Source: Eximiradius proteiniborus
GTDB taxonomy: Bacteria > Bacteroidota > Ignavibacteria > Kapaibacteriales > UBA2268
Direction of reading: 5' to 3'
Length of the DNA stretch: 55,965 nt
Assembly: GCA_026415495.1 (NCBI GenBank)
Contig: JAOAGZ010000007.1
Span: forward strand, 1-55,965
Under the pieces are notes generated by a model. That model saw only the letters and a program-made list of their open reading frames with translations. It was not told where the DNA came from and made no database searches. The translations under genes were made by a program, and so were the position numbers. Positions 1 through 55,965 of the stretch are shown here, piece after piece. Position 1 is the stretch's first letter. The number at the start of each line of letters is the position of its first letter.

Positions 1-756
1 GATATTAACCGACCCTTTCAAAAAGCGATTTTTTTCATTTAATTCTGATTGCTGAATTTGTTCTTTTTCAAAATTTACTATATTAGAAACGTTATCAGCT
101 GTAATTGCAACTATTGAATTGTCATGCAATAGTATTATTGCCAACTCTCTGTGTGCTTCTTTAATTGCTTGCTCTGCACTATCAAATAGATCTATCATTG
201 TTTTTAAATCAGTGTTTTTCACTTGTTCTAAAATCTTTAGAGCAGAGTTTTTACCATTCAACTCTTTTTCTTTTAGAACACGGTTCGCTATTGCGTGTAT
301 TCTCTTATGTGGTGCATCAAATTGCCTTAAATAAACCTCGAAGCCATAATTATCAGTTTTATAATTATCATACCATCTGCCAAAGGCACAAGCATGGGGA
401 TCCGTTGTTAAATTAAAATCTCCATCTTTTTCTACCGCTAAATAAAGTGTTTGCAGCCAGTTAATGTGATCCTGCTTCCTTTCTTGTAGCATCTGAAATA
501 ATTCTTTGTCGTATTCCAGAATTGAACGAAATCCTAATCGTTTTCGGGAATCAATAAGAGTTATTATGTTTTGACGTAGTTTTATCAATCCTCTTACAAA
601 TTCAGGTGAATTTGGCATAGGGGTTGCATCCGGGACAATCACAATTTCCTTAATCGGAAGAATTGATAAAGCATAAGAATTATCTGCTATTTGAATAACT
701 AAATACTGATTCAGATCAGTTTCTTCAATCTGCTTGTTTATTAGATCTACTTTCAT
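1..756 (-). CDS. CheW-like coupling protein with inserted CZB zinc-binding domain (partial, C-terminus off window)
   Basis: The reading frame is open from ATG (complement 754-756) to the window edge, 252 codons, so the C-terminus is missing. Residues 1-80 look like the first half of a CheW fold (YLVIQIADNSYALSI, then FVRGLIKLR...ITLIDSRKRLG). A chemoreceptor zinc-binding (CZB) signature follows: HxxW, then HACAFGRWY (HxCxxGxW), then HKRIH (HxxxH), giving the usual three-His, one-Cys ligand set. After it, ELAIILLHDNSIVAITADNVSNIV and FLKGSV match the second half of CheW. CZB therefore interrupts the coupling domain. CheW links receptors to CheA; CZB domains bind zinc and have been linked to oxidant sensing. 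A role tuning receptor-kinase coupling by zinc or redox is inference. An AGGGGA ribosome site precedes the ATG. Confidence 0.85.
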   Translation of the reverse strand, partial: MKVDLINKQIEETDLNQYLVIQIADNSYALSILPIKEIVIVPDATPMPNSPEFVRGLIKLRQNIITLIDSRKRLGFRSILEYDKELFQMLQERKQDHINWLQTLYLAVEKDGDFNLTTDPHACAFGRWYDNYKTDNYGFEVYLRQFDAPHKRIHAIANRVLKEKELNGKNSALKILEQVKNTDLKTMIDLFDSAEQAIKEAHRELAIILLHDNSIVAITADNVSNIVNFEKEQIQQSELNEKNRFLKGSVNI

Positions 757-778
757 AAATTTTCCCCTATTCCAGTAT

Positions 779-786
779 CAAAATTA
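779..786 (-). promoter_or_regulatory. Bacteroidota-type -7 promoter element for the CheW-CZB gene
   Basis: The minus strand reads TAATTTTG here, matching the TAnnTTTG -7 consensus of Bacteroidota primary sigma factors. An ATTG about 21 bases further upstream could be the -33 element. It lies 22 bases upstream of the ATG, in the intergenic region shared with the divergent sensor kinase. This is a motif match only. Confidence 0.35.
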
Positions 787-881
787 TTATCAAAAAATTA
801 AATAAAACAATAAAAGTTACGATAATACATTTATATTTATTGTATTTTATCGTTAAAATTTAATATTTCTTTAGAGGTTTT

Positions 882-2849
882 ATGAACCTGTCAGATAATA
901 TTTTTAATGTTTTAATAGTTGATGACAGTAATTTTTTCCGAGTTACTGCCAGAAAAATGATAGAAGATAATTTCCACGTTAGAATTTTCGAGGCAAGCAA
1001 CGCTTTCGAAGCTATGCGTTTGCTTGGAAACCATCCTATCGATATTATTCTTCTCGACGTAAATATGCCCGAAGTCGATGGTTTCAAAGCCGCTAAAATC
1101 ATCAAACATCAAGAGAAATATGCCGATATTCCAATTATTTTCTGCACTGCTATGCCTCCAACCAAAGAAGTAGTCAATCGGAGCTTCGATGTCGGTGGAA
1201 TTGACTTTCTTAATAAACCATTTACCGAAGCTGAAATTGTTCGCCTTCTTGCTCTATATTTCAGGTTTATTTTGCACGAAAGAGAAGTAAATCGTAAAAT
1301 TCGCGATAATCATAAATTGTTAGAAAAAGAGATCGAGGAACGCAAATTAGCCGAGAGAGCACTTCGTCAAAGCGAAGAAAAATTTAGAAAAATTACTTCA
1401 TCTGCTTACGACGCTATTTTAATGATTAACCAGGATAATAAAATTAATTTCTGGAATGAAGCCGCTTTTAGAATTTTTGGTTACTCCTCTAATGAAGTTC
1501 AAAACATTGATTTTATAAAATTAATTTCCTTACCCGGAAAATATCAGATAAACAATTCTAATTTTGAAGCGATCAAACAGTCGGCAAAAGATATTTTACT
1601 TTCTAAGCATTTCGAAATTCAAGCTATTCGCAAAGGTGGACATCCACTTGAACTTGAAGTTTCTGTTTCTTATGTAGAAATCTCAAACCAGGCAAACTAT
1701 ATTATTATCGCACGTGATATTACTCAAAGGAAACTCGAAGCTATGTTGCTCGCTAAAAGTGAAGCACTGCTTTCAGAAGCCGAATCAATTGCTCATTTCG
1801 GTAGCTGGGAATACGATTTACATTCTAACTCTATTACTTGGTCTAAAGAATTATATAGAATTTATGAAGTCAATCCAGAAGAAACTGTTCCTACAATTGA
1901 ACTTATTAAGAGTATGTTAAAACTCGAAGAATCAGCGCATTTTATGGAATTAGTTAATAAAGCTATCAACGAAGGAACTCCATACACTGTTGAAACTGAA
2001 ATAATTACTCCTAATGGCAACTTGAAAATTATTGAAGGGCGTGGCAGACCAGTTTATAATTCTGAAGGAAAAGTAATTAAACTTGTCGGAACAGCAATTG
2101 ACATTACTGAAAAGAAATTATCCCAAAGAAAATTAGAACAATATTTAGAAGAACTCAAAGAACTTAATGCAACTAAAGATAAATTCTTTTCAATTATTGC
2201 CCACGACCTGAAAAATCCTTTTGGCGCTTTGAAAAACCTTTCGGACATTCTACACTCAATGTATAATGACTTTTCCGAAGAAGAAAGAATTGAAATAATC
2301 AACGAAATTCATAATACTTCAATAAAGTTGTATGAATTACTCGAAAATCTCTTAACCTGGTCTCGTTCTCAAAGAGGTACACTTGATTTTAATCCCGATG
2401 AAACTAATCTTAAATTTATTGTGTCAAGCTGCGTTGAATTACTCAAAGGAAGTGCTAATAACAAATCAATAATACTTCAAGATAAAGTCGAGGATAATTT
2501 AGTAGTTTTTTGCGATGTGAATATGATTACTACTGTTGTCAGAAATCTAATGACAAATGCAATTAAATTCACTCCCGAAAATGGTGAAATTACTGTATTT
2601 GCAGAAAAGACAGATAATGAAGTTATTGTAGCTGTCAAAGACTCAGGTATTGGTATTTCCGACGAAGACAAACAAAAACTTTTCCGCATTGATGTTCACC
2701 ATACAACAATTGGCACTTCGCAAGAAAAGGGCACAGGGCTTGGACTTATTCTTTGCAAAGAATTTGTCGAGAAACACGGTGGGAAAATTTGGGTCGAGTC
2801 CGAAATAGGCAAAGGCTCTACTTTTAAATTTACTATTCCAATAAAATAA
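882..2849 (+). CDS. Receiver-PAS-PAS-histidine kinase
   Basis: A 655-residue sensor kinase with no obvious membrane segment. Residues 8-125 form a receiver domain (VDD at 13-15, phospho-acceptor Asp59 in ILLDVNMP, NKP near the end). A charged coiled coil (about 135-165) leads into two PAS domains (about 165-280 and 290-405; the second ends GTAIDITEKK). The HisKA dimerisation helix has FFSIIAHDLKNP with His441. The HATPase domain shows NLMTNAIKFTP (N box), DSGIGI (G1) and GTGLGLILCKEFVEKHGG (G2). With the receiver at the N-terminus the kinase probably receives a phosphate or acts in a relay; no partner regulator is adjacent. It is divergent from the CheW-CZB gene, 125 bp away, so co-function in signalling is possible but unproven. 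Confidence 0.9.
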   Translation: MNLSDNIFNVLIVDDSNFFRVTARKMIEDNFHVRIFEASNAFEAMRLLGNHPIDIILLDVNMPEVDGFKAAKIIKHQEKYADIPIIFCTAMPPTKEVVNRSFDVGGIDFLNKPFTEAEIVRLLALYFRFILHEREVNRKIRDNHKLLEKEIEERKLAERALRQSEEKFRKITSSAYDAILMINQDNKINFWNEAAFRIFGYSSNEVQNIDFIKLISLPGKYQINNSNFEAIKQSAKDILLSKHFEIQAIRKGGHPLELEVSVSYVEISNQANYIIIARDITQRKLEAMLLAKSEALLSEAESIAHFGSWEYDLHSNSITWSKELYRIYEVNPEETVPTIELIKSMLKLEESAHFMELVNKAINEGTPYTVETEIITPNGNLKIIEGRGRPVYNSEGKVIKLVGTAIDITEKKLSQRKLEQYLEELKELNATKDKFFSIIAHDLKNPFGALKNLSDILHSMYNDFSEEERIEIINEIHNTSIKLYELLENLLTWSRSQRGTLDFNPDETNLKFIVSSCVELLKGSANNKSIILQDKVEDNLVVFCDVNMITTVVRNLMTNAIKFTPENGEITVFAEKTDNEVIVAVKDSGIGISDEDKQKLFRIDVHHTTIGTSQEKGTGLGLILCKEFVEKHGGKIWVESEIGKGSTFKFTIPIK

Positions 2850-2870
2850 CGTAGAATTGATATATATAGC

Positions 2871-2901
2871 AATAGTGCCGACTTTCTCAGCCGGCACTAT
2901 T
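2871..2901. terminator. Hairpin between convergent genes
   Basis: A perfect 10-bp stem (AATAGTGCCG with CGGCACTATT) sits between the convergent ends of the sensor kinase and the giant surface protein. Flanking AGAATT/AATTCT can extend it. There is no clean T-run on either strand, so termination is plausible rather than demonstrated. Confidence 0.5.
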
Positions 2902-2916
2902 ATAATTCTATCATCT

Positions 2917-5900
2917 TTACTTTATTACTTGTATTTTCTGTGTGATTATTCCATAATCCGTTTGTAAAACTACTAAATAAACCGACGAGCTTAATTGTTT
3001 GCAATCAAATGTTGTGCTAAATATTCCTTCAGCTAAATAGTAATTATCTACAATCGTAGCAACAAGTTCACCTACTGAATTGAATATTTTCATTCTAAGG
3101 TAAGTAGGTTTTTCAATTTTGCAACAGATATGTATTTTGTCATTTGTTGGATTTGGAAATACATCCAGTCTATCCTTGCTAAGCATTGTTTCAGTTTGAT
3201 GTGGTTCATTATTGCTCATTATTATATCTACCGGATTAGACGGACATCCTTTTAAGCCATCCATATTATAGGAATATATTTTTATCTTGTATTTACTGAA
3301 ATCGTCAATTACGAATTCCTTTTTTGTCTCATTCTTTGAAGCCGATGCGAAAACTACTTCGTCTCCTGTGTATGTTTCACCCACAATCACATATCCAACA
3401 ACGTTATTTTCTTTCGACTTCTCCCATTCAACTACGCATTTCTCTTTATTAGTAACATATTTTGCAGTAATATTATTTGGTGGGAATAAAATAGATTTGC
3501 TATTTAATATTACTTCATTCGAGTAACTACTTAAAGTAAAATTATCATTTCTATAAACTGCATATAAATAATATCTACATAGTTGCATAGAGTCACTTAA
3601 TTTAATTCTTCCGTGCCCATCCAGTGCATTGAATGACGCGATATAAATACCATCTTCACCAATTGAATTATCGTCAAAATAAACTTCAACTATCCCGTTT
3701 GAATTTAATCCGCTTGTTCCCCAGTAAATATCTACTTCATCTAAGTTTTGAATCGTGTGAATTCTAAATTCAGGTTTTCCTTCAAATTTATAATAATTAA
3801 TAGAATAATTTTGTATTGTTGATAATACTTTTATTTGCCAAGTCCCAAGTTCAGGTTTGGTAATTGTCCAGAATGCTTTTTTTGATTGGCTGTCTTCAGA
3901 ATAAATTACATCTCCTTCATACTCTCCCGAAGGAAGATATTCTACCAAAGATGGACTAATCAATTGAGTCATTGGAACAGCATTTTCTCCAATTACTCTG
4001 ATAACTAATTTATCTAAAGAACTATTGACAATTATTTGCTCAACTGTGTTATCATTGAGTGCTGATTCACCTTTCTTAATAACAGTGCTTTCGGGTGTTC
4101 TTTCGAAAAAGAAAAAGTCGTCATCATCATAGTTCTTATTTAGATCAACCACATAACGTAACTTACCAATTTTAGTCCCTAAATTGGCTTCTCCCCACAA
4201 CACTTTTGATTTTCCAAACAGCAACCGAGCATCAGCATCAACTTTTTTCGGAAGACCTATTGTTGCATTTATCCAATCGAATGGCCAATCATCTCTTAAC
4301 TTTGGTATATCTAACTTCCCGGATACATATCCAGAAAACTTGCTCTGCCTCATATTGTATTTCAAATTCCCCTCTGTTGTCAAAAGATATTTTTCCTCAT
4401 CTTTTGTTCCAATATTTAAGTTTCCTTTTAGTTCCATTTGTGCAATTGAGAAGTCAATACTTCCTTCTATTCCTCCTTTCATTTGCCATTTTTTTAAAAA
4501 TGGATCTTTGAAAAGATTTGCCTCGCCTTTCATTCCAATTATGCTCGGAGTCTTAAAAAATCCTGAAATATCTATTTTATAAAGATCTTCAGAAGTAATA
4601 TCGGACAATATTCCTCCCAATTCGAATTCTAAACTCGGTTGAGTTATCCCTGAGATATGTCCAAAAAATCCGCTTATCCCAACAGTAGTGGTTCCTATTA
4701 CAAATAGTGGTGGGAACGATGCTTCCATTCTGAAGCCTATGCTATCGAGTTCTCCACCTATGAACGCCATTCCTCCTCCAACCTCTCCAAACGGTATTTT
4801 TACTGTTGCTCCAAAATCTAACCTATCCCTTTCGCTGTCGTATTCTCCAGATAATTTACTCAAACAGAAATTGGGGAACGATATAAATCCAAGATTTTCT
4901 ACTTTAAATCCTCCTAGCTCAAGTCCCGTTCGTTTTATCTCAAAATCTTTTACTTCAAATTCGGTATTTTTTACCTCATTATCTTCATTGCAACCAACTG
5001 AAATTCCAGGAACAGTTATCGTTGCTGTGATTTTCACTCCTTCCGCACGTCTTCCGCCAACTAATTGAATATCTTTTACCTTCAGTTTAAATCCTGCTAA
5101 GTTATCTGTGTAAGCATTTATAAAATCAGTTATTTTCCCATCGCTACCAAGAATTTTCAACTCATATTTGCCTTTTGCAATTGAAAAAGTCCCCACCCCA
5201 CCTAATGGCAATGGTATGTCTTTTACAAGAAATTCACCATCGCAACTTATTCCTAACTGTGCTGTATCAATTTCAATTTTGCCGACAAATTCAACTAAGT
5301 CATTAATTAACACTTTCCCGGTATTTTCAAGCTTTGTTGTTTTTTCAACTGGTTCCCACACTCCTTTTCCTTCAATACAAAATTCTAAAGCACCATCAAG
5401 AATACTCCAGCATTTCGTTCCTTTTATTACTGTTACTTTTCTCAACAACGTATCTGTTGTGATTTCCTCTTTCTCAGCATAAAAACCAAATGTATATTCG
5501 CCTTCGGTGTTTTCAGCAAACCTATATCCATATGTCAGCTTTGCTGTTAATGAATCAGTTATTCCAATTAGTTGGAAGCCTTTTTTCTCAACCGGATTGT
5601 TGATATATACTTTCACATTACCAACAGGTTTATTTTCAGCATTTCTGATATATATCAAATATGTCAATGAATCTTTTTCTGCAATTTCTACATCATTAGT
5701 AGGTAATACTTTCATACTTAAATTTGCTGTCAGAACCTTCAGCAATCGCTCAATTGTTTGCGAAGTTTTCAATCCCGTCTTTTTTGCCATAAATTTGATA
5801 GTGTATTCATTCGCATTTATGTTCGACGGAATCTTAAATGTATAATCAAATTTTCCATCTGAATTCGTATTCCCAATTTTAATGAATGTATCAGATAATA

Positions 5901-6825
5901 TTGAATTCAAACAATATATTTCTGCATTCTCAACATTATCATTATTATCATCAATTACAGTTAAACTATACTTTGCCTCTTTCCCAGCCTCTACTTCAAT
6001 TTCTTCCGATGGTGCAGCACTTACAAATAATTGCAAACTATCTACTAAGCTAACAATTCTCTCAATTGTATTTGAACGAAGTGTGTCCTTTTCTGCCCTG
6101 AAACTAAATTTATATTCACCAGCCACAGCATTCTGTGGTATTATGTAATTGTAATATAATATCCCATTTGCATTTGTTTGCCCGATTTGTATTTCGTTGT
6201 TTTCGTTTATGAACGGGTTAATACAATAGATGCTTGCGTTATCAATAGCTTTGTCTTTCAATGTGAATTGCATACCGAAACTTAATTGCATCGTAGGCGT
6301 TACAAACGACTTGTGATACTCAGAAACTACCAGTTCAGGTTTTGCTTCAGAATATGAAAAATTTCCCAAAACACGTCTGAACTTTGGAGCAAAATAACAA
6401 GCAGGCTCAAAATTAATAAATCCGGAAAAAACATTATTAGTCGTGTCGTATTGGAATATCTCAACATAACCATCAACTCCACAGCTTGAATAATCCTCCC
6501 ATCTAAGCATCGAAGCCTCTAACCACACATAATTATAACCTACTGCTGGTTTGCTTCGAAATGGCATAAAAATTTCTCTAAAACCACTCGAAAAATCTTT
6601 AATATAAATGCTATTTGTTGCATATTCTCGAATGGACATTATTCCTGTAACTATTGTTGTATCGTATGGATTTGTCCAGCCAACGCATTTCAATGTAACA
6701 GGGAATTCAGGCGTTTGATAATACGCAGAAACTTTTTCGTTCTGCACAATCATTGCAAAACAGATTATTGCGAGAACAATGATGTTTCGCAATGAAATAG
6801 ACAAATTTGTAGTAAAATTGTTCAT
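2917..6825 (-). CDS. Giant T9SS-sorted surface protein with Ig-like repeats
   Basis: A 1302-residue secreted protein. The N-terminus carries a signal-anchor-like hydrophobic stretch (NIIVLAIICFAMIV). Three Big-1-like repeats follow at roughly residues 185-480, each with a pattern such as ADKxGL-like then 'NANG.L.YNY..P', ending in 'ER.V.L' or similar. The middle (about 500-940) is rich in short alternating beta strands with many Gly and Phe residues and resembles no family I can name. It ends in a DDDDFFFF tract. An FnIII-like region follows, and the last 80 residues are a type IX sorting domain (RLDVFPNPTNDKIHI...GIITQKIQVIK). Known cargo with this tail crosses the outer membrane by T9SS and is anchored or released. 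The specific function is unknown. Confidence 0.85.
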   Translation of the reverse strand: MNNFTTNLSISLRNIIVLAIICFAMIVQNEKVSAYYQTPEFPVTLKCVGWTNPYDTTIVTGIMSIREYATNSIYIKDFSSGFREIFMPFRSKPAVGYNYVWLEASMLRWEDYSSCGVDGYVEIFQYDTTNNVFSGFINFEPACYFAPKFRRVLGNFSYSEAKPELVVSEYHKSFVTPTMQLSFGMQFTLKDKAIDNASIYCINPFINENNEIQIGQTNANGILYYNYIIPQNAVAGEYKFSFRAEKDTLRSNTIERIVSLVDSLQLFVSAAPSEEIEVEAGKEAKYSLTVIDDNNDNVENAEIYCLNSILSDTFIKIGNTNSDGKFDYTFKIPSNINANEYTIKFMAKKTGLKTSQTIERLLKVLTANLSMKVLPTNDVEIAEKDSLTYLIYIRNAENKPVGNVKVYINNPVEKKGFQLIGITDSLTAKLTYGYRFAENTEGEYTFGFYAEKEEITTDTLLRKVTVIKGTKCWSILDGALEFCIEGKGVWEPVEKTTKLENTGKVLINDLVEFVGKIEIDTAQLGISCDGEFLVKDIPLPLGGVGTFSIAKGKYELKILGSDGKITDFINAYTDNLAGFKLKVKDIQLVGGRRAEGVKITATITVPGISVGCNEDNEVKNTEFEVKDFEIKRTGLELGGFKVENLGFISFPNFCLSKLSGEYDSERDRLDFGATVKIPFGEVGGGMAFIGGELDSIGFRMEASFPPLFVIGTTTVGISGFFGHISGITQPSLEFELGGILSDITSEDLYKIDISGFFKTPSIIGMKGEANLFKDPFLKKWQMKGGIEGSIDFSIAQMELKGNLNIGTKDEEKYLLTTEGNLKYNMRQSKFSGYVSGKLDIPKLRDDWPFDWINATIGLPKKVDADARLLFGKSKVLWGEANLGTKIGKLRYVVDLNKNYDDDDFFFFERTPESTVIKKGESALNDNTVEQIIVNSSLDKLVIRVIGENAVPMTQLISPSLVEYLPSGEYEGDVIYSEDSQSKKAFWTITKPELGTWQIKVLSTIQNYSINYYKFEGKPEFRIHTIQNLDEVDIYWGTSGLNSNGIVEVYFDDNSIGEDGIYIASFNALDGHGRIKLSDSMQLCRYYLYAVYRNDNFTLSSYSNEVILNSKSILFPPNNITAKYVTNKEKCVVEWEKSKENNVVGYVIVGETYTGDEVVFASASKNETKKEFVIDDFSKYKIKIYSYNMDGLKGCPSNPVDIIMSNNEPHQTETMLSKDRLDVFPNPTNDKIHICCKIEKPTYLRMKIFNSVGELVATIVDNYYLAEGIFSTTFDCKQLSSSVYLVVLQTDYGIITQKIQVIK

Positions 6826-6962
6826 TTCGGAACTCCGAAAAACTGAGAAAGATTTCTTTAATATAACATAAATTAAGTGATTTAAAAATTAATTATTTAT
6901 AATTAAATGTTAATTGTTTGTCCATTGCTTCAATTCTTCTGAAAATAATTTTAAATAATTAG

Positions 6963-6970
6963 TATTTTTG
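6963..6970 (+). promoter_or_regulatory. Putative -7 promoter element for the DnaQ-like gene
   Basis: TATTTTTG matches TAnnTTTG and lies 24 bases before the ATG at 6995. I see no convincing -33 TTG at the expected distance, so support is from the -7 box alone. Confidence 0.3.
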
Positions 6971-6994
6971 TAATTAAAAAGATAACTGAAACAG

Positions 6995-7876
6995 ATGTGT
7001 TTGATAGAGAATATTTCATTTGTTGTTGTTGATGTCGAAACTACTGGCTCCGACCCACGTTTGAACCGTATCTTCGATATTGCTTGCATAAGAGTAGAAA
7101 ACGAAAAAATTATTGATGATTATTACTCTCTGGTCAATCCTCATCAGTTTATTCCTCCATTTATCTCCAAACTTACGGGGGTTAGCAACAAGCAAGTATA
7201 TTCAGCGCCCGAACCTCGCGAAGTGTTTTCCAAAGTTCACAATTTCTTATATGCAAAACCAAGTATTTTTGTTGCTCACAATGCATCCTTCGATTTTTCC
7301 TTTATCAAAAATTCTTTCAATAGAATTAATCTTGAAATAGATTTGCCGGTTTTATGCACTCTCAAACTTGCTCGTAAACTACTACCAAAAGACTTAAAGA
7401 AAAATGTCGGTTTCTTGGCAAATTACTTTTTTCACGATATAGAGAACAGACATCGTGCTTACGATGATTGCCTTGCAACAGTTACAATCTTAAATGAACT
7501 AATCAAAATTGCCAAAACCGATTTCGATATTTCTACAATCCAGGATTTGCTTGCTTTTCAGAACAAACCTGTTCGGGCAACCAAAGTGAAATCTCAAAAC
7601 ACCGATGCAATACTTAAAAAAATTGAACATATACCCAACGAAGCTGGTTTTTTCAATATTCTTGATAAAGAAGGAAATATTCTTTTCTCCTCTGAAACGA
7701 ACTTTTTGCAAAGTCGTCTGTTCAGCTTTTTCGGATATGATGAGCAGTATTCAAAAAAAATTGCTCGGATTATAAAAAATTCCTATGATATTTCTTGGAA
7801 AGCATACTCCGATAATGAAAATCTCTTTCAGCAAAATACGCTTTTCGATTATTTATCTGAAAAAATTAAGCTCTGA
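6995..7876 (+). CDS. DnaQ-type 3'-5' exonuclease with degenerate UvrC-like C-terminal domain
   Basis: A 293-residue protein. Residues 9-170 are a DEDDh exonuclease: VVDVETTG (Asp13, Glu15), HNASFDFSF, and HRAYDDCLAT supplying the late His and Asp. These resemble the epsilon proofreading subunit and PolC exonuclease. From about residue 208, IPNEAGFFNILDKEGNILFSS followed by NFLQSRL aligns with the start of the UvrC/Cho GIY-YIG nuclease (PGVY.F.D..G..LYVGK..NL..R). The GIY and YIG tyrosine/glycine core reads GFF and FSS here, so this second nuclease is probably inactive. DnaQ-UvrC fusions are known in other bacteria. The gene overlaps the end of the convergent HDOD gene by 11 bases. Proofreading or repair is the likely role. 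Confidence 0.85.
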   Translation: MCLIENISFVVVDVETTGSDPRLNRIFDIACIRVENEKIIDDYYSLVNPHQFIPPFISKLTGVSNKQVYSAPEPREVFSKVHNFLYAKPSIFVAHNASFDFSFIKNSFNRINLEIDLPVLCTLKLARKLLPKDLKKNVGFLANYFFHDIENRHRAYDDCLATVTILNELIKIAKTDFDISTIQDLLAFQNKPVRATKVKSQNTDAILKKIEHIPNEAGFFNILDKEGNILFSSETNFLQSRLFSFFGYDEQYSKKIARIIKNSYDISWKAYSDNENLFQQNTLFDYLSEKIKL

Positions 7877-8807
7877 TTGAAATATCCCCAAATATCGCGG
7901 CTTTTTGATACTCTTCAATTATTTCTTTCTTCAATAATTCAAATGCACTATTGGGGTCGAGAAAATCCTCTTCTGACAAATCTTCAAACAATTCCTCAGA
8001 AAGATAATAGGGGGGAGGTGTGTAGTTTTTATCCCACTGCTTGTAATCCATTATTTGTGCAAACCACTCAGAAAGAGATACAATTGCAGTCAGTGGTTGA
8101 TCTATTTCTTGAAATTCTACATCTACAGAAATATTTTTCTTATCTTTGCTTGAAATGAAATCCTTGTAATTACTATGATGATTTTTTATTGCTAAACACA
8201 ATTTTGGTGGCAAATTCCATTTCTCTGCCAGCCATAGCCCAATATCAGCGTGCGTAGCACCTAATATTTGCAACTCTGCTTCTGTTATTGATACATTTTT
8301 TGTTTTTTGCAGCTTTCTAATTTCTCCAAATTGCTTCCTGAAATTTTCGATTATTATCAATATTCCTAAATCGTGCATCAATCCAGCCACGAATGCTTCC
8401 CCTGCCAATTTATAGCCTAACTTCCTTGCAAGTAATTTTGCTGCTGCCCCACAAAATAACGAATAATTCCAGAAACTTTTTACGTCGAACATACTTTTGC
8501 TTAATCGGGAAAAGAATTTCTGTATTAATAAGCTCAAAACTATTTCTTTTAATACATTTATCCCAAGTATTACAACAGCTAAATCAATAGTTGAAATTTT
8601 TCGGGCAAAACCGTAAAATGGTGAATTTGCTACCTTTAATACTTTTGCTGTTAGGGTTTGGTCTCTTTCTATTAATGATGCTAATTGATTCGCACTTAAC
8701 TTCGGGTTGTCGAGTGCTGCTAAAACCTGCGACATTACTGTTGGTATTGTCGGCAGTTCTACTATGCTATCAAGTTTTTTCTGTATTTTGGGGTCAAGCA
8801 TTCTCAT
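7866..8807 (-). CDS. HDOD domain signalling protein
   Basis: A 313-residue protein with an HDOD domain over about residues 12-210: LPTIPTVMSQVLAAL at the start, LIERDQTLTAKVLKVANSPFYG in the middle, and FVAGLMHDLGILII followed by THADIGLWLAEKWNLP. HDOD proteins are HD-fold relatives that usually act as non-enzymatic regulatory modules in motility, c-di-GMP and chemotaxis systems. The start overlaps the fliA stop by 14 bases (translational coupling), so it is the last gene of the flagellar control cluster. The C-terminal 100 residues are acidic and not recognised. Involvement in motility regulation is inferred from position. Confidence 0.85.
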   Translation of the reverse strand: MRMLDPKIQKKLDSIVELPTIPTVMSQVLAALDNPKLSANQLASLIERDQTLTAKVLKVANSPFYGFARKISTIDLAVVILGINVLKEIVLSLLIQKFFSRLSKSMFDVKSFWNYSLFCGAAAKLLARKLGYKLAGEAFVAGLMHDLGILIIIENFRKQFGEIRKLQKTKNVSITEAELQILGATHADIGLWLAEKWNLPPKLCLAIKNHHSNYKDFISSKDKKNISVDVEFQEIDQPLTAIVSLSEWFAQIMDYKQWDKNYTPPPYYLSEELFEDLSEEDFLDPNSAFELLKKEIIEEYQKAAIFGDISIRA

Positions 8808-9600
8808 ATTTATCTAACTTATCTCTAAGGTCATTTAAGACCTGAGAATGAATTTGGCATATTCTACTCTCCGAAACATTCAAAATGTTCCCAATTTCTT
8901 TAAATGTCAGGTTCTCATAGTAGTATAAAGTCATAACAAGCCTTTTTTTCTCATTCAGCTGTTGCAGGAAATCTGTTAGCTGTTTTATTCTTTCATCATT
9001 TTCTAATTGTTGAAGGTAATCTTCATGATTTGTATCTGGTAGCTCAGCAATAAAATTGTAGTCCTCAAAATCTTCGTTGTTGTAATATGAACTTTCGCTA
9101 ATAGAATAAGATGATTTTGCTGCCGCTGCTGCTTGTAAATATGATTGATACTTATCAGGCGAAATATTTAATTTCTCAATAATTTCTGCTGCCGTAACTT
9201 CTCGTCCGGTTTGGCTGCTTAAAATATCTTTTGCTTGCAGAAAATCATGTGCTTTTTTCCGTGTTGAACGCGACAACCAGTCTAATTTCCTCATTTCATC
9301 TTGAATTATTCCCTTAATTCTTGGTATTGCATAAGATTCGAATTTCACACCTCGGGTAATATCAAATCGGTTTATTGCTTCATTTAATCCTAACATCCCA
9401 ACATTAATAAAATCATCCTCACTTAATATTGAATTATTCGGAATTTGCAACTGACTTACAACATATTTAACAAGCCACATATAGGAAAGCATAAGCTGGT
9501 GTTTGCTGTTTTCACTTCTTGTTATAGAAAAGCTTTCCCATACTTCTTTCAACTCTTCGGGCGATAAAATTGTCTCTTTATGTGAATTTCTTTTGCTCAT
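8794..9600 (-). CDS. fliA: RNA polymerase sigma factor for flagellar operons (sigma-28, FliA/WhiG type)
   Basis: A 268-residue sigma-70 family member with regions 2, 3 and 4. Region 2 contains NVGMLGLNEAINRFD followed by GVKFESYAIPRIKGIIQDEMRKLDWLSRS, the hallmark of FliA/WhiG. Region 3 follows at about 130-165. Region 4 has RLVMTLYYYENLTFKEIGNILNVSESRICQIHSQ, a helix-turn-helix that reads the -35 element. It is a little longer than enteric FliA (about 240) owing to a Ser/Ala/Tyr-rich linker between regions 3 and 4. It should direct late flagellar and chemotaxis genes. The cluster position after flhF-flhG is the classical arrangement in many flagellates. No anti-sigma FlgM gene is visible nearby. 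Confidence 0.92.
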   Translation of the reverse strand: MSKRNSHKETILSPEELKEVWESFSITRSENSKHQLMLSYMWLVKYVVSQLQIPNNSILSEDDFINVGMLGLNEAINRFDITRGVKFESYAIPRIKGIIQDEMRKLDWLSRSTRKKAHDFLQAKDILSSQTGREVTAAEIIEKLNISPDKYQSYLQAAAAAKSSYSISESSYYNNEDFEDYNFIAELPDTNHEDYLQQLENDERIKQLTDFLQQLNEKKRLVMTLYYYENLTFKEIGNILNVSESRICQIHSQVLNDLRDKLDKYENA

Positions 9601-9612
9601 TTATTTATGCTA

Positions 9613-10377
9613 TTATTTCATTATTTCGTTCAAATAATCAATATCTTCGTTGCTCTGCTCTTCTTTTATGCTTTGTTCCTGCTCAATAGAAAAATCATTT
9701 AAGTCATCATTAATTGATATTGACGTTTCTGGCAACGAAAATTGTTCATTACTATCTTCAATTAAGTCAGCCACACCATCTGAATTAACTTCCTCTTCCT
9801 TTTGATTAATTGGCGGTATTTGTTTAGCTTCCTGCTTTGATGACAACATTTCAGGCTCTTTATACTCATTGCTTCTCATAGAAGCCAAATCACGTTCTAA
9901 TATCTGCAGTTTTGCTTCTTCTGCTTCTCTCAATCTTTGTGTTTCGATTTCTTCTCTTTCTCGTTCAATTCGCTGTTGTTCTTCAAGTTCCTTCTTTTTA
10001 TCCTCGCTTATCATCAATACAGTGGCTACCATAATTATTCCGATTCCGAAATAAAAAAATGTAAAAATCAGGAACAAATATATCAGTGTTGTTTTTAAAT
10101 CTAATTCAAGCCAAAAATACAAAACAATAGACATTATCATTGTTGCAAGCAACGATAAATGAAGCAACAACTTGAACGGAAGATTAACTAATGTTTTTAT
10201 TCGCTTAATTTCTTGTTTGCGTTCTTCTTTAATTCTTTTTTCTTTGAGCTTCCGCTTTTGCTCTTTTTCTTTTTGCATTTTAGCAATAAGAGCTTTTTCT
10301 TCCTTTTCCTTTTGCTTAAGCTCCTTTTCTCGCTTCTGTTCTTCTGGTGATAATATTTTACTCTCTTCTTTTGCCAT
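9613..10377 (-). CDS. Coiled-coil / two-membrane-helix / coiled-coil protein of unknown function
   Basis: A 254-residue protein I cannot assign to a family. Residues 1-62 are a Lys/Glu-rich amphipathic helix (EEQKREKELKQKEKEEKAL and similar). Residues about 66-122 hold two hydrophobic helices (LPFKLLLHLSLLATMIMSIVLYF, then TTLIYLFLIFTFFYFGIGIIMV). Residues 128-170 form a second Glu/Arg-rich coiled coil. The last 80 residues are acidic and low complexity. Both ends would face the cytoplasm if the helices form a hairpin. It sits 50 bases after flhG and 12 bases before fliA on the same strand, so it is very probably co-transcribed with them. A role in flagellar placement or assembly is inference from that position. 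Confidence 0.75.
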   Translation of the reverse strand: MAKEESKILSPEEQKREKELKQKEKEEKALIAKMQKEKEQKRKLKEKRIKEERKQEIKRIKTLVNLPFKLLLHLSLLATMIMSIVLYFWLELDLKTTLIYLFLIFTFFYFGIGIIMVATVLMISEDKKKELEEQQRIEREREEIETQRLREAEEAKLQILERDLASMRSNEYKEPEMLSSKQEAKQIPPINQKEEEVNSDGVADLIEDSNEQFSLPETSISINDDLNDFSIEQEQSIKEEQSNEDIDYLNEIMK

Positions 10378-10427
10378 TTTCGATTACTTTTTCTTATTTA
10401 TACGAATTTAGTTTCAAAAATTGTATG

Positions 10428-11231
10428 TTAATTTGATATTTCGTTTGTAGCATATACTGATTTGTTCGTTCTTTGAAAAATATACCGGCAAAACTCGCGT
10501 ACAGCTTTGCTTATTTCCTCATCTGGATCTGTTTGAACAAATATTTCTTGTTTTATTATCGATTGCCGTACAATTCTACTATATGGGATTATTCCTGCAA
10601 CTTCTGCCTTGAAACCTAAAAATTTCTCAGTTGCAAGATTCATTTTTGTTGCAATGTCGCTTCCATCATCTAAATCAATTGTGTTATTTACTATTAGTTT
10701 TATTTTATCTATATCCATATATTCTCTAAAAACCTTTATCAGAGCATACCCATCAAGTAGCGAAGTCGGTTCGTCAGTAATCACTAAACAATTAATATCT
10801 GAAATTAATGCCAATTCCATATTAATATTATTCAATCCAGCAGGTGTATCAAAAATTATATAATCATAGTTTGTTTTATTAATTAAATCTCGATAAATAT
10901 CTTCAAAACGGAATTTATCCTCCTCATCATTTGAAAATGTTGCTGGTTCGTCAGATAATATATGCAAATTCTCATTAATAGTGAAGATAGCTTTCTCAAC
11001 TGGTACTATACCTTTATATACGTCGCCAAGCCGGATAGGTGGTTCAACTCCATAAAATAAATGAGTATTTGGAAATTTTCTGTTTGCATCCCATACCAAT
11101 ACTTTACAGTTCATCTCCGACAAAACGTATGCTACATTTGCCGAAAGAACACTTTTCCCTACCCCTCCTTTTCCACTAATAAATGATATTTTATAAGGTG
11201 TATGTTTGAGTTCGCTCATCTGTTGAACCAT
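10428..11231 (-). CDS. flhG: FlhG/MinD-like ATPase (flagellar number control)
   Basis: A 267-residue deviant-Walker ATPase: FISGKGGVGKS near the N-terminus, DANRKFPNTH as switch I region, and YDYIIFDTPAGLN as the Walker B/switch II. MinD-family proteins of this length next to flhF limit flagellar number and stimulate FlhF GTPase. The N-terminal tail before the P-loop is only about 14 residues and lacks an obvious DQAxxLR activation motif, so coupling to FlhF may differ from that in Bacillus or Vibrio. The C-terminus ends without an obvious long amphipathic membrane-targeting helix. It starts 3 bases after the flhF stop, showing tight operon coupling. Confidence 0.88.
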   Translation of the reverse strand: MVQQMSELKHTPYKISFISGKGGVGKSVLSANVAYVLSEMNCKVLVWDANRKFPNTHLFYGVEPPIRLGDVYKGIVPVEKAIFTINENLHILSDEPATFSNDEEDKFRFEDIYRDLINKTNYDYIIFDTPAGLNNINMELALISDINCLVITDEPTSLLDGYALIKVFREYMDIDKIKLIVNNTIDLDDGSDIATKMNLATEKFLGFKAEVAGIIPYSRIVRQSIIKQEIFVQTDPDEEISKAVREFCRYIFQRTNKSVYATNEISN

Positions 11232-11234
11232 TTC

Positions 11235-12344
11235 TTATTCTTCAATATTTAACATTAATTCTGCAATTTTATATCTATCAGCAGGTTCAATATCATCGGG
11301 TATTCTCTGTCCCTTTGTTACGTATGCAATAGGTAATCCCGCTTCTGCAATTACTGGAATAATCCCCCCGATTGTTTCGCATTCATCTATTTTACTTAAT
11401 ATTACTCCGCTTAATCTGAATTTCGAATATTTATCTAATATTTTTCTGGTCGTTGCATTAGACAAGGTTGAGTTAATAACCAAATATGTCAAATTGGGTT
11501 CGGCCATCTCGAAGTAATCTGCTAATTCACTGATGTTTTCTTCCGAATTATGGTTTCTTCCAATAGTATCAATTAAAATCAAATCGTAATCTGTTTTGGC
11601 TTTTTGCACTATATCGCGAAGCTCATCGGGAGAATATGCCGCCTTAAACGGAATTCCTACAATTGCAGACATTGTTTGTAATTGTTCAGCACCACCAATT
11701 TTATAAGTATCAGCAGAAACTATTAATATGTTTTTATTTGTTAATAACTTTACTATTACCGCAATTTTGACAAGCGAAGTAGTTTTACCACATCCCGTAT
11801 TTCCTATAAACATTGCTACTGTTTTTTCTGTCATCACATTTAACGGTTTAAGTATCTTAATTTTTTCTGCAAATATTTCTTTAGCATAGTTGATTGCTGG
11901 CGAATATTCAACATTGATATTTATATTGGACACTTTCCCGACAATTTCTAATGCATAATTTTCTGGAAATTCATTTAATATTAGTCTCTTGTATAATTTA
12001 GAAAATACAGGCGAAAGACTTCCGGAGTATTTATATTTCAAATTGCTGTTAATGATTGCAAGCGTATTCTTTATTTCACTTATCTCTTTCAGAAAAATTG
12101 CTTCCCCTAATAGTTCTGTTTTTTCTTGAGGGAGGTTTTCCTGTTTTGGAGTGTCTGCGATTTTGGTAGCCTTGCTATGCTTGTTTATGTCGTCAATTGC
12201 TGCTACAATTTCAATGTATTCACTTCCTGTTGCTGGATTTATCATTGTTCTGCTGGATAATATTACGGCGTCTTCGCCTAACTCTCTTATTACCAGCGAC
12301 TTGCCTTCCTTAATGTTTTCTGCGGTAAACTTCTTTATTCTCAT
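11235..12344 (-). CDS. flhF: Flagellar biosynthesis GTPase FlhF
   Basis: About 369 residues. The N-terminal B domain begins MRIKKFTAENIKEGKSLVIRE and LGEDAVILSSRTM, typical of FlhF. A linker with helical N domain follows, then an SRP-type G domain from about residue 165: GNTGCGKTTSLVKIA (G1), LILIDTIGRNH (G3, DTxGR) and LSKIDEC (G4). FlhF fixes the site of flagellum assembly at the cell pole and recruits early basal-body proteins. I prefer the ATG at complement 12342-12344 over an in-frame TTG six bases upstream. The gene is followed immediately by flhG. No flhA or flhB lies upstream here, unlike many flagellar loci. Confidence 0.92.
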   Translation of the reverse strand: MRIKKFTAENIKEGKSLVIRELGEDAVILSSRTMINPATGSEYIEIVAAIDDINKHSKATKIADTPKQENLPQEKTELLGEAIFLKEISEIKNTLAIINSNLKYKYSGSLSPVFSKLYKRLILNEFPENYALEIVGKVSNININVEYSPAINYAKEIFAEKIKILKPLNVMTEKTVAMFIGNTGCGKTTSLVKIAVIVKLLTNKNILIVSADTYKIGGAEQLQTMSAIVGIPFKAAYSPDELRDIVQKAKTDYDLILIDTIGRNHNSEENISELADYFEMAEPNLTYLVINSTLSNATTRKILDKYSKFRLSGVILSKIDECETIGGIIPVIAEAGLPIAYVTKGQRIPDDIEPADRYKIAELMLNIEE

Positions 12345-12437
12345 TTTCAATCAACCATTATTTTTATTAAAGGCAAGAAAGAAAAAAATATGCCATAATT
12401 TGAATATCTTTGAGATAAATTCGATTATTAAGAAATA

Positions 12438-13106
12438 TTAACGAATAATACTCTTTTTAATCTCTTCTGGGATGTGATATTTTCCGTCTTTTTTCTTTTG
12501 TTTATAGACGGGCTCCAAAATGATTTGTTCTTGAGGAGTTTTATTTTTAGGGGATTTTTTGATGTCCTTTTCAGGGCTTGCACCAACCGATTGAATTTCT
12601 TGCTTGTGCTTTTCTTTTGTTAGCTCTTGTTCTGGAACAATGTTTTGATTTGTTTTATCTAATGCCGGAAGTATTTGCTCGTTAATGTTTGAAAAATGCT
12701 CAATAAAATATCCGGCAGGTATTTTATCATATTTGATTAGTTGATTTGTAGCCAATATTTTTAAAAAGGGATCAATTGGAATATAAAGCAAATTGTTTAT
12801 TGAAATTACAGGTAAATTCATTTGGAATATATTACTGATTTCTTCCTTTTTAATGAATACGAAAAATGAACTATTTGCAAATCTTATTTGAAAGTTTTTA
12901 TCTTCAATTATATTATTTTTTATTGTTGCAGAAGGAAATATTACGGATACAATGAAGTTCAGTTCAGCATATTGCACATTATTAAACCGTATTGCCTTCA
13001 GTGGATATGATTTTTGATTTACGATAATATTAGCCGAAATACTTCCCGGACTTGAAATAAAACAGAGAATAAATGAAATCACTATATATCTTATTACTTT
13101 TCTCAT
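12438..13106 (-). CDS. Secreted protein with a copper-amine-oxidase-N-like (stalk) domain
   Basis: A 222-residue protein with an N-terminal signal peptide (VIRYIVISFILCFISSPGSISA). Residues about 25-130 look like the small alpha/beta domain often called copper amine oxidase N-terminal or stalk domain: VNQKSYPLKAIRFNNVQYAELN..., then FQIRFANSSFFVFI and LPVISINNLLYIPIDPFLKIL. In relatives this precedes an N-acetylmuramoyl-L-alanine amidase, but here only a Lys/Gln-rich tail follows and no catalytic domain. It lies 93 bases upstream of flhF and may head the same transcript. The domain assignment is from pattern resemblance and is moderate. Confidence 0.6.
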   Translation of the reverse strand: MRKVIRYIVISFILCFISSPGSISANIIVNQKSYPLKAIRFNNVQYAELNFIVSVIFPSATIKNNIIEDKNFQIRFANSSFFVFIKKEEISNIFQMNLPVISINNLLYIPIDPFLKILATNQLIKYDKIPAGYFIEHFSNINEQILPALDKTNQNIVPEQELTKEKHKQEIQSVGASPEKDIKKSPKNKTPQEQIILEPVYKQKKKDGKYHIPEEIKKSIIR

Positions 13107-13193
13107 TAATCATACAATAGAAATAGTAATGTATATTCTCAAAATTAATCTTAATTATCGGAAAATCAAAATATTACTTGAACCTTCAGTAAA

Positions 13194-13202
13194 TGTGGAT
13201 AA
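13194..13202 (-). promoter_or_regulatory. Consensus DnaA box upstream of dnaN
   Basis: The plus strand reads TGTGGATAA, the exact reverse complement of the consensus DnaA box TTATCCACA. It lies 74 bases before the dnaN ATG and 87 bases from the divergent start of the secreted-protein gene. A T/A-rich stretch follows (about 13203-13260). Only one perfect box is visible, so it may mark DnaA control of dnaN-recF or a piece of an origin. Confidence 0.55.
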
Positions 13203-13276
13203 ATATCTTTATCTATTTTTTGATTTTTTTTGTAATTTGTAAACTGATATGGTATAAATTATTATTGGTGTTAAAT

Positions 13277-14437
13277 ATGAAATTTACAGCTAATCTACTT
13301 GATTTCTCTAAGCTTTTGCAAAAAGTCGTGCCTGCAATTCCACCAAAATCAACTTTACCTGTGCTTGAACACTTGAAATTTGAACTTAAAGATAACGTTT
13401 TGACTGTTGTAGCTACCGATCAAGATATAAGCATTATGAGCTCTATCGAAGTTCAGGATGGCGTTAGTGGTGGCATTCTCGTTCCAGCCCGTATGCTGAA
13501 CGATATTGTAAAAGCTTTGGATGCTTCAAGCACTTTTACTTTTTCGAGTAACGAGGATAATTTTGACATTCACATTGTTACTACCAATGGCAACTATACA
13601 ATAAAAGGACTTAATCCTGAAGAATATATTCAACTTCCTGAACTATTTGAATCCGAAAAACCAGATATTTCAAATAATAAATTCAGCGTTAGCTTTTCAG
13701 AGGGCGTGCTCCAAAGACTTGCAAATAAAACTGCTTTTGCCGTTTCAACTGATGAATATCGTCCATCAATGAACGGTGCTTTATTCCAATTCAGAAACAA
13801 TTATATTTATGCAGTTGCAACGGACAGTTTTCGTTTGGTGCGAGCCAAATCTGAGGACGAAAAATATGTATTCGAAGAGGAATTCGACGTGCTTATTCCT
13901 TTGCGTATGTTGGAATTTCTGCGTAAAATTTCCACCGAAGTCAAAATGTCTATGATTTTAGGGCTCGACAAAATTACACACGTTAGAATTGACTACGACA
14001 ATACTGTTATTGTTTCCCGCGTTATCGACGAAAAATTCCCGCCATACGAAAGTGTTATTCCGCAAAATATAAATGCTGTCGTTACGCTCGATAGCAAGGT
14101 GTTCCTCTCTACTCTTAAACGTGTTTCTCTTTTCGCAAGTAATTTTTCTAAACTCGTTAGAATGCGTTTCGAGAACAATGAAGTTACAATGTCTGCCGAA
14201 GAAGAATCCACCGGCAACTACGCCGAAGAAAAAATTCCTTGCCAGTATTCAGGTGAGAAAATTGAAGTTGGGTTCAATTGGAAAAACCTCGAAGAAGTTG
14301 TTGCTAATGTTGATAATAACGAAACGGATAATAATTTGATTGAACTGCAGTTTCTCGAACCTGTTAAACCTGTTCTGGTTATGCCTAAGCGCGAAAATCC
14401 TATGTTGCTTTCACTTATTATGCCGATTAGAATATAA
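13277..14437 (+). CDS. dnaN: DNA polymerase III beta subunit (sliding clamp)
   Basis: A 386-residue clamp subunit beginning MKFTANLLDFSKLLQKVVPAIPPKSTLPVLEHL. The protein has three repeated clamp domains; the end LVMPKRENPMLLSLIMPIRI matches the family tail (usually MPMR.). I reject an in-frame upstream ATG at 13193 because it adds a hydrophobic 28-residue leader absent from clamps and overlaps the DnaA box. The clamp tethers replicative polymerase and many repair enzymes to DNA. It is followed by recF after 3 bases. The classical dnaA gene is not upstream; a divergent unrelated gene is there instead. Confidence 0.96.
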   Translation: MKFTANLLDFSKLLQKVVPAIPPKSTLPVLEHLKFELKDNVLTVVATDQDISIMSSIEVQDGVSGGILVPARMLNDIVKALDASSTFTFSSNEDNFDIHIVTTNGNYTIKGLNPEEYIQLPELFESEKPDISNNKFSVSFSEGVLQRLANKTAFAVSTDEYRPSMNGALFQFRNNYIYAVATDSFRLVRAKSEDEKYVFEEEFDVLIPLRMLEFLRKISTEVKMSMILGLDKITHVRIDYDNTVIVSRVIDEKFPPYESVIPQNINAVVTLDSKVFLSTLKRVSLFASNFSKLVRMRFENNEVTMSAEEESTGNYAEEKIPCQYSGEKIEVGFNWKNLEEVVANVDNNETDNNLIELQFLEPVKPVLVMPKRENPMLLSLIMPIRI

Positions 14438-14440
14438 GAA

Positions 14441-15553
14441 ATGATTATTGAGAATATTTCAATTTATAATCTGCGTTGCCATAGGCAACGCTTTTTTGAA
14501 TTTTCCGATTCAATTAATGTAATTTATGGTAATAATGGTGTTGGGAAAACAACTATTCTCGAAGCAATCTCTATTGCATCAATTTCAAAGAGTTTCCTTC
14601 CTATAAGTGATTCTCTGTTAGTTAGATACGGCGAAAATAATTACAAAATTGATATTTCGACTATTAATCATCTGAACTTGAAAGAAACTTTATCCATTGA
14701 ATATTCTCTCGGTGGTCGAAAAAATATTACAAATGGATATGGTGAAAAACTTCAACCCAAAGATATTATCGGCGCTATCCCAACAATAATTCTTTCGCCA
14801 GACCTCAAAAGCATCACCAGCGGGGCACCTTCTGCTCGTCGTTCTTTTTTCGACGGCATCCTCTGCCAGACAAGCAAAGTCTATCTTGATAATTTAGTCC
14901 AATATAAAAAATGCTTGAAAAATAGAAATAATTTGTTGCTTGCTCTAAAGAAAAACTCTTATTTCGACGAAAGCGAATTTGTTGAATGGACTAAATTGCT
15001 AATTCACTACTCTGCAGAAATCATTTGGAAGAGAATTTGCTTTTTCAATGATTTTCTACCTTATTTTTTTGATGAATATAGAAAAATCTCTAACGAAAAT
15101 GATGAAATAATGGCGATGTATAAACCATTCGCCTTCGAAGAACCCAACAATATTCATTCAAAAGAAGAGATTTTGAGCAAATTATCTGAAATTGCTGATA
15201 AATATAAAAATATCGAAAAATTCCGCTTCCAAACCTTATTTGGTCCACACAAAGATGAACTTTCAATTTATATTAATGGTGGATTAGCCAAAGATTTTGC
15301 TTCTCAGGGACAACATAAATCCCTTCTAATTGCTTTGAAACTTGCCGAATATTACTACATATTAAATAATCACACCGAAAAACCGATTATTTTGCTCGAC
15401 GACATTTTCTCTGAACTAGACCAGGAAAGAAGTTCAAAAGTACTACATCTTATGGATTTCAACAGAACCCAGGTGTTTATTACTATGACAAATCCGCAAT
15501 TTTTGAACTCTTATAAGCCTGTGCAGGATATTAATCTAATAAACATCACTTGA
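14441..15553 (+). CDS. recF: DNA replication and repair protein RecF
   Basis: A 370-residue SMC-like ATPase. The N-terminus shows ISIYNLRCHRQRFFEF and the Walker A NVIYGNNGVGKTTILEAI. The family signature ILSPDLKSITSGAPSARRSFFDG appears near residue 120. ASQGQHKSLLIALKLAE is the ABC signature region and PIILLDDIFSELDQERS the Walker B. RecF works with RecO and RecR to load RecA at gaps. It begins 3 bases after the dnaN stop, the conserved dnaN-recF pairing. Full length compared with the family (about 360-370). Confidence 0.96.
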   Translation: MIIENISIYNLRCHRQRFFEFSDSINVIYGNNGVGKTTILEAISIASISKSFLPISDSLLVRYGENNYKIDISTINHLNLKETLSIEYSLGGRKNITNGYGEKLQPKDIIGAIPTIILSPDLKSITSGAPSARRSFFDGILCQTSKVYLDNLVQYKKCLKNRNNLLLALKKNSYFDESEFVEWTKLLIHYSAEIIWKRICFFNDFLPYFFDEYRKISNENDEIMAMYKPFAFEEPNNIHSKEEILSKLSEIADKYKNIEKFRFQTLFGPHKDELSIYINGGLAKDFASQGQHKSLLIALKLAEYYYILNNHTEKPIILLDDIFSELDQERSSKVLHLMDFNRTQVFITMTNPQFLNSYKPVQDINLINIT

Positions 15554-15611
15554 TTTGCGAACTGTTTAGTTTTATTCATCAGAATTTGTTACTAAATTAA
15601 CACTTCTTTTG

Positions 15612-15619
15612 TATATTTG
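15612..15619 (+). promoter_or_regulatory. Putative -7 promoter element for the acyltransferase gene
   Basis: TATATTTG matches TAnnTTTG and lies 27 bases before the ATG at 15647. The nearest upstream TTG is about 23 bases away, longer than the usual spacer, so the -33 element is doubtful. Confidence 0.3.
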
Positions 15620-15646
15620 TTTTGTTTTTTAATTGTAATGATTTTT

Positions 15647-17377
15647 ATGAAAAAAATTGATTTATACGAAATTTTGCAAAAAAAAGCTCCGAAGTTGTTC
15701 AGTAAGCCTTCATTCATCTCTTCGCTTATCCTGTATTTCTTAGAAAAAATATTTAAAATCAAGCTAATTAATAGCTTTCTTGAACGTAAAGGGCATCTCA
15801 ATGGTATTGATTTTATAAATGCACTGTTCGAAGAACTTAATTTTACATACAATATTTCTGAAAAATCTAAATACCGTATTCCTTCAGAAGGCAAAGCAGT
15901 AGTAGTTTCCAACCACCCACTCGGTGGATTAGATGGTTTGGCTCTTATCAAATGTATATATGAAATTCGTCAGGATGTCAAAATTGTTGCCAACGACGTT
16001 CTTGCAAATATTGAGAACTTAAAAGACTTCTTTTTGCCTTTTGATTTATTCAATCCAATCGGACAAAAAGATAATATTAAAAACATTGAAAAAGCACTTG
16101 CAAATGATGAAATAGTGATCTTTTTCCCTGCTGGAGAAGTCTCCCGTATGTCTTGGCGAGGCATTCGGGACGGCAAATGGAAAAAAGGAGCTATTCGCTT
16201 TGCTAAATATGCAAACGCACCCATTCTTCCGGCTTTTGTCATTGGGAAAAATAGTCTGTCCTTCTATTTGCTATCATTGTTATGGAGACGGATTGGAATG
16301 TTCTTGCTTCCAAGAGAGCTCTTCAAACAGAAAAATAAAACAGTTACTATAAAATTTGGAGATTTGATACCAATTGCCAACTTAGATAAAGTTGTAAATC
16401 AAAAGCTTCAGCTCAATCTTCTTAAACGCCACGTCTATAGAGTTGGGAAAGGCAAGCGAGAAATATTTGCAACCGAGCAGGCTATAATTCATCCGGTCCC
16501 TGCCAAATTACTTAAAAGCGATCTGAACAATTCTATTCTGCTTGGCAATACCAAAGACGGCAAGAAAATTTATGTTTGCAAAAAAGATACTGCTCCAAAT
16601 ATTTTGCGCGAAATCGGACGCTTGCGCGAAATTACTTTCAGAAAAGTTGGTGAGGGTACCGGCAAAGTGCTTGATACAGACATTTATGATGAACATTACC
16701 ACCACATTGTTCTTTGGGACGAAGAACAATTAGAAATTATAGGTTCCTACCGTTTAGGTATTACAAGTGAAATTATTGCAGAACACGGAATTATGGGACT
16801 GTATAATTCGTCTCAATTTATTATTCATCGGGATTTTGATGAAGTTTTGTCCCAATCTATCGAGTTAGGACGTAGTTTTATTCAGCAAAAGTATTGGCGA
16901 AGCAACGCTCTCGATTATATTTGGCAGGGAATAGGGGCTTTCATTCAAAAATATCCGAATATTCGCTATCTTTGGGGAGCAGTTAGTATCAGCAACTCAT
17001 ATAGCGAATTAGCAAAGGTTCTTATTGTCTACTACTACAAAAAGTGGTATCAAGGTAATGAAAAATTCGCTACTCCAATAAATCCTTTTGTTATTTCCAA
17101 ACTTCAGGAAAAAGAAGCGGAAGCAATCTTTACAGGTAATACCTATGAAGAAGATTTCATTATCCTTAAAAACACTTTAAAAAATCTTGGTTTTTCGATT
17201 CCTGTTCTTTATCGGCGCTATACTGAATTGTGTAATTATGGCGGAGCAAAGTTTATCACATTTAGCATCGACGAAGGCTTTATGAATGCTATTGACGGGC
17301 TGATTTTATTGGATCTCCACGATTTGCGTCCCGAATATAAAGAAAGATATTATTTCCAGAAAAGCTTCGTTAATTAA
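15647..17377 (+). CDS. Bifunctional aminolipid acyltransferase (OlsF-like: PlsC-type plus GNAT/hemolysin-type)
   Basis: About 576 residues. The N-terminal half is a lysophospholipid acyltransferase-like domain: VVVSNHPLGGLDGLAL carries the His/Asp pair (spaced HX5D as in this subfamily), and FFPAGEVSR carries the acceptor-binding Glu. The C-terminal half, from about residue 320 (EIGRLREITFRKVGEGTGK, then IYDEHYHHIVLWD and IIGSYRLG), is the acetyltransferase-5 'hemolysin' domain of OlsB-type N-acyltransferases. OlsF of Serratia and Flavobacterium johnsoniae joins the two steps of ornithine-lipid synthesis in this way. The amino-acid headgroup made here cannot be told from sequence; glycine lipids are an alternative. 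I prefer the ATG at 15647; an in-frame ATG at 15638 is possible. Confidence 0.8.
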   Translation: MKKIDLYEILQKKAPKLFSKPSFISSLILYFLEKIFKIKLINSFLERKGHLNGIDFINALFEELNFTYNISEKSKYRIPSEGKAVVVSNHPLGGLDGLALIKCIYEIRQDVKIVANDVLANIENLKDFFLPFDLFNPIGQKDNIKNIEKALANDEIVIFFPAGEVSRMSWRGIRDGKWKKGAIRFAKYANAPILPAFVIGKNSLSFYLLSLLWRRIGMFLLPRELFKQKNKTVTIKFGDLIPIANLDKVVNQKLQLNLLKRHVYRVGKGKREIFATEQAIIHPVPAKLLKSDLNNSILLGNTKDGKKIYVCKKDTAPNILREIGRLREITFRKVGEGTGKVLDTDIYDEHYHHIVLWDEEQLEIIGSYRLGITSEIIAEHGIMGLYNSSQFIIHRDFDEVLSQSIELGRSFIQQKYWRSNALDYIWQGIGAFIQKYPNIRYLWGAVSISNSYSELAKVLIVYYYKKWYQGNEKFATPINPFVISKLQEKEAEAIFTGNTYEEDFIILKNTLKNLGFSIPVLYRRYTELCNYGGAKFITFSIDEGFMNAIDGLILLDLHDLRPEYKERYYFQKSFVN

Positions 17378-17464
17378 TTATTTTTGGAATTTTTGCGCAG
17401 CTCTAAAATTTCCAATAATATTTATCGTCTCTCTATATCTTTTGTTTTATGATATTTATTATCT

Positions 17465-18466
17465 ATGGTTAATATTGAAGCAATTGATTTAGCTTGTGAA
17501 GTCATTAGTCAATCAAGAAAAAGTATAATCATTACTCACATAAATCCTGATGGTGATGCTATTGGCTCTTCGCTTGCTCTTAAATTGGCGTTGAATAAAC
17601 TAAACTGCGAATCAACAATTATTATTGATTCAGATGTCCCTCATTTCTTGCAATTTCTCTATGATGCTAAAAGTATAGAAACTTATTCACCGATAGTTCA
17701 CGACAGAATTTTCAGAGAAAGCGATACAATTTTTTGTCTTGATTTCAATGCCACTAAACGAATGCGTTCTATTTGGAATATTTTTAGCAATTCTAATGCA
17801 AAAAAGGTATTAATCGATCACCATCTCGAGCCACAAGACTTTTGTAATATCTGCATAATTGATTATGAAGCTTCTTCCACTGGTGAAATTATTTGGAGAA
17901 TAATTAAAAAATTAGGGATACAAATCGATAAATATATTGCCGAAGCCCTTTATGTTGCAATTCTTACAGATACCGGCAGCTTCAGGTTTGAACGCACTAC
18001 CAGCGAAATCCATCGAATTATTGCCGAACTGATAGATTGTGGAGCAAATCCTACTGAACTTTACGAAAATGTGTACAACCAGAATTCTTATAATATTGTT
18101 CGTTTGCTCGGATTAGCTTTAGCTTCGCTTGAATTATTCTGCGAAAATAAACTTTCAGTTATGACTATTACTGATGAAATGTTTCAAAAGACTAACACAA
18201 ATGACGACGATATCGAAGGTTTTGTCGAAAAAACTCTAATGATAAAAGGCACAAAAGTCGGTATTTTAATTACAGAAGTTGCCCGTAGAAGTGAGGTTAG
18301 GATTTCTATTCGCTCCAAAGGCGATATTAATGTCCGTGACTTTGCTTTTCGTTTCGGTGGTGGAGGACACTTTAATGCAGCTGGTGTTAGAATTTATGGC
18401 TCTGATTTTATTTCTACTAAAAAAATGATAATTAACGAAGCTCAGAAATTATTCCATAGAATTTGA
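17465..18466 (+). CDS. nrnA: DHH-DHHA1 phosphoesterase (NrnA-like nanoRNase/pAp phosphatase)
   Basis: A 333-residue protein. ITHINPDGDAIGSSLAL is the first DHH motif. FCLDFNATKR and VLIDHHLEP supply the metal-binding Asp and DHH triad. The C-terminal DHHA1 domain has FRFGGGGHFNAAGV, the substrate-binding GGGH motif. Members degrade 2-5 nt RNA fragments and often dephosphorylate 3'-phosphoadenosine 5'-phosphate. Length matches NrnA. A relative acting on cyclic-di-AMP products (pApA) is possible because the same fold performs that reaction. It has its own upstream gap of 87 bases and lacks membrane or GGDEF-like domains that would indicate GdpP. Confidence 0.85.
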   Translation: MVNIEAIDLACEVISQSRKSIIITHINPDGDAIGSSLALKLALNKLNCESTIIIDSDVPHFLQFLYDAKSIETYSPIVHDRIFRESDTIFCLDFNATKRMRSIWNIFSNSNAKKVLIDHHLEPQDFCNICIIDYEASSTGEIIWRIIKKLGIQIDKYIAEALYVAILTDTGSFRFERTTSEIHRIIAELIDCGANPTELYENVYNQNSYNIVRLLGLALASLELFCENKLSVMTITDEMFQKTNTNDDDIEGFVEKTLMIKGTKVGILITEVARRSEVRISIRSKGDINVRDFAFRFGGGGHFNAAGVRIYGSDFISTKKMIINEAQKLFHRI

Positions 18467-18586
18467 TTATTATTATGTTTCAGCAATTTTGCTGACAATT
18501 GTATAGCAGTAAAATATAGAACTATCCCAAATTTTTAGATTTTCTTTGAAATGAATGATATAATTATTAATTTTGTAGAACGGTTT

Positions 18587-18662
18587 CGGCGTGTAGCGCA
18601 GCCCGGTTTAGCGCACTACTTTGGGGTAGTAGGGGTCGCTGGTTCGAATCCAGTCACGCCGA
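18587..18662 (+). tRNA. tRNA-Pro (anticodon GGG)
   Basis: A 76-nt cloverleaf. Acceptor stem CGGCGTG pairs with CACGCCG, discriminator A. D stem GCGC/GCGC. The anticodon stem CTACT/AGTAG encloses TTGGGGT, giving U33, anticodon GGG and G37, as expected for proline. The T arm has CTGG-TTCGAAT-CCAG. CCA is not encoded. Confidence 0.95.
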
Positions 18663-18665
18663 CAG

Positions 18666-18697
18666 AAATCTGTGGGACTTCCCCGCAGATTTTTTTG
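18666..18697 (+). terminator. Rho-independent terminator after tRNA-Pro
   Basis: AAATCTGTGGG pairs with CCCGCAGATTT (one G-T wobble) around a short loop and is followed by a run of T. It begins four bases after the tRNA end. Confidence 0.85.
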
Positions 18698-18726
18698 TTT
18701 CTCAAAGTTTTTCCATATATTTAACT

Positions 18727-19263
18727 ATGATTAAATTATTAAAATCAATATTAATTTATCTTATTTTACTCGTTTCTGGGGTATCGTCCTCATATTCCTT
18801 CGAACAATCCGATAGCTTAAATACTCAGAAAAATCAACAAGTTCACAATAACTATCTTTCAAAATCTCCTTCAGGTGCTATTTATCGCTCGCTGATTATT
18901 CCCGGATGGGGGCAATTATATACTGGATCGTATTGGAAAGCTCCGATTTTTTTCGCAGGTGCTTCTACTTTGACTTACTTCATTATTTCCAATAATTCAG
19001 AATATCAGAAATATTCTAAAGAATACAACAGATTAACTGACAAAACAACTATTCAAGCTCAAATAATCAGAAATAAGCGGGAATATTATAGAGATAATCG
19101 GGATTTAAGCGCCTTCTATCTACTTGGTGTTTATGTATTGGCTGCTGTGGATGCTTATGTGGACGCTCATCTTTATGATTTCACAATAGATGATAATCTT
19201 TCCTTTAATCTTTCATATTCCAACAATTATTTATTTCTGAATTTAAAATATCATATTAAATAA
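18727..19263 (+). CDS. DUF5683-like secreted/membrane protein
   Basis: A 178-residue protein with an N-terminal signal sequence (LLKSILIYLILLVSGVSSSYS). Residues about 50-90 hold the conserved block SGAIYRSLIIPGWGQLYTGSYWKAP followed by a hydrophobic helix (IFFAGASTLTYFII), typical of the DUF5683 family of Bacteroidota/Chlorobiota. A second hydrophobic segment (SAFYLLGVYVLAAVDAYVDAHLYDF) follows a charged linker. Function of the family is unknown. It starts after the tRNA terminator and precedes nuoD by 44 bases. Confidence 0.75.
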   Translation: MIKLLKSILIYLILLVSGVSSSYSFEQSDSLNTQKNQQVHNNYLSKSPSGAIYRSLIIPGWGQLYTGSYWKAPIFFAGASTLTYFIISNNSEYQKYSKEYNRLTDKTTIQAQIIRNKREYYRDNRDLSAFYLLGVYVLAAVDAYVDAHLYDFTIDDNLSFNLSYSNNYLFLNLKYHIK

Positions 19264-19307
19264 TATCGTTTATACATATATTTAGACAACCATAATTAGG
19301 TGATTTG

Positions 19308-20582
19308 ATGAATGTAAAATCATATGAAGAAGCTGAAAAAATTCAACAAATTAGAAATAGAAAAATATATAAAAAGATTTTAGACAATAACACCTCTCTT
19401 ACTGTTGATGACCCATTAGAAAATACTATTGTGCTGAATATGGGACCTCAGCACCCTGCCACTCACGGTGTGCTTCGTGTGCTTCTTCGTCTCGATGGCG
19501 AAACTGTGATAAATTGTGTTCCCGAATTGGGATATTTGCACCGTGGATATGAAAAACTTGCTGAAAATGTTACTTATCACGAGTTTATTCCTCATACTGA
19601 TAGGCTCGACTATCTTTCACCAATGTCAAATAATGTTGCTATTGCTCTTGCTATAGAAAATGCTCTTGGTATTGAAGCTCCACCTCGCGCCCAATGGATT
19701 AGAATGCTTGCTGCAGAGCTTGCTCGTATTTCTTCCCATCTAATGGCTATGGGTTCCACTTGTATGGATGCTGGCGCCTTAACTATGCTTTTGTGGACTT
19801 TCACTGAAAGAGAAAAACTATATGATATTTTTGAACTTATCTGCGGCGCAAGATTTACAACAAGCTATACTCGCATCGGAGGAGTAGCTAATGATATTCC
19901 GGATGAAGCCTTCGCTAAACTTAAAACTTGGCTTGATGCTTTCCCATCCGAGTTGGAATATGCCGAAAAATTAGTTAATCGTAATCGTATCTTTTTAGAT
20001 AGAGTTTCCGGCATTTGTTATATTTCTCCAGAAAGAGCTCTCGAATTAGGACTTACGGGTCCTACTTTGCGTGGTTCTGGTATCCCACGTGATTTACGTG
20101 TCGATGAACCTTACTTAGCTTATAATCAGGTTGATTTCAATGTGATTACATACAATGAAGGGGATGTTTGGGCAAGATATATGGTGCGTGTTCAGGAAAT
20201 GAAAGAAAGTATCAAAATTATCAAGCAAATTTTGGAAAAAATGCCTGCCGGTGAAATTAAACTTAATCAACCTAAATCTGTGTTGCCCAAAAAAGCTTCT
20301 GTCTATACTAAAATGGAAGAACTCATTGCAGACTTTATGCTTATCAATTTTGGTGCTGCTCCGCCGGTTGGCGAAACATATACTGCTGTGGAGGCGCCTA
20401 AAGGAGAACTCGGTTTTTACATCGTTTCTGATGGCACAGGTCATCCCTGGAAGCTGAAAATTCGCTCTCCTTCTGCTTCAAATCTTCAATCTTTGCCTGA
20501 TATGGTTATTGGCTCAATGGTTGCAGATGTTATTCTTGCCATTGGCTCAATCGACCCGGTAATGGGCGAAGCAGATAAATAA
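19308..20582 (+). CDS. nuoD: NADH-quinone oxidoreductase subunit D (49 kDa)
   Basis: A 424-residue complex I subunit. NMGPQHPATHGVLRVLLRLDGE and GYLHRGYEKLAEN are the signature. DRLDYLSPMSNN, GLTGPTLRGSGIPRDLRVDEPY and the C-terminal KLKIRSPSASNLQSLP...IGSIDPVMGEADK complete the family pattern. NuoD lies at the quinone-binding site with NuoB in the peripheral arm. I take the ATG at 19308 (TAGGTG ribosome site upstream) over the TTG three bases earlier. Other nuo genes are absent on both sides; nuoD normally sits between nuoC and nuoE or nuoH. Confidence 0.95.
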   Translation: MNVKSYEEAEKIQQIRNRKIYKKILDNNTSLTVDDPLENTIVLNMGPQHPATHGVLRVLLRLDGETVINCVPELGYLHRGYEKLAENVTYHEFIPHTDRLDYLSPMSNNVAIALAIENALGIEAPPRAQWIRMLAAELARISSHLMAMGSTCMDAGALTMLLWTFTEREKLYDIFELICGARFTTSYTRIGGVANDIPDEAFAKLKTWLDAFPSELEYAEKLVNRNRIFLDRVSGICYISPERALELGLTGPTLRGSGIPRDLRVDEPYLAYNQVDFNVITYNEGDVWARYMVRVQEMKESIKIIKQILEKMPAGEIKLNQPKSVLPKKASVYTKMEELIADFMLINFGAAPPVGETYTAVEAPKGELGFYIVSDGTGHPWKLKIRSPSASNLQSLPDMVIGSMVADVILAIGSIDPVMGEADK

Positions 20583-20586
20583 TTGA

Positions 20587-21093
20587 TTACTGTTCAATTT
20601 GTGGTATATACGCTCTGGCTAATGTTCGGGCAATCAGTGGAATTGCTTCGTAGATTTTATCTTCTTTTTTGAAAATATCTCTCACTTGATATTCTGGTTT
20701 TGGCAGTTTTGTTGAAACATCATAAATATATGCATTAATTAAAAAGCGTTTTGCTTGTATCTTAAAGTTTCCCGTTATTACATCTCTTACATTTAATTTT
20801 GAAATAGCTGCCCACAAATCTGATTCATATTGAGGATTGTCCGGATTCATATTGATTTCTGCAAGAACTGCTTCTACTGAGTCGATCGGAACAATGTGAA
20901 AAAATTTCCCCTCTACATCATATTTTATCAACTCTTTCATCAACGAGTCCTGCAAATTATAACACCATTCATTATATTGAACGTTTCCGTCCATATTGTT
21001 GAATGGAATAACTGCTATCCGCGTTTGTGAGAACACAGATGTGCTCATTACTAAAATTATGCTCAACAGAAATAAATATTTTGAAATTTTCAT
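20587..21093 (-). CDS. Secreted TolB-N/CsgG-like protein, function unknown
   Basis: A 168-residue protein with a signal peptide (YLFLLSIILVMSTSVFS, cleaved near QTR). RIAVIPFNNMDGNVQYNEWCYNLQDSLMKELIK resembles the opening strand-helix of the TolB-N/CsgG/FlgO group, and DVITGNFKIQAKRFLINAYIYDVST the next strands. These domains sit in periplasmic or outer-membrane-associated proteins. No lipobox cysteine is seen. Convergent with nuoD, four bases apart. The next gene upstream on this strand is 68 bases away. Confidence 0.6.
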   Translation of the reverse strand: MKISKYLFLLSIILVMSTSVFSQTRIAVIPFNNMDGNVQYNEWCYNLQDSLMKELIKYDVEGKFFHIVPIDSVEAVLAEINMNPDNPQYESDLWAAISKLNVRDVITGNFKIQAKRFLINAYIYDVSTKLPKPEYQVRDIFKKEDKIYEAIPLIARTLARAYIPQIEQ

Positions 21094-21160
21094 TTTGCAG
21101 GCTCCTTTGTTTTTTGTATAAAATTAACAAATTTTTCATAATTAAAAAAAGTTAATTTTA

Positions 21161-22036
21161 TCAAAATCTTTTTATTCGATAGCCTTTTTTATTCAAAATT
21201 TCTATTATTCCATTTGGACCAAGAAAATGAGCGGTGCCTGCAATTACAAAGTGAATAGTATTTGATTTATGATATTCTTCAATTTTTTGGGACATCTTGA
21301 TATTTCTGTCAATTAATAGTCTGTTCTGAAATAATAATTCTATTTCAGATGGATTTTCATTATTAAATAAGTAACTCGATAGTTCTTTCTCGTTTCCGCT
21401 TATATAGCTATCAATTAATTTTTCAGTATCAAATTCTGTCCCACCTGCAACACCGGATAGAATGTAATCTACAACTAAATCATTCAGACTATCAGGCAGA
21501 GCGTCAAACACATTTACTTGCTCATCAATGCTTTCAAGTTCGGCAAGAGTTTTGCCTTTTTCGTTTGCTTTTTTCAAAAAATATGTTTCTATTCCATATT
21601 CAGTTGATAATCCTTCGCCTTCGTAATATGAAATACTGGCAATCATCGCTGCAAACCACGGCTTAAAAAAATTTGCGATGTCCTCTGTAATACCATTTTC
21701 TTCGAGTTTGTTAATCAGCATTCGGTAAGTTTTGGGAGATAATGCTTCTTCGAGCGTACGACCGTCAAGATACATAGCTCTGTTAGCCAACTGGAATGGG
21801 TCAATCGAATTTAAGTCAAGTTCAAGCACTAACACACTACTTCTGTCGAAGGCACTTTCGATTTTATCTGGCAAAGGGAATAATTTACTGTTTCCTAAAT
21901 GAATTGAACCAAGCAAATAAGTTACATTTCTGCTTTTAGCATCACTCATTTCCCAAAAAAAATACTTACGTTCTTCTTGCGCCTTCGTATTCAGCACAAA
22001 CAGAACAAAAAGCAAGAGAATTATTGATTTTTTCAT
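21161..22036 (-). CDS. TraB/GumN family protein
   Basis: A 291-residue protein with signal peptide (IILLLFVLFVLNTKA). The TraB/GumN family shows two conserved GxxH motifs; here they are YLLGSIHLGNS near the start and FVIAGTAHFLGPNGI near the end, with SSVLVLELDL between. The family has a Tiki-like protease fold and its bacterial substrates are mostly unknown. It overlaps the upstream MBL-fold gene by 4 bases, indicating coupled translation. Confidence 0.85.
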   Translation of the reverse strand: MKKSIILLLFVLFVLNTKAQEERKYFFWEMSDAKSRNVTYLLGSIHLGNSKLFPLPDKIESAFDRSSVLVLELDLNSIDPFQLANRAMYLDGRTLEEALSPKTYRMLINKLEENGITEDIANFFKPWFAAMIASISYYEGEGLSTEYGIETYFLKKANEKGKTLAELESIDEQVNVFDALPDSLNDLVVDYILSGVAGGTEFDTEKLIDSYISGNEKELSSYLFNNENPSEIELLFQNRLLIDRNIKMSQKIEEYHKSNTIHFVIAGTAHFLGPNGIIEILNKKGYRIKRF

Positions 22037-22632
22037 ATTATTTTACTTCTTAAAACATTTTCAATACTTTGGGCAAGCATTTCTCTGATACCAGATGTAA
22101 TTGGGTCGTCGTGTCCTGAATAAATAGTTTGTATGTTCATTCTTTCTAATCTTACAAGTATATCAAAATACTCTTTCGTGTATGAACCACCGGGAGTTTT
22201 TATTTGTAATTGAGTATCTCCCGAAAAAAGAACTTTTTCCGTAGGAACATAGATACACAATGAATCGTGAGAGTGCCCGGGTGTATGCAAAATTTGGGCA
22301 TCGCGATCGCCTATGCGAATCCATTTTCCGTCTTTTGCTTTTTCTGTTACTCCATCTATCATTGAAAACGCGATTACTCTTTGCGGATTATACGCTTTGA
22401 TTATGTCTTTCAAACCACCAGAATGGTCAAAATGCTCGTGTGTTAGGATTACTTGCTCCACTCGCTTTTTGCCTACACCTGTCGAAATTGTCTCAATTTC
22501 ATCAATAATGTAGCCGTCACTCCCAATATCGATGAGTGTATTCACATCATCAATTGCATTCCAATCTCCACGAACTAAATACGCGTTGCAGGTATATTTA
22601 TTCGGATTTTTTTTGAGCAATGTTACTTTCAT
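22033..22632 (-). CDS. Metallo-beta-lactamase-fold hydrolase
   Basis: A 199-residue hydrolase. Zinc ligands are visible in order: LTHEHFDHSGG (HxHxDH), HTPGHSHDSLC, VLFSGDTQ and YSGHDDPI. The layout matches glyoxalase II-like and related small MBL enzymes. No additional domain identifies the substrate. It follows the CheR-like gene by 2 bases and overlaps the TraB/GumN gene by 4, so it is inside a minus-strand operon. Confidence 0.88.
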   Translation of the reverse strand: MKVTLLKKNPNKYTCNAYLVRGDWNAIDDVNTLIDIGSDGYIIDEIETISTGVGKKRVEQVILTHEHFDHSGGLKDIIKAYNPQRVIAFSMIDGVTEKAKDGKWIRIGDRDAQILHTPGHSHDSLCIYVPTEKVLFSGDTQLQIKTPGGSYTKEYFDILVRLERMNIQTIYSGHDDPITSGIREMLAQSIENVLRSKII

Positions 22633-22634
22633 TA

Positions 22635-23237
22635 CTATTTCTTTCTATAAATATTTGCGTCTGAACATACTTTTTCAAACAAGTGTGAGCATTCTTCTGG
22701 AAGTGTTTGTGTTTGTTCTGTAGTTAGCAATCCATCTTTAAGTAATACAGAATTAAACATTTTTATTACATTAATTCTTTCTTCCGGTTGAAAATGTAGT
22801 AAAACATTTTTACAAATAATTGCGTTAAAACCATTATCGAGAGGTTTCAAGGACAGTAAATCGTGTTGCTCAAAGTGCAAACTGTTTCTGATAATATCAT
22901 TTATTTGATAATTTTCACGATCATCTATTTTGTGAAAATACTTTTCTAAAATATTTGGTGGCATACGCGATAAATCAGAATAAGGATATACTCCTTGTGT
23001 GATTATTTCCTTGAAATTGCTTGTTTCATCAATATCAGTTGCTAATATCGATACCTTTTTGTATTTCTCGGGACCTATCGCTTCGCACAAAATAATTCCA
23101 AATGTATATGGTTCTGGTCCCATCGCACATCCGGCATCCCAAACTTTTATTTTTGCGTAACTATCGATTTGAGGCAGTAGAAAACTTGTAAGTTGTTCCA
23201 ATGTATGCCTATCGCGAAAAAAAAATGTAAAAGCCAT
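22635..23237 (-). CDS. CheR-like SAM-dependent methyltransferase, N-terminal domain missing
   Basis: A 200-residue protein using the ATG at complement 23235-23237, which follows the EVE stop directly and has an AGAGGA ribosome site; a longer start at 23267 overlaps the EVE gene. TFFFRDRHTLEQLTSFLLPQI and WDAGCAMGPEPYTFGIIL are the CheR linker and SAM-binding motif I. ILATDIDE, FNAIICKNVLLHF and the end IYRK follow CheR order. The alpha-helical N-terminal CheR domain is absent, so substrate recognition may differ. Methylation of a chemoreceptor glutamate is possible, but the flanking genes are not chemotaxis genes. Confidence 0.75.
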   Translation of the reverse strand: MAFTFFFRDRHTLEQLTSFLLPQIDSYAKIKVWDAGCAMGPEPYTFGIILCEAIGPEKYKKVSILATDIDETSNFKEIITQGVYPYSDLSRMPPNILEKYFHKIDDRENYQINDIIRNSLHFEQHDLLSLKPLDNGFNAIICKNVLLHFQPEERINVIKMFNSVLLKDGLLTTEQTQTLPEECSHLFEKVCSDANIYRKK

Positions 23238-23238
23238 T

Positions 23239-23655
23239 TTATTCCTCTTTGGTTCTTGAAAACTCAATTATTCTATTATAGTCATCTTCTGTAATTGGCA
23301 TTACAGATAATCGCTGCTGCCTGACCAATGCAATATTATTTAAAATAGTATCTTTCTTTATTGTTTCTAAGCTAACCGGATTTTCGAGCATTGAAATAAA
23401 ACGCAACTCGACTGCTAACCAACGAACATCTTCTGCCGTCGGATCCGGGAAAGCCTCTTTCGAAACCTCAGCAATCCCAACTATTGCTTTATCAATATTA
23501 CTGTGATAAATCAACACAGTATCGCCAACAGCCATTTTAGCTAAGTTGTTTCTTGCTTGAAAATTCCTGACACCATCCCAAATCGTTTTTCCATCTCTTT
23601 GCAAATCAAAGATGGAATATGTTTCAGGGTCAGATTTTGCAATCCAGTACGCCAT
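23239..23655 (-). CDS. EVE domain protein
   Basis: A 138-residue single-domain protein. MAYWIAKSDPETYSIFDLQRDGKTIWDGVRNFQARNNL is the EVE (PUA-like) opening; MAVGDTVLIYHSN and GIAEVSKEAFPDPTAED follow in family order. EVE domains bind modified bases in DNA or RNA through an aromatic cage. The biological ligand here is unknown. The ATG overlaps the stop of the upstream lipoprotein gene by one base. Confidence 0.9.
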   Translation of the reverse strand: MAYWIAKSDPETYSIFDLQRDGKTIWDGVRNFQARNNLAKMAVGDTVLIYHSNIDKAIVGIAEVSKEAFPDPTAEDVRWLAVELRFISMLENPVSLETIKKDTILNNIALVRQQRLSVMPITEDDYNRIIEFSRTKEE

Positions 23656-24179
23656 TATTTTTTGAATCCTTCTAATAATAATTCTTCTAATTTTATCGGA
23701 TAGGGTTTCCCGTAGTATATATTATAGTCCATTGTATCAGCAAGCGAATACACAGGTTTGCCTTGTTTTATAACATAAAATGCAGGTAATGTTGTTACAA
23801 TTATCATACTATCATAAGGATGACGTGAGCGTAAAGAATTTAATGAATAAAATTCTACTTGATCGTTGCTAATGCCTACGCTTTGCAAAATTTTATAAAA
23901 TTGTGGGAAACGTTCATACTTTCTTCCCGGACAAGCACAAGATGGCATACTATATATCAATATCTTGTGAATTGATGGATTATATCGCTGTTGAATAAGT
24001 TTCACTGTATTTGTATCTACATTATACTTGTCGTATTCTCCGTAAAACCAGCCATATCCCGGAAGTTTATTCAAATCTTCTATCTTATAGGGTATTGCAT
24101 CAGAAACAGTATTATCATCACTACATCTTACAAAAAACAGATAAATAACTAATATCATCATAATCTTTAATATCTTCAT
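23655..24179 (-). CDS. Probable membrane-anchored thioredoxin-like protein
   Basis: A 174-residue protein with an N-terminal hydrophobic segment ending in FVRC (MMILVIYLFFVRCSDD), a possible but non-ideal lipobox (Arg at -1). ILIYSMPSCACPGRKYERFPQFYKIL looks like a thioredoxin-fold strand plus active-site helix with Cys-Ala-Cys-Pro in place of CxxC. LPAFYVIKQGKPVYSL resembles the cis-Pro loop and last strands. Redox or metal binding is therefore plausible. Fold assignment is tentative. It lies between the HD gene (7-base gap) and the EVE gene (1-base overlap). Confidence 0.5.
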   Translation of the reverse strand: MKILKIMMILVIYLFFVRCSDDNTVSDAIPYKIEDLNKLPGYGWFYGEYDKYNVDTNTVKLIQQRYNPSIHKILIYSMPSCACPGRKYERFPQFYKILQSVGISNDQVEFYSLNSLRSRHPYDSMIIVTTLPAFYVIKQGKPVYSLADTMDYNIYYGKPYPIKLEELLLEGFKK

Positions 24180-24186
24180 TTTTTAT

Positions 24187-25404
24187 TTACTCCAATTTTT
24201 TTTGATATTCTTTATACAACGTTTTTATGTCAATAAAATTAATATCAGAATTCAAATATTTATTAGAAATACTAATAGCAGACGAAACTAATTCTTGAGA
24301 TTTAATTCCGTTATTTATAGAGTGCCAGGCTTCTAAATATGCCGCAAGTTGGTCAGCCCATCTAACAATATTACCATCAAGTGGATTAAACTCATCTTTG
24401 TTATACTTATCAGTAATTTCAGAATTTGTTTGTCCGGTTTTGATTGTATTATTAACTATAATTTTATTTTCAAATTCATTTTGCGTAAAGTATTTTAATT
24501 CTTCGATCCAGTCTTGTTCAACGTGAGGAAAAATTTCTTGTTCTGCTAATGTTTTTTCCAAATCCGAAATTAACTTATCAAATTCAGGTGAAGATTTCTT
24601 TACTGGCGATATTATATCTCGAGTAACTGCCTCTGGCAAGTCGTGAAATAATCCACAAAAAAAGTTATTATACATTCTTTTTTTGCAAAATTGTAAATCG
24701 GCAGTGAAGAAATATACCAACGTTGCAACCATCATCATATGCCCTAAAACTGACGTTTGCGGAACACGCGGTGTCTGAGCCCATCTAATCTGAAAGCGTA
24801 GCTGTCCGCATAAATCCACGAAATTTGTTATTGAATTTCGTTCTATTAACTTTTTAATTCCAATTAATTCATTCGGTGGTTCAGTATATTTCTTTATCTC
24901 TTGTAATAATTCGGTCTCAATGCTAAGGTTTTGAAAATTGTTTGGGTTGCTTGTCCGTACTATTTGAAATTCCCAAAAACTTGAATAAATGTGTGCCGCA
25001 TTTATTATTTTGTTTGTTAAATCATCGCCTTCTTCTCTAAAAAGATATTTTTCGAGCTCTTTATTGATTTTTTCATTCTTAATTTTATCTTTTAAATGAT
25101 CATAAATATACTCGTTTAATTTCTGAAATACTGCTTTGTTTTTCTTTATCTCTCTGTAAATAGGAGATTTAATATCTGAAATTACTATTCTTCTTAAAAA
25201 TTCAAATATACTATACTGAATAAGCTTTTCCCAATCTACCGACTTTCCTGCTTTTTCCTCATATTTACCAAGCACATAAGCTATTATTAATTTATGCGAA
25301 TGCTTATCAATTTCTGTGAAATTCATCGGGCGAACCCTATCATTCCACCTCTGGATATGAAATCCGCGAAACAATTCATTGATAAGTTCAAAATTGGCAA
25401 TCAT
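24187..25404 (-). CDS. HD-domain phosphohydrolase, YfbR-like, with long N-terminal extension
   Basis: A 405-residue protein. From about residue 205, RFQIRWAQTPRVPQTSVLGHMMMVATL gives the first His; FCGLFHDLPEAVTRDIISPVKK gives the HD pair, a Glu and the TxDxxxPVK-like motif; NIVRWADQLAAYLEAWHSI gives the last Asp. This order is that of YfbR 5'-deoxynucleotidases. The first 200 residues, helical and charged, are not present in YfbR (about 200 aa), and I do not recognise them. Nucleotide monophosphate hydrolysis is the best guess. The start is 2 bases after the upstream gene's stop. Confidence 0.75.
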   Translation of the reverse strand: MIANFELINELFRGFHIQRWNDRVRPMNFTEIDKHSHKLIIAYVLGKYEEKAGKSVDWEKLIQYSIFEFLRRIVISDIKSPIYREIKKNKAVFQKLNEYIYDHLKDKIKNEKINKELEKYLFREEGDDLTNKIINAAHIYSSFWEFQIVRTSNPNNFQNLSIETELLQEIKKYTEPPNELIGIKKLIERNSITNFVDLCGQLRFQIRWAQTPRVPQTSVLGHMMMVATLVYFFTADLQFCKKRMYNNFFCGLFHDLPEAVTRDIISPVKKSSPEFDKLISDLEKTLAEQEIFPHVEQDWIEELKYFTQNEFENKIIVNNTIKTGQTNSEITDKYNKDEFNPLDGNIVRWADQLAAYLEAWHSINNGIKSQELVSSAISISNKYLNSDINFIDIKTLYKEYQKKLE

Positions 25405-25406
25405 AC

Positions 25407-26384
25407 TTACCTGTACATTTTATCAAGATTCCAGAAATATTTTGTTTCGACGCTTTGCTTGTATGGCACTTCATCGTATTCGAATTCATACTCAAATTTT
25501 GCATCAAATTCAGATTCTTTTATTACACCTCTTGGCAGCACTGTCATTTTCATTGTGCCATTTCCTTTAATATTATCGATATCTACAAGTTCGCTTATCC
25601 CATATACGTTGTTCTTCGTTTTTGCGCCTCTCAAGTTCTTCAACTCTGCCGATATTACATATTCTTTTGGAGAAAATTCAATTAGTTTCACCTCAGCTGT
25701 GTCCGAAAGCACTACTCCATCAACAAAAATATCGAAAAATCTCTTCCAAACATCTGTTTTGGATACTACATATTCTGGTATTAAGTTCTTTGCTAAATCA
25801 GGAATTAATTTTTGATAACTTGGCTGAAACAACCTATCCCAGACAAATTTCAGTTCTGGATCTTTGATCCCATCTTCCGGATGATTAATTTTATTTCTGA
25901 GAGTATCAAGCATTTCCCCGAAAATTTTTACAACTTCATTGTAAGGAGAATATGTCAGATAATATTCTTTACCTAATAGAATAGTATAATTATAGAATTC
26001 GTTTGTAGAATACGGGGAGACTGTTTCTTCATCCTGCGAATTGTAATAATACCTTTTTCCATCATCAGTTACCAGTTCATAACGCAATGAATCGAACGAA
26101 ACCTTTACTGTATTAAACCCATTTTCTGGCAAAGTGTTTTGCCTTAAAGTTATAAAAACTTGCACTTTTCTATTAAAAGTTTTCTCTTTCTTCGTTTTTA
26201 AGTCAGTTCTAATAATTTTAGATTCTTCTGAAAAAATATAATTATGAAAAATATTCAACCCAAATTTATAAGAAAGGCGAAATTTTTCTGATGAAACTGC
26301 TTGACCTTCTGGAAGACCTTTTTGCTGACCGAATAATAATATTGGAGTAATCATAAATATTACAATTTTCAATAAAACTCTCAT
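25407..26384 (-). CDS. Secreted protein of unknown function
   Basis: A 325-residue protein with a signal peptide (IVIFMITPILLFG, cleavage near QQKG). The mature part is rich in predicted beta strands and in Lys, Asp and Tyr (YKFGLNIFHNYIFSEESKII, KVQVFITLRQN, GTMKMTVLPRGVIKESEFDAKFEYEFEY). There are no recognisable catalytic motifs, cysteine pairs or T9SS tail. It overlaps the nudix gene by 4 bases at its start and is followed by the HD gene after 2 bases. Periplasmic or outer-membrane association is likely. Confidence 0.6.
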   Translation of the reverse strand: MRVLLKIVIFMITPILLFGQQKGLPEGQAVSSEKFRLSYKFGLNIFHNYIFSEESKIIRTDLKTKKEKTFNRKVQVFITLRQNTLPENGFNTVKVSFDSLRYELVTDDGKRYYYNSQDEETVSPYSTNEFYNYTILLGKEYYLTYSPYNEVVKIFGEMLDTLRNKINHPEDGIKDPELKFVWDRLFQPSYQKLIPDLAKNLIPEYVVSKTDVWKRFFDIFVDGVVLSDTAEVKLIEFSPKEYVISAELKNLRGAKTKNNVYGISELVDIDNIKGNGTMKMTVLPRGVIKESEFDAKFEYEFEYDEVPYKQSVETKYFWNLDKMYR

Positions 26385-26929
26385 TGCTTTGCTAAAATAT
26401 GTGAAACATAATATATACTAAATGCAGAAATCGTCATTCCATCATAAATTGCACCTGATCTTATCATATTAACAATATCTTCTAATGAAAATTTCATTAT
26501 CTCAATTTCTTCACTTTCATCAAGGTGTTGTTCAACAAAATTAGATATTTTCGCATAAAAAACATTACATATTTCTGATGTTACTCCATTAAATGGATTA
26601 AACATTCCTATTGGCACTATTTCTGATGGTATTGCTCCGGTTTCCTCAATTAACTCAGCACGAGCCGCTTCTTCCACAGTTGTTCCTGATTTTACACCAC
26701 CACCAGGAAACTCATAACTAAATCTTTTGTCTAAATATCTATACTGCTTTGTCATTAAAAATAAACCATTGTCCAAAACCGGAACAATCATTACCGAACC
26801 ATTAGTTTCGATATGATAATACTTCCCAATGTTGCCATTGGGAAGTATGTATTCATCTACATAATATTTCCAATATGGATTCTTATCGATTAATTTTCTG
26901 GAAATTCTTCCAAATTTATTACATTCCAC
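26381..26929 (-). CDS. NUDIX hydrolase (ADP-ribose pyrophosphatase-like)
   Basis: A 182-residue protein. The nudix box reads GGGVKSGTTVEEAARAELIEETGAI; the Arg before the first Glu of REUxEE is Ala here, while the metal-binding Glu residues are kept. GMFNPFNGVTSEICNVFYA matches the ADP-ribose pyrophosphatase subgroup. It hydrolyses nucleoside diphosphates linked to another group, probably ADP-ribose. The start appears to be GTG (complement 26927-26929), inside the end of ndk, because no ATG occurs before the conserved region. Translation is probably coupled to ndk. Confidence 0.85.
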   Translation of the reverse strand: MECNKFGRISRKLIDKNPYWKYYVDEYILPNGNIGKYYHIETNGSVMIVPVLDNGLFLMTKQYRYLDKRFSYEFPGGGVKSGTTVEEAARAELIEETGAIPSEIVPIGMFNPFNGVTSEICNVFYAKISNFVEQHLDESEEIEIMKFSLEDIVNMIRSGAIYDGMTISAFSIYYVSHILAKQ

Positions 26930-27350
26930 AACAATCCATCATCTCACATTTCTCAAACATAATAGATAATTCAAGTGCTGCATTTTCGTCGCAATCTGAG
27001 CCATGAACTGCATTTATAGACTTATTCTCACCATATTTTTTACGCAATGTGCCCTCGCTCGCTTCTTTCGGGTCAGTTGGTCCAAGCAATTTCCTGAACT
27101 CTTCTACTGCATTTTCTTTTTGCAAGGCAATTACAACTATCGGTCCGCTTGTGATATATTCAATCAAATCATTGTAAAATGGCTTTCCTTTATGAACTGC
27201 ATAAAAAATACTTGCTTTTTCCTTGGTCAATCTTGTCATTTTCAGCCCAATTATCTCAAAATTCGCATCAACAATTGATTTGATGATATCACCGATGTAT
27301 TTTTTTCTTACAGCATCGGGTTTAATAATACATAAAGTTTTATTTCCCAT
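26919..27350 (-). CDS. ndk: Nucleoside diphosphate kinase
   Basis: A 143-residue enzyme. TLCIIKPDAVRKKYIGDII opens the fold; GPTDPKEASEGTLRKKYG and NAVHGSDCDENAALEL contain the phosphorylated His within the NAVHGSD signature (usually HGSDS, here HGSDC). It transfers the gamma-phosphate between NTPs and NDPs. The C-terminus has a Cys-rich tail, CEMMDCCGM, unusual for the family. Spacing to the E1 gene downstream in coordinates is only about 20 bases and the strand is shared. Confidence 0.96.
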   Translation of the reverse strand: MGNKTLCIIKPDAVRKKYIGDIIKSIVDANFEIIGLKMTRLTKEKASIFYAVHKGKPFYNDLIEYITSGPIVVIALQKENAVEEFRKLLGPTDPKEASEGTLRKKYGENKSINAVHGSDCDENAALELSIMFEKCEMMDCCGM

Positions 27351-27371
27351 AATTATTCCAATATGGTGTTA

Positions 27372-29555
27372 TTAATAAGAAATGATTTTCTCAATTTTTT
27401 CATATACCTTTTTCTCGTTCGGAAGCACATCATCTTCGTAAACTGGTGCATAAGGAATATGGCTGTCTTTTGCTGCAAGGCGTTCAATTGGAGCATCCAA
27501 CCAGTGAAATGCCTGTTGTGCAACTGTTGCTGCAATTTCGGCTCCAAAACCAGTTGTCAAGGTATCTTCGTGAACAATTAATAATTTCCCGGTTTTCTTC
27601 ACAGAATTAAGCACTAATTCTATATCCCACGGTATAATTGTCCTTAAATCTATTATTTCTATAGTTGAATTGTTGTTCTTCTCGAAATTTTTAGCGGCGT
27701 TAATACTATCTTTTACACCCATTCCGTAAGTAACAATTGTTAAATCTTTACCTTCTTTTACTAATTTACCTTTGCCAAAAGGAACTAAATAATTTGAATC
27801 AGGTTCAATTGTTCTTGCAAAAGGTAGTCTATACATTCCTTTATGTTCAAGGAATAATACTGGGTCTTGCAATCGACAGGCTGTTTTCAACAAACCTTTG
27901 GCGTCAGCAGCATTGCTTGGATATGCAATCATCAGCCCCGGAATATGTGAGAATATCGATTCAATATTCTGAGAATGGCACAATCCACCGTGTATATACC
28001 CACCAACTGCAACTCTTATTACCATCGGACAACTGAATCCCCCGTTCGAGCGATAACGAAGCGTTGCTACTTCATTCTTTATTTGCATAAATGCTGGCCA
28101 GATGTAATCTCCAAATTGTATTTCCACAACAGGTTTAAATCCACGTACTGCAAGACCCAATGCTACCCCGACAATCGAGGCTTCAGCCAATGGTGAATTG
28201 AAAACTCTTTCATCACCAAATTCGTTTGTTAGTCCGCGCGTTGCTGTGAACACACCGCCTTTCGGGTCAGCAATATCTTCGCCGAAAATTAGCATCTTAG
28301 GATTAAGTCTCATTTCCTCAGCTAATGCGTGATTGACTGCATCGACAAGCACTATCGGTTGCCCTTCTGTTGGGTCATTTTTTGCATATGGAAGGTTTCT
28401 TGTCTCTTCGGGTGCAAAAACGTGCAAAGTAGATTCTTCCGCAATTGGATCAGGTTGCTCCCAAGCCCAGTCAGCTGCTTCGTCAATTTCTTTTTTTACT
28501 TCATCCCACAAATTATTTATTTCATCTTCGTTTGATAAATTGAAATCTACCAGATAATTAGCCAAAATTTTGATGCAATCATTTTCCGTATGAATTCGGT
28601 TCAACTCGTCTTCTTTCCTGTATTTCCGATGGTCATCGGAGGAAGAATGCGGTAGTAGTCTTTCGACAAGTGCGTGCATAAGCACTGGTCCTCGTCCGCT
28701 GTTTATGTATTCAATAGCTTCTTTCGCAGCTTTTACCGAAGCAAGATAGTCAGTTCCATCAAATGTTAGCATTTTCAAATTTTGGTAACAGCAAAATGTA
28801 TGTCCTACTCCTTCGCCCATTGATTGCTTTTCTTTAGGAACTGAGATAGCATAACCATTATCTTGAATACAAAAAATTACAGGCAATTTATCTCTTGATG
28901 CCCAATTGACTGCTTCGTAAAATTCTCCCTGACTTGTTGTTCCTTCTCCCGAAGCAACATATACAATTTCGTTAGTTCCAAGCTTTTTTGAAGCAAGTGC
29001 CGTTCCAACTGCATTTAAAAATTGTGTGCCTGTCGGTGAGGATTGAGTCGGTAAATTAAGTTTTGGGTGTCCATAATGTCCGGGCATTTGTCTGCCACCT
29101 GTTGCTGGGTCATCTTTCTTGCCGAAAGCCAACAAGAAATAATCCTTTGGAGTAAATCCACGAGAATAAACGAACGCTAAATCTCTATAATATGTCCATC
29201 CCCAAGCTGAGCTATCAAGCTGGAATCCAACAGCAGTTTGAACCGCTTCGTGCCCGCTACCACCAATGTGAAAATAAGATTTTCCTTGTTTTACAAGTGT
29301 AAGATGTTTTTCGTCTGTGTAGCGTGCCATCATCATATTTTTAAGTGCCTTTATCAAATCATTCTTAGTAAGCCCCAGTTCTTGGTATGTATTTTTATCT
29401 TTATTCGATATATTAGCACTTTTCGGGGCACAGCAATTCCCATCTCTTCTGGAGCAAGGCACACTTTTATGAGAGTTTTCAATAGACTTTCTCATTATTT
29501 CTTCTGGTGAGTCTTCATTCGAATTTTTATTGATTGGTTGGGTTTTCTTTGCCAT
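27372..29555 (-). CDS. Fused 2-oxo acid dehydrogenase E1 (alpha plus beta)
   Basis: A 727-residue fusion. The alpha part (about 65-390) has the thiamine-diphosphate motif GEGTTSQGEFYEAVNWASRDKLPVIFCIQDNGYAIS and the phosphorylation-loop region HSSSDDHRKYRKEDE. The beta part (from about 400) has VDAVNHALAEEMRLNPKMLIFGEDIADPKGG and FNSPLAEASIVGVALGLAVRG, ending with the transketolase C domain. This organisation occurs in Bacteroidota. The substrate could be branched-chain 2-oxo acids or pyruvate; sequence alone does not settle it. E2 and E3 genes are not present here. The first 60 residues are an extension with three Cys (CSRRDGNCC), not part of E1. Confidence 0.92.
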   Translation of the reverse strand: MAKKTQPINKNSNEDSPEEIMRKSIENSHKSVPCSRRDGNCCAPKSANISNKDKNTYQELGLTKNDLIKALKNMMMARYTDEKHLTLVKQGKSYFHIGGSGHEAVQTAVGFQLDSSAWGWTYYRDLAFVYSRGFTPKDYFLLAFGKKDDPATGGRQMPGHYGHPKLNLPTQSSPTGTQFLNAVGTALASKKLGTNEIVYVASGEGTTSQGEFYEAVNWASRDKLPVIFCIQDNGYAISVPKEKQSMGEGVGHTFCCYQNLKMLTFDGTDYLASVKAAKEAIEYINSGRGPVLMHALVERLLPHSSSDDHRKYRKEDELNRIHTENDCIKILANYLVDFNLSNEDEINNLWDEVKKEIDEAADWAWEQPDPIAEESTLHVFAPEETRNLPYAKNDPTEGQPIVLVDAVNHALAEEMRLNPKMLIFGEDIADPKGGVFTATRGLTNEFGDERVFNSPLAEASIVGVALGLAVRGFKPVVEIQFGDYIWPAFMQIKNEVATLRYRSNGGFSCPMVIRVAVGGYIHGGLCHSQNIESIFSHIPGLMIAYPSNAADAKGLLKTACRLQDPVLFLEHKGMYRLPFARTIEPDSNYLVPFGKGKLVKEGKDLTIVTYGMGVKDSINAAKNFEKNNNSTIEIIDLRTIIPWDIELVLNSVKKTGKLLIVHEDTLTTGFGAEIAATVAQQAFHWLDAPIERLAAKDSHIPYAPVYEDDVLPNEKKVYEKIEKIISY

Positions 29556-29632
29556 ATTGTTCTCTGAAATATTAAAAAAAACATTTATATTTACTTAAAA
29601 TTTTAGCGAAAAAATATTATGAAACATTGAAA

Positions 29633-30775
29633 ATGTCTTGGAAAAACATTATTTCTCACGAAAGAAGTAAGAAAATATTGCAAAAGTCTATTCTCGAGAA
29701 TAAAGTTGCAGGTGCCTATCTTTTCTGGGGGATAGAGGGGATTGGTAAATCAGCTGTTGCTATAGAATTCGCAAAAACCCTTAATTGTCAGAACCCAATA
29801 ATCAATGAAAATTCTATCTCCGCTTGCGACAATTGTCGTTCTTGTAAGCAGTTCGCAAATTTAACACATCCTAATTTGCATCTGATTTTTTCTCTCCCAC
29901 CTGCCAAAAACGCTGAGAATACTGATAACACCATTTCAAAACTATCTGATGAACAAATAGAATTAATCAGAGAACAGCTTTTAGCTAAATCCCAAAACAT
30001 TTATCATAAAATCTCTATTCCAAATGCTACACAGATTAAAATTAATGCTATCCGTGAATTGAAACGCAACTTAACTATGACCTCCAATATTCTCGGTTGG
30101 CGCGTTGCTATAATATTTAGTGCTGAAGAAATGACTACAGAAGCAGCCAACGCTTTTCTCAAAACATTAGAAGAGCCTCACGAACGCACTACCATTATTC
30201 TGATTTCCTCAAAAAAAGAGATGTTACTTCAAACTATTGTGTCTCGATGCCAGCAAGTATATTTCGAGCCAATTCCTGATGCAATAATTGAAAATTATTT
30301 AATTGAAGAATACAATATCTCACAAGCTGAAGCCAAAATTATTGCTAATTTTGCTCAGGGGTCTATCAATACCGCAAGAGAATTTTTAGATAGCAACATT
30401 TCTGAATATCGCGATAATATTGTTGAAATTTTACGAATTTCTCTGAAAAACACTTATAGAATAGATCTCTCTGAAAAAATTGAAGAATTAATAAATACAA
30501 AAAACAAACAATTTCTTGAAAATTCCTTGCGACTTCTTCAAAATTGGTTTCGCGATTGTTTTGTTTTGCATACAACCCGTTCTAAGGAACGTATTATTAA
30601 TTTAGATTTGCTCGATAGGATAATCAAATTTGCTGAATTATTTCCTAATGCCGACTATTTAAAAATTATCAATGAAATTGAACATTCTATCTATCTGATT
30701 CGTCGGAATGTAAACCTTCAACTAATTGTATTTTCTCTGTTTTTGAAAATTCGATTGAATTTATTGGCTAAATAG
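29633..30775 (+). CDS. holB: DNA polymerase III delta' subunit
   Basis: About 380 residues. WKNIISHERSKKILQKSI and AYLFWGIEGIGKSAVAIEFAKTLNC give the clamp-loader AAA+ opening and Walker A. A zinc-binding group follows (CDNCRSCKQF). Next come the helical region with NMTSNILGWRV-like RELKRNLTMTSNILGWRVAIIFSAEEMTTEAANAFLKTLEEP (sensor and AAA+ core) and ISSKKEMLLQTIVSRCQ. It is part of the clamp loader with DnaX and delta. ATG at 29633 is preferred over a TTG six bases earlier. It is divergent from the E1 gene with a 77-base gap. Confidence 0.9.
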   Translation: MSWKNIISHERSKKILQKSILENKVAGAYLFWGIEGIGKSAVAIEFAKTLNCQNPIINENSISACDNCRSCKQFANLTHPNLHLIFSLPPAKNAENTDNTISKLSDEQIELIREQLLAKSQNIYHKISIPNATQIKINAIRELKRNLTMTSNILGWRVAIIFSAEEMTTEAANAFLKTLEEPHERTTIILISSKKEMLLQTIVSRCQQVYFEPIPDAIIENYLIEEYNISQAEAKIIANFAQGSINTAREFLDSNISEYRDNIVEILRISLKNTYRIDLSEKIEELINTKNKQFLENSLRLLQNWFRDCFVLHTTRSKERIINLDLLDRIIKFAELFPNADYLKIINEIEHSIYLIRRNVNLQLIVFSLFLKIRLNLLAK

Positions 30776-30799
30776 TTATTTTTGCAGAAAAATATCTTT

Positions 30800-32524
30800 A
30801 TGCTTAAAAGTATTTATATAAAGAATTTCGCTATTATCGAAGAAATTGTATTAGAATTCAGTAACGGATTGAATATTCTCACCGGCGAAACCGGTGCTGG
30901 AAAGTCCATTATTGTTGATGCTATTTCTATCGCTTTTGGTGAACGTGCTTCCGGCGACTTAATTAGAAATGGTTCAAACAAAGCTATTGTAGAGTGTATT
31001 TTTGATTTATCAAATATAAAAGAAACAATCGACTTGAGTAATTTCGATGAATATATAGAAGGCAGCGATCTGATTATTCGCCGGGAAATCCCGATTAAAG
31101 GCAATTCTCGTTGTTTTATCAACGATACGCCTGTCCAAACAAGCAAATTGCGTGAATTATCTGAATTGTTAATCGATTTTCTTGGACAACACGAACACCA
31201 AACTTTATTGTATAGCTCCAAACAACTCGAAATTTTAGACAATTATGCGGATAATCATTCGTTGATTTCTGAGTATCAGCAGGTTCTGATGGAACTTTCA
31301 GAACTTATTTATCATTTAAAAGAATATCATTCCAAAAGAAACGATATTTTTCGTAAAAAGGATGAAATTATTGCAAATATTAGCCTTCTGAAAAAAGTTA
31401 ATCCATTACCTAACGAAGATGAGGAAATCAACTCAAAACTGAAAAAAATAGAAAATGCTGAATTTTTAAGCTCTTTGGGTAATGAATTGTATAATATTAT
31501 TTTTGATGGTGATTTCTCTTGCTACCAACAGCTTCATCGTGCGAAGAAAATCGTGGATAACCTTTCTAAATATGATGAAAAATTCAACGAATATGATTCT
31601 GAACTAAATTCGATTGCAATTAGTTTAAAAGAATTTTCTGTCTTTGTCAAAAGTTTTTTAGATAGCATTGATTTCAATCCGCTTGAGATTGAACAGCTCA
31701 GAGAACGATATGCTGAATTGAAGAAAATCATCCGTCAATTTGGTTCGATTGAAAATGCTATCGATGCTCTTCATACTCTTCGTCAGGAATTGGAACTCAT
31801 AGATAAATTTGACGAGAAAATTGCTGAAATAAAAGATAAAATTATTGCTAAGTCCAAACAATTAGGCGATTTTGCCAAAAAAATCGATATTCGTAGAAAA
31901 GAAAAATCTGATAAATTGTCCGTTGAAATTGTTGAAAAACTCAAAAATCTTGGGATAGAAAAAGCTCAATTCGAAGTTGCTTTCACTCAATCAATTGCCA
32001 ACAATTTTGATGCTATTTTTGAACAACCTTGTGCAATTATTGACGAAAAATGCTATAAAACATTCTCTAATGGCATTTCTCAATGTGAGTTCCTGATTTC
32101 TACAAATCCGGGTTTCGATGTACATCCGCTGAAAAATGTTGCCTCAGGTGGGGAAATTTCTCGTATTATGCTCGCAATCAAAAGCATTATTGCAAAAGCT
32201 GATAATATCCCGCTTCTTATTTTCGATGAAATCGATACCGGAATAAGCGGTAAAATTGCCCAAAAAGTTGCCCAGGAAATGAAAGTACTCTCTAAGCTTC
32301 ATCAAATTATTGCTATCACTCATCTTCCACAAGTTGCTGCCGCTGGTGATAGAAATTTCATAGTTGAAAAAATTCCTCTGCTCGATGATACAGTAGTCCG
32401 TAGCAAAGCATTGAGTGCTGATGAAAAAGTTAAAGAAATTGCCAAAATGCTTAGCGGTGAGAAAATTAGTGAATATGCTATAAAAAACGCTAAAGAATTA
32501 ATTAAATCGGTTGCTTATGAGTGA
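30800..32524 (+). CDS. recN: DNA repair protein RecN
   Basis: About 574 residues, SMC-like. MLKSIYIKNFAIIEEIVLEF and ILTGETGAGKSIIVDAI are the N-terminal ATPase half; FLGQHEHQTLL is characteristic of RecN. The middle is coiled coil. VASGGEISRIMLAIKSIIA is the signature motif and LLIFDEIDTGISGKIAQKV the Walker B, followed by ITHLPQVAAAGD. It acts in double-strand break repair with RecA. I choose ATG 30800; an in-frame TTG at 30782 is less likely. The stop overlaps the next gene's start. Confidence 0.95.
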   Translation: MLKSIYIKNFAIIEEIVLEFSNGLNILTGETGAGKSIIVDAISIAFGERASGDLIRNGSNKAIVECIFDLSNIKETIDLSNFDEYIEGSDLIIRREIPIKGNSRCFINDTPVQTSKLRELSELLIDFLGQHEHQTLLYSSKQLEILDNYADNHSLISEYQQVLMELSELIYHLKEYHSKRNDIFRKKDEIIANISLLKKVNPLPNEDEEINSKLKKIENAEFLSSLGNELYNIIFDGDFSCYQQLHRAKKIVDNLSKYDEKFNEYDSELNSIAISLKEFSVFVKSFLDSIDFNPLEIEQLRERYAELKKIIRQFGSIENAIDALHTLRQELELIDKFDEKIAEIKDKIIAKSKQLGDFAKKIDIRRKEKSDKLSVEIVEKLKNLGIEKAQFEVAFTQSIANNFDAIFEQPCAIIDEKCYKTFSNGISQCEFLISTNPGFDVHPLKNVASGGEISRIMLAIKSIIAKADNIPLLIFDEIDTGISGKIAQKVAQEMKVLSKLHQIIAITHLPQVAAAGDRNFIVEKIPLLDDTVVRSKALSADEKVKEIAKMLSGEKISEYAIKNAKELIKSVAYE

Positions 32525-33110
32525 TTCAAATACTTCAATGATGAGCCTTGACGAACTTCACGAATATCTTGCCGGGAAAGCAAGCCCTCTCGATATTAAC
32601 AAGATTATCGCCGGCTATGAAATGAGCGAAGAAGCATTCAAAGATTCAACTTTCATCGATGGAACTCCATTTTTCTACCACCTTACTCGTGTCGCTCGGA
32701 TAATCCTTACCGAACTTGATATTTTTGACGCTGATATTATTGTTGCCGCACTTATTCACGATTATTCAATTATTTCTAACTATATTTCAAAAGAAATTCT
32801 CACATTTAATTTTGGTGCATATCTTACTTACCTTGTTGATTTGCTTTCGCTGGATACAGAGGAAGCCGCTTATATTTCTGAAAATTTTTCTTACGAAGCC
32901 AAAATCCCGTTCGATGATTATTTAATAATTAAATTAGCCGAAGAAGTTGATATTTTTCGCAATGGAATACACAATGTAGAACTAAATTTAGTCAGCCGTT
33001 TGTGTTTATTAAATGAAAAACTTCTGCCCTTAGCTCGCAGAAGTTCTTCGAAATCAGTTTTCTATTTATGCGAAGAATTAACGAATTTAAAAAAGAAAAT
33101 CACTAATTAG
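32517..33110 (+). CDS. Small HD-domain protein resembling the RelA/SpoT hydrolase half
   Basis: A 197-residue protein starting at an ATG that overlaps the recN stop (ATGAGTGA). GTPFFYHLTRVARIILTELDIFDADIIVAALIHDYSI resembles the SpoT/MESH1 HD region (YxxHxxxVAxIL...AALLHD), with His and HD in place. The later ED and NxxxD motifs of (p)ppGpp hydrolases are not clear (AAYISENFSYE, LIIKLAEEVDIFRNG). There is no synthetase domain. It could be a degenerate alarmone hydrolase or another HD phosphohydrolase. Co-translation with recN suggests an operon. Confidence 0.6.
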   Translation: MSDSNTSMMSLDELHEYLAGKASPLDINKIIAGYEMSEEAFKDSTFIDGTPFFYHLTRVARIILTELDIFDADIIVAALIHDYSIISNYISKEILTFNFGAYLTYLVDLLSLDTEEAAYISENFSYEAKIPFDDYLIIKLAEEVDIFRNGIHNVELNLVSRLCLLNEKLLPLARRSSSKSVFYLCEELTNLKKKITN

Positions 33111-34101
33111 AAACCTTTACAAGTATTCTTCCAACTTGCTGACCTTTTGCCATTAAATCTATTTCATTTGATAGTTCTTCCAGTGTTACTTCCTTTATGT
33201 TAAAATTATATTCTTCCAAACGATATTCATTGAATATTTTATCCCAAATTTCTAATCTTCTTTTCATCGGTGTTTCTGCTGAGGCAATTCCTACCAGACG
33301 CACACCTCGTAATATAAATGGGAATACGTTGGTATTTAATATAGTCCCTTCGACCATACCACAGTTACAAACAATTCCATATTCTAAAGTAGAACGTAAA
33401 ATTGTTGCAAGAGTATTACCACCAACGTTGTCTAAACTCGCAATCCATTGCTTTGCCAGCAACGGTTTCCCGCTTTTATCGCTAATTTCATCTCTATGTA
33501 TTATTTCACTTGCTCCTAATTTTCGCAGATAATCTGAAAGATCTGTTTTCCCGGTTGAAGCAACTACTTGGTAACCCATTTTAGCAAGCATTGCTATAGC
33601 AAGTGTCCCTACTCCACCAGTAGCACCAGTTACCAATATTTTTCCACTCTCCGGAGTTATTCCGTGTTTCTGAAATTCAAATATTGCTGTTGCAGCAGTA
33701 AACCCAGCTGTGCCATAAATCATTGCTTCTTTTGCTGAAATATCTTTAGGTAATGGAACAATCCATTCCTCCGGCACCCTTATATATTCAGCAAAACCTC
33801 CCGAAGTGTTCATTCCTAAATCATATCCTGTAACTACAACTCTATCACCAGCTTGAAACTTGTTTCCTTCAGTTTTGACAACAACCCCGGCAGCATCAAT
33901 CCCCGGTGTATGTGGATAATTGCGCGTTATTCCTTTGTGTCCGTTTGCAGACAAAGTGTCTTTATAATTCAAGGATGAGTATTCAACTTTTATTAAAGTG
34001 TCGTGCTTAGGTAAGTCCTCAATATCTCTTAACTCGATATTTTTTGCAACCTGTGTTTCATCAATATATCTGCTAACTAAAGCCTTGAATTTTGTGTCCA
34101 T
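33103..34101 (-). CDS. Zinc-free quinone oxidoreductase, YhdH/AcuI type
   Basis: A 332-residue medium-chain dehydrogenase. MDTKFKALVSRYIDE opens the protein; KVEYSSLNYKDTLSANGHKGITRNYPHTPGIDAAGVV is the YhdH signature; ILVTGATGGVGTLAIAMLAKMGYQVVASTGK is the NADPH-binding loop. AcuI members reduce acrylyl-CoA to propionyl-CoA with NADPH. ATG at complement 34099-34101 has a GAGG ribosome site six bases upstream and fits the family; the ATG 27 bases upstream does not. It overlaps the HD gene at the 3' end by 8 bases (convergent). Confidence 0.88.
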   Translation of the reverse strand: MDTKFKALVSRYIDETQVAKNIELRDIEDLPKHDTLIKVEYSSLNYKDTLSANGHKGITRNYPHTPGIDAAGVVVKTEGNKFQAGDRVVVTGYDLGMNTSGGFAEYIRVPEEWIVPLPKDISAKEAMIYGTAGFTAATAIFEFQKHGITPESGKILVTGATGGVGTLAIAMLAKMGYQVVASTGKTDLSDYLRKLGASEIIHRDEISDKSGKPLLAKQWIASLDNVGGNTLATILRSTLEYGIVCNCGMVEGTILNTNVFPFILRGVRLVGIASAETPMKRRLEIWDKIFNEYRLEEYNFNIKEVTLEELSNEIDLMAKGQQVGRILVKVSN

Positions 34102-34140
34102 TATTAACCTCGAATAAATTTTAATCATTCCCTAAAACGA

Positions 34141-34175
34141 AAAAATCGCAAAATATTTGATTTTGCGATTTTTTT
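34141..34175. terminator. Strong bidirectional hairpin terminator
   Basis: A perfect 14-bp stem (AAAAATCGCAAAAT with ATTTTGCGATTTTT) around a five-base loop, with runs of A and T on the flanks. It ends the nuclease/phosphatase transcript on the minus strand and lies just upstream of yhdH. Confidence 0.85.
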
Positions 34176-34197
34176 ATTGTTTTTTAACTAATAAATA

Positions 34198-35091
34198 TTA
34201 ATCGTTGTCCGGCTTGACAATATCAAAATTGATACCTACAGGGCAATGGTCAGAAATTTGTTTTGCAATTTGCTCATCATATTTGTTGTAATGATTCTCG
34301 ATAAATAAAGATTCTATGAAAACACGATTTTGAGCTGAACTCGATACAACAATGTGATCAATATTGTCCCATTTCTCATTTTTGCAACTTCTCTCATTTT
34401 CTGTTAAAAATCTTATGTTTTTATTGCTAATCAGAGGAACTAATGCAGATTGTTTTCTTGTTGGATTATCATTGAAATCACCAACTACAATAACATCCTG
34501 TTCTTTTGAACTTGTGAGCATACTATCAATCCAGTTAGATAATATTTCAGATTGTTTCATCCTCGTCTCTATGCTTTTCATTCTTTTTTCTTCTGTATCG
34601 TCAAATTTTGATGATGCTTTAAAATGCACTACCATCATTATCCAGTCAAAGTTTCCTTTGCGTGCCTGAATTACAAGACCGGGTCTGTTTCTTGACGGGT
34701 CAATCGCAATTGGTGAATACTCATAAAAAGTGTCAATAGAGATTGTATTTTTATAAATAAAGCCTACATTTTGATTGCCACTTTTGTCCAAAACAAATCC
34801 TCTAAATTCAGGCAAATACTTTAAAATTCGTCCGAGTGCCTCATTGTTTTCAATTTCCTGCAATCCGATAATTTCAAAACCTGTTGAAGCAATTGCGTCA
34901 GCTACAAGTTTGTATTCTTCTTCAGTTCGTGGTTTTGTATCCCGAATACCATCACCGAGCCATTCAATATTGAAAGTCCCGATTTTGACTACGCTATCAT
35001 CAGAAAAATTCTGTCTTGGATTAGATAGACAGGAGGATAAACTTATACTGAAAATCAGTATCGTCAAGAAAAAATGCAATGTTTTCTTCAT
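34198..35091 (-). CDS. Endonuclease/exonuclease/phosphatase family lipoprotein
   Basis: A 297-residue protein with a lipoprotein signal (FLTILIFSISLSSCLSN; lipobox LSSC). The EEP fold is evident: VKIGTFNIEWLG, IIGLQEIENNEAL (metal-binding Glu), VIVVGDFNDNPTRKQ (GDFN motif), DNIDHIVVSS and QISDHCPVGINF (SDH). Known members are nucleases or phosphatases; an exported lipid-anchored version would act on extracellular DNA, nucleotides or phospho-lipids. The start overlaps the proline dehydrogenase stop by one base. Confidence 0.87.
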   Translation of the reverse strand: MKKTLHFFLTILIFSISLSSCLSNPRQNFSDDSVVKIGTFNIEWLGDGIRDTKPRTEEEYKLVADAIASTGFEIIGLQEIENNEALGRILKYLPEFRGFVLDKSGNQNVGFIYKNTISIDTFYEYSPIAIDPSRNRPGLVIQARKGNFDWIMMVVHFKASSKFDDTEEKRMKSIETRMKQSEILSNWIDSMLTSSKEQDVIVVGDFNDNPTRKQSALVPLISNKNIRFLTENERSCKNEKWDNIDHIVVSSSAQNRVFIESLFIENHYNKYDEQIAKQISDHCPVGINFDIVKPDND

Positions 35092-35987
35092 TATGATATT
35101 CCAAAAATTGCTTTAACAATATGTCCGGCGATCTGTGGATTTTCCTTCAACCTGCGAGTTGAATATCCATACCAGTCTTCTCCAAAAGGCACATATATTC
35201 TAACGTTGTGCCCAGCTTTCAGTAATTCATTTCTTCTATATTCCCTCACTCCAAGAAGCATTTGAAACTCATAACGTGTTTTATCTATGGAATTCTTTTT
35301 AATGTAATCTTCAGCAAATTGTATCAGCGGTTCGTCGTGAGTTGCAATTGCTGGATAATAACCGTTCTCGAACATATAAACGAGCAATTCTTTATAGTTG
35401 TCTCTGATTTTTTCCTTGTCTTTGTATGCAATTGTTTCAGATTCCACATAAATACCTTTGCAAAGACGCACATTTGGCTTATACTCAGCTAAATTCTTCA
35501 AGTCTTCCATACTTCTTTTCATATATGCTTGGATAACAAATCCAAAATTGTCGAAACCTTCCTCACGCAGCATCTTGTATATTTTCAGCGTATTGGTTGT
35601 ATAAGGTGAATTTTCCATATCAATTCGTACGAAAACCCCCTGTTCTTTGGCGATTTTTCCTAAATGCTTGATGTTTTCATAACAAAAATCAAAATCTACA
35701 TCTAATCCTAACGAAGTTGGTTTAATTGAAAGGTATGTTGGTAAATCGTGCTTTACAATTGCCTCCAGAACTTTTGTGCATTCCTCTCTTTCTTGTAATG
35801 CTTTTTCTTTGGAACTGACAAACTCACCCAATACATCAATAGTAGTCATTCCACCCAATTGAGCAAATTCTTTTGTAACTCGGACCGCATCTTCAAGTGT
35901 TTCGCCGGCAATATATTTTTTTGCAAATACATAGACCAAAGACTTTGGTACTAATGGTAAAGTTTTAATAATTAATTCATTAATCAT
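35091..35987 (-). CDS. putA: Proline dehydrogenase
   Basis: About 298 residues, monofunctional. YIAGETLEDAVRVTKEFAQLGGMTTIDVLGE opens the FAD-binding TIM barrel; LSIKPTSLGLDVD, VRIDMENSPYTTNTL, FVIQAYMKRSMEDL and VRLCKGIYVE follow. EFQMLLGVREYRRNELLKAGHNVRIYVPFGEDWYGYSTRRLKENP contains the RR pair that binds proline. It oxidises proline to pyrroline-5-carboxylate. The ATG at complement 35985-35987 is preferred over a TTG 39 bases upstream. The second-step dehydrogenase is not in this window. Symbol follows PutA/PRODH usage for the monofunctional form. Confidence 0.92.
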   Translation of the reverse strand: MINELIIKTLPLVPKSLVYVFAKKYIAGETLEDAVRVTKEFAQLGGMTTIDVLGEFVSSKEKALQEREECTKVLEAIVKHDLPTYLSIKPTSLGLDVDFDFCYENIKHLGKIAKEQGVFVRIDMENSPYTTNTLKIYKMLREEGFDNFGFVIQAYMKRSMEDLKNLAEYKPNVRLCKGIYVESETIAYKDKEKIRDNYKELLVYMFENGYYPAIATHDEPLIQFAEDYIKKNSIDKTRYEFQMLLGVREYRRNELLKAGHNVRIYVPFGEDWYGYSTRRLKENPQIAGHIVKAIFGIS

Positions 35988-36148
35988 AGTTCCGACCGTA
36001 ATTTTATTTTGAAATTGATGCTGCAAATTTAATAATTTTTGAATAATGAATGTATAATTATTTTCTTTTAATCAAAAAAATATTTTGAAATATTTAAAAT
36101 ATTTATTATTTATACTCGTTAAATTTAAAAAAATGGGAGGAGTTATCT

Positions 36149-36376
36149 ATGACAGTAGATGGTGTAAAATATCCAGAACCAACTGTACCAGAGAAGCCAC
36201 AGAATAATGTTCAGATGGAACTGCAAAAGCAAATGCTTAAAGAAGCTACTATGGGAGCTACAAGCATCCAAAACCAAATGCTTCAAATGCTTGTTTCATC
36301 GCAGCAAACTACTCAAAATCCGCAACAAACTGCTCAAAAGCAGCTCGAAAAAGGCTATCTCGATATTAAAGTATAG
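36149..36376 (+). CDS. Small Gln/Met-rich protein, possibly YjfB-like motility protein
   Basis: A 75-residue protein. It has an unusually strong ribosome site (GGGAGGAG ending eight bases before the ATG), which most genes here lack. The centre, QMELQKQMLKEATMGATSIQNQMLQML, is an amphipathic helix with a spacing like YjfB-type putative motility proteins. A Gln-rich tail follows (TTQNPQQTAQKQLEKG). It has no cysteines or membrane segment. The family match is weak. It lies in a 160-base gap after the divergent proline dehydrogenase and 98 bases before a T9SS protease. Confidence 0.5.
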   Translation: MTVDGVKYPEPTVPEKPQNNVQMELQKQMLKEATMGATSIQNQMLQMLVSSQQTTQNPQQTAQKQLEKGYLDIKV

Positions 36377-36473
36377 TTGTTTCGTTTCTTAATTATTAAT
36401 ATTTTTGTGTCATCTATTAAATCAATTCAAACGATTTAGGAGATGGCTTTTGTTTTTTTATTCCGAGCTAATT

Positions 36474-39326
36474 ATGAAAAAAATAGTATTTCTTTTCATT
36501 CTGTTTTTACTTGTTACTAATGAAGCTGATTCATCTCTCAACATTCATTCAAAAAAATTATTGAGTGCTTACCACGAACGTCAGCTTTCAACTCCAGTGC
36601 TGTCCAACACTTTGCTTATTCGATACAAACAAGATTACTTCAATTCGAAAAATAAATCCAACTCAAGCAATAATAAATACTATAAAATATTAACTTCTGT
36701 TTTGCCTTTTAATGCTAAAATTACAAATAGAAAACATAATTTCTCTCCTGATAAGGTTGCAGAAATTGAACGCTATGAAGAACCATTACTAAGAACATTT
36801 GTTGTCGAGTTCAATTCGCAGGAACATCCGCTTGATTTTGCTGAAAAAATCAAAAAAATTGACCCGCGTATTGAAATTGCAGAACCTTACTATGTCTATC
36901 AAACTTTGTCCACTCCAAACGACCCAAGATTTAACGAACAATATTTGTTTGCCAAAATTAAAGCAATTGATGCATATAATATTTCCACTGGTTCACCTGA
37001 TGTTGTTATTGCAATTAGTGATAATGGCATTTCACAAAATCATCCTGACCTGATTGATAATATTGCTATTAATGTTTCTGAGGTGCCAGACGATGGAATT
37101 GATAATGATGGCAATGGATATATTGATGATTACATTGGATGCAATTTAGCGTGGATGGATGATGGCACTCAACCTGGAAACACTTACCATATCGATTCTC
37201 ACGGTACAGAAGTTGCTGGAATTGCTTCGGCAACAACTAACAATGGAATTGGAATTGCTGGTGTGGGATATAATTGCAAATTTTTCCCCATCAAATGTTC
37301 ACCAAATAATAGCTTTGATGGTATTATCTATGGCTATCAGTCTATTATCTACGCTGCAATTCGAGGTTTCAAAGTAATTAATTGTAGCTGGGGTGGAGTA
37401 AAACCCTTCTCTGTTATTGAACAATCTATTATTGATTATGCTATCGCCAACGACTTGGCAATTGTTTCCGCTGCTGGAAATATTCGTTCGGGTATTTCTC
37501 AATACGAGGATTTCTATCCCGGCGCTTATCGTGGTGTTTTGTCTGTTGGTGAAGTTGACCAAAATGATAATGTTACTTATTTTACCACTTCTCTTTCAGC
37601 CGGTGTTAGATTTATGGCACCCGGGAAAGGCAATTTAACTACATCTGGTAATAGCTATGTTTTTGTATCCAATGGAACATCTTATTCATCTCCTGTTGTT
37701 GCTGGTGCTTTGGGTGTTGTTCGTGCTCGGTTCCCTGAATTATCGGCTCGTCAAGCTGCCAAGTGGCTTCGCATTAATGGTGATGATATTACAGATATTA
37801 ACTTCACTAATAGCAAACTTATTCCAAACAGAATTAACCTGCTTAATGCACTCGCTCGCAATCCTCGTTCTTACTGTGCCCTTACTATTGAAGACTTCTA
37901 TTTTATGAATTCCAATAACGAAATTGTTGATAGATTTTCTGCCAACGACACTCTTCGATTGGTTCTCAAGCTAAAAAATCATTTAGGTCCTGCTGATAGT
38001 GTTTATTTCAATTTATCATTAGGCTATGCATTGCAGGAAAATATTGAGTTTATCAATTCTAATGTTTTCATTCCTAAAATATATGAAAATGAAGAATTGA
38101 CAATTGACAGCTTTAAGTTTATAATAAATTCTAATTTTAAACAATTATTTATCTTACGCCTTGATATTAGAACGCAAGATGAAAAATATAGAGATTTTGC
38201 AAAAATCCCGTTCTATTTTGGAAAAGAAGTTACTACATTGTCGAATAATGTTCTCCGCTTCTCAGTAGGTGATCTGGGAACATTTGGCTATGATAATGAT
38301 AGAAAAAACGGGGTTGGATTTGAATCATTCTCGCTTGGCAATCATCTCTTTCGTGGTGGATTAATGGCAATTGGAAATTCAACCTATGCTTTTAGTTCAA
38401 TTTATGGTCAAGATTTTTCAGGGAACGATTTTACTTCTGTTAAGAAATTTATTAATCCATCTAATGTTGGAATAATCGAAGCAAAAAGAACTATATCTAC
38501 TGTTTTTAATGAAGTATTGGGAATGCAGATTACTTCTGAATTCCTCTTTCCAAATCAAAATCAACCAGTTGTTAAAAATAAATTAACTCTTAAGAATGTT
38601 GGAAATATTGCTATATCACAACCTGCAATAGGTTATATCTTCGATTGGGATATTGATCAGAAAGCATCAAAGAACTATGTTGAGTACTTTCCTGATGCCA
38701 TCCCTCCGAAATATTTTGATAAATCCAATATTTCTGCCGAAATTGCCTATTCCGTTGATAAAAAAACTTACGTCGGTGCTGTTGCTTTTTCCGAGAACCC
38801 AAGCACAACAGCCCAGTCTGCCGGATTAAATATGGATGATGTCTATAATCAAGGCGGGCTTAGTCAGTCCCGGCAAGTGCAATTGCTTTCTTCCGGTAAT
38901 AGTATTCAGACTTCATTGCTTACTGACATCGGTTTTGTTGTTGGGATGAACTTCAATAACACACTGCTTCCGGGTGAACATACTTATTGTTACGTTTGCA
39001 TTGCAACGGATTCCTCGCGTGAAAGTTTGGCTACTCTGCTTAAAACTTGCGTTGATTCAACATATAATTCAATTGCTGAATTTGATTCATTAAGTGATTT
39101 TGATTTGTTTCCAAATCCGGCTTCTCATTTCTTTAAAATATCGAACCCAAAATCTCTTGTTTTCAATCTTAAAATTTATAATTATATTGGTAATCTCGTT
39201 TTTGAAAAATCAAATGTTAGCAATAATTCGTTCTTTGATATTTCAAAATTTCAGAACGGTATTTATTTTGTTCACATTTCTTTTGAAAATAATATTTATG
39301 TTAAACAGTTAATAATTTCAAAGTGA
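36474..39326 (+). CDS. Subtilisin-like (S8) protease with T9SS sorting domain
   Basis: A 950-residue exported protease beginning MKKIVFLFILFLLVT. A propeptide-like region leads to PNDPRFNEQYLF. The catalytic triad is Asp183 (AISDNGI), His243 (HGTEVAGIA) and Ser403 (NGTSYSSPVVAG). A large C-terminal beta-rich part (about 470-860) is unassigned. The last 80 residues are a T9SS sorting domain (LFPNPASHFFKIS...GIYFVHISFENNIYVKQLIIS). The longer frame opening at 36405 adds 23 residues before this signal peptide and is rejected. Located directly upstream of another T9SS cargo gene (33-base gap). Confidence 0.9.
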   Translation: MKKIVFLFILFLLVTNEADSSLNIHSKKLLSAYHERQLSTPVLSNTLLIRYKQDYFNSKNKSNSSNNKYYKILTSVLPFNAKITNRKHNFSPDKVAEIERYEEPLLRTFVVEFNSQEHPLDFAEKIKKIDPRIEIAEPYYVYQTLSTPNDPRFNEQYLFAKIKAIDAYNISTGSPDVVIAISDNGISQNHPDLIDNIAINVSEVPDDGIDNDGNGYIDDYIGCNLAWMDDGTQPGNTYHIDSHGTEVAGIASATTNNGIGIAGVGYNCKFFPIKCSPNNSFDGIIYGYQSIIYAAIRGFKVINCSWGGVKPFSVIEQSIIDYAIANDLAIVSAAGNIRSGISQYEDFYPGAYRGVLSVGEVDQNDNVTYFTTSLSAGVRFMAPGKGNLTTSGNSYVFVSNGTSYSSPVVAGALGVVRARFPELSARQAAKWLRINGDDITDINFTNSKLIPNRINLLNALARNPRSYCALTIEDFYFMNSNNEIVDRFSANDTLRLVLKLKNHLGPADSVYFNLSLGYALQENIEFINSNVFIPKIYENEELTIDSFKFIINSNFKQLFILRLDIRTQDEKYRDFAKIPFYFGKEVTTLSNNVLRFSVGDLGTFGYDNDRKNGVGFESFSLGNHLFRGGLMAIGNSTYAFSSIYGQDFSGNDFTSVKKFINPSNVGIIEAKRTISTVFNEVLGMQITSEFLFPNQNQPVVKNKLTLKNVGNIAISQPAIGYIFDWDIDQKASKNYVEYFPDAIPPKYFDKSNISAEIAYSVDKKTYVGAVAFSENPSTTAQSAGLNMDDVYNQGGLSQSRQVQLLSSGNSIQTSLLTDIGFVVGMNFNNTLLPGEHTYCYVCIATDSSRESLATLLKTCVDSTYNSIAEFDSLSDFDLFPNPASHFFKISNPKSLVFNLKIYNYIGNLVFEKSNVSNNSFFDISKFQNGIYFVHISFENNIYVKQLIISK

Positions 39327-39359
39327 TAATTTTTACTCATAATATATAAGGATTTCATA

Positions 39360-42014
39360 ATGAAAAAATTCAATTTTTTTGTTTTTCTATCGGCATTGCT
39401 ATTTATTTCTGCTTATGCAAATGCTCAGAACTTTGGATTGTTCTCTCCACCTAACAATGTTAAGTGTGCTCCACCGAATATCCATCTCGCTTGGAATGCT
39501 GCTCCCGGCTTTAATTTTTATCGCCTTGTTGTTGCCACAGACACTAATTTAACCAATGTTGTCTTTACCAAAGATAGCATTACAATTCTCTACGATGACG
39601 TTGAAAATTTAAACTACTCAACCAAATACTATTGGCGAGTTACTGCTTGGCGATCAATTGATGATTCAATCCGTGTTTCGGAAATCTGGAATTTCACCAC
39701 CCTTGCCCATCCTGTAACGACTTTGTTTCCAATCGATAGCTCATTTTGCGTAACAAAATCGACAAAGTTCGTTTGGAACAAAGATCCTTATGCTATTAAA
39801 TATGTTTTACAAATTTCACGTGTCCCTACCTTTGTCGGACCTACTGTAACATTTGATACAATTGCAATTGATACAACTAAGTTTATTACAAATTTGCTTC
39901 CAAACACTCGCTATTGGTGGCGTGTTCGCGCTCTATACGGAGATTGTGATGGCTATTGGTCTGCTTCAAAGACTTTTAGGACCGTTCCTTCTCCAATGGT
40001 TCTATTAAAACCTGTAAATGCTGCTTTTGGTGTTGATATTTTACCCAATGCTGCTCAATTTAATGTGGATTTTGCTTGGGCAAACGTTGCTGATGCAGAT
40101 TTTTATCATATTCAGATTACTGATTATATCCAGTCTGATTCTTTGCTATACGAAACTACCGTTAGTAATTCTACTGCTACAATCCAATTGCCCAATTTTA
40201 ACTACAATAAAACTTATTACTGGCGAGTTCGTGCTCACATTGTAAATGATAGTTTAAATTGCTTTACAGAATTTTCCAACTGGAATAATTTCAAAACACC
40301 TTATGCAGCACCTGCTTTGCATACTCCTGCCAACAATGCAACTTGTGTAGATTTCGAACAACCTCTGATTTGGAAAAAAGTACCCGGTGCTTCTTCATAC
40401 GAAGTAATTGTATCAAGTCAAATTGATTTTGCTGATACTTTGCACTTCGAAACAAATATTTCAGACACTCTTATTGCTTTCCCGTTTGATAGGGAACTAT
40501 CTGTTTACTACTGGAAAGTTCGAGCAATAGACAATAATAATAATGGTTACTGGTCTGCTCCATTAGCCTTTACTACAAAGTTATTCCCGCCTGATTTCGA
40601 ATATCCGGTTGATAAAAAAGGTGGCTATCCGCTTACTGTTCATTATGTTTGGAAAAGCAAAGGTACTGGAGCAAAATATAGCTTACAAGTATCCGATAAA
40701 GTTGATTTCTCTAATTTAATTGTTGATGTTGATAACCTGACCGAAAGAACTTTCACAGTTTACCACACCGAACATTTCAAATATTACTATTGGCGAGTCC
40801 GTGCGGAACTTAACGGCTGCTCAAGCGATTGGTCCAAACCATTTATATTTAGAACAAAACTTCCAGCGCCTGTTCTGCTAACTCCCGAGAATAGTGTTAC
40901 CAATGTTAATCATACTCCTAATTTTACCTGGACACCTGTTTCAGGTGCAAGTGGCTATGAATTTATGCTCGACACAAAAAGCAATTTCTCAACTGCAATT
41001 ACACGTACTAATATTCCAACTAATGAATTGCGTCTTGTTCAAACTTTAAATGAAAACACAACCTATTATTGGAAAGTAAGAGCTGTCAACGAAGAAGGAG
41101 CAAGCGACTGGTCTACTGTATTTACTTTCACAACCGGATTTTTCCTGCCAGAAACTCCTGTTATTATTTCTCCAGCAAATGAATCCAAGAAACACCCGAT
41201 AAATGGATTGAAACTCGTTTGGCATTCTGCTTTCAGAGCTCAAACCTATCAGCTTCAAGTTACTAAACTACCTGATTTCACTCAACAACTTGTTGTTAAT
41301 GTTACTGATTTAATTGATACAACATATATTTTAAATAATTTAGAGAACTATACAGTATATCTGTTTAGAGTTAGAGCTGTAAATCAGGGTGGTCCATCTG
41401 ATTGGTCTGTTCCTTTTGCTTTCAGAACAATCAATTTGCCCCCGACTACTCCTCCTGATTTAACCATTCCGGCAAATGGTGCATTTAACCAACCTTTAGG
41501 TCTGAGAATTAGTTGGTTGCCTGTTCAGCGCGCCGAAGGATACCACGTTCAGGTTGCTACTGATGAAGCATTCCAAAACCTATTCCTTAATGAACCAGAA
41601 GTATATCTTACTTACTTCAATCTCTTAAATTTGTCTCCCAAAACTAAATACTATTGGAGAGTTAAAGCTTGGAACGAGGCAGGTGAAGGAGGTTGGTCAG
41701 AACCATATAATTTCACAACTATGGATTTAACATCTGTTTCAGATAATCTTTTGAATAAATATAATATGATTGTTTATCCAAATCCTGCAAACAATCAGCT
41801 TCAGTTTTCATTTGATTATTCAAAAGATGCTTATGCTAATATTTCTATATTTAATTTGAATGGAATTAAAGTTCTATCAAAAGATAATAATTTTGTTCAA
41901 ACGGGTACAAACATTGTCAAATTTGACGTAAGCAGTTTACCAAACGGAATGTATTTATGGCAATTGTCCATCGATGGAGAAATTCTATCCGGATATCTTA
42001 CCATAGCGAGATAA
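39360..42014 (+). CDS. T9SS-sorted protein with eight FnIII-like repeats
   Basis: An 884-residue protein with a signal peptide (FNFFVFLSALLFISAYANA). Eight repeats of about 95 residues follow, each with a W near the start, a strand like YxLQVS and a YYWRVRA strand, ending W..S..F.FTT. They resemble fibronectin type III/Ig-like domains of adhesins. The last 85 residues form a T9SS sorting domain (MIVYPNPANNQLQFSF...LPNGMYLWQLSIDGEILSGYLTIAR). No catalytic domain is present. It follows the protease gene by 33 bases, probably in one transcript, and is closed by a strong terminator. A surface adhesive or scaffold role is inference. Confidence 0.88.
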   Translation: MKKFNFFVFLSALLFISAYANAQNFGLFSPPNNVKCAPPNIHLAWNAAPGFNFYRLVVATDTNLTNVVFTKDSITILYDDVENLNYSTKYYWRVTAWRSIDDSIRVSEIWNFTTLAHPVTTLFPIDSSFCVTKSTKFVWNKDPYAIKYVLQISRVPTFVGPTVTFDTIAIDTTKFITNLLPNTRYWWRVRALYGDCDGYWSASKTFRTVPSPMVLLKPVNAAFGVDILPNAAQFNVDFAWANVADADFYHIQITDYIQSDSLLYETTVSNSTATIQLPNFNYNKTYYWRVRAHIVNDSLNCFTEFSNWNNFKTPYAAPALHTPANNATCVDFEQPLIWKKVPGASSYEVIVSSQIDFADTLHFETNISDTLIAFPFDRELSVYYWKVRAIDNNNNGYWSAPLAFTTKLFPPDFEYPVDKKGGYPLTVHYVWKSKGTGAKYSLQVSDKVDFSNLIVDVDNLTERTFTVYHTEHFKYYYWRVRAELNGCSSDWSKPFIFRTKLPAPVLLTPENSVTNVNHTPNFTWTPVSGASGYEFMLDTKSNFSTAITRTNIPTNELRLVQTLNENTTYYWKVRAVNEEGASDWSTVFTFTTGFFLPETPVIISPANESKKHPINGLKLVWHSAFRAQTYQLQVTKLPDFTQQLVVNVTDLIDTTYILNNLENYTVYLFRVRAVNQGGPSDWSVPFAFRTINLPPTTPPDLTIPANGAFNQPLGLRISWLPVQRAEGYHVQVATDEAFQNLFLNEPEVYLTYFNLLNLSPKTKYYWRVKAWNEAGEGGWSEPYNFTTMDLTSVSDNLLNKYNMIVYPNPANNQLQFSFDYSKDAYANISIFNLNGIKVLSKDNNFVQTGTNIVKFDVSSLPNGMYLWQLSIDGEILSGYLTIAR

Positions 42015-42030
42015 TAGTAGCACCAAATAA

Positions 42031-42070
42031 ACAAATGGGCTGATAAATTTTATCAGCCCATTTGTTTTTT
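42031..42070. terminator. Strong bidirectional terminator
   Basis: A perfect inverted repeat: ACAAATGGGCTGATAAA pairs with its complement ending at 42065, leaving almost no loop, followed by TTTTT. It ends the FnIII gene and also the tRNA transcript coming from the other strand. Confidence 0.9.
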
Positions 42071-42075
42071 GTTTG

Positions 42076-42159
42076 TGCCCGGAACAGGACTTGAACCTGC
42101 ACGAGATTACTCTCACTACACCCTGAATGTAGCGCGTCTGCCAATTTCGCCATCCGGGC
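42076..42159 (-). tRNA. tRNA-Leu (anticodon CAG)
   Basis: On the minus strand the acceptor stem GCCCGGA pairs with TCCGGGC, discriminator A. The anticodon stem CTACA/TGTAG holds TTCAGGG, so the anticodon is CAG. A long variable arm (GAGA..TCTC) and a GGTTCAAGTCC T arm confirm a class II leucine tRNA of 84 nt. Confidence 0.95.
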
Positions 42160-42167
42160 TACTCCAG

Positions 42168-42254
<87 letters not shown>

Positions 42255-42379
42255 ATTTAGAACTACAAATTTAGTGATATTTTGCCTTTTTGCCAAAAAA
42301 TTTATTGTTGATGTGTTTATTATATATGAGTCTCATTTTTAATTATCAGATTTATTTAATATTTATCAATAAAAATCTT

Positions 42380-42387
42380 TATTTTTG
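42380..42387 (+). promoter_or_regulatory. Putative -7 promoter element for tilS-hpt-truA
   Basis: TATTTTTG matches TAnnTTTG and lies 25 bases before the tilS ATG, in an intergenic stretch that is otherwise only A/T rich. No clear -33 TTG is seen. Confidence 0.4.
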
Positions 42388-42412
42388 CATTTATTTTTAA
42401 CTTAAATAACTA

Positions 42413-44116
42413 ATGGCTAAAAAAAAGAAAATATTATCAGATGAAGAATTATTAGCTCTGTTAGCTGAAAATCCTGATAGAGAAAAGCCAAATGAGCCTC
42501 AGCCTAATATTGATTCTCCTCAAAAAAATAAAAAAGAATCAAAGAAAAAATCAAACGAAGTATCGAAAAAAAATACTACATCAATTTTACTTGATAAGCC
42601 TTCTACTATTGAAGACAAATCAAAAAAAGTTTCTAAACAACTCAAGAAACACAAAATTGATGTTTTAACTATTTATAGATTACCTAAAAGCAAATCTGTA
42701 ACGAATATTCAAAAAAATAACCAAACCTTTCTCAAATTTGTTCAGAAAGTTGAGCACTTTCTCATCAATGATATGTTGATAGATGGTGCATCAAAAATTG
42801 TTCTGGCTGTCAGCGGTGGAGTCGATTCAATGACACTTCTTGATGTTATGGCTATTCTTGCTGAAAAATATCAATTCAAACTTGCTGTGGCACATTTTAA
42901 TCATAATTTGCGTGGTGCAGACTCAAATAAAGACTTAGATTTTGTCAAAAACGAAGCAAAAAACTACGGTATCCCATTCTATTTTGCTAGCGGAAAAGTT
43001 AAAAAATATGCTGAAAAAAATAGTATTAGTATAGAAACTGCCGCTCGCGTTTTGCGATACAATTTTTTTGAAAGGGTTTCCCGTAATTTCAATGCTGACT
43101 TCGTTGCAACTGCACACACTGCTAACGATTCTGTCGAGACCTTTTTTATCAATCTTTTCAGAGGTTCCGGGCTTACTGGACTTTGTGGTATCCCGTTTCG
43201 AAGGCAACTTATCAAAGATGTGCTTCTAATCAGACCATTAATTGATTTCAAAAAAAACGAACTTATTGAATATGCTAATATTAGAAATATAAAATGGCGC
43301 GAAGATAACTCAAACTCTTTACTTGAATATACCCGAAATAAAGTGAGACTTGACTTAATTCCTAAACTGGAAAACGATTTTAATCCTTCGATTATAGACG
43401 TTATTAATCGTACTACAAGATTAATACAATCTGCTGACAGAATTATTCATAATTACGTTAAAAAACATTTGCCAGATATTATTGAAAATGTTTCATCTGA
43501 TAGTTTCTGCTTCAATATTCCAATTCTCTCAACTTTCGATAAGTTTGTTCAGGGCGAAATGATGCAAACTGCTTTTTTAAAGTATTTCCGTTTATCTCCG
43601 CCCTCACTTGCAAAAATTGATAGAATTCTTGATCTGATTGATTCCGAGACTGGTGCATTTTTCGAAATTACTAAATCTATTACTGTTGCAAAGGATAGAA
43701 ATCATCTCGTCTTCTTCAGAAATTTCGAAAAAAAGGAAATTAATTTAATTATCAACAAAATCGGAACTTATACTATTAATGGTTATAAAATTAACTTGCA
43801 AGAAGTTAATAAGCGGCAAGTAAAGCTTTCAAACTCTCCAAACGAAGAATATTTAGATTTCGACTTAGTTCCTTCTTTGCTCTATATAAGAAACTGGAAA
43901 GATGGCGATAGCTTCCAGCCTTTAGGAATGCAAGGAACCGTGAAAATCTCCGATTTCCTGACTAATCAAAAAATTTCTTTTTTAGAGCGTTCAAAAATTT
44001 TAGTTTTGTGTTCTAAAAATGATATAATTTGGGTTATTGGCAAAAGAATTAGTGAAAAATATAAGATAAAAGAAGACACAAAGAGATTTTTAAAAATTGA
44101 ATTAAACAATATGTGA
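42413..44116 (+). CDS. tilS: tRNA(Ile)-lysidine synthase with Lys-rich N-terminal extension
   Basis: A 567-residue protein. The PP-loop VLAVSGGVDSMTLLDVM begins at about residue 125, followed by VAHFNHNLRG, ADFVATAHTANDSVETFFINLFRGSGLTGLCGIP and NKVRLDLIPKLENDFNP, all TilS motifs. The C-terminal TilS substrate-binding domain ends near FLTNQKISFLERSKILVL. It puts lysidine at position 34 of tRNA-Ile (CAU). The first 110 residues are extra: charged, Lys/Asn/Ser-rich and low complexity, absent in typical TilS. The extension is in frame with no better start closer to the core. Confidence 0.93.
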   Translation: MAKKKKILSDEELLALLAENPDREKPNEPQPNIDSPQKNKKESKKKSNEVSKKNTTSILLDKPSTIEDKSKKVSKQLKKHKIDVLTIYRLPKSKSVTNIQKNNQTFLKFVQKVEHFLINDMLIDGASKIVLAVSGGVDSMTLLDVMAILAEKYQFKLAVAHFNHNLRGADSNKDLDFVKNEAKNYGIPFYFASGKVKKYAEKNSISIETAARVLRYNFFERVSRNFNADFVATAHTANDSVETFFINLFRGSGLTGLCGIPFRRQLIKDVLLIRPLIDFKKNELIEYANIRNIKWREDNSNSLLEYTRNKVRLDLIPKLENDFNPSIIDVINRTTRLIQSADRIIHNYVKKHLPDIIENVSSDSFCFNIPILSTFDKFVQGEMMQTAFLKYFRLSPPSLAKIDRILDLIDSETGAFFEITKSITVAKDRNHLVFFRNFEKKEINLIINKIGTYTINGYKINLQEVNKRQVKLSNSPNEEYLDFDLVPSLLYIRNWKDGDSFQPLGMQGTVKISDFLTNQKISFLERSKILVLCSKNDIIWVIGKRISEKYKIKEDTKRFLKIELNNM

Positions 44117-44123
44117 GCCTGAT

Positions 44124-44672
44124 ATGTTAGTACTCAAAAATGAAGTTGTTTTGAATGATAAAAAATTCAAAATTCTTATTTATCCTGAACAAATTCAGGA
44201 AGCAGTCGATAAAATTGCAAAACAAATCAATCACGATTATAAAGATAAAAAGCCTGTTTTCATCGTAACTTTGAAAGGTGCAATTATTTTTGCTGTCGAT
44301 TTGCTTAAAAAAATTCAGATTGATTGCGAAATTGAAACAATCAGAGCAAAGAGTTACGGTTCTGGTATGGTTTCAGGCGGAAGTGTGCTTATCTCTCAAA
44401 TGACTGGCAATATTTCTGGCAAAGATGTGATTATTGTTGAAGATATTGTTGATACAGGGCTTACTATTTTTCAATTAAGAAGAGAACTTGAGCTATACAA
44501 ACCTAATTCCATTCGTGTTGCTACTTTTCTTCTGAAACCCTCGATGATTAGCAACCCGGTTGAAATTGATTATGTCGGAATTGAGATTCCTCCCGACTTT
44601 GTTGTCGGCTACGGTCTGGACTATGCTGAACTTGGAAGAAATCTCCCAGCTGTTTATGTTCTTAAAGAATAA
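44124..44672 (+). CDS. hpt: Hypoxanthine phosphoribosyltransferase
   Basis: A 182-residue purine salvage enzyme. VIIVEDIVDTGLTIFQLRREL is the PRPP-binding loop; PVFIVTLKGAIIFAVDLLKKI and IRAKSYGSG match Hpt, and the end DYVGIEIPPDFVVGYGLDYAELGRNLPAVYVLK is diagnostic. It converts hypoxanthine (and guanine) with PRPP to nucleotides. The tilS-hpt pair is a conserved arrangement in many bacteria. It starts 7 bases after tilS and its stop overlaps the truA start by one base. Confidence 0.96.
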   Translation: MLVLKNEVVLNDKKFKILIYPEQIQEAVDKIAKQINHDYKDKKPVFIVTLKGAIIFAVDLLKKIQIDCEIETIRAKSYGSGMVSGGSVLISQMTGNISGKDVIIVEDIVDTGLTIFQLRRELELYKPNSIRVATFLLKPSMISNPVEIDYVGIEIPPDFVVGYGLDYAELGRNLPAVYVLKE

Positions 44673-45439
44673 TGCCGAATATTGCATTACTAATAGAGTA
44701 TGATGGCACAAACTATTCTGGATGGCAGTTCCAGCCAAATTCTATTTCAATTCAGGAATCTATAGAAAAAGCGTTGCTTTATCTTTATAAAACAAAAGTT
44801 TCTGTTATCTCTGCTGGAAGAACCGATGCAGGAGTTCATTCCTGTGGTCAGGTGGCTAATTTCAAAGTTGAAAATAATCCTATTCCTATCGACAAAATTC
44901 CAAAAGCTGTCAATTCTTTACTTAATCCAGATATTAGAATAATCAATGCAAATTATGTTTCAGATGATTTTAATGCCCGCTATTCAGCAATTGCACGTGA
45001 ATACATTTATAAACTTTCAACAAAATACTCAGTTTTTGAGAGAAACAACTGGCATTATATTCCATTCAAAATAGACATTGATAAACTTTTTGAAATCGCG
45101 ACTGTTTTTATTGGGTCCCATAATTTCACCTCATTTTCAAAGAATAATCCTGATACTAAATCATATGTCTGTAATGTAGAACATTCATTTTGGGAAAAAG
45201 TCGATGAACATCATTACTATTTCACAATTAAGGCAAATAGATTTGTCTATGGTATGGTTCGCACAATTATTGGGACAATGATAGACTACGCTCGTGGCTA
45301 TAAATCAAAAGAAATTATTGTTTCAGCTTTAAATAATTTATCTCGAAATAATATCTCTGCTCTTGCACCTGCTTCTGGATTATATCTTTATAAAATTTAC
45401 TATCCAAATGAGATATTTTCAACAACAGGAAGAAAATAA
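44672..45439 (+). CDS. truA: tRNA pseudouridine synthase A (positions 38-40)
   Basis: A 255-residue enzyme. NIALLIEYDGTNYSGWQFQPNSISIQESIE opens it. SAGRTDAGVHSCGQVANF carries the catalytic Asp in GRTDAGVHA-like context. FNARYSAIAREYIYKLS and the C-terminal FVYGMVRTIIGTMIDYARG complete the family motifs. It modifies the anticodon stem-loop of many tRNAs. Overlap with hpt and 3-base spacing to the next gene show a four-gene operon. Confidence 0.96.
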   Translation: MPNIALLIEYDGTNYSGWQFQPNSISIQESIEKALLYLYKTKVSVISAGRTDAGVHSCGQVANFKVENNPIPIDKIPKAVNSLLNPDIRIINANYVSDDFNARYSAIAREYIYKLSTKYSVFERNNWHYIPFKIDIDKLFEIATVFIGSHNFTSFSKNNPDTKSYVCNVEHSFWEKVDEHHYYFTIKANRFVYGMVRTIIGTMIDYARGYKSKEIIVSALNNLSRNNISALAPASGLYLYKIYYPNEIFSTTGRK

Positions 45440-45442
45440 ATA

Positions 45443-46588
45443 ATGAATATTATTAAAATAGGTGGTATTCTCCTGAGTGAATATAGTAATTACTATAAAT
45501 TCAAGAATTTTATCGAACAAACTTCAAAACCTAACTTTATTGTTATTTCAGCAATTGGGAAAACTACTCGTCTTCTTCAAAAAGCCTCTTATTTAGCTTT
45601 CGAAAATAATTATGATAATGCAAAAGAAATTATCGATTCAATCAGAAATCTGCACATTTCACTTGCAAACAGTTTATTCGGCGAAGAAAATGATGTAAAT
45701 ATTCAATTAAATAATGTATTTGTTGAAATTAATAATCTTATCAAAGGTATTTCTATTACAAAAGAATTGAATAATAAAATTATAGATAAAATTATATCAA
45801 AAGGCGAAGTGCTAAGCTCTATAATTGTATTTCACTACTTGAAAAGCAATAATTTTCCTGTTTCTTTGCTCAATGCAAATGACTATATCATTACAGATAA
45901 TAATTTTGGTTCTGCAAACCCAATTTTTGATGAAACTAAAAAAAGATTAGAAAGCATCGAAATTCAAAATAAAATCTATCTTTTTGCTGGATTTTACGGT
46001 TCCACACTTAATCGTGAGATTACAACAATGGGATACGAAAGTTCAAATTTAACTGCAGCATTATTGGCTTCTGTCTTTGATGTTAATTCTATTACTTTAA
46101 TTACTGATGTCGATTGTATTTACTCTGCAGATCCTAAAATCATCAAAAATCCAATCCCAGTGGAAAAAATTAGCAGCCGAACTGCTCAACTTCTCTCAAA
46201 ATTCGGTCTCAAATTAATTCATCGCCAAATGATTGAAGTTATTGAAAATAAATATATATTATTAAAATATACTTCGCTTAATCGTTCTCTATCTACGATA
46301 ATTGCCCCCGGATTTACTGATGTAAGCATTCCGATTATTTGTTATAACGACAGCATTGATAACGACTCTGATCTTCTATCGTTAAATCGCTCAAAACAAA
46401 CATCTTATGTCGCTATTGCCAATGTGAATAATGTGTTATTAATGAATATAATAGAATTTCTAAATTCGAAAAATCTTACATTTGTACTTAACTATTCAAG
46501 CGAGAATAATTTTTTGGTATTATATTTCAACGAGCAACTGACAAATGAAATATTGCAACAATTTCACGAAATAATTGTAGGCAAATAA
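45443..46588 (+). CDS. Divergent aspartokinase homologue (possible pseudo-kinase)
   Basis: A 381-residue amino-acid-kinase-fold protein. The N-terminus IIKIGGILLSE corresponds to KFGGTSV, keeping Lys and GG but losing Thr-Ser. FAGFYGS matches GFIG. REITTMGYESSNLTAALLASVF corresponds to TTLGRGGSDxTAA, so the RGGSD core has become YESSN, including Asp to Asn. ITLITDVDCIYSADPKII is a well-kept ATP/aspartate-site segment, and LLSKFGLKLIHRQM matches the later helix. The C-terminal 90 residues look like a weak ACT region. It may be an inactive or re-purposed kinase. It is co-transcribed with tilS-hpt-truA. Confidence 0.75.
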   Translation: MNIIKIGGILLSEYSNYYKFKNFIEQTSKPNFIVISAIGKTTRLLQKASYLAFENNYDNAKEIIDSIRNLHISLANSLFGEENDVNIQLNNVFVEINNLIKGISITKELNNKIIDKIISKGEVLSSIIVFHYLKSNNFPVSLLNANDYIITDNNFGSANPIFDETKKRLESIEIQNKIYLFAGFYGSTLNREITTMGYESSNLTAALLASVFDVNSITLITDVDCIYSADPKIIKNPIPVEKISSRTAQLLSKFGLKLIHRQMIEVIENKYILLKYTSLNRSLSTIIAPGFTDVSIPIICYNDSIDNDSDLLSLNRSKQTSYVAIANVNNVLLMNIIEFLNSKNLTFVLNYSSENNFLVLYFNEQLTNEILQQFHEIIVGK

Positions 46589-46620
46589 AAAAAGAGAGTG
46601 CCAAATGACTTGACACTCTC
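46587..46620 (-). terminator. Terminator of the porin gene
   Basis: GAGAGTG pairs with CACTCTC, with an inner CAA/TTG extension. On the minus strand the hairpin is followed by a run of T (the A-run at 46586-46593), so it ends the porin transcript, and it touches the end of the aspartokinase-like gene. Confidence 0.7.
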
Positions 46621-46640
46621 CATACTTTCAGTGATTCTAA

Positions 46641-47885
46641 CTAAAAGAACAAGTAAAAAACTAACAAAAACCTTAAACTATTAACTGCTTCGGAATCTTC
46701 CACTTTTTTATTCGCTGGAGAAATCTTTTTCCCATAGTAAGCAGATGTCCATTCAGTTTCAAATCCAATTTTTGTTTTGTTGTAATTATAAGCAATTCTT
46801 GGGAAAACTTTGATGATTTTTTCTATGTCAAGACCACGACCGTAAACGCTTCCCGAAGGAGCAATGTCGTCAGATGCGCCCAAATTCTGTAAATATCCGC
46901 CAACAATACCATATTCCCATTCATCTTTATACATTAGTTCCATCCAGCCAGAAAATGATGAAATAGGAGTAAATTCATATTTATGATTTACATTATCAAT
47001 CGATTTTATTCCATATCCGCCAATTGTCAGAAAATCAGGATTATTTTGGAAATAATTGCCTTGTGCCTTTATCTGGAATTTATCGATTTTTACTTTAATA
47101 TTTCCACTTGCTGAAAATGTTGTTGCTTTGTCTTCATTTTTATATCTGTCTGTTCCAACTGTGTAATATGTAAAAGGACGGAATGTTTTTGCCGAAGCCG
47201 CTACTCCTGCATAAAATTGAGGTGTAGAGTAATTAATACCGAAACTTGCCTCTGGAATTCCTGAGTTTCTTACATACTTGTTCGAATATCCATCAGGTCC
47301 ATCGATTGTAAAATCACGCTGGGTATTTATAGCTGCAAATACACTAATATTATCAAACTTCTGAGTTAATTTTATCTGAGGAGAACGATTAAATGGAATT
47401 AATGGAATACCAGTATTGAAATTTAATACGTCTGGAAAATTCTCTGTTGCAAACATTGGATGCCAAAATTGACCTGCACGTATAGTTGTGTTATCAAAAA
47501 TCAAATCAACATAAGCATGGCGAAGTCTTAATGAATTAATATCTGCATCAGTTGTTCCTAAAAATTCTGTTTCTATATATCCCGAAGTTTTTCCTCCAAA
47601 AATACCAGGTCCATCAATTTTAGCTCCCAGTCTTGTTTGAATAGAAAGTATGTGGAAATTGCCAACTTCATTCAAATCTTCACCGTTTTTGTCTAAATTC
47701 TTGCTGCTGGGCCATAAAGTAATGTGATCCTCTCTAATTGAAACCATATTTCGTGTGTTATAAAATGCATCAGTTTTAATAAATCCCATAAATTTAATAC
47801 TGAAAGCATCGCTTTGAGCAAACAAACCAAAATTTGCAATTAATAATGTTGCAATTGTTGCAATTAAAATTTTAGAAAGTTTCAT
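46641..47885 (-). CDS. Outer-membrane porin (beta-barrel)
   Basis: A 414-residue protein with signal peptide (ILIATIATLLIANFGLFA). The mature protein alternates hydrophobic and polar residues, with repeated aromatic belts (FMGFIKTDAFYNTRNM, GYIETEFLGTT, RLRHAYVDLIFDNTTIRAGQFWHP, LRFLLVFYLFF with terminal Phe). The early IRAGQFWHPMFATENFPDVLNFNTGIPL block resembles porins of the DcaP type in Gram-negative bacteria. The substrate is not predictable. It is followed by a minus-strand terminator and preceded by a 20-bp tandem repeat that could bind a regulator. Confidence 0.82.
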   Translation of the reverse strand: MKLSKILIATIATLLIANFGLFAQSDAFSIKFMGFIKTDAFYNTRNMVSIREDHITLWPSSKNLDKNGEDLNEVGNFHILSIQTRLGAKIDGPGIFGGKTSGYIETEFLGTTDADINSLRLRHAYVDLIFDNTTIRAGQFWHPMFATENFPDVLNFNTGIPLIPFNRSPQIKLTQKFDNISVFAAINTQRDFTIDGPDGYSNKYVRNSGIPEASFGINYSTPQFYAGVAASAKTFRPFTYYTVGTDRYKNEDKATTFSASGNIKVKIDKFQIKAQGNYFQNNPDFLTIGGYGIKSIDNVNHKYEFTPISSFSGWMELMYKDEWEYGIVGGYLQNLGASDDIAPSGSVYGRGLDIEKIIKVFPRIAYNYNKTKIGFETEWTSAYYGKKISPANKKVEDSEAVNSLRFLLVFYLFF

Positions 47886-47910
47886 AAGAACCCCATTTTT
47901 GTTTGAAAAA

Positions 47911-47950
47911 TCAATTACGTAAGTAATATATCAATTACGTAAGTAATATA
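47911..47950. repeat. Perfect 20-bp tandem repeat upstream of the porin
   Basis: Two identical adjacent copies of a 20-base unit (TCAATTACGT then AAGTAATATA) lie 26-65 bases upstream of the porin ATG. Each copy contains the palindrome TTACGTAA. Their phased spacing (two helical turns) fits a paired operator. Confidence 0.85.
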
Positions 47951-48046
47951 AAGAATTAATACTCTATTTATTATTTTATGAGTAAAAATTAATTCAATTT
48001 TAATTTTACTTGACTTGATAGATTGGAAAAAATGGATAAAAAATAA

Positions 48047-48144
48047 GGCCAAGCTTACCTGAACACTCTAAGATTTTGCCTACCGTTGCTTCCTTCCGGA
48101 CCTGGCGGGGTTTGGCAACTCTTAGCTGTTAGGGGCTTGACCCG
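48047..48144 (-). ncRNA. ffs: Signal recognition particle RNA (4.5S type)
   Basis: On the minus strand the conserved apical domain CCGCCAGGTCCGGAAGGAAG and the following GCAACGGTAGGC are present, with AGCA and GGAA elements recognised by Ffh. The ends pair (GGTCAAGC with GCTTGGCC). The length of about 98 nt fits the short bacterial class without Alu domain. A T-rich run follows the 3' end. Confidence 0.93.
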
Positions 48145-48258
48145 AAAAATTTCTTTAAGAACTACAAAATTAACAAAATTATTGATAAATACAAAATTTT
48201 TTGAAAAAACTTGAATTTTAGTTAATTTAATATTCTTTTTAAATCACTTGGTGTAATT

Positions 48259-50028
48259 ATGAATTGGTGCAAAAGAAATATTAAATGTGGAGAAATATCT
48301 GGCTCTCACCTAAATAATGAAGTTGTCATTAACGGTTGGATCGATACCGTTAGAAATATGGGAGGAATGATATTTTTCGATGTTCGTGATAGATACGGAT
48401 TAGTTCAGGCTGTAATCGAACCGGAAAAAAATCCGGAACTTGCCGAACAAGCAAAAGAACTTCGTTCAGAATATGTTATTTGGCTTAAAGGAGTTGTTAG
48501 AAAACGGGAAAATCCAAACCCAAATATTCCAACCGGTTTGTTCGAAATCCTTACAAATGATTTTGGTATAATTAATAAATCAGAAGTGCCTCCTTTTGAA
48601 ATTAAAAACAATATCGGAACTAACGAAGAAATAAAACTTCGCTATCGTTATCTTGACCTGCGTCGCCCAATTATGCAGAACTATTTTATTGTCCGTAATA
48701 AATTATATCATATCACTCACAATTACTTTTTCGAAAATGATTTCATTGAAGTGGAAACTCCTGTTTTGATGAAATCTACTCCGGAAGGTGCTCGGGATTT
48801 TCTTGTTCCCAGCCGAATAAACAAAGGTAAATTCTATGCTTTGCCTCAGTCTCCTCAAATTTATAAACAAATTTTGATGATTTCGGGCTTCGATAGATAT
48901 ATGCAAATTGTTAAATGCTTCCGGGATGAAGACCTTCGCTCAGACCGCCAACCTGAATTCACTCAAATAGACGTTGAAATGTCTTTCGTTGATAGAGATG
49001 ATGTTCTGTCTCTTATCGAAAAATATATAGCTCGGGTGTGGAAAGAAGTCTTAAACATCGAAATTACCACACCTTTTATTAAAATGAGTTACGACGAAGC
49101 TATGACACGTTTCGGTAGCGACAAGCCAGACCTTCGATTCGGTATGGAAATAAAAGAGTTATCTGATGTTGTGATGAATTCTGAATTCAAAGTTTTTGCC
49201 GAAACTCTTCAAAACGGTGGCAAGATTTATGCTATCAATGCAAAGAATTGCTCAGACTTTTCTCGAAAACAAATTGATGAACTTACTGAGTTTGCTAAAA
49301 AATATGGTGCAAAAGGTCTTGCTTACATTAAATTTTTGCAAAATGGTGAAATTAATTCTCCAATTGCCAAGTTCTTATCAGAAAACGAAATAAACTCCAT
49401 TAAGTCAGTTCTTGATGTAGAAGAAGGCGACTTATTACTTATTTCCTCCGACAAAAAATATAAAGCATTAACAATTTTGGGTGCTTTGCGATTAGAAATT
49501 GCTCGTAGAACAGGAATTTTGGATTCTGTAAAGGATAATTTCAGTTTCCATTGGGTTGTTGATTTCCCATTGCTTGAATTTGATGAAGAGGCTAATCGTT
49601 ACATTGCTATGCACCATCCGTTTACTTCACCAATGGACGAAGATATTCCGCTTTTAGATGTTTCCCCTGATAAAGTTCGCGCTAAAGCGTATGATTTAGT
49701 TATTAATGGTTCAGAAGTCGGGGGTGGTAGCATTCGTATTCACGATGGAGAAATACAGAAAAAAATGTTTGAACTAATTGGACTGGACGAGCAATCTGCC
49801 GAAAATAAATTCGGATTTTTACTTAGAGCTCTCAAATTCGGTGCTCCTCCTCACGGTGGTATAGCTCTCGGATTGGACAGATTATTGATGATATTGACTG
49901 GAACAGACAATATCCGTGATGTTATTGCTTTCCCAAAAACAACTACCGGGCTGTCTCTTATGGATGGTGCCCCATCCGAAGTGGACCAATCTCAGCTCGA
50001 TGAATTAGGTATTTCACTAAAATTATAA
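48259..50028 (+). CDS. aspS: Aspartyl-tRNA synthetase
   Basis: A 589-residue class II synthetase. The N-terminal OB fold has VVINGWIDTVRNMGGMIFFDVRDRYGLVQAV. RYRYLDLRRP, FLVPSRINKGKFYALPQSPQIYKQILMISGFDRYMQIVKCFRDEDLRSDRQPEFTQIDVEMSF holds motif 2, and FGAPPHGGIALGLDRLLM is motif 3. The bacterial GAD insertion is present in the middle. It is full length for bacterial AspRS. Whether it is discriminating or also charges tRNA-Asn cannot be judged here. It is followed by a strong hairpin terminator. Confidence 0.97.
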   Translation: MNWCKRNIKCGEISGSHLNNEVVINGWIDTVRNMGGMIFFDVRDRYGLVQAVIEPEKNPELAEQAKELRSEYVIWLKGVVRKRENPNPNIPTGLFEILTNDFGIINKSEVPPFEIKNNIGTNEEIKLRYRYLDLRRPIMQNYFIVRNKLYHITHNYFFENDFIEVETPVLMKSTPEGARDFLVPSRINKGKFYALPQSPQIYKQILMISGFDRYMQIVKCFRDEDLRSDRQPEFTQIDVEMSFVDRDDVLSLIEKYIARVWKEVLNIEITTPFIKMSYDEAMTRFGSDKPDLRFGMEIKELSDVVMNSEFKVFAETLQNGGKIYAINAKNCSDFSRKQIDELTEFAKKYGAKGLAYIKFLQNGEINSPIAKFLSENEINSIKSVLDVEEGDLLLISSDKKYKALTILGALRLEIARRTGILDSVKDNFSFHWVVDFPLLEFDEEANRYIAMHHPFTSPMDEDIPLLDVSPDKVRAKAYDLVINGSEVGGGSIRIHDGEIQKKMFELIGLDEQSAENKFGFLLRALKFGAPPHGGIALGLDRLLMILTGTDNIRDVIAFPKTTTGLSLMDGAPSEVDQSQLDELGISLKL

Positions 50029-50030
50029 AG

Positions 50031-50064
50031 AAAAAAAGGTTGTCCTCTGGACAACCTTTTTTTT
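50031..50064. terminator. Bidirectional terminator after aspS
   Basis: AAAAAGGTTGTCC pairs with GGACAACCTTTTT around a three-base loop, with T-runs both ways. It serves aspS on the plus strand and tsaE on the minus strand. Confidence 0.92.
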
Positions 50065-50080
50065 AATAAAAGACAAACAA

Positions 50081-50530
50081 CTAATTTTCAGATGTGATTT
50101 CTATTAATCTTTCATTTACATTTTCAAAATCAGCTTTAATTAGTATTCTATAATTAACAAACTTAACTATTTCAAAAGAATTTTCTGCCCATTCGACAAG
50201 CTTTATTGAGTCCGCTGAATATAAACATTCTTCAAACCCAATTTCTAATAGTTCCTTCTTTTCTTTCACTCTGTATAAGTCAATGTGAAAAATCGCAATC
50301 TCTTCGCCATTGAGCATTCCGTTATATTGATTGATTATTGTAAACGTAGGACTTGTAACTATTTCTTCAACATTGAAATATTTACAAATGCCTTTAATAA
50401 ACTCGGTTTTTCCTACTCCAATGTCGCCATAAAAGAGAACTACATCGCCCTTTTTTAATTTCTCTGCGAAGCTCTTGCCAAGCTCAATTGTTTCTGCTTC
50501 ACTCTTTGTTGTATATGTTTGTGTTTCCAT
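50081..50530 (-). CDS. tsaE: tRNA threonylcarbamoyladenosine biosynthesis ATPase TsaE
   Basis: A 149-residue ATPase. LKKGDVVLFYGDIGVGKTEFIKGIC is the Walker A, VTSPTFTIINQYNG follows, and IFHIDLYRVKEKKELLEIGFEE and IKLVEWAEN are later motifs. It works with TsaB and TsaD in t6A37 formation. It lies 39 bases after the porX gene on the same strand, ending at the shared terminator. tsaB and tsaD are not nearby. Confidence 0.93.
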   Translation of the reverse strand: METQTYTTKSEAETIELGKSFAEKLKKGDVVLFYGDIGVGKTEFIKGICKYFNVEEIVTSPTFTIINQYNGMLNGEEIAIFHIDLYRVKEKKELLEIGFEECLYSADSIKLVEWAENSFEIVKFVNYRILIKADFENVNERLIEITSEN

Positions 50531-50569
50531 TCCTCAAATATACAAATAAAGCATAAAATTGCAAACAGA

Positions 50570-52147
50570 TTATCTCTGCTCTAATTCAATTATTGGAACT
50601 ATCATTTCTTCAAGTGAAATACCACCGTGCTGTAAACTATCTTTGTATCTGTTCAAATACTGATGATAATCCGTAGGATAAACGAAATAGTAGTCTTCTT
50701 TGGCAATAATATTATTTACAGAAATACCTAACGATGGAATTTTATATTTTGTCAAATCAGGAATTTGCATAGCATGCCGTTTATCTGCTTTAACGTTTTT
50801 CCCAAATTTGTATCGTAAATTAGTTGAAGTATCTCTATCTCCCAAGACTTTTACTCCTCGCATACAGCGTATCGACCCATGGTCAGTTGTTATTATTATC
50901 TTAATATCTTTTCTCTCCGATAATGATTTTAATATCCCAAATAAACTTGAATGCCTAAACCACGAACTTGTTAGACTTCTATATGCAGCTTCGTCTGGGG
51001 CAATCTCTTTCAGAATAGCATAATCCGAACGACTATGAGCAATCATATCCACTGCATTTATTACAACTGCTGTTATGCTGTTATCAACATAATCATTTAT
51101 TTCGCGTTCGATTTTTCTACCAAAATCTGTATCGAAAATTTTAATAAAACCTACCTTTCCATTCGTTTTAATCCGTCTTCGCTCGAGCCAGGTTTCGAGT
51201 AATTCTTTTTCATACGCGTTTTGCTTGTGGTCTTCTGTGTTCGAATCAACATTCCACCATTGTGGAAAATATTTTTTTATATCAATAGGGTATAGCCCTG
51301 CAAATATTGAATTTCGAGCATAGGGAGTAGCTGTCGGAAGAATTGAAGAATAATAATTTGTTTTGAATGTATAATATGGTTGAAGTAGTTCTTTCATCAT
51401 CAACCATTGGTCTAATCTCATACAATCAACTACAAAATAAAATACTTTTTTGCCTTCCCGAAGATGTGGAAGCACATAATAATCCGACACGTGAGGCGAT
51501 AATACTGGATAATCATCATTTCGTTTGTCGTCAGGGTGATTGATCCAATCAATATAATTATTCTCGACAAATTTTGAAAATTCCGTATTACATTCACGCC
51601 ACTTGTCTTGTAAAGTTTGAATTAATCCCTCTTCGTTATGTCTATCGAGTTCTATTGACCAGTTTACCAACTGAATATATATATCTCTCCAATCGCCCCA
51701 ATTTAGCGGTTCGAGCATCTTCATCGAAAGTTGCGCAAATCCCGAAAGGTAGTCCTGTGTGAATTTTTCTTTTTCAATTCGTTCTCCTTCGATGAATTTT
51801 TTGCAGGCAAGTAATATTTGTGTAGGATTTACAGGCTTTGTGAGATAATCGTCTATCTTCTTTCCAATTGCCTCTTCCATTACGCTTTCTGCTTCATTCT
51901 TAGTAACCATTACAATTGGAGTTGTAGAGTCAATTTCTTTTATCCGTGATAACGTTTCAAGTCCACTTATCCCCACCATCATTTCGTCCAAAAAAATTAA
52001 ATCATAATGCGTTCGGCGAACCATTTCTATTGCATCCTCGCCGTTTGTTGCCGTCTCTGTTTCAAAACCACGTTGATTTAGTAAAATAATATGTGGTTTC
52101 AACAATTCGATCTCATCGTCAATCCACAGGATTTTCCCTTTTTTCAT
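50570..52147 (-). CDS. porX: PorX-type response regulator with alkaline-phosphatase-superfamily (PglZ) domain
   Basis: A 525-residue protein. Residues 1-125 are a receiver domain (ILWIDDE, Asp54 in IFLDEMMVGISG, VMVTKN, YLTKP). A helical bundle (about 130-205) links it to a PglZ/phosphatase-like domain: VFYFVVDCMRLDQW (metal Asp and nucleophile region), NSIFAGLYPIDIKKYFP, and KIIITTDHGSIRC (metal DHG). This architecture is that of PorX, the type IX secretion regulator of Porphyromonas and Flavobacterium, which pairs with the PorY kinase and the sigma factor SigP. PorX is reported to have phosphodiesterase activity on oligonucleotides. The three T9SS cargo genes in this window make the assignment coherent. 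Confidence 0.9.
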   Translation of the reverse strand: MKKGKILWIDDEIELLKPHIILLNQRGFETETATNGEDAIEMVRRTHYDLIFLDEMMVGISGLETLSRIKEIDSTTPIVMVTKNEAESVMEEAIGKKIDDYLTKPVNPTQILLACKKFIEGERIEKEKFTQDYLSGFAQLSMKMLEPLNWGDWRDIYIQLVNWSIELDRHNEEGLIQTLQDKWRECNTEFSKFVENNYIDWINHPDDKRNDDYPVLSPHVSDYYVLPHLREGKKVFYFVVDCMRLDQWLMMKELLQPYYTFKTNYYSSILPTATPYARNSIFAGLYPIDIKKYFPQWWNVDSNTEDHKQNAYEKELLETWLERRRIKTNGKVGFIKIFDTDFGRKIEREINDYVDNSITAVVINAVDMIAHSRSDYAILKEIAPDEAAYRSLTSSWFRHSSLFGILKSLSERKDIKIIITTDHGSIRCMRGVKVLGDRDTSTNLRYKFGKNVKADKRHAMQIPDLTKYKIPSLGISVNNIIAKEDYYFVYPTDYHQYLNRYKDSLQHGGISLEEMIVPIIELEQR

Positions 52148-52233
52148 TTAATTTTTCCTTAAAATAAATTGAACAGTGGTCTTGAACTGCTACATATTAC
52201 TCCTTAGTTTCTTTCCAATTGACGAGTAAGTTA

Positions 52234-52241
52234 CAAAATTA
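52234..52241 (-). promoter_or_regulatory. Putative -7 promoter element for porX
   Basis: The minus strand reads TAATTTTG, matching TAnnTTTG, about 86 bases before the porX start. No -33 TTG is evident, so confidence is low. Confidence 0.25.
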
Positions 52242-52283
52242 ATTTTTGTCTTGTATGATTTTGATGATTAGCTAAAACTAATT

Positions 52284-53612
52284 TTAAAGAAAAATCCTGA
52301 TAATATTAGTTGGTTTGTTGCTGGAATTTACTAATACAACTTGTTTAGCATAAAAATTAGGGGTAGATACCTTTGTAATTTCCTTTGTTTCTATTGCTTC
52401 GATTGTTTTAGTATCAAAAATATCCGCATCTTCACTACTAAAAATATCTTCGTCTGTTTTCCCTTTAATTTGTTCCTTAGGAATACTAAATTTTTGCACA
52501 AAAGAATTGTTTACATATTCATATTTTCTTGATGGAAGCGATAAAATTGCTATCGGTGCAGGAATATTATCTAAAAATGTGCTAAGCGATCTGATCAACG
52601 ATTGATATTCTGTATTCTTATTCATTAGCCATTTTTGATTGTTTTCTAATTCCACAAGTCTTGCTTCGGATTGCTTTGCAATTTGAGAATAATATTTTAG
52701 AGCCTTCGAGAGCTTTTCAATTTCATCTTTTGGCGTATTTGCAGAAAAAATTGGAAGATCATCTTTGATTATTGTAATTGTTCCAATCACTTCTTTTCTG
52801 TGGTTAAAATTCGGAAAAATTGTGAATACAACTTGTTGGTCATTGCTTTTTACTGCAAATTTTACAGGCTTTTTCATTGATATGCATCTTGCATTTTGCT
52901 CAATTCTATACTTTATTTCATCAACGCTTTCATTTATAAAAATTTCATTATATAATCTTCCTTCAATTGGTGCTGTTTTAAGTAAATTAATATTACTGCT
53001 GAAAAAAAATCTCTTTGCAGAATTGTTCATAAACTCAATTTCATTCTTCATATTAAGAATGAAAACGCCTTCTTCGATTATATTAAGTGTGTCCCGCACA
53101 ACTTTTCTCATTTCGTTTATTTCTTCGATATGCTTATCCTGTGCGGATTTAATAATTTGATTTGTTGGAATTACTTTAAAAAATGATTTGAAGTTCTTGC
53201 CTAATCTTTTTATTTTCCAGGTTAATAAAAAGATTTCTCCGCTTTCCTTTTCGCCGACAATTCGTATTACTTTTTCTTCAAGTGTTCCTTCAACAAATTT
53301 GTTAATCAATTCTTCAATTGAATCTCCTTGTTCAGTACTATTGGGAAGTTCTTTGCTCGTTGCTTTGGTGTTGTGGGTTATTTTATAAATTACTTTCAAA
53401 AGATTTTCACCGCGTTCAAAATCGTCGATGGCTTCTTCAAATATTAAATCAATAGCACCTTCTGCATTAATTATTCTCATATCTCCGCGAGTTTCAACAA
53501 CTGCCATCTCTGCATTTTGCAAGACCTCATTGCATTTATCTTCTAAAATCAGGATTTTTCTTTTAAGTTCAGCTATTTCATCTTTATATTTTTGTTCTCG
53601 GTCGTGTTGCAT
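52284..53612 (-). CDS. Protein with three PAS-like domains and no output domain
   Basis: A 442-residue cytoplasmic protein. A coiled coil (1-35) precedes PAS-like domains at about 35-130 (NAEMAVVETRGDMRIINAEGAIDLIFE), 175-295 (IIEEGVFILNMKNEIEFMNNSAKRFF, ending GTITIIKDDL) and 340-442 (NIPAPIAILSLPSRKYEYVNNSFVQKFS). Between the last two is a long coiled coil. The chain ends at the third PAS, so there is no kinase, GGDEF or HTH domain. It may act as a partner-binding sensor subunit. It starts two bases after the ccmD stop. Confidence 0.7.
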   Translation of the reverse strand: MQHDREQKYKDEIAELKRKILILEDKCNEVLQNAEMAVVETRGDMRIINAEGAIDLIFEEAIDDFERGENLLKVIYKITHNTKATSKELPNSTEQGDSIEELINKFVEGTLEEKVIRIVGEKESGEIFLLTWKIKRLGKNFKSFFKVIPTNQIIKSAQDKHIEEINEMRKVVRDTLNIIEEGVFILNMKNEIEFMNNSAKRFFFSSNINLLKTAPIEGRLYNEIFINESVDEIKYRIEQNARCISMKKPVKFAVKSNDQQVVFTIFPNFNHRKEVIGTITIIKDDLPIFSANTPKDEIEKLSKALKYYSQIAKQSEARLVELENNQKWLMNKNTEYQSLIRSLSTFLDNIPAPIAILSLPSRKYEYVNNSFVQKFSIPKEQIKGKTDEDIFSSEDADIFDTKTIEAIETKEITKVSTPNFYAKQVVLVNSSNKPTNIIRIFL

Positions 53613-53614
53613 TG

Positions 53615-53773
53615 TTAATCATTATTATTTTGTTCAATATATTCTTTATATGTTTTTTCAATTTTTGTAAGCTTCCTGTCTATTGAAAACATATACATAC
53701 CAATTCCGAAAATAATAATTAGCACTATAGTAAGCACAATGAATATCGAATTATCGTGAAAAAATTGTTCCAT
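53615..53773 (-). CDS. ccmD: CcmD-like small membrane protein
   Basis: A 52-residue protein, short enough to be missed by length-filtered gene calling. ATG at complement 53771-53773, stop at 53615. One transmembrane helix (IFIVLTIVLIIIFGIGMYMF) is followed by a basic cytoplasmic tail (DRKLTKIEKTYKEYIEQ). That layout and its place immediately after the CcmC-like gene, whose stop is 1 base upstream, identify it as CcmD. In other bacteria CcmD helps release the CcmABC-CcmE haem complex. The family is very short and divergent, so the name relies on position and topology. Confidence 0.75.
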   Translation of the reverse strand: MEQFFHDNSIFIVLTIVLIIIFGIGMYMFSIDRKLTKIEKTYKEYIEQNNND

Positions 53774-53774
53774 A

Positions 53775-54812
53775 TTATTCCTCCACACTTTTCTTTATTA
53801 TGTTTGTCCTATAATTCACATTTAGCATCCAGAAGAAAATCAGAGTAAAACCAATTACGCACAATGAAAACGAAAACATTAATGATGAATCAAGCATTCC
53901 TTTTTGTGTGCTTAATATTGGTCCGCTCATTCCTCCGCCTTGCGAACCTGGATGAAGCCCTGCTGTTATCCTTGGTAGTACAAATACAAGGAAAGGTACT
54001 GTAACGAAAGCTATTATTGAATATACAGCCGATGCTTTTGCCCTAATATCCTCTCGTTCAATGCTTCCACGTAAAGCAAAATATGCGAAATATATCAATA
54101 ATAGTATAAAAATCGATGTTTCTCTCGGGTCCCAATTCCAAAAGCTTCCCCAATTGAATTTTGCCCAAACCGAACCCGAAACAGTAGCAAGAATAGCAAA
54201 AAGCGTCCCTAACGAAGCAGATGTTGCCGCCATCACATCATCATTTATTTCTTTCCTTCTTAAATACTTCGCCGCAAAAAACATTGAAATAAAATATGCC
54301 AATACTGCTATCCAAGCCATTGGAACGTGAAAGTTCAAAATTTTTATCCTATCATCTAATGATAAAACATACGGATAACTAATCCACGGCTTTGACTGAA
54401 CGATTTCCTTCAACAACAATCTGTTTTCTTCCAAAATCTGAACTTTTATTATCCAATGATTTGATTTTTTCAAGACTTCTAAGTTCTTTTCATTCACAAA
54501 TAATTTGTGTGGCTTATCAACAAAACTATTTGTTCCATAAATCTCTATGAAATTCCTACTATCTTCTTCATAAACAGTGTGTTCTTTGATGAAAATTTCT
54601 GTTGGAATTGGCATATTGTTTATATACGGTGCAATTTCGTCAATCTCTGATATTGATGCAGCAACACGTGGATACAAAGTGAGGATTGCCCCGGAAATTA
54701 ATATCGCTATTGTTAATAATTTCCAAATAAATGGTTTTTCTTGCTTTAAACCTTTGTAAAATCCAATCAAGATAGCTAAACTAAATCCGCTTAATATTAC
54801 TAATAATTTCAT
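53775..54812 (-). CDS. ccmC: CcmC-like cytochrome c assembly (haem handling) protein
   Basis: A 345-residue multi-pass membrane protein. WAKFNWGSFWNWDPRETSIFILLLIYFAYFALRG is the haem-binding WWD motif. The region has HVPMAWIAVLAYFISMFF before it and PRITAGLHPGSQGGGMSGP after it, as in CcmC. The N-terminal part is longer than usual: a first helix pair (residues 3-48) and then a periplasmic segment of about 120 residues rich in charged residues before the core. ccmD follows. ccmA, ccmB and ccmE are not in this window. Confidence 0.85.
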   Translation of the reverse strand: MKLLVILSGFSLAILIGFYKGLKQEKPFIWKLLTIAILISGAILTLYPRVAASISEIDEIAPYINNMPIPTEIFIKEHTVYEEDSRNFIEIYGTNSFVDKPHKLFVNEKNLEVLKKSNHWIIKVQILEENRLLLKEIVQSKPWISYPYVLSLDDRIKILNFHVPMAWIAVLAYFISMFFAAKYLRRKEINDDVMAATSASLGTLFAILATVSGSVWAKFNWGSFWNWDPRETSIFILLLIYFAYFALRGSIEREDIRAKASAVYSIIAFVTVPFLVFVLPRITAGLHPGSQGGGMSGPILSTQKGMLDSSLMFSFSLCVIGFTLIFFWMLNVNYRTNIIKKSVEE

Positions 54813-54851
54813 AACATATAAGAATGAGTATTAATACAAAATTAATTTATC

Positions 54852-55493
54852 TTAATTCTTAATATTTTCCAAATAATATTTACAGTATTGCGAAATAACA
54901 CATTCATTGCATTTAGGATTTCTCGCCGTGCATACTTTTCGACCATGACTAATAAAATAATGAGTAAATATTACCCATTTTTCTTTTGGGATTAGTTCCA
55001 TAAGTTTTCTTTCAATAACTTCAGCATTTTTTGTCGATACAAATCCCAATCTGTTGCTTATCTTAATTACATGTGTATCTACAACTATTGCTGGAACGTT
55101 ATAGCAGTGCCCAAGTACTACATTAGCAGTTTTTCGTCCTACTCCGGGCAATTTTATTAATTCTTCCAACTGAGAAGGCACTTCTCCGTTATATTGTTTC
55201 AATATCATTTCGCTCATCTCTTTTATATGCTTTGCTTTTGCTTTATAATATCCGGTCGAGAAAATCTCTTTCTCTAACTTCTCAATCGGAACATTTACGT
55301 AATCTTCTGGTTTCTTATATTTTTCAAATAGTGATGGAGTAACCTTGTTCACTCTTTCATCTGTGCATTGAGCAGATAATATTGTGGCAATTAATAATTC
55401 GAATGGATTAGAAAAATTCAACTGTATTTTAACATTCGGATATTCATTCGATAAAATATCTAATATTTTTGACATTCTCTGTTTTTCATTCAT
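54852..55493 (-). CDS. nth: Endonuclease III (DNA glycosylase/AP lyase)
   Basis: A 213-residue base-excision enzyme. LPGVGRKTANVVLGHCYNVPAIVVDTHVIKISNRLGF carries the helix-hairpin-helix, catalytic Lys (GRKTA) and Asp (VDTHV). The 4Fe-4S cluster ligands are C-x6-C-x2-C-x5-C (CTARNPKCNECVISQYC) near the C-terminus. It removes oxidised pyrimidines. The length matches the family. It lies 39 bases upstream of the ccmC-like gene on the same strand, probably part of one transcript. Confidence 0.96.
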   Translation of the reverse strand: MNEKQRMSKILDILSNEYPNVKIQLNFSNPFELLIATILSAQCTDERVNKVTPSLFEKYKKPEDYVNVPIEKLEKEIFSTGYYKAKAKHIKEMSEMILKQYNGEVPSQLEELIKLPGVGRKTANVVLGHCYNVPAIVVDTHVIKISNRLGFVSTKNAEVIERKLMELIPKEKWVIFTHYFISHGRKVCTARNPKCNECVISQYCKYYLENIKN

Positions 55494-55564
55494 AATCTAC
55501 TTGAATTTCTTTATTAAAAAAAAATAACTCAATAATTTTGCTTAAACGAATTGGTGAAAAAAAT

Positions 55565-55965
55565 ATGAAAAGATTTTTCTTTATCCTGATAATTTTATTA
55601 TGCAATACATTTTTATACTGCGGTACTTTTATTGATACAGTCTATTCATTTGTTCCTGGTTCAGGGCAAAACGCTGGGCAATCATCAGAATATTTCCCGA
55701 ATAATATTTTTGGTGCTCCATCTGGCAATGCTTCTTGGACTATACCGGAATCACGTCCCGAAGAACTATGTTCTATTGGCATTGGAGGTGAAATTATTGT
55801 TGGAATAAAAAATGGTGTTATTCGAAATGGGGAAGGGGTTGATTTTGTGATCTTTGAAAATGCTTTTCAGAGGCTAATAGATAATAAAATTTTCGCAGAA
55901 CCTGCTATTGTATCTGTCAGTCAGGATGGAGTTAATTTTATTACTTTCCCTTATAACGAATGGAC
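55565..55965 (+). CDS. Surface lipoprotein, partial (C-terminus off window)
   Basis: An open frame from the ATG at 55565 runs off the right edge (133 codons seen). The N-terminus is a lipoprotein signal (FFFILIILLCNTFLYCG). The mature part has VPGSGQNAGQSSEYFPNNIFG, GIGGEIIVGIKNG, GVDFVIFENAFQRL and EPAIVSVSQDGVNFITFP, a pattern seen in cell-surface proteins of Bacteroidota and relatives. Such proteins often end in a T9SS or other surface-sorting tail, which cannot be checked here. The function is unknown. Confidence 0.75.
   Translation, partial: MKRFFFILIILLCNTFLYCGTFIDTVYSFVPGSGQNAGQSSEYFPNNIFGAPSGNASWTIPESRPEELCSIGIGGEIIVGIKNGVIRNGEGVDFVIFENAFQRLIDNKIFAEPAIVSVSQDGVNFITFPYNEW

Follow-up and report, generated by a model that had tools for sequence, protein, structure and literature searches.

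Sensor domains built on CZB, and sensor domains attached to CheW, have both been described. In Helicobacter pylori TlpD, CZB lies at the end of a chemoreceptor, and in Escherichia coli DgcZ it lies beside a cyclase domain; the protein described here apparently shares with both the CZB fold and the three-His, one-Cys zinc ligands, but carries them within an adaptor fold. As passages of two sources put it, HOCl reacts at the zinc-bound Cys in the CZB domains of TlpD, McpA and DgcZ, and CZB zinc affinity is extremely tight, below femtomolar (PMC6715182, PMC8262984). The pairing of CheW with CZB in one protein is itself known: passages of Perkins et al. (2021, mBio, PMC8262984) put CheW-CZB at 1.4% of 10,140 CZB sequences, with its highest abundance in Clostridia, which are also among the hosts found here. 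Those passages, the figure aside, yielded nothing on the topology, receptor contacts or function of this subgroup. A second precedent is CheWS of Treponema denticola, in which a sensor domain attached to the CheW adaptor gives direct input from inside the array; in CheWS the sensor is a CheR-like SAM-binding domain that is C-terminal to CheW rather than inserted, and the CheWS paper names CheW-CZB as another case of a fused sensor (PMC10653840). In the literature passages covered, we found no description of a nested topology, an exact insertion point or altered contact positions, so that the pairing is established, whereas the insertion topology and the altered receptor-contact residues are apparently undescribed.

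The window (the whole stretch of DNA analysed, 55,965 nucleotides from Eximiradius proteiniborus) opens with a minus-strand reading frame of 252 amino acids that starts at base 756 and has no stop by base 1, where the window edge is the end of contig C141. The preliminary description had noted that the protein is cut by the window edge, and this is so: it is a CheW-CZB protein of which 252 of about 268 residues are present, the C-terminus being lost at the contig end. A full-length orthologue (locus L002, 6143-6949) has 268 residues and is 94% identical to it. The features are as follows.

1..756, minus strand: CheW-CZB gene (reading frame, Pfam and orthologue L002)
517..708, minus strand: N-terminal half of CheW, residues 17-80 (Pfam PF01584 positions 1-64; strands 1-5 in the orthologue model)
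274..468, minus strand: CZB domain, residues 97-161, full PF13682 profile; predicted ligands H97, C123, H150 and H154
154..273, minus strand: final helices of the insert, about residues 162-201, after which the chain returns to CheW (L002 model; alignment to the DgcZ CZB)
1..150, minus strand: C-terminal half of CheW, from residue 203; Pfam CheW positions 68-118 (Pfam)
882..2849, plus strand: divergently oriented neighbour, a receiver-PAS-PAS-HisKA-HATPase hybrid, outside the insertion (Pfam)

In the window protein Pfam finds CheW in two stretches (E 6.5e-19, the best at residues 17-80) and, between them, CZB over its full profile (E 8.9e-14). A CheW match on the C-terminal side of CZB had been set beforehand as the check on nesting, and it is present: the C-terminal 52 amino acids, taken by themselves, give a match to positions 68-118 of the CheW profile (E 4.4e-4), and the complete C-terminal part of the orthologue extends this to positions 68-134 (E 3.7e-9). 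Across full-length relatives, positions 1-65 of the Pfam CheW profile precede CZB and positions 68-134 come after it, and the best whole-protein match to PF01584 reaches E 1.8e-25 with both halves covered. CZB is therefore nested between CheW positions 65 and 68 rather than terminal, as the preliminary description had proposed from the motifs.

Structure prediction gave the same arrangement. The AlphaFold2 model of the orthologue (41-sequence alignment, mean pLDDT 90.6, pTM 0.79) runs in the order five strands (residues 17-68), helical bundle (79-201), five strands (205-260). VIA-align superposed its residues 14-268 on CheW 2ch4_Y with Z 19.0 and rmsd 2.3 over 135 of 140 residues, and its residues 82-200 on the DgcZ CZB 3t9o_B with Z 12.6 over 115 of 120. 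A model of the Acetobacterium dehalogenans protein (pLDDT 89.8) has the same layout, with Z 17.0 to CheW (132/140 residues) and 12.8 to 3t9o_B (116/120). Both predicted models thus combine the two five-stranded barrels of a complete CheW fold, as in the ordinary CheWs of E. coli and T. maritima, with a four-helix CZB bundle that those proteins do not have. Middling Z values are easily reached by helical bundles, and we therefore rest the CZB assignment on the sequence match. By alignment the insert lies in the inter-subdomain loop between strands 5 and 6, replacing residues 79-84 of E. coli CheW. An ordinary CheW of the same genome is matched by the CheW-CZB family profile at positions 4-72 and 197-261, the two matches being separated by about 15 bases; because it aligns on both sides with so few residues in between, what sets the two proteins apart is the insert of about 120 residues. 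We regard the nested topology as well supported, by sequence profiles and predicted structures as well as by relatives and the genome's own ordinary CheWs.

A scan of GTDB contigs yielded 49 loci with a relative, in Kapabacteria/Ignavibacteria, Bacillota (Acetobacterium, Lacrimispora, Oscillospiraceae), Magnetococcales, Planctomycetota, Desulfovibrio and others. The 41 that were aligned come from at least five phyla; every one matches both Pfam families in the same layout, and the length of the insert is confined to 125-135 amino acids. Because the loci had been retrieved by peptide patterns, RKQDHINW among them, ten loci found by profile served as a cross-check; two of these (L063 and L064) apparently repeat the genes of L010 and L005, leaving eight new members, mostly from the window's own GTDB family. 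Occurrence in that family is patchy, with a full-length-type match (E below 1e-40) in 16 of 36 genomes, and in an even sample of the whole phylum a match (E below 1e-25) occurred in 8 of 395. One Magnetococcales genome holds a tandem pair of CheW-CZB genes (L017:8616-9602 and 9606-10496), and several Magnetococcales reading frames have two CZB matches each (G073:C20, G068:C38, G067:C78 and G067:C40; genomes of loci L041, L023 and L021), their genomes having some ten CZB matches apiece.

A tree built without the insert, from 41 CheW-CZB and 30 ordinary CheW sequences, separated the two kinds by one label change with support 97/98, the ordinary CheWs being the best-scoring ones of the searched genomes plus that of E. 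coli, with divergent CheWs left out. The same split was recovered under a mixture model without the four longest rows (support 87/89). These sequence relationships are compatible with a single insertion event for the family.

By homology to the known three-His, one-Cys site, the zinc ligands are predicted to be H97 (of the HxxW motif), C123, H150 and H154. These four residues are invariant in the 41 aligned members, as are Trp100, Gly126, Trp128 and Asp221, and the four are also kept in the eight further members found by profile. The ligand set first proposed (HxxW, HxCxxGxW, HxxxH) thus stands for these residues but not for the first His of HxCxxGxW, H121, which is conserved in only 36 of 41 members and probably does not bind the zinc. 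Nor should the whole RKQDHINW motif be read as invariant, since its constancy is partly an artefact of fetching relatives with that peptide pattern; in members found by profile the first motif relaxes to R-E-x-D/E-H-x-x-W. The Cys motif C-A-F-G-x-W has Ala after Cys in 35 of 41 members, and this Ala type was also noted, in the passages cited, for the CheW-CZB subgroup of Perkins et al. (PMC8262984).

Contact positions, numbered by E. coli CheW, were compared between the 41 CheW-CZB rows and 29 ordinary CheWs. Kept in common are Gly57 (40/41), Asp103 (41/41) and mostly Arg62 (32/41, among them the five rows of the window's clade). An acidic residue occupies position 107 in 28 of 29 ordinary CheWs but in none of the 41 CheW-CZB rows or the eight new members, and Pro120 falls from 28/29 to 0/41, a divergence that may be overstated since the ordinary set consists of high-scoring CheWs. 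Asn60 and Gly63 are likewise conserved in the compared ordinary CheWs and not in CheW-CZB, Asn60 being mostly changed. Glu38 is kept in the five rows of the window's clade, whereas most of the other 36 have Ser, Thr, Gly or Ala in its place; Glu is present at this position in six of the eight new members. In E. coli CheW, the Glu38-Arg62 salt bridge sets the geometry that keeps the receptor and kinase sites aligned with each other (PMC3828127), and simulations found D107-R404 to be a strong CheW-receptor contact (PMC6954272). The window's clade keeps the equivalents of the salt-bridge pair as E37 and R61. Judged from these residues, the loss of the acid at 107, of Pro120, mostly of Asn60 and, outside the window's relatives, of Glu38 suggests that the protein may bind receptor or kinase weakly or in another way, and together with an insert in the inter-subdomain loop it suggests that CheW-CZB may couple differently from ordinary CheW.

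The genome itself has nine CheW matches, including two CheA-like reading frames, and MCP signalling domains on four contigs; its single CZB domain is that of the window protein. In a close relative (L003), a cheA-cheW-cheR-cheB cluster lies about 4 kb downstream of CheW-CZB, the interval holding genes that resemble gyrase, RecX and YgjP (the first two assigned by eye from their translations), and FlhF-, FlhG- and FliA-like genes, likewise assigned by eye, occur further along the window. More distant relatives (Acetobacterium, Lacrimispora, Planctomycetes and others) mostly carry the gene on its own, the sampled neighbours being housekeeping or unrelated, and flagellar genes are near it in one Magnetococcales and one Desulfovibrio locus. 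The divergent neighbour was correctly recognized at the outset as a receiver-kinase hybrid. We rejected it as a partner: the adjacency is kept only in the closest relatives and is therefore no evidence for partnership. The window also encodes a protein with a CheR SAM-binding domain (22635-23267, minus strand; Pfam E 5.8e-37), apart from the cheAWRB cluster and with no CheR_N domain detected by Pfam; a protein of 1302 residues (2917-6825, minus strand) that has a C-terminal sorting domain for type IX secretion and no other Pfam match at 1e-4; and a receiver-PglZ protein of PorX-like domain layout (50570-52147, minus strand).

Every CZB match fell within a CheW-CZB reading frame in this genome and in 11 of the 15 relatives' genomes scanned, so any CZB signal there most likely enters through CheW. 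Given the known HOCl chemistry of CZB and the CheWS precedent, we therefore favour (at a probability of roughly 0.58) a CheW protein that serves the flagellar chemosensory array as an accessory adaptor and whose inserted CZB would pass on zinc or oxidant state to CheA, the signal and output being those we infer. CheW-CZB would take some of the CheW positions in the CheA/CheW rings, and CZB would sense either cytoplasmic zinc availability or oxidant attack on the zinc-bound Cys, perhaps through a Cys-Zn switch like that of TlpD and DgcZ. Since the bundle is tethered at either end to the inter-subdomain loop, its loosening would move the two CheW subdomains relative to each other, and this shift would change the control of CheA without a dedicated receptor. 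That zinc or oxidant binding could alter the coupling surface of CheW, as originally suggested, is thus plausible.

The main rival to this accessory sensor is a CheW-derived competitor or decoy that would hold the CheA P5 or CheW ring position with a poor grip on receptor tips, zinc then governing a lowering or dispersal of array activity. Such a role would suit the family-wide loss of the 107 acid and Pro120 and the frequent loss of Glu38 and Asn60, as well as the presence of other CheW-bearing proteins in all 15 relatives' genomes checked. It fits less well with the window's own clade, where both salt-bridge residues, Gly57 and Asp103 are kept, and it leans on a comparison with high-scoring canonical CheWs that may exaggerate the divergence; we consider it unlikely.

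Less probable still is that the CZB bundle serves structure or localisation and does not act as a switch, its zinc a permanent structural ion and its task the positioning of CheW in particular arrays. The sub-femtomolar affinity cited above speaks for this, and so do the many hosts that, by record titles, belong to anaerobic or sediment lineages, where HOCl would be an unlikely natural signal; there, zinc availability or other oxidants would be more plausible inputs to an accessory sensor. Against it stands the invariance of the Cys, which is the ligand that reacts in known CZB switches, where another ligand could have served. As for a chimeric reading frame misassembled at the contig end, the gene does lie at such an end in a genome of 163 contigs, but the same architecture recurs at the 49 loci, which come from many independent genomes and among them those of cultured Acetobacterium and Lacrimispora; this already refutes the explanation and leaves it a negligible probability.

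A broader proposal, which we offer tentatively and hold less probable than the accessory sensor, is that all CheW-CZB proteins descend from one ancient insertion and that in them the adaptor is itself the sensor: the zinc bundle would act on the subdomain joint, part of the receptor contact would have been given up, and the array would come under cytoplasmic zinc or redox control without a dedicated receptor. Most chemotaxis inputs come via receptors, and a sensor in the adaptor joint would be a receptor-independent entry point. CheW-CZB would also offer a clean test of whether it is the geometry of CheW, or its mere presence, that controls CheA.
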